Shown: piece by piece, positions 1 through 36,930 of the stretch
Numbering within the stretch: the first letter of the stretch is position 1
How the letters are laid out: every line of letters begins with the position of its first letter
NCBI GenBank assembly: GCA_029547605.1
Contig: JAKPPB010000056.1
Coordinates: 1 to 36,930, forward strand
DNA: 36,930 bases
Direction of reading: 5' to 3'
DNA from: Methanobacteriota archaeon
Lineage (GTDB): Archaea > Halobacteriota > Methanomicrobia > Methanomicrobiales > Methanospirillaceae
The notes under the pieces: generated by a model
Database searches by the model: none
Seen by the model: the letters and a program-made list of their open reading frames with translations, nothing else
What the model was told of the DNA's origin: nothing
Program-made: the position numbers and the translations under genes

Positions 1-76
1 GGTATGGAATCCTGCATATTTGCGGTGATTTTGCAATTTTATTTCACATAAGAGCATAATTTATTCCAAAACGTTA

Positions 77-84
77 TTTTAAAA
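77..84 (+). promoter_or_regulatory. TATA-like box of the sulfur operon
   Basis: An A/T-only box TTTTAAAA is centred about 25 bases before the first ATG of the operon (106). No Shine-Dalgarno-like sequence lies between them. That spacing is typical of an archaeal promoter giving a leaderless or nearly leaderless transcript. The surroundings are generally A/T-rich, so the exact box is uncertain. Confidence 0.4.
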
Positions 85-105
85 AAAATCAAAATATAAT
101 GGCTC

Positions 106-639
106 ATGGACTCACGATACACCCGCGATACAATACGCAATATTACTTCGATCCTCATCCGGCACCCGGCGTTCCTTGGTGCAACAATCGGGATACTCGC
201 GGCATTCTCCCAGGCGCTCCTGATCAGCGCCGGTGGACCCGAAGCGTACGGGTTCTGCGTCGCGTGCCACACCCGCGACATGGTGAACGGCATGACCAAC
301 ATCATCGCAGGCACCAGCCTTGCCCTCGCGGCTATCTCCAAAAATTCCCTCCTTCCTGTCATGAGCGTGGCAGGAGTCCTCATCGGCGGATACATCTCGG
401 CCACTCTTCACCGGGAGCACCGGATTAAGAGGGGGACGAGGGTTGAGTACCTGGGATACTTCCTTGCCGGCGTTGCAGTCCTGAACCTCGCGATGGTATT
501 CGGTGGGTGCCCGTACCGGGCAGCCCTCAGGACAGGATATGGCGACCTCACCGCTATTCTCTTCATCGTGGCGATGGCTGCGGGCGTGGTCTTCGGAGCA
601 TACCTGATGCTGAAAAAGGCCGAGAAGGAGGACACCTGA
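106..639 (+). CDS. YeeE/YedE-type sulfur transport half-protein (first half)
   Basis: A 177-residue polytopic membrane protein with about four to five hydrophobic segments. It carries the two signatures of the YeeE/YedE (DUF395, sulphur transport) family: a cysteine motif GFCVACHTRD (C51, C54) after the first membrane segment and GGCPYR (C135) later. Characterised full-length members (TsuA/YeeE) import thiosulfate through a line of conserved cysteines. Members usually have about 350 residues; this gene and the next each cover one pseudo-symmetric half. Its TGA stop overlaps the next ATG, so the two halves are translationally coupled and probably form a heterodimer. The ATG at 106 has no ribosome binding site and suits a leaderless transcript. 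The substrate (thiosulfate, another sulfur species or selenium) cannot be told from sequence. Confidence 0.85.
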   Translation: MDSRYTRDTIRNITSILIRHPAFLGATIGILAAFSQALLISAGGPEAYGFCVACHTRDMVNGMTNIIAGTSLALAAISKNSLLPVMSVAGVLIGGYISATLHREHRIKRGTRVEYLGYFLAGVAVLNLAMVFGGCPYRAALRTGYGDLTAILFIVAMAAGVVFGAYLMLKKAEKEDT

Positions 640-1163
640 TGGCGACCGGAATCCTTCCCAAGGAAGCGGCAGTATTCTTTGTCCCCATCGTGACGCTTCT
701 CCTTGGGATACTCATCGGGTATCTTGCCCAGCGATCCGGCTATTGCTCGATCGGCGGGTTCCGGGACTATTTCCTCTTTCGCCATACCCGCATCCTGTCA
801 GGGTACCTCACCCTTATTGCGGCATCTTTTGTGGGGTACCTGCTCTTCTGGTTCCTGACTCCTGCCGCCATGGAGCACTTCTTCTGGGCATTCACGAGCG
901 GCCCCCTTACTCCCGTCCCCGGGGCACCCGGAGGCCTGGATACCGCTGCATATCTCATCTTCTCGATAGTCCCCGGGTTTTTTGTCGGGTTGATCGCAGT
1001 CTTCATCGGGGGCTGCCCCATCCGCCAGACCGTGATGGCCTCCGAGGGGAACTACAAGGCGGCATGGTTCTTTATCGGGATGTGTGTGGGCTCGATCCTC
1101 TTTGCAGCGATCGTCTCAGGCTGGGTCGTTGCGCTGATGAGACTGCTCGGGTTCGGGGTCTGA
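639..1163 (+). CDS. YeeE/YedE-type sulfur transport half-protein (second half)
   Basis: A 174-residue membrane protein that starts at the ATG overlapping the preceding stop. It has about five hydrophobic segments. The family signatures appear again: SGYCSIGGFRDY (C36) near the N-terminus and GGCPIRQ (C126) near the C-terminus. The GGCPxRQ form is the classic YedE/YeeE motif. With the upstream gene it makes up a complete two-repeat transporter. The downstream DsrE-like gene begins five bases after its stop, so import and relay are probably co-transcribed. A longer reading frame opens upstream at 507, but it overlaps the first half gene, so the start at 639 is preferred. Confidence 0.85.
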   Translation: MATGILPKEAAVFFVPIVTLLLGILIGYLAQRSGYCSIGGFRDYFLFRHTRILSGYLTLIAASFVGYLLFWFLTPAAMEHFFWAFTSGPLTPVPGAPGGLDTAAYLIFSIVPGFFVGLIAVFIGGCPIRQTVMASEGNYKAAWFFIGMCVGSILFAAIVSGWVVALMRLLGFGV

Positions 1164-1168
1164 TCTCC

Positions 1169-2344
1169 ATGGCCTCCTCGACCTTCCTCTTCTGCGATTC
1201 CATTTACGACGAGCGAATGCGGTGGTTTAGAGATATCATCCTGGCGTCGAATGGCACTGGCACGTCAGCAGAACCGGTTGATATCAGGATATTTCTCACC
1301 GGTGACGCCCTCTTCAGCCTTGTCGATGCACGTACACGTCCTGCCTGGAACGCGGTATCTGCCATCCCGTCTGTCCAGGTCATCGCTGACGCTGACGAGC
1401 TCCAGCTCCAGGGACTGTATGATCCGGTGGTCTCCGGGTGCTCCCATGTCCTTATCTCAGGAGCGGACCACGGTGGATTATTCTGGGAGCGCCTCGTTGC
1501 TGCCCTGAAAGATGAGTGGACGGGTACAAAGAGTGCCGCGTTTCTCCTCTGCAATTCGCCCTACATGAGCAGGGTCCCGGTGTACATGCTCCGGTTCCTC
1601 TCAGGTGTCAGATCAGCGGGTCTTTCCCCTGAACTGTATACGTACCTGGACGGAGTCCACACCCTGCACGACGGGCAACGTCCCTCGGAGTTCGAGAACA
1701 TCGGCAGGGGAGTGGCAGCACTCGCTGACTCTGCCGCCCTGGCAGGCCGCGATGCATGGTTTGCCGCCTGCTCGCGGTGTGCGACTGCGCGTGGGTACTA
1801 CCAGATGAATCCCGGGACTGGGTTCTGTGAGCCAGCCTCCTGCATCCAGGGAATCACGATCAGGCCGCTGAAGGAGATCCTTGCGCGTTTTTCGGGAGAC
1901 CACCCCATCATCTCCCATGGGGGCGGAATGACAGTTCACGGGAAGGGAGCAGGCGCCCGCATCCCTCACCTCGCTGTCTTCATTACATACCCGCCCTACT
2001 GCACCGAGTGGGCATTCGGAGGGCTCTCGCTTGCCATCGCTGCTGCGATGGGCGGCATCCGGACGACGGTCGTCTTCATCGAGGACGGCGTATATGCACT
2101 CCACGGAACCCACCAGGTCCCGGGAAACGACAAGATCTTCAATATCCAGGAGATGATCGCGGTCACGACCGATGTCGAAGGCCTCAGCTATGCAGTCCAT
2201 GTCCCGTCGCTTGCGGAGAGGGGAATTGGGATCTCCGGCGATCTCTCCCTCGTCCGGGAGGTCACGAACGACGAGCTTGCCCGCATCATGTTCCGACCCG
2301 GCCTGGAAGGCACGACCCCCGCAATGCGGATAATCTTCTTCTGA
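1169..2344 (+). CDS. Multi-domain DsrE/TusBCD-like sulfur relay protein
   Basis: A soluble 391-residue protein that appears to be a string of DsrE/DsrF-type domains. Residues 1-118 open with a beta-strand (STFLFCDS) and a domain-like DsrE pattern. Residues 120-240 contain CSRCATARGY (C201, C204), which resembles the active-site loop of DsrE/TusD (CxxCxxARG). Residues 265-391 resemble DsrF/TusC (LAVFITYPPYCTEWAFGGLS, then an EDGVYAL segment). In bacteria TusB, TusC and TusD (or DsrH, DsrF, DsrE) are separate subunits of a hexamer that passes persulfide sulfur from TusA. Here one chain could supply all three, which is inference. The first domain is the least certain. The next gene, a TusA relative, fits as its partner. 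The ATG at 1169 lies five bases after the upstream stop; a longer frame from 743 runs inside the transporter gene and is rejected. Confidence 0.75.
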   Translation: MASSTFLFCDSIYDERMRWFRDIILASNGTGTSAEPVDIRIFLTGDALFSLVDARTRPAWNAVSAIPSVQVIADADELQLQGLYDPVVSGCSHVLISGADHGGLFWERLVAALKDEWTGTKSAAFLLCNSPYMSRVPVYMLRFLSGVRSAGLSPELYTYLDGVHTLHDGQRPSEFENIGRGVAALADSAALAGRDAWFAACSRCATARGYYQMNPGTGFCEPASCIQGITIRPLKEILARFSGDHPIISHGGGMTVHGKGAGARIPHLAVFITYPPYCTEWAFGGLSLAIAAAMGGIRTTVVFIEDGVYALHGTHQVPGNDKIFNIQEMIAVTTDVEGLSYAVHVPSLAERGIGISGDLSLVREVTNDELARIMFRPGLEGTTPAMRIIFF

Positions 2345-2346
2345 CG

Positions 2347-2580
2347 ATGAGTGATGTTATGGATAATCATGAACCAAAGGATTTCACTGAACTGACCTGC
2401 ACGAACCTCATGATCAAGTTAAAGATCCTGCTCTCCAAACTCCCCACGGGCAATCAGGTCGCCTTCTTTGCAACGAGAGAGCAGGTGGACAACACCTGCG
2501 CTCCTTTCTCCGGGCAGGGATACCAGGTCTCCTGGAAACAGGAGGCAGAGAACCGGTACCTGGTCAGGATCGGAAAATAG
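2347..2580 (+). CDS. TusA/SirA-like sulfur carrier, CPxP motif altered
   Basis: A 77-residue protein with the TusA/SirA/YedF fold pattern: a strand (FTEL), a cysteine followed by a helix (C18-TNLMIKLKILLSKLP), a strand (NQVAFFAT), a second helix and a closing strand ending RYLVRIGK. TusA proteins carry persulfide on the cysteine of a CPxP motif. Here the cysteine is kept but both prolines are gone (C-T-N-L). It starts two bases after the stop of the DsrE-like gene; a second ATG at 2359 is possible. The expected role is carrier between the membrane import pair and the DsrE-like relay. Loss of the prolines may change the cysteine's reactivity or partner choice. Confidence 0.75.
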   Translation: MSDVMDNHEPKDFTELTCTNLMIKLKILLSKLPTGNQVAFFATREQVDNTCAPFSGQGYQVSWKQEAENRYLVRIGK

Positions 2581-2583
2581 CTC

Positions 2584-2606
2584 CCCTGGGAGAGATATCA
2601 CCAGGG
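2584..2606 (+). repeat. Stem-loop between the TusA-like and C_GCAxxG genes
   Basis: A perfect 6-base stem (CCCTGG with CCAGGG) encloses an 11-base loop right after the TusA-like stop codon. No T-run follows, so it is more likely an RNA-processing or stability element inside the operon than a terminator. Confidence 0.3.
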
Positions 2607-2646
2607 ACTACTGAACAGGGAAAAAGGAACAGGGAAGGAGAGAGAG

Positions 2647-3087
2647 GTGAATATGATCAGGTCAGACGAGGCTGTCGCATCCTTTTCCGCCGGGTTCACC
2701 TGTTCGGCGGCAGTATTCTCCGCGTTCTCCCGGGAACTCGGGTTAGACGTTGAGACTGCAAGAAAGATCGCATGCGGGTTCGGCGCAGGGGTATCACGGT
2801 CCGGAAATATCTGCGGGGCAGTTTCGGGTGCAATCCTCGTGATCGGCCTGAAGTACGGAAAGGCCAATGCGGGGGACGATCACGCGACCGAGAAGACCCG
2901 GACGCTTGTCCGGGAATTTCTCCGGCAGTTCACGGAACGGCATGGCTCGGTCAACTGCACTGAACTTTTGGGATGGAACCTGGCAGATCCCGGGGAATAC
3001 GAGCATGCGAGGGACGAGGGACTCTTTAAGACCAGGTGTCCAGTGTTCGTCCGGGACGCTGCGGAGATCCTCGACCGGATACTCTGA
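2647..3087 (+). CDS. C_GCAxxG_C_C family redox-active protein
   Basis: A 146-residue soluble protein with the full cysteine pattern of the C_GCAxxG_C_C family: FTCSAAVF near residue 18, a CGFGAGVSRSG stretch, then ICGAVSGA (the GCAxxG-like core), NCTELLG and a last cysteine in TRCPVFV. The family is thought to be redox-active or metal-binding; its biochemical role is not established. Start choice: GTG at 2647 has GGAG six bases upstream, while ATG at 2653 lies twelve bases away, so GTG is slightly preferred. It sits 66 bases after the TusA-like gene on the same strand, probably in the same operon, which suggests a role in sulfur or thiol redox chemistry. That link is inference. Confidence 0.85.
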   Translation: MNMIRSDEAVASFSAGFTCSAAVFSAFSRELGLDVETARKIACGFGAGVSRSGNICGAVSGAILVIGLKYGKANAGDDHATEKTRTLVREFLRQFTERHGSVNCTELLGWNLADPGEYEHARDEGLFKTRCPVFVRDAAEILDRIL

Positions 3088-3238
3088 AATAGCCTGGACT
3101 CATGTCCTGCATCCCTACACTGAATAATTGGGTGGCGCCACGCACCTGGTATCACGGGAACCATGAATCGCGGGATCTCTTCCCGGGAACGAAATTTCCC
3201 CCCCAATCATGTCGAGCTCAGGAGATGACAGTGAACGC

Positions 3239-3245
3239 AAAAAAA
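3239..3245 (-). terminator. T-run terminator of the NHL gene
   Basis: Seven consecutive T on the minus strand begin about 17 bases after the stop of the NHL-repeat gene. A T-run just past a stop is the usual archaeal termination signal. No strong stem is seen. Confidence 0.4.
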
Positions 3246-3262
3246 GACACCTGGTCCGGTCG

Positions 3263-4312
3263 TCACATCCTTTTGGAACGACCCCGCAGGAGCATGGCAA
3301 CAGCGAGTCCTGCAAGCCCGGCACAGGCGAGGGGCGCAGCCGGTGTGCGGGTCACAGTCGCGGTAGTCGGAAGGGGGGTGATCGACTGCGAGAACTTCTG
3401 GACTCGGTGTGCCGCCCACTCTGTCACGTAGACATTGCCAGCGGCATCAACCGCGATCCCTGTCGGCCCGTCGAACTGTCCCGGCCCGGCGCCATGGGTC
3501 CCCCATGCCGAGAGGAATGTACCCGAGGCATCGAACACCTGGATGCGGTTGTTGCCCCAGTCGGTCACATATACGTTCCCGTTCGCATCAGCGGCAATGT
3601 CAATCGGGTAATGGTACTCCCCTTCCCTGCTCCCGGAACTTCCCCACTCGAGGAGAAAGGTCCCGGCTGAATCGAATTTCTGGGTCCTGTTGTTCCGGGT
3701 ATCCGCTACGTAGATGCTCCCGTCGGGGCCCGCCGCGATACCCTCGGGGTTCATGAACTCTCCCGGCCCGCTCCCCTCAGAGCCCCAGGCTCTGATGAAT
3801 GTCCCGCCGGGAGTGAATTTCTGGACTCGGCAGTTGTTCAGGTCGGTCACGTAGACATCCCCTGCAGCGTCGATCGCGATATCGGCGGGGAGGTTGAACT
3901 CCCCCTCGCCCGTTCCATAAGAGCCCCAGACGTGCAGGAACTCTCCATTCCGGCCGAATGCCTGGACCCGGTGGTTGTAGTTGTCCACCACGTACACAGT
4001 CCCGGAGGGCGAAACCGCGATGCCAGTCGGGTGGTTGAACTCACCGCCCGCATCGTACCCGGGCTCTCCCCACATCGCCAGGTACGTGCCGTTTGCGTCA
4101 AACACCTGGACCCGGTGGTTGCTCTCGTCGACGACATAGATCATCTCCCCGCCGTTGTCGACCGAAATCCCGTACGGGCCGGCAAATTCCCCTGTCCCGT
4201 TGCCTTCTGCACCCCACGCGGCAACAACCCCCCAGGTACTGGAACCGGATACAGTGGGGAAGGATACAACTGCGAGCAGCAGGAGTATCAGTAACAGCTG
4301 TAGTTGTCTCAT
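3263..4312 (-). CDS. Secreted NHL-repeat six-bladed beta-propeller protein
   Basis: A 349-residue exported protein. Residues 1-23 are a signal peptide (MRQLQLLLILLLLAVVSFPT). About residues 30-305 hold six NHL repeats of 46-47 residues, each with a GEF..P.GIA.D..G.VYV.D..N.RVQ.F pattern, so a six-bladed propeller is expected. A short TPLPTTATVTRTP linker follows. The chain ends in a hydrophobic segment and basic tail (LACAGLAGLAVAML then RGRSKRM), which should anchor it in the membrane or act as a C-terminal sorting signal. The start is supported by GGGAGATG six bases before the ATG. NHL propellers bind proteins, RNA or glycans; the ligand here is unknown. The gene stands alone, with the neighbouring minus-strand methyltransferase about 260 bases upstream. 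Confidence 0.9.
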   Translation of the reverse strand: MRQLQLLLILLLLAVVSFPTVSGSSTWGVVAAWGAEGNGTGEFAGPYGISVDNGGEMIYVVDESNHRVQVFDANGTYLAMWGEPGYDAGGEFNHPTGIAVSPSGTVYVVDNYNHRVQAFGRNGEFLHVWGSYGTGEGEFNLPADIAIDAAGDVYVTDLNNCRVQKFTPGGTFIRAWGSEGSGPGEFMNPEGIAAGPDGSIYVADTRNNRTQKFDSAGTFLLEWGSSGSREGEYHYPIDIAADANGNVYVTDWGNNRIQVFDASGTFLSAWGTHGAGPGQFDGPTGIAVDAAGNVYVTEWAAHRVQKFSQSITPLPTTATVTRTPAAPLACAGLAGLAVAMLLRGRSKRM

Positions 4313-4571
4313 TTTTTACATCTCCCTGAGTATGGTCCCGTCCTACTCCCCGTCCTTTCGGACCGTATAGAGGCGGAGTGATGCCGGGACCAGGTATTGG
4401 TACTCGTCGGTGCCGGGGCCAGAAAATCATTCTGGTTCTAAATGATGCACCACCGGCCCAACGCATTCTGCCATCTCTTCGCATAACAGGGGAAGATTTC
4501 GGGCAGGGGGGGGGTTCTGGTCCTTCTCCGTAAAGAAAGGCACGCAATGCCTTCCCTTCCCCCCCGAAATC

Positions 4572-5327
4572 TTAGTCGTGGTCCGGCCTCTGTATCATGT
4601 AGAACGTGTAGCCATACCACTTCCGGAACTTCCGGTACATCTCTCCCTCCCGCGCGAGCGAATCGAGCACCGCCGCACGCTCCGGCGATGACACAACCGC
4701 CGGTCTCAACGCGGCGATTTTCTCTGCCATCGGCTCGTAAAAGTGCTCGAGCCATCCCGCCTCGTCGAGCCTGAACGTGGAGAGGAGCAGGAGCCCTGCA
4801 TCCCTTATCTCTCCTGCTTTCTCCTCTTCCGTGCGGAGTGTGACATTATAGGTCTTCAGAAAGTCCAGGAGCTCGGCGGGGGGTTCGCTCTGGAAGAGCG
4901 TCAGGTCTGAGATTACGAGGTACCCGCCTCTCCTGCACAGGGGTTTCCACGCGGCCAGACCCTTTGCAAATCCCATGATGTCGATGGCACCCTCCGACCA
5001 GATGACGTCGAATGCCTCGTTCCTGAACGGGAGCGCATCCATCGAGGCGCGGAGCGTGCAGACCCTCGTCCTTGCCCCCTCCCGGGCCACCCACTCCAGG
5101 ACAGACCGAAGAAACGGGCGGTAGTTGTCGACTGCGATAATGGATCCGGCGCTCAGCCTGGCAAGGTCCCGCGTCTGGGTGCCGGTCCCGCACCCGACAT
5201 CGAGGATCCTGGGGCGGTCAGGCAGGGAGGAAAGGCTTTTCCACGCCCTGCGGGTCGCTGCGGTGCAGCCGGGGCCCTGGCGGGGGAGTGAACCAAAGAG
5301 CAAATAAAACAGCTCGTCCTGAGTCAT
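4572..5327 (-). CDS. SAM-dependent class I methyltransferase
   Basis: With the start at 5327 this is a 251-residue soluble enzyme. It has the Rossmann methyltransferase motifs: motif I ILDVGCGTGTQTRDLA, an acidic end of strand 2 (IIAVDNYRP), and a later strand GGYLVISDLTLF. The ASMDALPF segment resembles the adenine-binding loop of the Methyltransf_11/25 group. The substrate is unknown. The frame stays open to 5450, but the extra 41 residues look non-coding; MTQDELFYLLFG is the better N-terminus, although no clear ribosome binding site precedes it. A TATA-like element on the minus strand lies near 5446-5455, which leaves a leader of roughly 100 bases. It does not appear to share a transcript with other genes. 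Confidence 0.85.
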   Translation of the reverse strand: MTQDELFYLLFGSLPRQGPGCTAATRRAWKSLSSLPDRPRILDVGCGTGTQTRDLARLSAGSIIAVDNYRPFLRSVLEWVAREGARTRVCTLRASMDALPFRNEAFDVIWSEGAIDIMGFAKGLAAWKPLCRRGGYLVISDLTLFQSEPPAELLDFLKTYNVTLRTEEEKAGEIRDAGLLLLSTFRLDEAGWLEHFYEPMAEKIAALRPAVVSSPERAAVLDSLAREGEMYRKFRKWYGYTFYMIQRPDHD

Positions 5328-5745
5328 CCTGTACTCTTTATGTGGTATCCTTGAATGTGTTGCGGTAGGCAGGATTCCAATGGACCTGTCCATCATTTCG
5401 TTCCATGCCATGACATATGAAGAGCCCCTGCATGCGTGATATGAATACATAAAGGTCCACGCGAATCACCCAAACCTCCCGCAGACTGATAAAAGCTTCT
5501 GAAATTTCGAAGATCAGAACTCTGTAATGTTATTTCAGTTCGTGATATCCACAATTGAGTAATCCGGGATGTCCCTGATTTCCGACCTTTAAAAATGTTC
5601 AGGGAATGTCTATCATAGGCAAGGTGTCATTCTACCCCCTAAATCCAATAAGGATTTAAAACGGAAAAAATGACCAAAATTGTCTCCCTAAAATATCCTG
5701 GAAAAAAGGTATACAAAATGAGTTCACGCAGGATGTCCATGCACT
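5328..5745. other. A/T-rich intergenic region
   Basis: No gene is supported here. It holds a minus-strand TATA-like element near 5446-5455 for the methyltransferase and an almost symmetrical sequence at 5496-5512 (GAAATTTC flanked by CTTC and GAAG with one extra T). The segment at 5640-5720 is markedly A/T-rich and lies downstream of the small membrane protein gene on the minus strand. Confidence 0.5.
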
Positions 5746-5928
5746 TCACTCCCCCAGGAAGGAGGCGATGAGCCCCCCGGCGAGGGCAAGGCCGACCACC
5801 ACGAGGCCGGAGTTGACGGTAGAGACGTCCATGCCGGTGAGATGTCCAACTTCCGGGAAGATGATCGTGATGGAGACAAAGATGAGAAAGATAGCCCTCA
5901 CCATATCGACGTACGGCCAGAACGACAT
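5746..5928 (-). CDS. Small two-helix membrane protein
   Basis: A 60-residue protein that begins MSFWPYVDMVRAIFL. Two hydrophobic stretches (about residues 10-24 and 38-56) are separated by a short polar turn (PEVGHLTGMDVSTVN), which suggests a helical hairpin in the membrane. The frame is open to a TTG at 5994, but ATG at 5928 is the more natural start; AGGAA lies about twelve bases upstream. No family is recognised. The facing MFS gene is on the other strand, so no operon partner is evident. It could be a chance frame, although the strong hydrophobic pattern argues for a real protein. Confidence 0.5.
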   Translation of the reverse strand: MSFWPYVDMVRAIFLIFVSITIIFPEVGHLTGMDVSTVNSGLVVVGLALAGGLIASFLGE

Positions 5929-6132
5929 GTTCCTGGAGCTTTCCTGGCAATGGAGGATAGTGAAGGTTCCCGGGGGTGCACCAATAGCGCTCAATATTCT
6001 CTGTCGGGCAGGTATTTGACTGATCGCCCCTTACACAATAGGCATGACGCGGGACCATCCGGCCGCTGAAAGTGCCCGGAGCGGGAACGGTACTTCGGTG
6101 TGCGGGAGCGATCTCCCGGGAGGACGGAGCCG

Positions 6133-7335
6133 ATGAAATTGCGGGATCTCCTCGACATTCCGCCCGCGATGCGCCTGATCCTCCTCCTCGGGGTGGTGAG
6201 CCTCTTTGGGGACATCGTCTACGAGGGCGCCCGGAGTGTCTCCGGCCCGTTCCTCCTCGCCCTCGGGGCATCGGCGTTTACGGTCGCGTGGATCTCGGGG
6301 CTCGGAGAGTTCATCGGCTACGGGGTCCGCATGGCATCCGGCTATGTCGCCGACCGGACCGGGAACTACTGGACGCTTGCCATCGCCGGCTACCTGATGA
6401 TCGGGGCCATCCCGTTCCTCGTCTTTGCCGGCTCCTGGCAGGCCGCCGTCGTCCTGCTCCTCGTCGAGCGGCTCGGAAAGGCAATCCGGTCGCCTGCAAA
6501 GGACGCCATCCTCTCCCATGCCGCACACAAGGTGGGGCGCGGGTGGGGGTTCGGTGTCCACGAGGCGCTGGACCAGGTCGGTGCGGTCGCCGGTCCCCTG
6601 GTATTTGCCGCATCCCTCGCGGTTTCGGGCGGCTACCGGGAGGGGTTTGCCCTCATGGCTATCCCCTTCGTCCTTCTGGTCGCATCATTGCTCCTCGCGT
6701 GGAGGAAAGTCCCCGACCCTGCCTCGCTTGAGCGGGGCAGCGAATCATCGCACCAGGAGGGCCGGAACCTGCGGGTGATGGTCCCGTATGGGGCATTCAC
6801 CGCCCTCACGATGGCAGGGTTCCTCGTCTTTCCCCTGATGGCCTACCACTTCAGCGCCGCAGGCACGGTCCCGGACGCCCAGATCCCGGTCTTCTTTGCC
6901 ATCGCGATGGCGACCGACGCCCTCTGTGCGCTTGCGCTCGGGAGGCTCTACGACCGGGCCGGCCTCGCGGTGCTCCTCCTGATCCCGGTGGCAAACATCC
7001 CCATCGCCCCCCTGGCGTTCTCGTTCGGGTACGGGGGGGCGCTTGCCGCCGCGGTCCTCTGGGGGATCTCCATGGGGGGCCAGGAGACCATCCTCCGGGC
7101 GGCGCTCGCGGACCTCACGTCCGTGAAGAAGCGGGGGTTTGCATACGGGATCTTCAACGCCCTCTACGGCGGGGCGTGGTTTGCCGGGAGCATCGTATCT
7201 GGGCTCCTCTACGAGTTCGACCTGATCGCACTCTTCTCCTATTCCATCCTGATGCAGCTCGCGGCACTCGGGGTGTTCTTCTGGCTAAGAAAGGGAGTTG
7301 GAGGTGCGGGGGGGAAGAGCCCGGTGGCAGGGTGA
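6133..7335 (+). CDS. Major facilitator superfamily transporter
   Basis: A 400-residue integral membrane protein with about eleven to twelve hydrophobic segments. The cytoplasmic loop GYVADRTGNYW after segment 2 matches MFS motif A (G-x-x-x-D-R-x-G). A hydrophilic central loop (about residues 190-215, LERGSESSHQEGRN) separates the two six-helix halves. The second half repeats the motif A theme as LGRLYDRAGL. It resembles uncharacterised archaeal and bacterial MFS proteins, so the substrate is unknown. The ATG at 6133 is supported by GGGAGGA eight bases upstream; a GTG at 6100 would add eleven residues of no clear value. The region is very G+C-rich compared with the sequence before it. It is followed by more than 300 bases without a gene. 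Confidence 0.85.
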   Translation: MKLRDLLDIPPAMRLILLLGVVSLFGDIVYEGARSVSGPFLLALGASAFTVAWISGLGEFIGYGVRMASGYVADRTGNYWTLAIAGYLMIGAIPFLVFAGSWQAAVVLLLVERLGKAIRSPAKDAILSHAAHKVGRGWGFGVHEALDQVGAVAGPLVFAASLAVSGGYREGFALMAIPFVLLVASLLLAWRKVPDPASLERGSESSHQEGRNLRVMVPYGAFTALTMAGFLVFPLMAYHFSAAGTVPDAQIPVFFAIAMATDALCALALGRLYDRAGLAVLLLIPVANIPIAPLAFSFGYGGALAAAVLWGISMGGQETILRAALADLTSVKKRGFAYGIFNALYGGAWFAGSIVSGLLYEFDLIALFSYSILMQLAALGVFFWLRKGVGGAGGKSPVAG

Positions 7336-7688
7336 GGCCGGAGCAACATCCTGCGTTCCCTTTCACTCTCCGCATCCCTACCCGGTGCGCCCTCATGAGA
7401 TGGGAATGAAAGAGGGGTGATACTCCCATGAGTACGGACGCAGCCGGGAATGCGGAAAACGATCCTCTTTTCCGGAAACAGAAAAGCCCTGCGTCATCTC
7501 ATTTGCGTAATTGCATTGATAAGCCGCTTTCATGCCAGGTCGATACACACCTCCTCATCTCTCCCATATTTTTTCGACTATAGAATACCTGATACAGGAA
7601 AGCAGGCCGGAATACCCGGGCAAGGATGCGGCACCATGCAGGTCGATCTTTCTCTCCCAGACCAGGCCCGGGAAGCAGTCGTGCCGGC
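7336..7688. other. Intergenic region with one stem-loop
   Basis: No gene is supported. A perfect 7-base stem (CGGAAAA with TTTTCCG, loop of eight) lies at 7453-7474, about 120 bases after the MFS stop. Its arms lack a following long T-run, so a terminator role is only possible. The rest shows no recognised element. Confidence 0.4.
7453..7474 (+). repeat. Stem-loop downstream of the MFS gene
   Basis: CGGAAAA at 7453-7459 pairs with TTTTCCG at 7468-7474 around an 8-base loop. It may act as a transcript end or stabiliser for the MFS mRNA. Confidence 0.3.
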
Positions 7689-7886
7689 TCACTGCCTCCC
7701 CTGGCCAAAATACCAGGTGCCGTCCTCCCGGATAAGCGGTGCCTGGTCGTGGGGGACCCGCGGGTAGAGCAGGAACACCGCCCGGCACCGGTGGTAATGG
7801 CACTCCCAGAGGCCCTTGTTGTTGATCCGGGTTACCAGCGCCGATCTGCAGACAGGGCAACAGACGAGCGGCGGGTCATCGTGCAT
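7689..7886 (-). CDS. Zinc-ribbon microprotein
   Basis: A 65-residue protein with a clear zinc-ribbon pattern: CCPVCRSALVTRINN (CPxC, residues 9-13), then WECHYHRC about 15 residues later. This four-cysteine arrangement with aromatic residues around the second pair resembles Ogr/Delta-like or rubredoxin-like knuckles. The C-terminal third (DGTWYFGQGRQ) is polar. No ribosome binding site is visible before the ATG at 7886, so it may be leaderless. It lies in a region without other genes. Function is unknown; binding to nucleic acid or protein is typical of such ribbons. Confidence 0.6.
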   Translation of the reverse strand: MHDDPPLVCCPVCRSALVTRINNKGLWECHYHRCRAVFLLYPRVPHDQAPLIREDGTWYFGQGRQ

Positions 7887-8067
7887 GCGGGGAGAGTGGT
7901 CTCAATAGGGACTACAAGATCGCCCGGGTGGGGAGTGAAAGTGTCTAAGGCCAGGCACTCTCCCGGTGCGAAGGGCCACCCGCCCGCTTCAAAAAGCCTT
8001 CTGTCTTCCGGCGATCATTCCGATATGCATAAGAGATGCACGGCGGAACCACTCCTCCAGGGAAAAA

Positions 8068-9333
8068 ATGATGAGACCGACTCTCCTTTTAATGCTGCTT
8101 GGACTGCTCGCAGGGGCAGTATTCCTTGCGGGATGCACGGCCCCCCAGACGGCGGGACCTCCCGTGACACCTGTTGCCACCGCACCCTCCGCGACTGCGC
8201 CCGATGACCTGGTGTTCCTCACCGAGGACTATCCCCCGCTCAACTATGTGGAGAACGGGACGATCAGGGGAGTCTCAGTTGACCTGCTCCGCGGGGTGCT
8301 CCGGAAGATGGGGTCATCAGTCGCCTCTGATCGGATCACGGTGCTATCGTGGTCGCAGGCCTACGAGACGGCGCTCTCCCGCAACAACACCGTCGTCTTC
8401 GCCACCGTGAGGCTTCCAGAGCGCGAGCACCTCTTCAAGTGGGCAGGTCCGCTCGGATCAGACCGGAAGGTCCTCTTCTCGATGAAGGACATTTCTCCAG
8501 TGATCACTACTCCTGCTGACCTGGACCGCTACCGGATCGGGGTGGTCAGGAACGACTCCGCACATCTCCAACTCCTGGGACTGGGGGTGAACGCGTCACG
8601 GATCATAGCATACCCCACCGTCCGCTCCCTCATCTCCGCAATGCAGGACGGGACGATCGACCTCTGGTGCTACGGAGAGACTGTCGGCAGGTACCATGCG
8701 GGGAAGGTGACCGGCGATCCCAATATGTTTTCAGTCGTCTACGCGCTCGAATACCAGGACCACTATTACGCCTTCAACAGGAACACTCCTGACGAGTTCG
8801 TCGCCGCGTTCCAGGCGGCCCTCGACAGCCTCAGGTACGAGCCGGACGAGACCGGGATCACCGAGTACCAGCGGATCATGCACCGGTACTTCGGCGTCTC
8901 CTGTACTGCAGAGCCCCCCGTGTCGCGGGAACTGGTGGTATCGCTCGTGGACTATACCGCGGACGCGCTGATGCAGGACGCTCCCGGGACCATCGCACGG
9001 GTCAACGCCGGCGAACACCCGTTCTGGGACCGCGAAAACCGGGCCCTCTATGTCTTTGTATACGACACGAACGTGACCATCGTCGCGGAGGCCGATAACC
9101 CCCGCCTGATCGGGGTGAACATGAAGGGGAAGACCGATGTCGCCGGCACCCCGTTCAGGGAGCAGATTGTAGAAAGGGCCCTCACCGAGGGGACCGGGTG
9201 GGTGGACTACATCTGGATGATCCCTGACCGTAACGGCATCTATTACAAGTCGGCGTACTTCCGGCTGGTCAAAGGGAGCGATTCCCAATCCTACATTGTG
9301 GCAAGCGGGATGTATATCCCCTGTGATGCGTGA
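8068..9333 (+). CDS. Lipoprotein with SBP_bac_3 and Cache-like domains
   Basis: A 421-residue exported lipoprotein. A signal peptide ends in the lipobox LAGC (C23), followed by a T/P/A-rich tether. Residues of about 48-275 look like a family-3 solute-binding domain (DDLVFLTEDYPPLNYVENG, then GVSVDLLRGVLRKMG). Residues of about 285-420 resemble a Cache sensor domain: a helix with LVDYTADALMQ, then YVFVYDTNVTIVAEADNP and GWVDYIWMIP. Such a pair normally forms the outer part of a sensor kinase or chemoreceptor, but no membrane helix or signalling domain follows. Two adjacent ATGs (8068, 8071) follow an AGGG. A TATA-like ATGCATAAG sits near 8028. It may capture a small ligand at the cell surface for a separate partner. 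Confidence 0.8.
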   Translation: MMRPTLLLMLLGLLAGAVFLAGCTAPQTAGPPVTPVATAPSATAPDDLVFLTEDYPPLNYVENGTIRGVSVDLLRGVLRKMGSSVASDRITVLSWSQAYETALSRNNTVVFATVRLPEREHLFKWAGPLGSDRKVLFSMKDISPVITTPADLDRYRIGVVRNDSAHLQLLGLGVNASRIIAYPTVRSLISAMQDGTIDLWCYGETVGRYHAGKVTGDPNMFSVVYALEYQDHYYAFNRNTPDEFVAAFQAALDSLRYEPDETGITEYQRIMHRYFGVSCTAEPPVSRELVVSLVDYTADALMQDAPGTIARVNAGEHPFWDRENRALYVFVYDTNVTIVAEADNPRLIGVNMKGKTDVAGTPFREQIVERALTEGTGWVDYIWMIPDRNGIYYKSAYFRLVKGSDSQSYIVASGMYIPCDA

Positions 9334-9334
9334 A

Positions 9335-9353
9335 GGGAAAGGTCCCCTTTTTT
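9335..9353 (+). terminator. Weak stem and T6 run after the SBP/Cache gene
   Basis: An interrupted stem (AAGG with CCTT, flanked by GGGAAA and TTTCCC) and a run of six T follow the stop of the lipoprotein gene within 20 bases. It fits a simple archaeal terminator. Confidence 0.35.
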
Positions 9354-9458
9354 CCCGGTTGGATTCATGCGTCCGGGATAGGAGCGGTGGACCCGGGAAG
9401 CGTTACCATGATGCACTCACGCCGCACAGAATGATTCGCATATACAATGGAGGAAAAG

Positions 9459-10019
9459 ATGGAAAAGATCAGGCTTGGCCCGATGCCGTATATGAGTGTC
9501 ATGCCCACGGTGCTCGTGGGTGCAAATGTAATGGGAAAGCCCAACTACATGACCGCTGCCTGGGCGACTGTCGCGTGCATGGCGCCGCCGATGGTCTGCG
9601 TCGCGATCAACAAGGGGAGGTATACCTGGAAGGGGATTGAGGAGAACAGGACCTTCTCGCTGAACGTTCCCTCCGTATCCCAGGTAGTCGAGACTGACCA
9701 CTGCGGGCTCGTCTCCGGTGCCCGGGAGGACAAGTCAGAGGTGTTCCGATCCGTGTACGGGGTGCTCGGGACCGCCCCGATGGCCGCTGAGTGCCCGGTC
9801 AACATCGAGTGCGAACTGTTCGAGTCCCTGGACTGCGGGAGCCACATGCTGGTCGTCGGGAAGGTCGCCGAGGTCCATGCTGCGAAGTCCTGCGTGACCG
9901 ACGGGACACCGGACATCCGGAAGATCGACCCGATCATCTACGCGCAGCACAACTACTATCGCGTGGGGGACGATGCAGGAGAGGCATTTTCAGCCGGGAA
10001 GAAGTACAGGAAGAGGTGA
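9459..10019 (+). CDS. Flavin reductase-like FMN-binding protein
   Basis: A 186-residue soluble protein of the flavin reductase-like (split-barrel FMN-binding) family. It contains the typical opening segment VLVGANVMGKPNYMTAAW, then APPMVCVAI, the T-F-S-L-N-V-P strand (NRTFSLNVP), and HCGLVSGAREDKSEVF. Methanogen members of this family bind FMN and have been proposed as flavin reductases or redox carriers, but the physiological partner is not known. An ATG at 9447 opens the frame, but the GGAGG inside it lies five bases before a second ATG at 9459, which is the better start. The gene stands alone between two exported proteins. Confidence 0.85.
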   Translation: MEKIRLGPMPYMSVMPTVLVGANVMGKPNYMTAAWATVACMAPPMVCVAINKGRYTWKGIEENRTFSLNVPSVSQVVETDHCGLVSGAREDKSEVFRSVYGVLGTAPMAAECPVNIECELFESLDCGSHMLVVGKVAEVHAAKSCVTDGTPDIRKIDPIIYAQHNYYRVGDDAGEAFSAGKKYRKR

Positions 10020-10297
10020 TACGCGGTCCAGAAACTGCAATGATGACCCGCAACTGCCTCGAAAGGTTCCGGGGAATTCTTTTCAGGGATGGAAAGTCAA
10101 GGAGCAGCAGATTACCGACCATTTGTGAGGGGTGTTCCCCAAAGACCACAGGGAAGCGCGGGCAGGCGGGGGGAGTGCGGTGGGCCGATCTGCGCGTGAA
10201 GTATAGAGATCCCCTTGGCATTCTCCATGCTCTTTCATGAAACCATTCCTGACGACCTCTCGGATGCGGGATCCTTGTGTCCATGAAAGGTGGGTGA

Positions 10298-10349
10298 CAG
10301 TACCGCTCACGCAATGCCGGTACTGGATGAGGCCGGTGACCAGTATTGC
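10298..10349 (+). repeat. Overlapping, mutually exclusive stem-loops
   Basis: CAGTACCG (10298-10305) pairs perfectly with CGGTACTG (10318-10325) around a 12-base loop. TACTGG (10321-10326), which overlaps the second arm, can instead pair with CCAGTA (10340-10345); GCAA (10311-10314) and TTGC (10346-10349) could extend that stem across a six-base bulge. Such competing stems are seen in RNA switches, but no known class fits and no promoter was identified. Confidence 0.3.
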
Positions 10350-10555
10350 GGTTCTATCCATGGAAAGGACACGCTCCCTGCAGGGTGAGGACTCTCATCA
10401 TGGAGATGTGAAGTGTTTCCGCGAGGAGAAAGGGACATTCAGGAGGGGGAGATCCCTCGTGATACTCAACGAGGATCCCGGGATTGGGGGGGTCACAGCA
10501 GGGGCAAAGAGAGTATTCTCATGAAAAAAAACGAACTTTCCTGCATGCACATTCC

Positions 10556-10562
10556 TTATAAG
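10556..10562 (+). promoter_or_regulatory. TATA-like box of the secreted T/P-linker protein gene
   Basis: TTATAAG lies about 50 bases before the preferred ATG (10606). A transcription start about 25 bases downstream would leave a short leader that carries the AGGGG ribosome binding site. Confidence 0.4.
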
Positions 10563-10605
10563 CAGACAGGACCATGTGAGTGTAAGGACCCAGGGGAAAT
10601 ATCGG

Positions 10606-11835
10606 ATGCGCTCATTGACCCGTTCCTGCTTTGCCTGCACCCTGTGTGCCATTCTCCTCTTTGTACAGGGCGTGTCTGCGGCATCAGTCTCCCTTTCCCC
10701 CCCCGACCGGGTAATGGTGGGAGACCAGGTCACCATATCGATCGCTGATCTCCCGGACTCCTGCACGTTCGTGCTGCGGATTGAGGGCACCTTTGCAACG
10801 GCACCCGGGAGCGTGTTCTCCTTCGAGGCAAGGAATTTTCTCCTTCCTTTCACCCTGAACAACGGGTCCATCTCTTCAACACTATGGAATACCGGGACGA
10901 ACGTCATGACGATCAGGAGAGGTGACACCGAGGTGAGGAGAGTGGGGCTCTCGGAGGACGGGGTATTCTCTACTGCCACTTCAGGCACCATACCGTCAGG
11001 GACCTACGATCTCATCGCACTCGGGGGCACGGCAGCACCGGGAGCCACGACGATCTTGACTTCACTCTCCCTCGAGGGGACCAAGTCCGGGCCGGATGAC
11101 TCCGCGATCACGTTCTTCATCGGTGGCGTGAATGAGGGGAGCGTCACGATCACGGTTTTTGTAGACGGGGAGACCGCACTCTCGCGCACCATCCCAATCG
11201 GAGACCCGGGCACTCCCACTCCCACTCCCACCAACCCGCTACCGACAGCGACCACTCCGACTCCCGCACCGGCCACACCCACTCCTACGACTCCGACGCC
11301 TACGCCTCCACCACCTGGCGGCACCATCCCACTCAGGGCAGGCTGGAACTTTGTGTCGGTGCCTAGGACACTTGCCGAAGGGCAGGACATGGTCGAGGTG
11401 GTCTTTGCAGGGGTCGATACCGGTGGCCGATCCCTCTTTACGTACGACGGGCAGAACCAGGTGTGGAGGCAGTTGCGGCATGGGGATACCGTGCGCCTGC
11501 TCGACGGGATATGGATTTACTCGTCGGATGCGAGAAGTGTGCCTCTTGTCTATGCCTCAGAGGGGGTGGGGGGTGCGATGACCAAGCAGCTCTATACTGG
11601 CTGGAACACCATCGGGGTCTCCTCCACGGCAGCCCTGAAGGCCAGGGACGCCCTCGTGTCAGTCCAGGACACCTGGTTCCAGGTCTTTGGATACGATTCC
11701 AGCCTCCAGAAGTACGAGACATCGATTGTCAGGAACGGCCCTGGCACCCACAGTGACACCCGCCCTCTTTTTCCCTTCAGGGGATACTGGGTGAAGATGA
11801 ACGGGAACGGCACGCTGGTTGCAACCGGGGACTAA
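10606..11835 (+). CDS. Secreted protein with T/P-rich linker and GWN-type C-terminal domain
   Basis: A 409-residue exported protein. A signal peptide (about residues 1-26, ending VQGVSAAS) precedes an all-beta N-terminal region (about 27-205) that starts SVSLSPPDRVMVGDQVTIS, an Ig-like opening. A linker of some 35 residues is made of TPTP and APATP repeats. The C-terminal 160 residues carry two similar halves starting RAGWNFVSVP and YTGWNTIGVS, a repeat pattern found in many exported archaeal and bacterial proteins of unknown function. No membrane anchor is present, so it is probably released or held by the surface layer. The ATG at 10606 follows AGGGG by nine bases; a GTG at 10576 is less likely. 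The DNA of the linker is a low-complexity C/A/T repeat and may vary in length. Confidence 0.8.
   Translation: MRSLTRSCFACTLCAILLFVQGVSAASVSLSPPDRVMVGDQVTISIADLPDSCTFVLRIEGTFATAPGSVFSFEARNFLLPFTLNNGSISSTLWNTGTNVMTIRRGDTEVRRVGLSEDGVFSTATSGTIPSGTYDLIALGGTAAPGATTILTSLSLEGTKSGPDDSAITFFIGGVNEGSVTITVFVDGETALSRTIPIGDPGTPTPTPTNPLPTATTPTPAPATPTPTTPTPTPPPPGGTIPLRAGWNFVSVPRTLAEGQDMVEVVFAGVDTGGRSLFTYDGQNQVWRQLRHGDTVRLLDGIWIYSSDARSVPLVYASEGVGGAMTKQLYTGWNTIGVSSTAALKARDALVSVQDTWFQVFGYDSSLQKYETSIVRNGPGTHSDTRPLFPFRGYWVKMNGNGTLVATGD
11214..11318 (+). repeat. Low-complexity T/P-coding repeat
   Basis: Tandem ACTCCC-like hexanucleotides encode the Thr-Pro linker of the secreted protein. Repeats of this kind can slip during replication and change linker length. 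Confidence 0.6.
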
Positions 11836-12093
11836 AAGAGGCCAGCAGGAGAATCTGGAAAAGGGGGGATGCTTCGAATTTCATCGTGACTGCGTCCGGT
11901 CATGATCCATCGCAGCTGGAAGTATAAGGGAAAACAGAGTGTCTCCGGGGGTGCATTCCATTCAAAAATGACAGGAGGGCCCCTCTTCTTCGAAGGATGA
12001 CTCCCTCATCCAACGGAGAACAGGGCAGACTCCATGGTTCCCCCTCCCGTCCATGTGGGTCCCGTGCTTTCCAGAAAAGTCACACTTTCGATG

Positions 12094-14331
12094 TTATGAA
12101 GGATACCGGAAACCTCCTTTCGGCACCGTGATCTCAAACCGAGCCCCTTCTCCCATCCTGCCGTTCTCGGCGATTGTCATGCCGGTGATATCAAGGATCT
12201 CACGTACGAAAAAGAGCCCCAGGCCAGTGTGCCTGCCGTATCCGCGTTCGAATATCTTCTCTTTCTCGTTGTCGGGAATTCCGATGCCGTTGTCTTCGTA
12301 GATGATAACGAGCCCGTCTTCGGCCCTGCGAGTGAATATTCTGATCCTGGTCACCTTTCCGCCGAACCGAAGGGTATTCTCAGTCAGGTTGTAAAAGACC
12401 CTCTCAAGCATGGCATCGGCATAGATTTCAATGTCCCCTGTCTCGTCTCTCAGGTGGACATTCCCAAGATCGCATTCTTTTACCGCACGGACAATCACAT
12501 CATGCAGACGCTGCCACCGGGGTGCTTCGATTCCCAGCTTTTCATATTCGCGGGTGAACTCGATCTGCCTGGTGATCGCATCGATGATGGCAGCCTCCTT
12601 TTGAAGCAGTGCAAGCCCCTCTTCCCTCTGCTCAAGGCGACTGAGGAGGTCGTGATACCCCTGGAGCATGGTGATTTTATTGAGGATGTCATGGCGGGTG
12701 ATCGAAGAGAGGATGGCAAGTTTCTTTCCTGCTTCAGAAAGGGCTGTTTCAGCACGTATCTGTTCTGTGATGTCCTCCAGTATCCCATCGAAGTATTCAA
12801 CGGTTCCACCCTCCCCGATGACAGCTACGGCTGAGATCCGCCCCCAGAACAGCTCGCCATTCTTCTTTTTGAGATGGATGACAACATTGGAGAGGCGCCC
12901 ATCCTGCAGAAGACGGTTGGAGATATGGATCCTCTCTCCAGGATCAGCATACATATCAGATACGGGGACATTCATGAATTCCTCGAAGGAGTCATAGCCG
13001 TGCATCTCTGCCAGGATGGGGTTTGCCATGATCCGCCGCCCGGTTGGTCCTGGCGTGTTCCTGAAGATGCCGACGGGCAGGTTATGCATGAAGTTATTGA
13101 GCTGCTGCTCTCTTGCCTTCAAGGCATTCTCCATGTGCCTCCGGTCAGTGATGTCACTCAGAAAATTCAGCGTCGCAAGATCTCCTTCCCACATGATGAG
13201 GACAGGCCGGATTTCCACCCACCGGATGGATCCCATCTTAGTCTTAATCCTGAACTCGTAGACACTGGGGACATCCTCTTCCCTGATTCTTTTCAGGTAA
13301 CGTGAGAGGATCATATCCCGGTCTTCTTCATGGACAAACTCGGCAAACGGGTGCGAGAGAAGCTCTGATGACGAGTACCCGGAGATATCCGACATCTTGG
13401 GGTTGACAAATTTCAGGTAATCCCCCTGCGCAACAAAGATGCCCTCGTTTGCGTGTTCTACGAGGGTGCGATATTTCTCTTCGCTCTGCCAGGCCTGTTC
13501 AAGGGCCTTTTGCGTCTCCTCGCAGGCCACCCGCAGTTCATCTTCTTTTGTCCGTAATGATGTAATGTCCTGAAGAGTCTCGACTGCCCCGATGATATTG
13601 CCGTTGGTATCGTGAAGAGGCGCAGCAGTGAAAAAGAGCCAGGTCCCCCCCTTAATCCCAGGGAAGAGATCGGTTGCCTGGTAAGCACCTTTCATGATGG
13701 CGGATTCCTGGTATTTTCCCGCATACCAATGGATAATTGCGTCCTGGTCGTTCTCGACAATCAGGTCGGCAAGGCATGGGCGTTTGTGGTCATAGAACGC
13801 CTTCCAGTGGTCCATCGTGCCGACAATATCCTCTGCCATGATGCCGGAGTATTCCTCGAGGGCACGGTTCCAGAAGATCACCTTGTGGTCTCTGTCGATG
13901 ACGAATTTTGGAATAGGTGAACCCTGGATAATCTCGAGCATCAGGTTCCTTGAGACCCTCTCCTGGATGGCACGCTTGATCTTATGTACCAGTTCTGTGA
14001 ACTGCGCTTTCGGATCCCCGCCTTTCTGGAGGTAAAAATCCGCACCGTTATTGAGCGCCTCGATCACGACCTCCTCCCTGCCCTTACCGGTGAAGATGAT
14101 GAACGGCGTCTCGTCACCACGTGAACGGAGTGTCTGGAGGAAGGCGATGCCGTCCATTCCCGGCATCTGGTAATCAGAAACGATGGCATCGAAGGGCGTG
14201 ATTGCCAGTCTCTCGAGTGCTTCATGAGCAGAATTGGCTGTTGATACCTGGAACTCGCGTGTGCGTTCAATGTAGAGTTTCGTAACCTCAAGGAGGGGAG
14301 GTTCGTCATCAACATACAAGACGGAATACAT
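12094..14331 (-). CDS. Hybrid sensor histidine kinase REC-PAS-PAS-PAS-HATPase
   Basis: A 745-residue cytoplasmic protein with no membrane segment. Residues 1-120 are a receiver domain (D8/D9, phospho-acceptor D53 in IVSDYQMPGMDG, T81, K103). Three PAS domains follow at about 130-260, 285-400 and 405-525. The dimerisation/phospho-acceptor helix has H547 in SITRHDILNK, the form common in methanogen kinases. The catalytic domain (about 605-740) shows the N box (N648, YNLTENTLRFGG), G1 (EDNGIGIP) and G2 (GRHTGLGLFF). The frame opens at 14400, but MYSVLYVDDE at 14331 is the natural receiver start. A receiver at the N-terminus implies that it takes a phosphate from, or is tuned by, another kinase. 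The signals are probably redox or small ligands sensed by the PAS domains. No output regulator is adjacent. Confidence 0.9.
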   Translation of the reverse strand: MYSVLYVDDEPPLLEVTKLYIERTREFQVSTANSAHEALERLAITPFDAIVSDYQMPGMDGIAFLQTLRSRGDETPFIIFTGKGREEVVIEALNNGADFYLQKGGDPKAQFTELVHKIKRAIQERVSRNLMLEIIQGSPIPKFVIDRDHKVIFWNRALEEYSGIMAEDIVGTMDHWKAFYDHKRPCLADLIVENDQDAIIHWYAGKYQESAIMKGAYQATDLFPGIKGGTWLFFTAAPLHDTNGNIIGAVETLQDITSLRTKEDELRVACEETQKALEQAWQSEEKYRTLVEHANEGIFVAQGDYLKFVNPKMSDISGYSSSELLSHPFAEFVHEEDRDMILSRYLKRIREEDVPSVYEFRIKTKMGSIRWVEIRPVLIMWEGDLATLNFLSDITDRRHMENALKAREQQLNNFMHNLPVGIFRNTPGPTGRRIMANPILAEMHGYDSFEEFMNVPVSDMYADPGERIHISNRLLQDGRLSNVVIHLKKKNGELFWGRISAVAVIGEGGTVEYFDGILEDITEQIRAETALSEAGKKLAILSSITRHDILNKITMLQGYHDLLSRLEQREEGLALLQKEAAIIDAITRQIEFTREYEKLGIEAPRWQRLHDVIVRAVKECDLGNVHLRDETGDIEIYADAMLERVFYNLTENTLRFGGKVTRIRIFTRRAEDGLVIIYEDNGIGIPDNEKEKIFERGYGRHTGLGLFFVREILDITGMTIAENGRMGEGARFEITVPKGGFRYPS

Positions 14332-14419
14332 CGTGAGTCCCGAATGAGCCTTATCAATTGGGAATGTGAATCGGGTAATTAATAGTATTGGCCCGGACAC
14401 CCGGGATTCTGTTCAGCTG

Positions 14420-14653
14420 TCATTCCTCCTGCACCACTTCTATCCGGACTTTCTCGCCGGGAGAAATGCCGGTGACTGCGATCGACACCGGGTCGCCTGA
14501 GAGGACGACTCCAGGGGTGACCGAGAGTGCGGGAGTCTGCGGGGTGGCGATGCATCCTGTAGCAACGAGAAAGACCATGAGTATGAGCGGGGGCGCCGCG
14601 GAGGGCAGCACGGGAAAGGAGAAGCATGATGGCATATTCTCGTAGAATTTCAT
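14420..14653 (-). CDS. Small putative lipoprotein, possibly truncated
   Basis: A 77-residue protein from ATG 14653: a hydrophobic signal segment (PPLILMVFLVATGC) ending in a lipobox with C34-like cysteine, then TPALSVTPGVVLSGDPVSI and a final GISPGEKVRIEVVQEE. The mature part is only some 40 residues and resembles the first strands of an Ig-like domain that then stops. It may be a genuine small lipoprotein or the 5' end of a larger broken gene. It lies just upstream of the sensor kinase on the same strand (89 bases between stop and kinase start). No clear ribosome binding site is seen. Confidence 0.45.
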   Translation of the reverse strand: MKFYENMPSCFSFPVLPSAAPPLILMVFLVATGCIATPQTPALSVTPGVVLSGDPVSIAVTGISPGEKVRIEVVQEE

Positions 14654-14716
14654 TGGAGACCATAAACCGAGCGGATGCGTGATCGACAATCGCTTCTGTT
14701 ACAGAATGTGGAAATG

Positions 14717-14724
14717 CATAAATA
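14717..14724 (+). promoter_or_regulatory. TATA-like box of the giant PQQ/PKD gene
   Basis: CATAAATA, preceded by a purine-rich GAAATG that could serve as BRE, lies about 50 bases before the GTG start at 14771. A start of transcription near 14745 leaves a short leader that carries the AGGAAGGTGG ribosome binding site. Confidence 0.45.
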
Positions 14725-14770
14725 GTGTCCGAATAGTTTTTTTATTTATCATAACCAGGAAGGTGGAATC

Positions 14771-17700
14771 GTGAAGCCGTATTTGATTTTTACCATTTTT
14801 CTCTTGCTGATTTTAAGTTCTTCCGCACAGGTATCCGCAGAAGGGCTGGCCTGGAAATTCAGGTCCGATCTCTCTAATGCCGGAGTCTATGACGACGGAG
14901 GGACAAGGCCTGAGGGCGGGCTGCGCTGGAGATTTCCGACCGGGGATGACGTGGCTTCCAGCCCGGCGGTCGTTGACGGGGTTGTGTATATCGGCGGACA
15001 CGCGTTCGACGCACAGACCGGGGAACGCCTCTGGTGGTTCAGGGAGGATTATATCGACCAATCCAGCCCCGCAGTTGTGGACGGTATCGTCTACTTCGGC
15101 AGCTATGATGGCAAACTCTTTGCAGTCGATGCAGAGACTGGGACAGCCATCTGGAACTTTACCACGGGAGCGGGTATCCACTCCAGCCCGGCGGTGGCAG
15201 ATGGGATTGTCTACTTCGGCAGCCAGGATCACAATGTATACGCGCTTGATGCCACGAGCGGGGAACTGGTCTGGAACTATACGACTGGGTCGTCTGTATT
15301 CTCCAGCCCCGCGGTCGCAAATGGGACCGTCTATATCGGGAGTTGTGACAAGAATGTCTATGCACTTGATGCGCAATCCGGTGAACTGGTCTGGAGTTAT
15401 ACCACGGGTGGAATGGTCTATTCCAGTCCCGCCGTCGTTGACGGGTATGTCTATATCGGGAGCTTTGATGGCCTCCTCTACGTCATCGATGCGGACACGG
15501 GAGATCTCTCCTGGACTTATGATGCAGGAGGAGCAATTTACTCGAGTCCCGCAGTAGCAGACGGGATCGTCTATTTTGGCTGCAGGAACGGGTTCCTGTA
15601 CGCACTCAATACCGGAATACCGGGTTACCGGTGGAGCTATCACGCGGGTGATCGTGTTGATTCCAGCCCGGCGGTGGCAAACGGGGTCGTATATTTCACA
15701 AGCATTGATTATTCCGGAAAAAGCGGTCTCTACGCACTCGGTGCGGCAACCGGTGAGCGTCTGTGGAAGTTCAATATCACGTCTGGAACGCGGTCGAGCC
15801 CTGCTGTTTCCGACGGAACAGTGTATTTTGGTAGTGCCGACATGGGCAGTGTCTTTGCGATCGGCGCATCTCCCGAGACCGCCACGCCATACGACGATTT
15901 CAATGACAACGTGTGCAATACCACTCTATGGGATATCATCGAATACGGCGGCCCGTATGTCAATGAGACGAACCAGCGGCTGGAAATTACCATACCCGCC
16001 GATTCATCCGGCGACACCTTTTATGCAGGGTATGTGAGCACGCACGCCCTCCGGGGTGATTTTGATATCCAGGTCGATTACCACCTCCTCGCATGGCCGG
16101 AGAACAACGGCGTGAGGATGGGCCTCTGGATCGAAAAGGCCCCTTATACCTACACCGTCGAGCGTGCAAGTTACGGAACCTCGGATGGTTTTACCGCAGG
16201 GGATCACCATACGACGAATTTCGAGGACTCGATCCTCATCTCCCCGACAGGCGATACCGAAGGGAAACTGCGGCTGGTACGGACAGGGTCCCTCTTTGAG
16301 GGGTATTTCTTCAACGAGACTTCCGGGGACTGGGTCCTTTCGCAGCGCTTCCAGGGCGGATCCAGTTCTGCCGGGGAAGTCACGTTCATGCTGAAGGCAT
16401 GGAGCCATGACTACGCGTTCTCGGACGACCTGGTAGTCGTTGCCTTTGATAATTTCGTGATCAACAAGGGGACAGTCGTCGTCCCGGGTGTTACTCCTCC
16501 GGCTGGAGTCACCGGTCTTGCGAACGTGACCTTCCAGCCAAACCTCATCCACTGGACCTGGAATGACCCGGGCGACCCGGACTTCGACCACGTCATGGTC
16601 TTCCTTGACGGGGTGTTCCAGAAGAACGTGACAAAAGGGGTGCAGGCCTGGACTGCAAAGGCCCTTCTCCCGTCGACTGCGTACACCATCGGGACACGGA
16701 CTGTCGGCGAGAGGGGCGCGATCAACGGGACCTGGGTGAACCACACCGCCACGACGGGCAGTCTCCTGGTCACGCACCTCGACCCTCCGGATGTCTTGGC
16801 GGGGGGGCCTGAGTTTACCCTCGATGTCCTTGGATCAGGGTTTGGAGCGGCCTCCCGTGTCCTCTGGAATGACGTTGAGCAGGAGACTCAGTTCCATGAC
16901 TCAGGCCGCCTCTCGATCAATGTGTCGGCAGATATGATCATCCGGCCGGCTGCCGTGAACATTTCAGTGCATGACCACACGACGGGCGAAGTCTCCAACC
17001 CGGTGATGTTCCGCGTGAGGGACCAGTCCTCAGGAGCCCGGGCCTGGAAGTTCCGCTCCGACTCCGCAAACTCTGGAACATACGATAACGGCGGGATGAG
17101 ACCAGGAAACGAACTGCTCTGGAAGTATATGACAGAGAGCTATTACGGGTCCACCCCGGCGGTGGTGGATGCCGTTGTCTATGTATGCGGGATCTACGAT
17201 ATCAATGCCATCGACGCCATTACGGGAACTCTCCTGTGGAACTCACCTGAAGGAGGGGGATGGTCAAGTCCTGCCATTGTCGACAATATCGTCTATGTGG
17301 GAAGCAACGATTATAATATCTCTGCCCTAGACGCCTCAACCGGAGGTGTGATCTGGAAATACCGGACAGGGTCAATCGTATACTCGAGCCCTTCGGTTGC
17401 CGATGGCATCGTGTATGCCGGGAGCCGGGATGGGAACCTCTATGCACTCGATGCGGCCACTGGCACCCTCCTCTGGAATTATCCTACCGGCGACCAGGTG
17501 AGATCGAGCCCTGCCGTGGCAGATGGAATTGTGTACTTTGCGAGCACTGACTGTAACCTCTATGCGCTCGATGCGCGGACGGGAGCACTCATCTGGAAGT
17601 ACACGACCGCTGGTGAACTGTATTCGACGCCCGCAGTCGCAGACGGTGTCGTCTATATCCCGGGAACTGACGACACACTCTACGCACTAGATGCCTCAAC

Positions 17701-20521
17701 TGGGGCTGTCCTCTGGACATACCCTGTTGTGACAGGGTGGAATGACTCCTGCCTGGCGGTTGCTGACGGGGTGGTATACATCGGCAGCGAGGACGGCACA
17801 CTCTATGCCCTCGATGCGGGAACCGGGGACCTCATCTGGATGTATGCAACGGGTGAACCTGTACGGTCGAGCCCCTCGGTGGCAAATGATGTGGTGTATG
17901 TCGGGATCTCTTCCGGAACAGTCTATGCGCTCGATGCGGACACCGGATCGGTTCTCTGGACGTATACCACGAATGAAAATGGATTCTCAAGCCCTGCCAT
18001 TGCACATGGTGTCCTGTATATCCAGGGACTGAAGGGATACCTCTATGCGCTCACCACGTTGCCGGACAAGCCGCCGGAGAACGTGAGCGATCTTCATGCA
18101 ACTGCCAGGAACGGGGCAGAGATCACATGGGCCTGGACCGATCCCCGAACGCTTGGGTTCTCCCATGTCATGGTCTTCCTGGACGGCGTGTTCCAGGAGA
18201 ATGTGACAGCAGGGAAAGAGACCTGGACCGCCACGGGCCTCTCGCCTTCGACTGCCTACACAATCGGGATCAGGACAGCTGGTGTGAACGGGCTGGTCAA
18301 CGCGACGCTCGTGACCAGCACGGCGGTCACAGGGACCCTCTCGGTCTCTCATCTCGATCCCGCGAGTGTGGTGGAGGACAGCCCTGCATTCACGCTCGAT
18401 GTGCATGGGACCGGGTTTGCCCCCACCTGCAGGATCCTCTGGAATGGAGTGGAACAGCCCACATCCTATATCCAGCCGGACCGCATCCGCATGGAAGTGC
18501 CAGCGGAGCATGTCGCGCACTCGCGACGGGTGACGATCGTGGTCAATGACCCTGTATCCGGGGAATCCTCAAACGCCGTGATACTCCCGGTCACCGACAA
18601 CCCCGCCACAGCGAAAGGCCGGAAATTCCGGTCCGACCTGCAGAATACCGGCGTGTACGATGATGGGGGGAGACGGCCTGTCCCCACCCTCCTCTGGACC
18701 TTCCAGACAGGGGCGCCGGTGACATCCAGCCCATCGGTGGCAGACGGTGTGCTCTACGTGGGAAGCCATGACAGGAACCTCTATGCACTGGACGCAAGAA
18801 CGGGAACCTTCCTCTGGAAGTATGACACCATGGAGCGGAACGACTTTGTCAGTTCCAGTCCTGCAGTCTCGAACGGCGTCGTCTATATTGGCGGGATGAA
18901 GACCAAGATCCATGCCCTTGATGCGTATTGCGGCGAACTCCTCTGGAAATACAAGCTGCCAATACGCACCACCGTGAGGACCGGAGTGAGTTCCAGTCCT
19001 GCTGTTGCAAACGGCGTTGTATACATCGCAAACATGGATGGAAACCTCTATGCATTCAACGAGGAGACGGGGGCTCTCATTTGGAATTATCAATTCCCTG
19101 GCTCAGCATATGGGGATAATTGTGTCTTTTCCAGCCCGGCCGTTTCAGACGGCGTAGTCTATATAATAGACTACGAGGGGAACCTTTATGCACTCGACGC
19201 ATCCACAGGAGCGCTTCTCTGGAATACCAGTTTTGGAAGTGCCTTGGGGACGTATGGCAGCCCTTCCGTAGTGAACGGAGTCGTTTTTTATGGCGGAGGG
19301 AGGGATAATACACTCCACGCGCTCGATGCGCTCACTGGGGATGTCCTCTGGGATTATACCACCTGGGGAAGTGTGAGTTACAGCCCCGCGGTTGCCGAGG
19401 GAGTCGTCTATTTCGGGAGTCGTGACAATAACACGTATGCGCTCAACGCGTCAACCGGCGCTCTCCTCTGGAACTTCACCACCGGAAACAGTGTATATTC
19501 GAGCCCTGCGGTCGCAAACGGTGTGGTGTATGTGGGGAGTTACGACAACAACACCTATGCCCTCGATGCCTCTACGGGAGCACTCCTCTGGAAGTTCGAC
19601 GTGGGGGGCAGCGTGATGTCCAGCCCGGCGCTCGCCAATGGAGTGGTCTATATTGGCAGTGGCGACGGCAAGGTCTATGCAATCGGGTCGCTCCCGCTCG
19701 ATCCTCCTATCGCTGGCTTCTCGGCCAGCGTGACCTCCGGCAATGCCCCTGTGGCAGTGCGCTTTACCGATACTTCGACCGGCGTCGTCACGGCCAGGCA
19801 ATGGGACTTTGGCGACGGAACGACGGCGTGGGCAAACGAGACCCTGGATGTCTCACACACGTATACCTTCCCAGGGTCCTTCACGGTCTCCCTGACGGCT
19901 GCAAATCCTGATGCACAGGCTACCACCACGAAGGCGGATTACATCCAGGTCAGCCCGTCAGGCAGGCCACCCGCAGCGTGGTTCACCGCCACCCCGATGT
20001 CCGGATACGGCCCGCTTTCAGTCAGGTTCACCGACCGGACGAAGGGCACACCCACTGCATGGCGATGGGACTTTGGGGATGGGAACACCTCAAATGAGCA
20101 GAACCCGGTGCACACCTACGCCACCCCCGGGACCTACACGCCGATGCTTACTGCGTTCAATTCTGGCGGGAGTAGCGTATATACATCGTTCGTATGGGTA
20201 CGAACAAAGCCCGTGGTCCCGACATTCACTCCCACCCCGACCATCACCCCGAAGCCCACAATCCCCCCGGTCCCCGGGTTCCCCCCGATCGCGTTCTTTT
20301 CGATGAACAAGAGTTTCGGGTCTGCTCCCCTGGCAGTCCAGTTCAATGACATGTCGTTCCGTGGTCCGACCTCCTGGGAATGGGACTTCGGTGACGGGGA
20401 AACATCGAATTTCAGGAACCCTGTCCATACCTTCGCACACGCGGGGACCTATGCAGTGTCGCTTTCGGTGGAGAATGCCAACGGAAGGAGCACCACTTCC
20501 AGGAACGTGTACGTGCGGTGA
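14771..20521 (+). CDS. Giant secreted PQQ-propeller/FN3/IPT/PKD surface protein
   Basis: A 1916-residue exported protein. A signal peptide (residues 1-24) is followed by three PQQ-like propeller modules that start at about residues 28, 759 and 1284, each opened by a W/R-K-F-R-S-D segment. Each module has eight repeats of the form SSPAV.DG.VY.GS.D...YALDA.TG...W, so three eight-bladed propellers are expected. Module 1 is followed by a lectin-like/DUF1349-like domain (about 374-570). FN3-like (about 578-660) and IPT-like (about 664-750) domains link modules 1 and 2; a similar pair (about 1102-1275) links modules 2 and 3. Three PKD domains (about 1645, 1733, 1838 to the end) with a TPTPTITPKP linker complete it. 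It lacks a membrane anchor at the C-terminus. GTG at 14771 has AGGAAGGTGG just upstream. Likely roles are surface layer, adhesion or glycan binding; true PQQ-dependent dehydrogenase activity is unlikely. Confidence 0.9.
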   Translation: MKPYLIFTIFLLLILSSSAQVSAEGLAWKFRSDLSNAGVYDDGGTRPEGGLRWRFPTGDDVASSPAVVDGVVYIGGHAFDAQTGERLWWFREDYIDQSSPAVVDGIVYFGSYDGKLFAVDAETGTAIWNFTTGAGIHSSPAVADGIVYFGSQDHNVYALDATSGELVWNYTTGSSVFSSPAVANGTVYIGSCDKNVYALDAQSGELVWSYTTGGMVYSSPAVVDGYVYIGSFDGLLYVIDADTGDLSWTYDAGGAIYSSPAVADGIVYFGCRNGFLYALNTGIPGYRWSYHAGDRVDSSPAVANGVVYFTSIDYSGKSGLYALGAATGERLWKFNITSGTRSSPAVSDGTVYFGSADMGSVFAIGASPETATPYDDFNDNVCNTTLWDIIEYGGPYVNETNQRLEITIPADSSGDTFYAGYVSTHALRGDFDIQVDYHLLAWPENNGVRMGLWIEKAPYTYTVERASYGTSDGFTAGDHHTTNFEDSILISPTGDTEGKLRLVRTGSLFEGYFFNETSGDWVLSQRFQGGSSSAGEVTFMLKAWSHDYAFSDDLVVVAFDNFVINKGTVVVPGVTPPAGVTGLANVTFQPNLIHWTWNDPGDPDFDHVMVFLDGVFQKNVTKGVQAWTAKALLPSTAYTIGTRTVGERGAINGTWVNHTATTGSLLVTHLDPPDVLAGGPEFTLDVLGSGFGAASRVLWNDVEQETQFHDSGRLSINVSADMIIRPAAVNISVHDHTTGEVSNPVMFRVRDQSSGARAWKFRSDSANSGTYDNGGMRPGNELLWKYMTESYYGSTPAVVDAVVYVCGIYDINAIDAITGTLLWNSPEGGGWSSPAIVDNIVYVGSNDYNISALDASTGGVIWKYRTGSIVYSSPSVADGIVYAGSRDGNLYALDAATGTLLWNYPTGDQVRSSPAVADGIVYFASTDCNLYALDARTGALIWKYTTAGELYSTPAVADGVVYIPGTDDTLYALDASTGAVLWTYPVVTGWNDSCLAVADGVVYIGSEDGTLYALDAGTGDLIWMYATGEPVRSSPSVANDVVYVGISSGTVYALDADTGSVLWTYTTNENGFSSPAIAHGVLYIQGLKGYLYALTTLPDKPPENVSDLHATARNGAEITWAWTDPRTLGFSHVMVFLDGVFQENVTAGKETWTATGLSPSTAYTIGIRTAGVNGLVNATLVTSTAVTGTLSVSHLDPASVVEDSPAFTLDVHGTGFAPTCRILWNGVEQPTSYIQPDRIRMEVPAEHVAHSRRVTIVVNDPVSGESSNAVILPVTDNPATAKGRKFRSDLQNTGVYDDGGRRPVPTLLWTFQTGAPVTSSPSVADGVLYVGSHDRNLYALDARTGTFLWKYDTMERNDFVSSSPAVSNGVVYIGGMKTKIHALDAYCGELLWKYKLPIRTTVRTGVSSSPAVANGVVYIANMDGNLYAFNEETGALIWNYQFPGSAYGDNCVFSSPAVSDGVVYIIDYEGNLYALDASTGALLWNTSFGSALGTYGSPSVVNGVVFYGGGRDNTLHALDALTGDVLWDYTTWGSVSYSPAVAEGVVYFGSRDNNTYALNASTGALLWNFTTGNSVYSSPAVANGVVYVGSYDNNTYALDASTGALLWKFDVGGSVMSSPALANGVVYIGSGDGKVYAIGSLPLDPPIAGFSASVTSGNAPVAVRFTDTSTGVVTARQWDFGDGTTAWANETLDVSHTYTFPGSFTVSLTAANPDAQATTTKADYIQVSPSGRPPAAWFTATPMSGYGPLSVRFTDRTKGTPTAWRWDFGDGNTSNEQNPVHTYATPGTYTPMLTAFNSGGSSVYTSFVWVRTKPVVPTFTPTPTITPKPTIPPVPGFPPIAFFSMNKSFGSAPLAVQFNDMSFRGPTSWEWDFGDGETSNFRNPVHTFAHAGTYAVSLSVENANGRSTTSRNVYVR

Positions 20522-20918
20522 GAGTGGGGTCTCTCTCTTAATCCTCTCTCTCCCATTCCTTTCTCTCTGTCCGCATGGATAGGATGCCGGCAGGATGGTT
20601 GAGTGGAAGAGTCCATGTAACGGATGTGAACGCAACCAATACCTGTGACGGATCCGGCGTGTATCTCTCTCAGATAGGGCCTCCATGCTACAGGGATGTA
20701 TAAGGCCGTGACCGGGTGTGAGGGCTGCGAATTTCCCCCCCCCATGAGAGATGCTCGAAGGCACACCGCACCTGATATCCGGGATATCCGGCATCGATTG
20801 CTGGCATATCTGTCAGGAACCTGGCTCCTCCTTTTCCGGGACATACGGTATCTGCGGTGTAAAAAGTCACCTGCCGGAGCGAAACCCTCATCTCCCATGC
20901 CGGCAACCCCCCTGCATC
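20522..20918. other. Intergenic region after the PQQ/PKD gene
   Basis: No gene is supported. The first 50 bases are pyrimidine-rich, with a weak GAGAG/CTCTC stem at 20520-20535 that may help end the long transcript. A TATA-like TGTAAAAAG near 20859 could serve the following methyltransferase gene. Confidence 0.4.
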
Positions 20919-21497
20919 ATGGGTTTTTTTGACGAGGCGTACAGGGGAACTCCACCGTGGGACATAGGGAGGGCACAGCGGGAACTGATTGCACTCGAAG
21001 AAGAAGGGGGAATTCAAGGCGCTGTCCTCGACGTAGGGTGTGGCAAGGGCGACAATGCCCTCTTTTTTGCGGAAAAGGGCTACCAGGTATGGGGGGTGGA
21101 CGCAGCCCCGGCAGCAATCGAGGCTGCCCGTAGGAAAGCATCCGAGCGCGGCATCCCGGTCACGTTCATGGTCATGGATATCCTCCGAATATCCGGCATC
21201 GGGCAGACATTCGATACTGTCATTGATTCAGGATTCTTCCATACTCTCACGGACCCAGGGCGGCTCCAATACGCAAGGGAACTATCTCTCGTCCTGAAGC
21301 CCGGGGGAAGATACTTCATGCTCGCGTTCTCGGACCGTGAACCCCCAGGATACGGTCCCCGCAGGGTCACGCAGGAAGAGATACGAACGACGTTCTTCAA
21401 TGGCTGGCAGGTCGACTGGATCAGGGAAGCGATCTTTGAGAGTCGGACGCGACCTGAGGGTTCCCGGGCGTGGCTCTCGTCGATCACCAAAATATGA
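20919..21497 (+). CDS. SAM-dependent class I methyltransferase
   Basis: A 192-residue soluble enzyme starting MGFFDEAYRGTPPWD. It has motif I AVLDVGCGKGDNALFFA, an acidic loop at the end of strand 2 (VWGVDAAPAAIEAAR), a motif near VMDILR and the later LKPGGRYFMLAF. The N-terminal W-D-I-G and DSGFFHTL segments resemble the TehB/thiopurine methyltransferase-like group in which small thiol, selenium or tellurium compounds are methylated; the real substrate is unknown. The frame is open to 20751, but the upstream part looks non-coding. No good ribosome binding site precedes the ATG. The next gene lies about 175 bases downstream on the same strand and may be separate. Confidence 0.85.
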   Translation: MGFFDEAYRGTPPWDIGRAQRELIALEEEGGIQGAVLDVGCGKGDNALFFAEKGYQVWGVDAAPAAIEAARRKASERGIPVTFMVMDILRISGIGQTFDTVIDSGFFHTLTDPGRLQYARELSLVLKPGGRYFMLAFSDREPPGYGPRRVTQEEIRTTFFNGWQVDWIREAIFESRTRPEGSRAWLSSITKI

Positions 21498-21671
21498 CAA
21501 AAGCGGTTCAGGACATGATTTAAAACGCAATCCACCTGGATATGGCAGCGGGAAGCACGCGAAAGATTATGGGAAGGGAGAGGTATATCCGGTGCAATAC
21601 CTAAAAAAATCCATCAGGTCCCATACTGCAGGAGTCGTGGGATATCAGGTCCCGGGAGGACTCAATTGTTC

Positions 21672-22163
21672 ATGAACTCCATCATCCTGATCGGCATGCC
21701 CGGGGCAGGGAAGAGCACGGTCGGCGTCATCCTCGCAAAGGCGCTTGGGCTGCGGTTCATTGATACCGATATCCTGATCCAGGAGCGGACCGGGAGAGTG
21801 TTACAGGATATCCTTGACAGGGACGGGTATCAGGAGTTTACGAAATACGAGGAGGAGACGATCCTCTCTCTCCATCCTCACCATGCGGTGATTGCAACCG
21901 GCGGAAGCGTGGTGCGCAGCGATGCCGCAATGGCGCACCTGAAATCCCTGGGTGTGGTCTTCTACCTGAGGATCTCTTTTCACGAGATGGAGAAGAGGCT
22001 CTCGAACATCACGACCCGCGGCATCGTCCTCCTTCCCGGCCAGAGCCTCCGCGACATGTACAACGAGCGGGCCCCGTTGTACGAGAAGTATGCCGATATC
22101 ACAATCGAATGCACGGATGAAGACTTTGAGTCCGTGGTAGCGCGAGTCATTGCCGGACTTTAG
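21672..22163 (+). CDS. Shikimate-kinase-like P-loop kinase
   Basis: A 163-residue nucleotide kinase of the shikimate kinase fold. It has a Walker A loop GMPGAGKST (residues 8-16), the DTD pair (D31, D33), ATGGS (76-79), an arginine R116 at the lid position and R133 in NERAPLYEKY, close to the family pattern R-x-P-L-Y. Two positions differ from true shikimate kinases: the substrate-binding arginine after EF (usually EFRRxE) is T57 in EFTKYEE, and the third glycine of the GGG loop is serine. Most archaea use a GHMP-type shikimate kinase instead, so this AroK-like protein may act on another small molecule. Start: ATG 21672 or TTG 21666; GGGAGGA lies 11 or 5 bases upstream respectively, so TTG is possible. 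A T-run follows the stop. Confidence 0.8.
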   Translation: MNSIILIGMPGAGKSTVGVILAKALGLRFIDTDILIQERTGRVLQDILDRDGYQEFTKYEEETILSLHPHHAVIATGGSVVRSDAAMAHLKSLGVVFYLRISFHEMEKRLSNITTRGIVLLPGQSLRDMYNERAPLYEKYADITIECTDEDFESVVARVIAGL

Positions 22164-22166
22164 GAA

Positions 22167-22174
22167 TTTTTTTT
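22167..22174 (+). terminator. T8 terminator of the kinase gene
   Basis: Eight T start a few bases after the TAG stop of the shikimate-kinase-like gene, a typical archaeal termination signal. Confidence 0.5.
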
Positions 22175-22450
22175 GGGGATGTGGGCCTTCAGGACAGAGA
22201 GCGACCTCACAACCGGTCCTGAGGAGATCCTTTGCAGAAGTGGGGGGTTCCATGTTGCCGCCAGAACACATCGTCACTTCGGGGATGTCATACCCAAATA
22301 CCCCAGGATCCAAAAATGTATCCAAGTACCACGAGCAAATTCTTTTGGTTCATCGTCCGGGCGCTCTCGTCCGGCGCGAATGCTCCCACAGCAGAAGATT
22401 TCGCCTCAAGTGGGGTCCCGGCGTCCATATCTCGGGTTGGGAAGAAGAAG

Positions 22451-22457
22451 AAAAAAA
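22451..22457 (-). terminator. T-run terminator of the small lipoprotein gene
   Basis: A minus-strand run of seven T, followed by CTT repeats, begins about 18 bases past the stop of the lipoprotein at 22476. Confidence 0.5.
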
Positions 22458-22475
22458 GAAATCCTGATTTTAGTT

Positions 22476-22967
22476 CTACAGGGTCACCCGGACACCGTCC
22501 CAGAAGAGCGTGGAATTGTGAAGCTCGCTCTGGTTCTCGGCGTGCACCCAGCGACCGGTAAACGAGTTGCCGTCGATTGAAAGTTCGAAGATGAAATACC
22601 CGACATCCTCGTCGCTCTCCGCATACATCCCGGTAAGGGTCTGTCCCTTCACCGTGCCATTCAGGTGCCCGGTAAATGTGCCTTCATCGGGGTAGGTGTA
22701 GCTGTAGTTCCCGGAAGCCTCCTGACCGGCCACAGTCAAGGTAACGACTGAAACGGTCTCGTTTCCATCCGTATTAAGCCAGGTGGTGTTCCAGGTACCT
22801 GCCCATGAGGGAACCGTGGGAGTTGTCATGATGGGTGTTGTCTCAACCGGTGCTGTGGTCGTAGGAACAGAGGTTGTCGTACCCGCAGGAGAGGGACTCG
22901 TGCAGCCGGACGCGATCAGCATGACGGAGAGCATGCCCGCAAGGAAAATTACATACAATTTATGCAT
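22476..22967 (-). CDS. Small secreted lipoprotein
   Basis: A 163-residue protein. The signal peptide ends in the lipobox IASGC (C22), then a T/P/S-rich tether (PAGTTTSVPTTTAPVETT) of about 30 residues. The mature domain (about 54-163) starts SWAGTWNTTWLN and has repeated short strands (SVVTLTVAGQEASGNYSY, GTFTGHLNGTVKGQTLTG, GYFIFELSIDGNSFTGRW), a lipocalin-like or beta-barrel pattern common among small archaeal lipoproteins. No specific function can be assigned. A TATA-like AAATAAG lies about 20-25 bases upstream of the ATG, so the message may be nearly leaderless. Confidence 0.8.
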   Translation of the reverse strand: MHKLYVIFLAGMLSVMLIASGCTSPSPAGTTTSVPTTTAPVETTPIMTTPTVPSWAGTWNTTWLNTDGNETVSVVTLTVAGQEASGNYSYTYPDEGTFTGHLNGTVKGQTLTGMYAESDEDVGYFIFELSIDGNSFTGRWVHAENQSELHNSTLFWDGVRVTL

Positions 22968-23151
22968 ACGATCAGCTCACAGACTTATTTCTCAATCTAA
23001 TTAACTCTGCTGAAATGCCTGTATCAGGGTTTTCTGATGTGTCTCTTCAATCCTCTAAAAAACGCCTAGAATAAAAGGGAATCTCTTATGGAAAGAATCC
23101 GCAGTATCTGCGGTGGAAAAAACCCGGAAAAATATATTTCTCTCCCTGCCC

Positions 23152-25257
23152 CTACTCAACCACGGTCGGGTAATAAATATCGCCAGAAGGGGGGAGAGGG
23201 ATCGTGGCAAGAGTGGTGGCGAGATCATCGAGTGGGTTTGCCTTGATCTGTTTAGCGGACATGGTATACAGGACATTGCCGATGTAGAGGGAGCGCTTCA
23301 CCTCTGATGGAGAACTGCCGTAATAGTAATACCCGGTATCGCCGCTTCCGTGCTGGACAGTGCCTCGGAGGACAAACCCGGTCTCGGGAGTGAGGCCAAA
23401 GACGTATGCGCCGTACCATACGAGCGGACGACCGGGATACGTGTCACCTTTTACGACCGGTTCGGCAGTGACCGCACGGACCGGTATCACGAGGAGATTT
23501 TTCGCCCTGTCGAAGAGGAACGCGTGGTGGTCCGCGAGGGCGGCTGAGTCAGACCCGGCATCCCCTATCTGGACCTTGTCGAGTTGCTTGGGGTTGGAGA
23601 CATCCGAGACATCGAAGAGGGAGATCTTGACGCCGCTTGTGGATACACCTCCCCACTCGTTGGTTGCCGTCTCCTTGCCGATCCCTATGATATGGGTTGC
23701 ATCATACGGGTGGAGGTAATCGGAGTATCCAGGGATCTTGAGTTTTCCAAGGATCTTTGGGCTCGTCGGCGTCGAGAGGTCGATTACGAAGAAGGGGTCG
23801 ATCCGCTTGAAGGTCACCATGTAGAGCCGATCGCCGATGAACCGGGTCGAGTAGATGATCTCCTGCTCGGCAATATGGGTCAGCTCGCCTATGGTTGCCA
23901 TGTTGTTGTCAAGGACATAGACATTGTTGTAGGTATACTGCCCATACCTTGGGGTGTAGATGCTTGACGTGGTCGCGACACGGAGATTTCCCCTGTATTC
24001 GTCCATCGAGAACTGGTTGTGGAGGGTTCCCGGCACACCGCCTTTCGCACGGTAGGTGATGACACCGTTCTCGATCGCAATCTTATGGATAACGGTCGTG
24101 GTCTGTGCGACCTCCTGCCGGCGGATCGCGTCCTGTTCGTCGTTGCGGAGGCCCTCGATTATGGACTCGCGTTCCTGCCCTGTGAGCGTGTTGAAATCAG
24201 CCGGGACATTTGAAGAGAAAGCGGCCGAATCGCCTGCGGCAACAGCCTTGACCGGGAGGCCTTCCTGCCCCCTGTAGATCGCAGGGCGGTACTGCGGGTA
24301 GCTCACGTATATGGCATTTTCAGACACATAGAGGGTGTTTCCACTGCCAAGCAGGTAGGTCTGGGCGTCTTTCTCCTTCCCGGTCGCAGCATCAAGGGAG
24401 GTGATAGTGGTGAACGTGTACTGGGACTCGGGGTGGTCAAAGTACCAGACATCGGGCTGGACGACCGTCCGGGTTCCTTCGCGGAGAACAGGGACGACCA
24501 GCGGATAATCGCGATACGGGTAGATCTGCTCCTGGGTGACCAGGTACACGAGCGACCCGATCATCCGGGCGTCGAGATACTGCCCTTCGATGGAGTAGTC
24601 CTTCATGACCGTGGGGGCTGCCCGGTTGCGGATATCATAGATGGTCACATGCGTGACGGTTGTGGGGGGTCGGTAATAGGGGGGCACCGGCCTTATCCAT
24701 GGATCAGAGGTCTCCGGCCGGGTTGTGAAGGGTTCCGTCCCGGTGGAAAAGAGGACAAGGCGGTCGCCATGGATAAAGATGTCCTGCGGGGTGTCGGTGA
24801 TCTCTGTCCTGGATACCACTTTTGCGCCTGCAGCGGGATAGGCATCGATGATCACCAGGGTTGAACCGGAGATCGTGTAGATGTACCGGTTGTCATTCTT
24901 GATGATATCGGGTTCATCGACTCCGGCAACCTGGATATTGGTCGTTGAGTAGCCTGCACTCCCAGCTCCACCACCTATCGGGACTGGTGCAGGGATGCCG
25001 ATACCGGAGGACTGTTCTGCAGCCTTCGAATCGGTCCTGGCGGCCATCGTCGGGACAAGGGTCCGGTAGTAGCCATCCTGCGGGACGGCTTCAATCGACT
25101 GTGTGACGTACTGCTCGATCTCGGCAGTCGAATTGAACTTCTTGATTCCGGGTGATATCGGGGGGGTTGTTGCAGGAGTGATCATGCATCCTGCAGTCAG
25201 CACTGCGAGAAGGATGAGGCATGAGCAGAGTATGAGGAGATGGCGATTTGGCAACAT
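23152..25257 (-). CDS. Lipoprotein with C-terminal beta-propeller domain
   Basis: A 701-residue exported lipoprotein. Residues 1-24 are a signal peptide ending in the lipobox LTAGC. After a short tether and an N-terminal segment (KFNSTAEIEQYVTQSIEA), about residues 90-700 match the Beta_propel family (secreted proteins with a C-terminal beta-propeller): TNIQVAGVDEPDIIKNDNRY, then YTISGSTLVIIDAYPA, STRFIGDRLYMVTF, DPFFVIDLSTPTSPK, and SDYLHPYDATHIIGIGKE. The opening GVDEPDIVK-type segment is characteristic of the family. Function is unknown; surface display is certain from the lipobox. A perfect 16-base palindrome lies about 50 bases upstream of its start and may regulate it. Confidence 0.9.
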   Translation of the reverse strand: MLPNRHLLILCSCLILLAVLTAGCMITPATTPPISPGIKKFNSTAEIEQYVTQSIEAVPQDGYYRTLVPTMAARTDSKAAEQSSGIGIPAPVPIGGGAGSAGYSTTNIQVAGVDEPDIIKNDNRYIYTISGSTLVIIDAYPAAGAKVVSRTEITDTPQDIFIHGDRLVLFSTGTEPFTTRPETSDPWIRPVPPYYRPPTTVTHVTIYDIRNRAAPTVMKDYSIEGQYLDARMIGSLVYLVTQEQIYPYRDYPLVVPVLREGTRTVVQPDVWYFDHPESQYTFTTITSLDAATGKEKDAQTYLLGSGNTLYVSENAIYVSYPQYRPAIYRGQEGLPVKAVAAGDSAAFSSNVPADFNTLTGQERESIIEGLRNDEQDAIRRQEVAQTTTVIHKIAIENGVITYRAKGGVPGTLHNQFSMDEYRGNLRVATTSSIYTPRYGQYTYNNVYVLDNNMATIGELTHIAEQEIIYSTRFIGDRLYMVTFKRIDPFFVIDLSTPTSPKILGKLKIPGYSDYLHPYDATHIIGIGKETATNEWGGVSTSGVKISLFDVSDVSNPKQLDKVQIGDAGSDSAALADHHAFLFDRAKNLLVIPVRAVTAEPVVKGDTYPGRPLVWYGAYVFGLTPETGFVLRGTVQHGSGDTGYYYYGSSPSEVKRSLYIGNVLYTMSAKQIKANPLDDLATTLATIPLPPSGDIYYPTVVE

Positions 25258-25307
25258 GGTCTCTCAGCAGGCAATAGGGGGGATGAAGACATCAATCTGG
25301 CGTAAAT

Positions 25308-25323
25308 TGCGAAAATTTTCGCA
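25308..25323. promoter_or_regulatory. Perfect 16-base palindrome upstream of the propeller lipoprotein
   Basis: TGCGAAAATTTTCGCA reads the same on both strands. It lies 51-66 bases before the lipoprotein ATG, where an operator or a promoter-proximal factor site would be expected. No factor is known for it. Confidence 0.45.
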
Positions 25324-25728
25324 GCGATCAGATCATATCGGGATCCATGACAGCGATGCAAGGTTCCCTGCCTGTAGGTTATCCATCAGGGGGATATATG
25401 AGAACAAACGCACGTCTGGGTTCGGGCGGCCAGGCAAAAATACCTGCACCTTGTCTTCCAGGAAATAGTACATGGATGATCATGCCAGTCATATCCATAT
25501 GTGTACGCTGAGTACTCCCAGTTGACCTTCTCATCGACGGCTAGGACCCGGGGTACATCCTTGTAAATTACGATATTTCCCTGCCGGAAGATCCTCTTCA
25601 ATTCGCTCCGGGCAAAGATTCTGCAGGATATCCAGGTTGCTGCTCCATGGGATAGCATGGGGAAGGAATTGGTGAGGAATCCAGGGAAACCATGATTCTT
25701 ATCTTCCATCGCTAGATCGACAGATAGA

Positions 25729-25745
25729 TATACATAGATATCTAT
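25729..25745 (+). promoter_or_regulatory. Promoter and operator candidate of the toxin-antitoxin pair
   Basis: TATACATA (25729-25736), about 24 bases before the antitoxin ATG, overlaps a perfect 12-base palindrome ATAGATATCTAT (25734-25745). A further AGATAGATAT lies just upstream. A repressor bound here would cover the TATA box, as expected for autoregulated toxin-antitoxin operons. The absence of a ribosome binding site and the spacing suggest a leaderless mRNA. Confidence 0.5.
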
Positions 25746-25755
25746 AAGCATCTCT

Positions 25756-25992
25756 ATGCAGGCCGCCACAACCATTTACATCCGGGAGGATCTGAAAAAC
25801 AAACTCCAGGAGCTCAAGCGCCATCCGAAAGAATCCTATAACGACGTCATCGAGCGGTTGGTGTCTCTTTCGATCGATTCGGAGCCATTGAACGACGATG
25901 CGATCCAAGGATTGGAGGAAGCGATCTCAGATATCAAGCAGCGACGGCTTCACTCCGAAGAAGAGATCATGGCCGAGTTCGGTGTAAAATGA
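25756..25992 (+). CDS. Ribbon-helix-helix antitoxin
   Basis: A 78-residue protein. The first 40 residues (ATTIYIREDLKNKLQELKRH, then ESYNDVIERLVSLS) form a strand-helix-helix pattern typical of RHH/VapB-RelB DNA-binding domains. The rest is charged and probably wraps the toxin (DDAIQGLEEAISDIKQRRLH, ending MAEFGVK). Its stop overlaps the toxin start by four bases (ATGA), the usual antitoxin-first order. It is expected to neutralise the RelE-like toxin and to repress the operon through the repeat just upstream. Confidence 0.85.
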   Translation: MQAATTIYIREDLKNKLQELKRHPKESYNDVIERLVSLSIDSEPLNDDAIQGLEEAISDIKQRRLHSEEEIMAEFGVK

Positions 25993-26261
25993 AGTACCGG
26001 ATCCTGTATACTTCCCGGGCACGAAAAGATCTCCGCAAACTCCCAGATACAACCGCCAGGCGTATCATCCGGGTTATTCACACCCTTGGTGAAGATCCTC
26101 ACCTGCAGGTAAAAAAGCTGAAAGGCGGAGCCCTTAACCAACCGGTGTATACTTTCCGGATTGGTCTGTATCACCGGGCAATCCTCTCAATCCACGATGA
26201 GGTCCTCGTTGTTCATGTTCTTGAGACCGAGAACCGGAAGCAGGCATACCGGGATTTCTAA
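25989..26261 (+). CDS. RelE/ParE-family toxin
   Basis: A 90-residue basic protein with the RelE/ParE fold pattern: YRILYTSRARKDLRKLPDTT (strand, helix), then HLQVKKLKGGALNQPVYTFR and IGLYHRAILSI with the final NRKQAYRDF. In RelE toxins basic residues and a C-terminal tyrosine take part in ribosome-dependent mRNA cleavage; R and Y residues are present in similar places (RIGLYHR, AYRDF), but the target cannot be proved. Translation is coupled to the antitoxin through the ATGA overlap. The pair stands in an A/T-richer segment beside a gene remnant, suggesting a mobile or accessory locus. Confidence 0.85.
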   Translation: MKYRILYTSRARKDLRKLPDTTARRIIRVIHTLGEDPHLQVKKLKGGALNQPVYTFRIGLYHRAILSIHDEVLVVHVLETENRKQAYRDF

Positions 26262-26340
26262 TCACCACCCTTACGAGTAAAAATTGTTATATCAGGCCGC
26301 CTTTCAATTCATTGAATCCCGCAGGGACGCCATATATCGC

Positions 26341-26560
26341 TCAATGGTGAGTTGGTAAGGAGGTTATACTCAGTTCAAAAAAGTTACCGCCCAGTGCATT
26401 ACTCGGGATGTCCCCCCACTCGAACACAGACCTAAATGCTGGATCCCTGATATTCACCTTGATTTCCCCCTCACTTTTATGTTTGATCGTACCTATTGCG
26501 CCGTGATCATCCAGAGTTTTAAAAAATGGGATTGCTTTTCCAGAAATGAACAGAGACCCG
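26341..26560 (-). pseudogene. Probable C-terminal gene remnant
   Basis: On the minus strand an open frame ends at a TGA (26341-26343) and runs back to at least 26560 without a stop. Its translation reads like a soluble protein: GKAIPFFKTLDDHGAIGTI, then HKSEGEIKVNIRDPAF, RSVFEWGDIPSNALGG and NFFELSITSLPTHH. No ATG lies in the frame downstream of the alcohol dehydrogenase stop, so it looks like a 5'-truncated gene. The family is not recognised. It could also be chance, since the opposite strand is open in the same region. Confidence 0.35.
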
Positions 26561-27613
26561 TCATTCCTGCGGATGCACGATCGCCTTCAGACTCCCGTCC
26601 CGGTGCCTGGCGGTAATCTGGAACCCTTCCACCGTGTCTTTCAGGGGGAACACGTGAGTGATCATATCGGCTATGTTCACTCGTTTATGCTGGATCCATT
26701 TCAGGGCAGTCCGGAGGTTATGATAATCGGCGGCATAGGAATGGGTGAGAGTAATCTCCTTCTGCCAAAGGTTCCAGAGATTGATTTCAGAGTTGATGTC
26801 CGGGTTGGTAGGAGCAAAGAACAGGACAGTGCCACCTGGCCCCACTGCCTCAAGTGACTGTTGCACACAGACGGGAACAGGTGCAGTCATGATGACCGTA
26901 TCTGCGCCCTGGCCACCGTTCAATTCCCTGAACCGAGCGGGAACATCATCCTTCGCCGAAATGGTTGCATCGGCGCCGAACTTCCGGGCAGCCTCCAACC
27001 GTTCGGGGCTCGGGTTGGAGACCGCGATGAACCCTGCACCGTTCAGGCGGGCTGCCTGGACATGCAGGAGGCCGGTTATGCCGGCACCGATGACCAGGAC
27101 TGATCGGCCATCAGAAGTCGGTGCACACTGCTGCCCGCGTACCACGCAGCCGAGGGGTTCCACAAAAGTCGCTTCGTCAAACGATACCGGGTCGGGAAGG
27201 TGGAGCATCCCTCGGTCCACGTTGATTTCCGGGAGTACTATGTATTCTGCAAATGCCCCGTATGCATGCTTGAACTTGGTGCGGTGAAGGGTTTCGCATG
27301 CGGTTGTATGTCCGCGGAGGCATGCATTGCAGGTATTGCAGGGGACGTGGTGGGTCACGACGACCCGGTCTCCCACTTTCCATCTCGGATCGACCTCTCT
27401 TCCAACCTCTGCAATCACCCCCGTGCATTCGTGCCCGAACGCCCCGATACCTCCAGGTCTCCCTGCACGTTTTATCCGGTACCATTCCATGACATCCGAC
27501 CCGCATACTCCGCACGCCATGACGTTGACCCTGACCTCCCCGGGTCCCACCGGGATATCGTCGACCTCCTCGACGCGGATGTCACGGTTCGAATAATAGA
27601 CTGCAGCTCTCAT
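26561..27613 (-). CDS. Zinc-dependent alcohol dehydrogenase (MDR family)
   Basis: A 350-residue soluble enzyme of the medium-chain dehydrogenase family. Catalytic zinc ligands appear in ACGVCGSD and FGHEC; four structural-zinc cysteines appear in PCNTCNACLRGHTTAC. The cofactor domain has VLVIGAGITGLLHVQAARLNG (Rossmann loop), followed by a NPSPERLE segment. It resembles sorbitol/threonine dehydrogenase-like members; the substrate is unknown. Two ATGs nine bases apart (27622, 27613) are possible; AAGGG is nine bases before the second, which is preferred. It is the last intact gene of a minus-strand run that includes a flavodoxin and an LsrF-like enzyme, so it may oxidise or reduce a phosphorylated or sugar-like intermediate of that pathway. 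That link is inference. Confidence 0.9.
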   Translation of the reverse strand: MRAAVYYSNRDIRVEEVDDIPVGPGEVRVNVMACGVCGSDVMEWYRIKRAGRPGGIGAFGHECTGVIAEVGREVDPRWKVGDRVVVTHHVPCNTCNACLRGHTTACETLHRTKFKHAYGAFAEYIVLPEINVDRGMLHLPDPVSFDEATFVEPLGCVVRGQQCAPTSDGRSVLVIGAGITGLLHVQAARLNGAGFIAVSNPSPERLEAARKFGADATISAKDDVPARFRELNGGQGADTVIMTAPVPVCVQQSLEAVGPGGTVLFFAPTNPDINSEINLWNLWQKEITLTHSYAADYHNLRTALKWIQHKRVNIADMITHVFPLKDTVEGFQITARHRDGSLKAIVHPQE

Positions 27614-27676
27614 TCCATGCATCCCTTATATTGCAGAATATGAAAGATATGGTACACCACTCAACTGAAAATCTCA

Positions 27677-28150
27677 TCAGGACATATATTTTTTCTTCAA
27701 TCCCGATGCAAACTCCTCTGCCTGACGAAGATCCTGATCATTTGGTCTGCCCTTATTCATACCTCCCACATATTTGAGAAAACTGTTCGTGTTGAATCCC
27801 TTGCAACCAAATTCACCAACAATTGTATACCCTTTCGATTGGAGTCTTGTCCTGAGTGGTGAATGATCCCTGGCGATCTTTGCATTTCCTGTAACCCCTG
27901 CAGTTGAGAAGAGGAACACGTTACCGGAACTCACCTGCGGCAGCCTTTCTGCCAGGGAGAGCAGACTTTCATGGTGTTGGCCATGGTATATCCCTGATCC
28001 AAAACCAATGAGCCCATATTCCTGAATTTCTTCAGTATTGACTTCGTTTGGCAATTGGATAGGAGCGTCAAGGACTTTTGCTATCACCTTTGCGATTTTT
28101 TCCGTGTTATGATGGTGATAGGAACAGAGAATCACAAGTGTCTTTTTCAT
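27677..28150 (-). CDS. Flavodoxin family protein
   Basis: A 157-residue flavodoxin-like protein starting MKKTLVILCSYHHHNTEKIA, where the SYHHHNT loop takes the place of the usual FMN-phosphate loop (T/S-x-T-G-N-T). Further family features are GFGSGIYHGQHHESLLSL and VFLFSTAGVTGNAKIARD. It is probably an FMN electron carrier. The frame is open to 28225, but ATG 28150 has AGGA about 10 bases upstream. It lies between the alcohol dehydrogenase and the LsrF-like gene, with gaps of about 60 and 210 bases. Confidence 0.85.
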   Translation of the reverse strand: MKKTLVILCSYHHHNTEKIAKVIAKVLDAPIQLPNEVNTEEIQEYGLIGFGSGIYHGQHHESLLSLAERLPQVSSGNVFLFSTAGVTGNAKIARDHSPLRTRLQSKGYTIVGEFGCKGFNTNSFLKYVGGMNKGRPNDQDLRQAEEFASGLKKKYMS

Positions 28151-28348
28151 TTCGTCTTCCTGTAGGTCAATACTATAAGCGTGTTCATGAAGGTATCGGG
28201 TTGTTTTCCCCTCACACCTGTTCAAGGCAACATGGATGGGTCAACAGGGCATGGTATTCGAGTCAGATGGGCAGTCTTCAGGCGAACTGTGACCCACAAT
28301 GATATCAGTTTCACCGACGTTTCACTCAATCGTGGAGCGTGTATGAAT

Positions 28349-28354
28349 AAAAAA
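28349..28354 (-). terminator. T6 run after the LsrF-like gene
   Basis: On the minus strand a run of six T follows the stop of the LsrF-like gene by less than 15 bases and may end its transcript. Confidence 0.35.
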
Positions 28355-28362
28355 TATTGAAG

Positions 28363-29187
28363 TCATTCGAGCCTGGATGCCTGTGGTGTATGGGCATTGT
28401 AGACATCCAGGGCTTCCTTGACAGTATGGTTCCCATGGACGATCGCACCGATCGCCTTGATCATCCCGATGGGATTATCGTCCTGGAAGATGTTCCGGCC
28501 GAAATCAACCCCGACAGCACCTGCCTGGACAGAGTCATAGGCCATCTTCAATGCGTCGGGGGGGCTTGAATATTTCCCGCCTGCCACAACGACTGCTGTC
28601 GGGGCGACCCAGTCAACGAGCTTTGCGAACTCCTCGCAATAATAGGTCTTGATGATCCGGGCGCCGGCATCCTGGCAGATGCGGGATGCAAGCGCCAGGT
28701 AGCGAAGGTCCCGGGCCATGTCTTTCCCGACCGCGGTGACGGCAAGGACAGGGATTCCGTACTCCTCGGCAGCATTGATCATGTCGGTGAGGTTGAGTAT
28801 CGTCTGCTGCTGGTTGCGGGCGCCGACAAACACGCTGACCGCGACACCGGCAGCGTCCATACGGATTGCCTCCTCAATGGAGACCGTGAGCTGCTCGTCA
28901 CTCAAATCGTCAAACAGGACGCTGTTTCCCCCCGAGACCCGCAGCATGATGGGTTTTGACCCGAGTGCCTCGGGGGCAATATTGGCCCGCACCGCACCGC
29001 GGGTCGTCATCAGGCAGTCGCAGTGGGGAAAGAGAGTTCTGATCGTGTTGCTCATGTTCCTGAGACCCGTCGTCGGTCCCTGGAAGTAGGGATGGTCAAT
29101 TGCAAGCATCACAACCCGGTTGTCCTTCGGGTTGATGATACGGTTCATCCGGCTCTGAATTCCCACGTCAAGATACGCATTTACCAT
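28363..29187 (-). CDS. LsrF/DhnA-type class I aldolase or thiolase
   Basis: A 274-residue TIM-barrel enzyme closely similar to LsrF, the thiolase that processes phospho-AI-2 (3-hydroxy-5-phosphonooxypentane-2,4-dione) in enteric bacteria. Shared blocks are GIQSRMNRIINPK, VMLAIDHPYFQGPTTGL, CLMTTRGAVR, AVGKDMARDLRYLALASRI, IIKTYY (probable Schiff-base K180), VVVAGGK and GVDFGRNIFQ. Length fits the family. Methanogens are not known for Lsr uptake, and no lsrB, lsrK or lsrR is in the window, so the real substrate may be another phosphorylated keto compound. DhnA relatives in methanogens also include the first enzyme of the archaeal aromatic pathway, but the LsrF-type blocks fit better. The ribosome binding site before the ATG is weak. 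Confidence 0.85.
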   Translation of the reverse strand: MVNAYLDVGIQSRMNRIINPKDNRVVMLAIDHPYFQGPTTGLRNMSNTIRTLFPHCDCLMTTRGAVRANIAPEALGSKPIMLRVSGGNSVLFDDLSDEQLTVSIEEAIRMDAAGVAVSVFVGARNQQQTILNLTDMINAAEEYGIPVLAVTAVGKDMARDLRYLALASRICQDAGARIIKTYYCEEFAKLVDWVAPTAVVVAGGKYSSPPDALKMAYDSVQAGAVGVDFGRNIFQDDNPIGMIKAIGAIVHGNHTVKEALDVYNAHTPQASRLE

Positions 29188-29221
29188 GGGGACATCTCAC
29201 GAGAAGTAATGCTCCACAATC

Positions 29222-29228
29222 AAAAAAA
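29222..29228 (-). terminator. T7 run after the four-cysteine gene
   Basis: Seven T on the minus strand follow the stop of the upstream small gene, before the LsrF-like start at 29187. It may separate the two transcripts or reduce read-through. Confidence 0.35.
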
Positions 29229-29237
29229 CATTGGGAT

Positions 29238-29456
29238 TTACGTATCCTTTGGCCTGACAACCAGGTATCCCTTCCTTATCAGCCACTGATGGAATTCATG
29301 GGTCGTGTGCAGGCAGTTGGATGCACAGATCGCCCGTATCTCTTCATATTTAGGAGATTTTTCCTCTTCTCTGTCCAGAAGCGCCTGTATCGGGCATTTC
29401 ACATCTTTGCAGTATTCCCGGCGGGTGTAATCGACATACCCTTCTATTGAAGGCAT
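29238..29456 (-). CDS. Small four-cysteine protein
   Basis: A 72-residue soluble protein starting MPSIEGYVDYTRREYC. Four cysteines lie in two pairs: YCKDVKC (C-x4-C) and ICASNC (C-x3-C), with a following CLHTTHEFHQWLIRKGYLVV. Such a pattern would suit a metal or iron-sulfur site or a redox centre. The frame is open to 29531, but the part before M26 looks unlike protein. The ribosome binding site is not obvious. It lies about 50 bases upstream of the LsrF-like gene on the same strand. No family name is certain. Confidence 0.65.
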   Translation of the reverse strand: MPSIEGYVDYTRREYCKDVKCPIQALLDREEEKSPKYEEIRAICASNCLHTTHEFHQWLIRKGYLVVRPKDT

Positions 29457-29633
29457 ACTTGAGTTTTGAGAACGAAAATGAAAAAGGGTTGCGGAACAGT
29501 ATGGAAATGGTATGGTGAGGGATTCCTTCAAAAAATCCTGCCTGAAGGATTATTTTTTTGAAAGAAAATGATCCAGGTTTTACGCATCCTCCTCTATAAA
29601 AAATTCCGCAAAAACCTGCTTTTATCACACAAG

Positions 29634-29641
29634 TTTAATAA
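29634..29641 (+). promoter_or_regulatory. TATA-like box of the small membrane protein gene
   Basis: TTTAATAA is centred about 27 bases before the ATG at 29665, and no ribosome binding site is seen. This is the spacing expected for a leaderless archaeal transcript. Confidence 0.45.
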
Positions 29642-29664
29642 TCCGTTAAAAATAGTTATCTCTC

Positions 29665-29913
29665 ATGTCAAAAATACGGACATTCTTCTCAATAGGGTTG
29701 CTCGTCCTTGTGGTCGGTGTGATTATCGGGCTTGCGGGGATGGTTATGCCAGATCCTAACCTGTTGGCCTCCTCGCAGTTCTTCCTCATCGTCAGCATGA
29801 TCATCATGTTATGGGGATACGTGATCACTCTGGACAGTATCGACAGGAATGTCGCCCGAAATGTGGAACTGATGGAGTCGCTCATCGATACGATGGGGAA
29901 GGGACAGAAATAG
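29665..29913 (+). CDS. Small two-helix membrane protein
   Basis: An 82-residue protein. Two hydrophobic segments (about residues 7-28 and 39-56, LLVLVVGVIIGLAGMVM and FFLIVSMIIMLWGYVITL) are joined by a short PDPNLLASSQ loop. The polar C-terminal tail (DRNVARNVELMESLIDTMGKGQK) is probably cytoplasmic and helical. No family is recognised. Transcription is probably from its own leaderless promoter. It may be a membrane anchor or regulator, but nothing in the context shows a partner. Confidence 0.75.
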   Translation: MSKIRTFFSIGLLVLVVGVIIGLAGMVMPDPNLLASSQFFLIVSMIIMLWGYVITLDSIDRNVARNVELMESLIDTMGKGQK

Positions 29914-30058
29914 CATTGTCAAAGAAAATATCTTCATGAGTGCTGCATACCAGTCAGAATCAGGCGAAGATTCAATGGTCCCTGTTCCCCTTCCTCAAGG
30001 ATACCGGAATGAAAGTACCAAAGAGAGATGAACGATCCCCCCGATATTTCTTCCTTCG

Positions 30059-30592
30059 ATGATCCATCCCTCTCCACATTCGTTTTCCCGCTCACCGGTC
30101 GAAGAGGTCGTCTGTTGCTGTACTCTCGGACATGATGGCGAAGCGCTCTCCCTGAGAATCCCCGGCCCGTATCCGGGATGGCCGCAGATCAGGGAAAGGG
30201 TCATGGAGATGATTGCCGGTGTGGAGGATGTCTCCCGGATCTCAGGGTGCATGCTCAGGTATACTGACCTTATCCCTGTCCCGCATGGGAGTCACCTGCC
30301 CGGGATAAAAGAGATCGAACAGATCTTTTCCGGCGAATTCAATTGTTATACTCTTCAGGACAGGGTCGTGCTTTCACACACACCCCTCCCCGGCAGTTCG
30401 GGATCAATCCGTTCACTTCACCACAGGCCCGGAAAACCGGGATGGACCCTGGTATTATCCATGCAGACTACAGGAACGGCCAGATTTGCCTCGTGCGACA
30501 GCGTCATGGAATGGTTTGACGATGCCAGGGCCTGCATCCACGACCTCTTTGACCGTATCGTTCCTGAAGATATTGTGCAAAAACTGAGGTGA
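30059..30592 (+). CDS. TIGR04255-like protein of unknown function
   Basis: A 177-residue soluble protein. The segments LRYTDLIPVPHGS and, near the C-terminus, VMEWFDDARACIHDLFDRIV resemble the two best-kept blocks of the TIGR04255 family (LRYIxR and W-x-D-x-AH-x-x-I-x-x-xF). The usual family length is about 250, so the N-terminus is short or the protein is a divergent member. Function is unknown. The ATG at 30059 has no ribosome binding site; an ATG at 30028 is out of frame. It lies 246 bases upstream of the flavin oxidoreductase on the same strand. Confidence 0.6.
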   Translation: MIHPSPHSFSRSPVEEVVCCCTLGHDGEALSLRIPGPYPGWPQIRERVMEMIAGVEDVSRISGCMLRYTDLIPVPHGSHLPGIKEIEQIFSGEFNCYTLQDRVVLSHTPLPGSSGSIRSLHHRPGKPGWTLVLSMQTTGTARFASCDSVMEWFDDARACIHDLFDRIVPEDIVQKLR

Positions 30593-30838
30593 TGCTCCCT
30601 GTCCGGTGTATCCCGTGGGATGAAAAAGAGTTTCACCGGGGGGATGGCAGGGGAATTATCCCATCCACTGTGTATGGCTCGGAAAGAAACGCCTCCCACC
30701 CCTCATCTCTCCTGACTTCCCGTATATCCGTAATCCCAGGGAATGAACGAGCGAGGTGTTTTGTGAACCCGCCCCCATTCCGGGGGAGTGTATCAGGTCT
30801 CCCAGTACCTTATCACCCCTGGATGCCTTTTTTCATGT

Positions 30839-32020
30839 ATGGCTATCGTGGTAGGTTCCGGGGCAGGCGGTGCGACGGTGGCGAAGGAACTTGCATTCGC
30901 AGGCCACCGGGTCCTCCTGATTGAGAAGGGACCGGAGATCTCTGAGGAGGATGCCTACCGGCACTATGCGAACGTGGACGCCGGCGTAAAGCTGATGCGG
31001 ACCTGCTGTCTCGGTGGCACCACCATGGTCTCTGCAGGAAATGCCATGCGCTGCCTGGAGAACGAACTGCGTGGATTCGGAATCGACCTCACTTCGGAAT
31101 TCGCTGAAGTGGAGCAGGAGCTCGGGGTACAGGAACTACCCGATGCCCTTATCGGGGATGGGACCCGCCGGTTGATGGATGCCGCAACCCGGCTCGGGCT
31201 TCCGGTCAGGAAGATGCCCAAGTTCATCGATCCCGGAAGGTGCTGCCAGGACGGGCGCTGCAGCTTTGGATGTCCTGCTCAGGCACGGTGGAACGCGGCC
31301 CGGTTCGTCGACGCAGCACGTGAACACGGTGCGCAGGTGCTGACGGGTAAGTCCGTTACCGGGATACTCACCAGGGGCGGTCAGGTGAGAGGCGTCCTGT
31401 GCGGGTCGCAGGAGTACCATGACGACCTCGTGGTGGTCGCCGCGGGAGCCCTGGAAACCCCCCGTCTCATCGGAAGCATCGGCATCCCCACTTCGTCGCT
31501 CTTCTGCGACACCTTCGCGAGCATCGGCGGCGTCTTCCCGGATATCCGGTTCAACCAGGATGTCCCGATGGGTGCCTACGTGACTCAAAAAAGCAGCCTC
31601 ATACTGACACATTATTCGCGGCAGCTCGTGGCCACCCTTCAAGGTGCTGGGCATACTGTAGAAGATGGAGACGTGCTTGGCATGATGGTCAAGATTGCCG
31701 ACGAGGATACAGGACTGGTCGGCGACACGATCGAGAAAGGGGTGACGGGGAACGATGCCCGCCGCCTCACGGAAGGTTCGGCGGTAGCCGGTGCGATCCT
31801 CGCGGAGGCTGGTGCAGATCCCTCAACATTCGTGACGCTCCCACTTCGGGGCTCCCACCCTGGCGGCACGGCGAGAATCGGGGTATCGGTGGACGCCAGG
31901 CTCATGACCCGGATCACGGGCCTCTATGTCTGCGACGCCTCTGTCCTTCCCGCGACACCGGGCGCTCCCCCGATCCTCACTCTCATCGCACTTGCCAAGT
32001 ACGCAGTGAAGCGGATGTAG
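30839..32020 (+). CDS. GMC-type FAD oxidoreductase with cysteine cluster
   Basis: A 393-residue enzyme. The N-terminus MAIVVGSGAGGATVAKELA is an FAD-binding Rossmann loop (GxGxxG). LLIEKG is the adenosine-ribose acidic end. The C-terminal GSHPGGTARIG and LYVCDASVLPATPGAPP are the GMC signature blocks. In the middle, GRCCQDGRCSFGCPAQARW has four cysteines, similar to the cluster-like C-x2-C-x3-C segments of some GMC relatives, and may hold an iron-sulfur centre. It is shorter than classical GMC enzymes of 500-600 residues. The substrate is unknown; alcohols or sugars are usual. The frame opens at 30788, but ATG 30839 begins the FAD motif directly. Its ribosome binding site is weak. Confidence 0.85.
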   Translation: MAIVVGSGAGGATVAKELAFAGHRVLLIEKGPEISEEDAYRHYANVDAGVKLMRTCCLGGTTMVSAGNAMRCLENELRGFGIDLTSEFAEVEQELGVQELPDALIGDGTRRLMDAATRLGLPVRKMPKFIDPGRCCQDGRCSFGCPAQARWNAARFVDAAREHGAQVLTGKSVTGILTRGGQVRGVLCGSQEYHDDLVVVAAGALETPRLIGSIGIPTSSLFCDTFASIGGVFPDIRFNQDVPMGAYVTQKSSLILTHYSRQLVATLQGAGHTVEDGDVLGMMVKIADEDTGLVGDTIEKGVTGNDARRLTEGSAVAGAILAEAGADPSTFVTLPLRGSHPGGTARIGVSVDARLMTRITGLYVCDASVLPATPGAPPILTLIALAKYAVKRM

Positions 32021-32092
32021 CCATACCCTGCGATTTCCCCCATATCAAAAACATGATGATGCTCAACTCTGCACAAATACACAACACAAATA

Positions 32093-32107
32093 TTTTTATA
32101 TATATGG
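32093..32107 (+). promoter_or_regulatory. TATA-like A/T stretch before the orphan gene
   Basis: A T-run that leads into TATATATATGG sits about 115-130 bases before the ATG at 32221. It could serve as the promoter of that gene and, through its T-run, as the end of the oxidoreductase transcript. Confidence 0.3.
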
Positions 32108-32220
32108 AAAGCTATTTCCTTCCATCCAGCTTGAAACTGGAGGCCCCCTCCCCGTTCAGGAACCGCGAGGAGACGATAAGTGGAGCGCGAACCTGGAGAG
32201 GAGAGTGAGAGGTGAGGTGA

Positions 32221-32577
32221 ATGGCAACGAAGAATATTGAGAGGAAGATGCACTGGCTCCGGATAGATACCGGCCCCCCGGATGGGCCAGGTGATCTCTT
32301 TGAGAGAATGGACGAGCGAAAATGCCAGGAAAATTGGATACCCATCGGGGACTGGTATTATTTCCTGGAACTTCACGGGACAGCGATTGATCTCTGCCGG
32401 ACGAAGACCAAGGTAGGATCACCATCTATCACGGAAACGATGAGTCCCGCCCACCTGGCGATATCAGATGATGATCTGGAATGTGCAGTCCAGTATGAAT
32501 CATGTGGAACATTTGAACAGGGGCAATACAGGGTCTCTCCACTTATCGAACGGAAGTTGAGGATCCTTTTTGAATAA
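32221..32577 (+). CDS. Conserved-looking orphan protein
   Basis: A 118-residue soluble protein starting MATKNIERKMHWLRIDTGPP. It has several W and Y residues (WIPIGDWYYFLELHG), three cysteines and an acidic stretch (SDDDLECAVQYESC). No domain is recognised. The strong GAGGTGA just before the ATG supports the start and expression. A run of six T follows the stop. It has its own promoter candidate, so it is probably a single-gene transcript. Confidence 0.65.
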   Translation: MATKNIERKMHWLRIDTGPPDGPGDLFERMDERKCQENWIPIGDWYYFLELHGTAIDLCRTKTKVGSPSITETMSPAHLAISDDDLECAVQYESCGTFEQGQYRVSPLIERKLRILFE

Positions 32578-32583
32578 TTTTTT
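32578..32583 (+). terminator. T6 run after the orphan gene
   Basis: Six T follow the TAA stop of the 32221-32577 gene directly, which suits a simple archaeal terminator. Confidence 0.4.
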
Positions 32584-32940
32584 CTGATATATTCTGGTGT
32601 TCGGTCATTGTTTTACTTTGTCATGTCCTGCGGAGAAGAGAAGGGACCAGTCCCTGGAAAAGACGATGTTTTTCATCTTCTCACCTGTTGCCAGGTTGCT
32701 TTGAAACGACTGGCGCACTGGTAAAAACCACAATGAACGCCCGGGAGACTCTGAAATGTTCTACTCTCTATTCCTGCGTATCACCCTGGACATTTCAACC
32801 AATTGCGTTTCCGCACATTTCCTGGCATCATCGTACTTGCAATCAGCGTGTCGCATGTCCTAAGACAATTCCAAAGGACTATTTACTCTCCTGCGAATCA
32901 TTGCAAAATCTACCCGGGTTATACCGGCTGAGATGATTCC
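32578..32940. other. Intergenic region before the PEGA protein
   Basis: No gene is supported. It contains the T6 run at its start and a short GGGAC/GTCCC hairpin near 32643. An open frame at 32688-32936 has no domain and many rare residues, so it was not called. Confidence 0.4.
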
Positions 32941-35448
32941 ATGACTCCCCACCGTATCCTCATCATCATATTCCTTGTCCTGTCCCTGTGTGCCTGCGCT
33001 CTCCCTGTGGGGGCCGTTCTCCCCTCATACTGTTTCCGGGGCGCCGTGACTGACCTGTCGCGTTCAGACAACACAGTCACTATCCTCGTGACACACAGGT
33101 GGGCCTGCGAGTTTGTCGACGGCACCGCGTTATGCAACTGGAAACCGATCAGTCCCCAGATACTCACCGGCACTGTACCTGCCCCGGAGGTCTTTGACCA
33201 TGTCCGGATCGGATCGTCAGTGGAAGCAGGGAGCATAGGCTCGCAGGGTGAACGATGGGTTGGCATCGGGGTTTTGACACCTTCGTTCTCGGCCGAGCCC
33301 CTTCACGCGACCCGCCTGTTCGGAGACCTGGGCATTCTTCGTGCCCCCCTGGCATCCCGGTACAGCCTGGAGGCAGACACGGAGCCTGATTGTGGAGACT
33401 GCTCCGGCATGGTCTGCCAGGCACGTGCAACACACGTCACCATCTCCCGCGACGGCCTTGAGATGATGTCCGTGACGCTTCTCCCCGGGCAGGAAGTCAT
33501 CTGGACGGACCCAGGCGACAGTTCAGGTGTCACCCTCACGTTCGTCTCCGGGCAGGCATCGGCAAACCTCTGTCCTGACACTCCCCCAGGAATGTCGGGA
33601 GTCCAGCCGATCTCGGTCTTTGTCGTCCGCATCAACCAGGGAGGACCGGGACCCAGCCCTACAAGGACTCCTGTCTCGACCGGGTTTATGAGCGTATCCT
33701 CAATTCCTTCCGGTGCAACCATCCTCCTTGACGGGGAGGCAAAAGGTACAACCCCAGGGACAATCTCTGGCATCGAGCCCGGGGTGCACGCACTCATGCT
33801 CGAAAAAGAGGGATACACACCCTACGAGAGAGACGTGTCCATCTCTGCCGGAAGACCGACGACGGTGACTGCGACTCTCACCAAGACTCGTGGGAGCCTG
33901 CGGATCCAGACCACGCCGTCAGGGGCAGATGTCCTCTTTAACGGGACCGCGATCGGGGCGACACCTCTCGTCGTGAATGATCTTATGCCGGGAACGTATG
34001 CAGTCTCCCTCTCGAGGCCTGGGTACGAGACTGCCAACCGCACAGTGACTGTGACCGCAGGAAAGGAGCAGCTGCTCTTTGTCGCACTGTCGAAAAAGAC
34101 CGACGGATCCGATAAGATCGACGCCTTTATCGCGGCTCTTCAGGAGCAGGGCTTCACTGTCCAGCAGGGAAAATTCGAGCAGTTTGATGTCCTGGCGATG
34201 TACGAAGCCGGCATCATTCCGAGCTGTTTTGGCAATAACCCGAGCACCCCATACCTTGCCTACAAGCTGCCGGGATATCCAGGGCTTGCCCGGGGAGGCA
34301 GGGTCACTGACGCCCCGATCAACCCGGCAAACCGGGGCCTCTGGCTCGATTATTTCATGGAGCCGGATGAAGCGATCGTCTACGTGGGATCGACCCCGCC
34401 CGAAGTGAAATACTACAGCTACCGGAGCTACATCGGGACCCGCTGGTTCCCTGAGTTGGCAACATACCAGCGGATCTTTGCAAGTCTTGGCGACACCCTC
34501 AACAACTACCGGATCAAGACCGGCACCGTTCCAGGCCAGGTGTCAGCAGGGCCCTACGGGAAACCCGTGATGATCATTACTACGGGAGACAGGGGCACGA
34601 ATGAGCTGGTGAGAAAAGCCGCCCTGAAGGCCGGGTACCAGTCGGGAATGATCAATGACGACATCATCCCCTCCAGCCTTATCCGGATGGGCCTCTCGAA
34701 CACTTCCGATACTATCTCGTTCGTCCACCGGGTGGCGTTCTTTGCCAACGAGACGGCGGGCGAGGAATACCTGGACAACCCCCCTGGCTATGTGCTGAGG
34801 CTCACGCCGAACACTCCCCGTCCGCCACAATTGTACGGGGTACCGCGGATCCTGGTCAGGGGAACGGGCGACGCCCACGAGCTTGATTTCATGAACGACC
34901 AGAAGACGCTCCGGGATGCCATTATCGCCCGTTATGGCGGGGGAATGGTCACAACCCAGAATGACACGTACATTTTCATCCTCGAGGGGTATGACTCGCT
35001 CCAGCGGGAAGCAGACGCACTTGGCGACAACCGCGATACGCTCTACTTGGCGAACGGCGATTACCTCCTCGAGAATGACGATTTTATCATCATCTACGGC
35101 CTTAACCATCACGCGACCGGAAAGGTGGTTTACACGAACATTGCGGTCTACGGCACCGAGGCATTGAACGGCGTCGTTGCAGTGAGCGACGAAGATATCG
35201 CAGGTTCCGCCAACTCATACCTTCCAGGCAATCCGAACGCCGGTCTCTTTTATGTCTGGAAGTTTGCACGGCACTGCAACGGGGAGGCGGGGTGTACCGA
35301 GATCCCCTCCTGCTGCGGCGGCCTCGGGATCCCGGAGGACGTCCCGGTCCGTATAGGGTATCGGACCTATGTTGAACCGGGGACAGGAATAGGGCCGACC
35401 TGCACAGAGATCCTCTACGACCAGGCGATCCACTTCTCATCAGCGTGA
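32941..35448 (+). CDS. Secreted protein with two PEGA domains and a large unknown C-terminal region
   Basis: An 835-residue exported protein. Residues 1-25 are a signal peptide (RILIIIFLVLSLCACAL). Residues 26-235 form an N-terminal region with seven or more cysteines (CDGC-like CGDCSGMVC among them). Two PEGA domains lie at about 248-315 and 317-385 (SVSSIPSGATILLDGEAKG and RIQTTPSGADVLFNGTAIG). The last 445 residues are a well-structured-looking region without a recognised family, with LARGGRVTDAPINPANRGLW, VYVGSTPPEVKYYSYRSY and a cysteine-rich end (HCNGEAGCTEIPSCCGG). There is no C-terminal anchor. Its stop codon lies inside the terminator stem. The ATG at 32941 lacks a strong ribosome binding site. 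PEGA domains suggest surface display; the C-terminal part may be an enzyme. Confidence 0.85.
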   Translation: MTPHRILIIIFLVLSLCACALPVGAVLPSYCFRGAVTDLSRSDNTVTILVTHRWACEFVDGTALCNWKPISPQILTGTVPAPEVFDHVRIGSSVEAGSIGSQGERWVGIGVLTPSFSAEPLHATRLFGDLGILRAPLASRYSLEADTEPDCGDCSGMVCQARATHVTISRDGLEMMSVTLLPGQEVIWTDPGDSSGVTLTFVSGQASANLCPDTPPGMSGVQPISVFVVRINQGGPGPSPTRTPVSTGFMSVSSIPSGATILLDGEAKGTTPGTISGIEPGVHALMLEKEGYTPYERDVSISAGRPTTVTATLTKTRGSLRIQTTPSGADVLFNGTAIGATPLVVNDLMPGTYAVSLSRPGYETANRTVTVTAGKEQLLFVALSKKTDGSDKIDAFIAALQEQGFTVQQGKFEQFDVLAMYEAGIIPSCFGNNPSTPYLAYKLPGYPGLARGGRVTDAPINPANRGLWLDYFMEPDEAIVYVGSTPPEVKYYSYRSYIGTRWFPELATYQRIFASLGDTLNNYRIKTGTVPGQVSAGPYGKPVMIITTGDRGTNELVRKAALKAGYQSGMINDDIIPSSLIRMGLSNTSDTISFVHRVAFFANETAGEEYLDNPPGYVLRLTPNTPRPPQLYGVPRILVRGTGDAHELDFMNDQKTLRDAIIARYGGGMVTTQNDTYIFILEGYDSLQREADALGDNRDTLYLANGDYLLENDDFIIIYGLNHHATGKVVYTNIAVYGTEALNGVVAVSDEDIAGSANSYLPGNPNAGLFYVWKFARHCNGEAGCTEIPSCCGGLGIPEDVPVRIGYRTYVEPGTGIGPTCTEILYDQAIHFSSA

Positions 35449-35471
35449 GAGACTCATCTCTCACTTTTTTT
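35445..35471 (+). terminator. Stem-loop terminator of the PEGA gene
   Basis: A perfect 8-base stem (GTGAGAGA with TCTCTCAC) around a CTCA loop is followed by seven T (35465-35471). The stop codon TGA is inside the left arm. This is the clearest terminator in the window and has a bacterial-like form. Confidence 0.75.
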
Positions 35472-35800
35472 CCTGCTCAAATTTCCCACACTGAATTTTT
35501 TCTTGTCGGACCCCCACACTCGCGCAAATGGCATTGGAAGTAACTGTCATCGTCTCTCGCCATGCCAGTGGAGTGAATTCCGTTCCCTTCCCTATTCTCG
35601 TCTCCCCTGTTTGCAGTCACAACAGGAGTCGCTCTGAAATCTCCAGGGAAGGACGAGGGGATGCCCATGTTTTAAAGGACCTAGCTCACATGTTGCAAAG
35701 GTTCTCCAGCTCCCTGATTCCACCTTATACGGAATTATGTCGATCGCCAGAAGCGTCACCATTTTCCCCATGTACTCCCACAGATCTCCCCAGGACGAGC
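35449..35800. other. Intergenic region before the EFR1-type gene
   Basis: It contains the terminator of the PEGA gene. The frame of the next gene stays open back to 35528, but this upstream part has no protein-like composition and no ribosome binding site. No other element is recognised. Confidence 0.4.
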
Positions 35801-36598
35801 ATGAAGACCCTCATTTACTACTTCACCGGCACGGGCAACTCGCTCGCGGTTGCACAGGGACTCTGTCGCCGTATTGGCAACTGTGAACTCCTTCCCCTGG
35901 CTTCTCTGGCAGAGAACCCCACACCAATCGTTCCGGACGCTGAACGGGTGGGGATAGTCTCCCCCCTCTACTTCTTCGGCCTCCCTGCGATCGTCTCGGA
36001 CTTCGCCCGGCGCCTTGACCTCTCCAGGACTGCATATGTCTTCTCGGTCATCACTATGGGCGGATCGGGAGGATCGGCGGCGCTCCGCCAGCTCGAAGGG
36101 ATCCTGGTGAACGGACCAGGGATGAGGGGGCTTGATGCCGGCTTCTCGATCAGGATGCCAGGAAACTACATCCTCATGTATGACTCCGCTGGGCAGGAGC
36201 GCATCGAGAGGACTCTCCAGGCGGCAGATCGGAGTGTGGAAGAGATCGCGGACAAGGTGAGAAGCGGTGTCGGGGAGATGCCTGGATGGTCGCCGTTCGC
36301 GGCCCTTATTCACCACCTGATGTATCCACGTTTTGTCAAAGGGGTGCACGACGCAGACCGGAAATTCGCAGTCGACGACCGGTGCACGTCGTGTAATACG
36401 TGTGTCGAAGTCTGCCCCGTAGGGAATATTCGGCTCGACAACGGCCGCCCTGTCTGGCTTCACCGCTGCGAACAGTGCATGGCCTGCATCCAGCTCTGCC
36501 CAACGAACGCGATCCAGGCGAAGAAGACCGAGGGGAGGCGGCGGTACCGGCACCCTGAAATCGGCGTCGGGATATTAAAGGAGCAGGCCAGGAGGTAG
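35801..36598 (+). CDS. EFR1-type flavodoxin/ferredoxin fusion
   Basis: A 265-residue protein. The N-terminal half is a flavodoxin-like domain (LIYYFTGTGNSLAVAQGL holds the FMN-phosphate loop; VSPLYFFGLPAIV follows). The C-terminal part has two 4Fe-4S ferredoxin motifs: CTSCNTCVEVCPVGNI and CEQCMACIQLCPTNAI. This is the EFR1 (flavodoxin plus ferredoxin) architecture, used to move electrons between flavin and iron-sulfur carriers; partners are unknown. ATG 35801 has AGGACGAG just upstream, so the open frame back to 35528 is not used. It stands alone between a terminator and the right intergenic region. Confidence 0.9.
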   Translation: MKTLIYYFTGTGNSLAVAQGLCRRIGNCELLPLASLAENPTPIVPDAERVGIVSPLYFFGLPAIVSDFARRLDLSRTAYVFSVITMGGSGGSAALRQLEGILVNGPGMRGLDAGFSIRMPGNYILMYDSAGQERIERTLQAADRSVEEIADKVRSGVGEMPGWSPFAALIHHLMYPRFVKGVHDADRKFAVDDRCTSCNTCVEVCPVGNIRLDNGRPVWLHRCEQCMACIQLCPTNAIQAKKTEGRRRYRHPEIGVGILKEQARR

Positions 36599-36860
36599 AA
36601 CCCTCTCTTCTCTCTTGAACGACTCGTACTCACGAACTCATACCTGGCCGGCAGAAGAATTGTTGATGGATTGCTGGCCAAGAAGACACCCAGAGCCTGA
36701 ACCCCTGGATCAATTGCTTAAATAAATAGGCGAGGATATCGACCGGGGGCTTTACCTCAGGAGTCTGGATACAGATGATGCCTTTTTATAACCTAACTTC
36801 GCCACTTTTCCAAAGGAATCCCTAATAATAACGCACCAGAGCGATTCGCCAGTATGAATA

Positions 36861-36930
36861 TTACCAGAGATTAGGGACCTCCAGGTTACCGTACTTCCTG
36901 ACAAAATCGCCCAAAATGGGCTCCAATTCT
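36861..36930 (-). CDS. C-terminal end of a gene cut by the window edge
   Basis: On the minus strand the last 70 bases read ELEPILGDFVRKYGNLEV followed by PNLW and a TAA stop (36861-36863). The composition is protein-like, with alternate charge and hydrophobic residues. The rest of the gene lies outside the window, so no family can be named. Confidence 0.4.
   Translation of the reverse strand, partial: ELEPILGDFVRKYGNLEVPNLW

Follow-up and report, generated by a model that had tools for sequence, protein, structure and literature searches.

Organization of the locus

The window, by which we mean the whole stretch of 36,930 nucleotides analysed, carries at 106-3087 five open reading frames, all on the plus strand and head to tail, together with an operator-like element upstream:

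44..59, plus strand: operator-like imperfect palindrome TCACATAAGAGCATAA, ~62 bases before the yeeA start and adjoining an AT-rich TATA-like stretch
106-639, plus strand: yeeA, 177 aa, half-size YeeE/YedE membrane protein corresponding to the N-terminal half (PF04143, TIGR04112)
639-1163, plus strand: yeeB, 174 aa, half-size YeeE/YedE membrane protein corresponding to the C-terminal half (PF04143, TIGR04112)
1169-2344, plus strand: DsrE-family fusion of three domains, 391 aa (PF02635, 48.9 bits, cut-off 22.7)
2347-2580, plus strand: TusA-like sulfur carrier, 77 aa (predicted fold; invariant C18)
2647-3087, plus strand: C_GCAxxG_C_C redox-family protein, 146 aa (PF09719, TIGR01909)

The head-to-tail arrangement of the five genes and the tiny spacings of the first four in the original prediction are confirmed: yeeA and yeeB overlap by 1 base, 5 bases separate yeeB from the DsrE fusion and 2 bases the fusion from the TusA-like gene; a gap of 66 bases then precedes the C_GCAxxG_C_C gene. 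A chance order of the first four genes can be dismissed, since the same order and tight spacing (-1, 5 and 2 bases) are kept across related loci, and rather than being scattered in relatives the core of yeeA, yeeB, DsrE fusion and TusA-like gene stays together and complete in 17 of the 17 loci of its group. Read from the sequence, these four genes form a conserved operon in one methanogen family, with putative co-transcription. The fifth gene had been predicted to belong to the operon, and the same five-gene order was looked for in relatives; it adjoins the core in only 2 of the 17 loci and is an optional neighbour outside it, so that the four-gene part of the proposal stands and the five-gene unit was rejected. 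The C_GCAxxG_C_C protein itself passes the cut-offs of both families (PF09719, 113.6 bits against 27; TIGR01909, 98.7 against 47.4), and a search for an RNA hairpin between this gene and the TusA-like gene gave nothing better than shuffled sequences (z -0.88).

The family consensus of the operator-like palindrome, GCNCATATGNGC, was compared with 15 upstream regions, 13 of which match 9-12 of its 12 positions between -62 and -72. Because it was derived from the same upstream sequences on which it was scored, the candidate operator is suggestive only. Within the window, the single exact match to YCNCATAWGNGCATAA is the palindrome site.

Proteins of the four-gene core

Both YeeE halves barely pass the PF04143 cut-off of 27, at 27.0 bits for yeeA and 28.9 bits for yeeB. 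Their closest curated family is the putative selenium transporter TIGR04112 (NCBIfam) and not TsuA (24.5 bits for yeeB); yeeA covers positions 4-134 (62.9 bits) and yeeB positions 186-304 (74.5 bits), both below the family cut-off of 200, a score that half size handicaps. The yeeA product aligns with the TsuA structures 6leo and 8k1r, and four strong hydrophobic segments were found in yeeB. Invariant cysteines are C51, C54 and C135 in yeeA, within FCVACH and GGCPYR motifs, and C36 and C126 in yeeB, within GYCSIGG-type and GGCPIR motifs. Two cysteines are essential in TsuA and are matched by the GGC cysteines of YeeE halves (PMC11582611); equated by motif and by that study, C135 of yeeA and C126 of yeeB correspond to the TsuA pore residues Cys91 and Cys293.

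The fusion, which is the sole DsrE gene of the genome, consists of an N domain (~1-118), a middle domain (~119-245) with C201-x-x-C204 and a C domain (~262-391). The middle domain is DsrE/TusD-like and the C domain DsrF/TusC-like, matching stand-alone DsrE genes (hhalign 96.7-97.6%) and stand-alone DsrF genes (hhalign 96.6-97.6%), respectively, and the C domain also matches 2hy5_B by sequence (E 0.007). Thus the fusion contains both the DsrE-like subunit with its conserved cysteine and the DsrF-like subunit of TusBCD/DsrEFH. Foldseek of the fusion model returned 2d1p_E and 2hy5_B with probability 1.00 but weak E-values, and the AlphaFold model has low confidence in the middle domain (mean pLDDT 69). 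Cys201 and Cys204 are present in all 23 YeeE-linked fusions; among the others, Cys201 is found in 9 of 12 and Cys204 in 3 of 12. When the N domain was compared by hhalign with DsrH of loci L094 and L095, with an approximate sequence of E. coli TusB and with PDB chains, nothing significant was returned, and its assignment as DsrH on sequence grounds was dropped. Strands and helices alternate in its model, and judged by topology alone the domain is probably DsrH/TusB-like; the H-E-F order of the fusion parallels the gene order of the L094 operon.

The 77-aa protein reaches only 12.5 bits against the TusA family PF01206 (cut-off 28.6), and the motif LTCTNLMI replaces CPxP, with CTNL in 23 of 23 aligned sequences. 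Its AlphaFold2 model (pLDDT 88.6) has as best Foldseek matches 3hz7 (SirA-like), 3lvj_C (TusA) and 8j4c_A (TsuA-TsuB), all with probability 1.00, TM 0.71-0.72 and E 0.002-0.03. C18 lies at the start of the first helix and is invariant in the 23 aligned sequences and in five distant copies from a second family (f6). Recognised by predicted fold only, the protein has a TusA fold in which a cysteine occupies the active-site position. No classic TusA scored above the cut-off elsewhere in the genome.

Distribution and gene neighbourhoods in relatives

Among 150 genomes of the order, the operon is present in 31, about one fifth, and the set of about 30 genomes that hold the YeeE pair is nearly identical to the set that holds the TusA-like gene. 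DsrC/TusE was detected in none of nine genomes (this one and eight relatives), with a positive E. coli control, and DsrC was rejected as the acceptor. The complete route from import to target that had been claimed is not borne out, as DsrC/TusE was not detected in these nine genomes and nothing in the window shows a target; the target is suggested only by relatives, whose gene neighbourhoods point to one.

That candidate is formylmethanofuran dehydrogenase (Fwd). In other Methanomicrobiales, FwdB lies no more than 12 kb from YeeB in 12 of 30 (expected 0.87) and from YeeE-free DsrHEF paralogs in 11 of 16 (expected 0.43), counts that are not independent because the Fwd-linked genomes are kin. 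This proximity of both the transporter module and the DsrE-fusion paralogs to Fwd is far above chance and is new here. Fwd-adjacent loci often also carry FdhD-like, cysteine-desulfurase-like, MoeA or ModABC genes: locus L081 holds ModA, ModC, DsrHEF, FwdG-like, FwdD, FwdB, FwdA, FwdC, SagB, FdhD and MoeA-like genes, and loci of family f6 hold cysteine-desulfurase-like, FdhD-like, yeeA, yeeB, TusA and TusA-like genes with OsmC, C_GCAxxG_C_C, sulfite-reductase-like and Fwd genes. In the genus of the window the operon lies beside Fwd in 0 of 8 cases, so that a Mo/W target rests on relatives, and the two Fwd loci of the window's own genome lack sulfur-relay genes. Three Fwd-linked DsrHEF paralogs (L019, L023 and L026) have lost Cys201, and some Fwd-linked paralogs are therefore not ordinary sulfurtransferases. 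Because sulfur carriers are widely shared, neighbourhood does not prove the target.

Discussion

The bacterial YTD cluster of Desulfobacterota and cable bacteria combines yeeE/yedE, tusA and type II dsrEFH (PMC13293266), and half-size YeeE pairs are already known as PmpAB (PMC11582611). YeeE, TusA and TusBCD-type proteins have therefore been seen together before, contrary to the implied novelty of the proposal, and the locus is a rearranged version of the YTD cluster, not an unprecedented combination. As in YTD, a YeeE-family transporter, a TusA-type carrier and a DsrEFH-type sulfurtransferase adjoin in one cluster, and the DsrE part has a single key cysteine; here, however, YeeE is split over two genes, one chain unites the DsrE- and DsrF-like parts with a third domain, CPxP is missing from the carrier, DsrC was not detected, and the relatives adjoin Fwd and Mo/W genes instead of dsr genes. 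PmpAB likewise consists of two adjacent genes, each a half YeeE with a conserved GGC cysteine, but its proteins have ~130 aa against 174-177 aa here, where the N-half precedes the C-half and sulfur-relay genes follow. The TsuA-TsuB (YeeE-YeeD) system of thiosulfate uptake (8j4c/8k1r; PMC11073785) also pairs a transporter with a TusA-fold partner, and the predicted fold of our carrier matches the TsuB part, whereas the present transporter is split, sequence similarity is weak and a DsrE fusion is added. Compared with TusBCD/DsrEFH (2d1p, 2hy5), which share the DsrE-like domain with an active-site cysteine and the DsrF-like domain, the fusion is a single polypeptide, its N domain is only putatively DsrH, and the TusE/DsrC partner was not detected.

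That a methanogen conserves an import-and-relay unit of two YeeE halves, a multi-domain DsrE protein and a TusA-like carrier is supported. We propose that the first four genes would form one transcription unit, in which YeeA and YeeB may together make one transporter for a sulfane-sulfur compound such as thiosulfate or polysulfide that would be passed on as protein persulfide. Cys18 of the TusA-like protein would take up the sulfur on the cytoplasmic face, in the way that TsuB serves TsuA, and the fused DsrH?-DsrE-DsrF, a putative one-chain counterpart of the TusBCD/DsrEFH trimer, would accept it on Cys201, with Cys204 alongside, and hand it to a final acceptor. Co-transcription, transport, persulfide transfer and its direction are all what we infer, and we consider sulfane-sulfur import and relay reasonably probable. 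These archaea live in sulfide, and sulfane-sulfur import may be unneeded. Counted against the mechanism are the TusA-like protein without CPxP, the N domain without a sequence match and TIGR04112 as the nearest YeeE family.

As DsrC/TusE was not detected, the final acceptor would be another protein, and the best candidate may be the system that provides Mo/W-bis-pterin enzymes with sulfur, in particular for the sulfido ligand of Fwd or formate dehydrogenase. Fwd has a sulfido ligand on Mo/W (PMC11656701), and in E. coli FdhD and IscS supply that of the formate dehydrogenases (PMC12140954). The proposed end use would thus resemble that of IscS-FdhD, and FdhD or FdhD-like genes adjoin in some relatives, but contact with the enzyme by the DsrE fusion or the TusA-like protein is only proposed here. 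The neighbourhoods suggest that the operon supplies sulfur for the tungsten or molybdenum centre of Fwd. Given import and relay, Mo/W-enzyme sulfuration as the target, on the basis of relatives only, comes at best close to an even chance; import and relay joined with that target is a tentative and rather unlikely reading, and import and relay with the acceptor left undecided and Mo/W enzymes leading is evenly balanced. That YeeE-TusA-DsrHEF would exist specifically to supply Fwd with sulfur and to sulfurate it, with DsrHEF as terminal sulfurtransferase in a role like that of IscS plus FdhD, seems doubtful.

The strongest alternative, itself unlikely, is sulfur assimilation or tRNA thiolation, where imported sulfur would go to Fe-S clusters, tRNA 2-thiouridine, cysteine or homocysteine, as with TsuA/TsuB and TusABCDE of E. 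coli, whose transporter, TusA-like and TusBCD-like parts are those seen here. However, the last Tus carrier, TusE/DsrC, was not detected, relatives tie the operon to Fwd and pterin-cofactor genes instead, and such a general need is poorly fitted by an operon that only 31 of 150 genomes of the order carry. We regard as improbable a dissimilatory or detoxifying role, in which sulfane sulfur would be moved for redox use or reactive-sulfur removal, as in the YTD clusters found in cable bacteria and in organisms that disproportionate sulfur; its redox partners would be the C_GCAxxG_C_C and sulfite-reductase-like proteins. The set of parts equals that of the YTD cluster (PMC13293266), and in one genus (g3) and in family f6 the same stretch also carries sulfite-reductase-like, OsmC and C_GCAxxG_C_C genes, but these neighbours are missing from the locus in the window's genus, DsrC was not detected, and no dsrAB-type operon was seen within the 13-17 kb neighbourhoods read. 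Least probable is a selenium route, with a selenium compound imported by the YeeE halves and carried by the TusA-like and DsrE proteins: both halves match TIGR04112 (62.9 and 74.5 bits) well above TsuA (24.5 for yeeB), and selenium depletion in Methanococcus maripaludis raises TusAD transcripts and yedE, but deleting yedE there produced no clear phenotype in selenium transport (PMC11097638), the TIGR04112 scores stay below 200 even with both halves summed, and the reading is lowered by the search for SelD, which gave no match over the cut-off in the genome of the window, while two controls (presumably of the M. jannaschii and E. coli class) exceeded it in the same search.

Our results extend YTD-like clusters into methanogens. 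To our knowledge, the route of the sulfido ligand to the Mo/W centre of Fwd has not been established, and if the neighbourhood signal reflects function, the operon would provide named candidate genes for this step, genetically testable in cultivable Methanomicrobiales. Otherwise, the combination of a split YeeE, a CPxP-less TusA and a one-chain DsrEF(H) would still offer a compact model of the handover of sulfur from transporter to relay.

Conservation of the probable sulfur module

The original prediction placed five sulfur genes head to tail at the start of the contig, here contig C15 of a 2.26 Mb genome related most closely, among named organisms, to Methanolinea MAGs:

106-639, + strand, yeeA, half-size YeeE/YedE membrane protein
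639-1163, + strand, yeeB, half-size YeeE/YedE membrane protein
1169-2344, + strand, DsrE fusion (DsrHEF)
2347-2580, + strand, TusA-like carrier
2647-3087, + strand, C_GCAxxG_C_C gene

The first two genes overlap by 1 base, followed by gaps of 5, 2 and, from the coordinates, 66 bases; yeeA starts only 105 bases from the contig start, and sequence farther upstream falls outside the window. Gene order is real and conserved as far as the four core genes are concerned, which show identical order and tight spacing in loci of the window's group, but the fifth gene did not prove to be a regular member, as only the window and one related locus, L040, have it next to the core. In L040 (7460-7860 and beyond) this gene is frame-broken, by decay or assembly error. 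More distant members of its family occur near the module in genus g3 and family f6. Elsewhere in the window, a 1916-aa ORF (14771-20521) has, by eye, a signal-like N terminus and many repeated beta-propeller-like units with PKD-like domains, apparently in three similar blocks.

A survey of 150 genomes from the order found the YeeE pair in 31, the TusA-like gene in 31 and both in 30; the two non-shared cases were a weak fragmentary match and a contig-edge match. The fusion accompanies them in family f1 and is absent in genus g24 of family f6. Given these near-identical genome sets and the missing fusion in g24, the more robust module consists of transporter and TusA-like carrier, with the fusion as an add-on. 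In g3, a classic TusA gene (PF01206, 50.1 bits) occupies the approximately 300-base space 5' of the fusion. The steady position of an imperfect palindrome near GCNCATATGNGC, 62-72 bases 5' of yeeA in 13 of 15 relatives and adjoined by an AT-rich box, supports a putative single regulated promoter ahead of the four core genes, the pattern being derived from these same upstream sequences and its shuffle values hence illustrative.

Protein features

Both YeeE products narrowly pass the PF04143 cut-off. On model TIGR04112, yeeA aligns with the N half and yeeB with the C half, the same one-half-per-gene division of a full YeeE that PmpAB shows (PMC11582611); the GGC cysteine of each is invariant (23 sequences each). 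By sequence the 77-aa carrier does not pass as TusA; the closest structural matches of its predicted model (pLDDT 88.6) are SirA/TusA proteins and, within the TsuA-TsuB complex, the TsuB part. Its cysteine is invariant and is followed by TNL instead of P-x-P.

The 391-aa fusion matches the DsrE family. Its middle and last thirds specifically match free-standing DsrE and DsrF genes, respectively, which are present in other archaea sampled from the phylum, and in locus L094 free-standing genes follow the order suggested for the fusion (DsrH-like, DsrE, DsrF). DsrH is only a likely label for the first third, since its predicted model has an alternating strand-helix pattern but sequence comparison gave no significant match. 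In one genome (G017:C1:845291-846533) the fusion occurs as two ORFs (model positions 1-275 and 281-411), broken between the DsrE-like and DsrF-like parts. In the fusion tree the window's group is a single clade (100/100), and on the other side copies linked to formylmethanofuran dehydrogenase (Fwd, a Mo/W enzyme) sit on the deepest branches. Three fusions beside Fwd (L019, L023 and L026) carry S, H and H, respectively, in place of DsrE-domain Cys201, which is conserved elsewhere, thus some Fwd-linked paralogs may work without Cys201 chemistry.

Fwd neighbourhoods in relatives

The YeeE-TusA-DsrHEF-TusA-like genes of g3 have one or two Fwd operons in their vicinity, cysteine-desulfurase-like and sulfite-reductase-like genes upstream and, in several genomes, BadF-type ATPase, HgdB-type, C_GCAxxG_C_C and OsmC genes nearby. 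The BadF/BcrA-type ATPase and HgdB-type (PF06050) pair near YeeE/DsrHEF genes (L076:9754-11717; L080:1904-3064, 7196-7975) resembles a double-cubane cluster protein and its activator. In f6, the YeeE pair comes after a cysteine-desulfurase-like gene and an FdhD-like one that scores under the FdhD cut-off, and is followed by TusA, TusA-like, OsmC, C_GCAxxG_C_C, sulfite-reductase-like and Fwd genes. Also recurring near YeeE genes in g3 and f6 is a conserved, roughly 190-aa protein without Pfam match (cluster 15; L076:5769-6344, L121:662-1249, L123:9413-9988).

YeeE-free DsrHEF paralogs often lie directly 3' of fwd genes and a SagB-type gene, and locus L081 carries ModA, ModC, DsrHEF, FwdG-like, FwdD, FwdB, FwdA, FwdC, SagB, FdhD and MoeA-like genes in one stretch. 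The SagB-family dehydrogenase gene (cluster 12; L081:14130-14876 and relatives) is directly 3' of fwdC in several genomes and often 5' of DsrHEF. Across 39 genomes, with linkage defined as within 12 kb of the subunit gene FwdB, YeeB was linked in 12 of 30 genomes (0.87 expected) and YeeE-free DsrHEF at 11 of 16 places (0.43 expected), counts in which contig ends hide some cases and genome relatedness inflates the figures. The linkage recurs across families f1, f2, f5 and f6.

Discussion

Import and relay of sulfane sulfur is the most likely function of the four-gene unit, and neighbourhood evidence makes Mo/W enzymes the leading candidate target. Such a target is attractive because the Fwd metal bears a sulfido ligand (PMC11656701), E. 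coli formate dehydrogenase receives the same ligand via IscS and FdhD (PMC12140954), and DsrC/TusE, the usual acceptor, was not detected. For the window's operon we infer it only from kin, since the operon stands beside Fwd in 0 of 8 cases in its genus, sulfur-relay genes are absent from the genome's own two Fwd loci, and some Fwd-linked fusions have lost Cys201. An FdhD-family gene is present in all 39 genomes, thus sulfuration might equally proceed without the operon.

The methanogen unit has the same set of parts as the YTD cluster (yeeE/yedE and tusA), in which the DsrE-like gene and two adjacent genes have since been recognized as dsrEFH type II and whose archaeal copies are reported beside sulfate-reduction genes (PMC13293266). 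We found no description of the methanogen form or its Fwd link in the open-access literature. While its parts are those of YTD, the split YeeE, the fusion, the carrier lacking CPxP and the Fwd neighbourhoods set it apart as a variant of that system.
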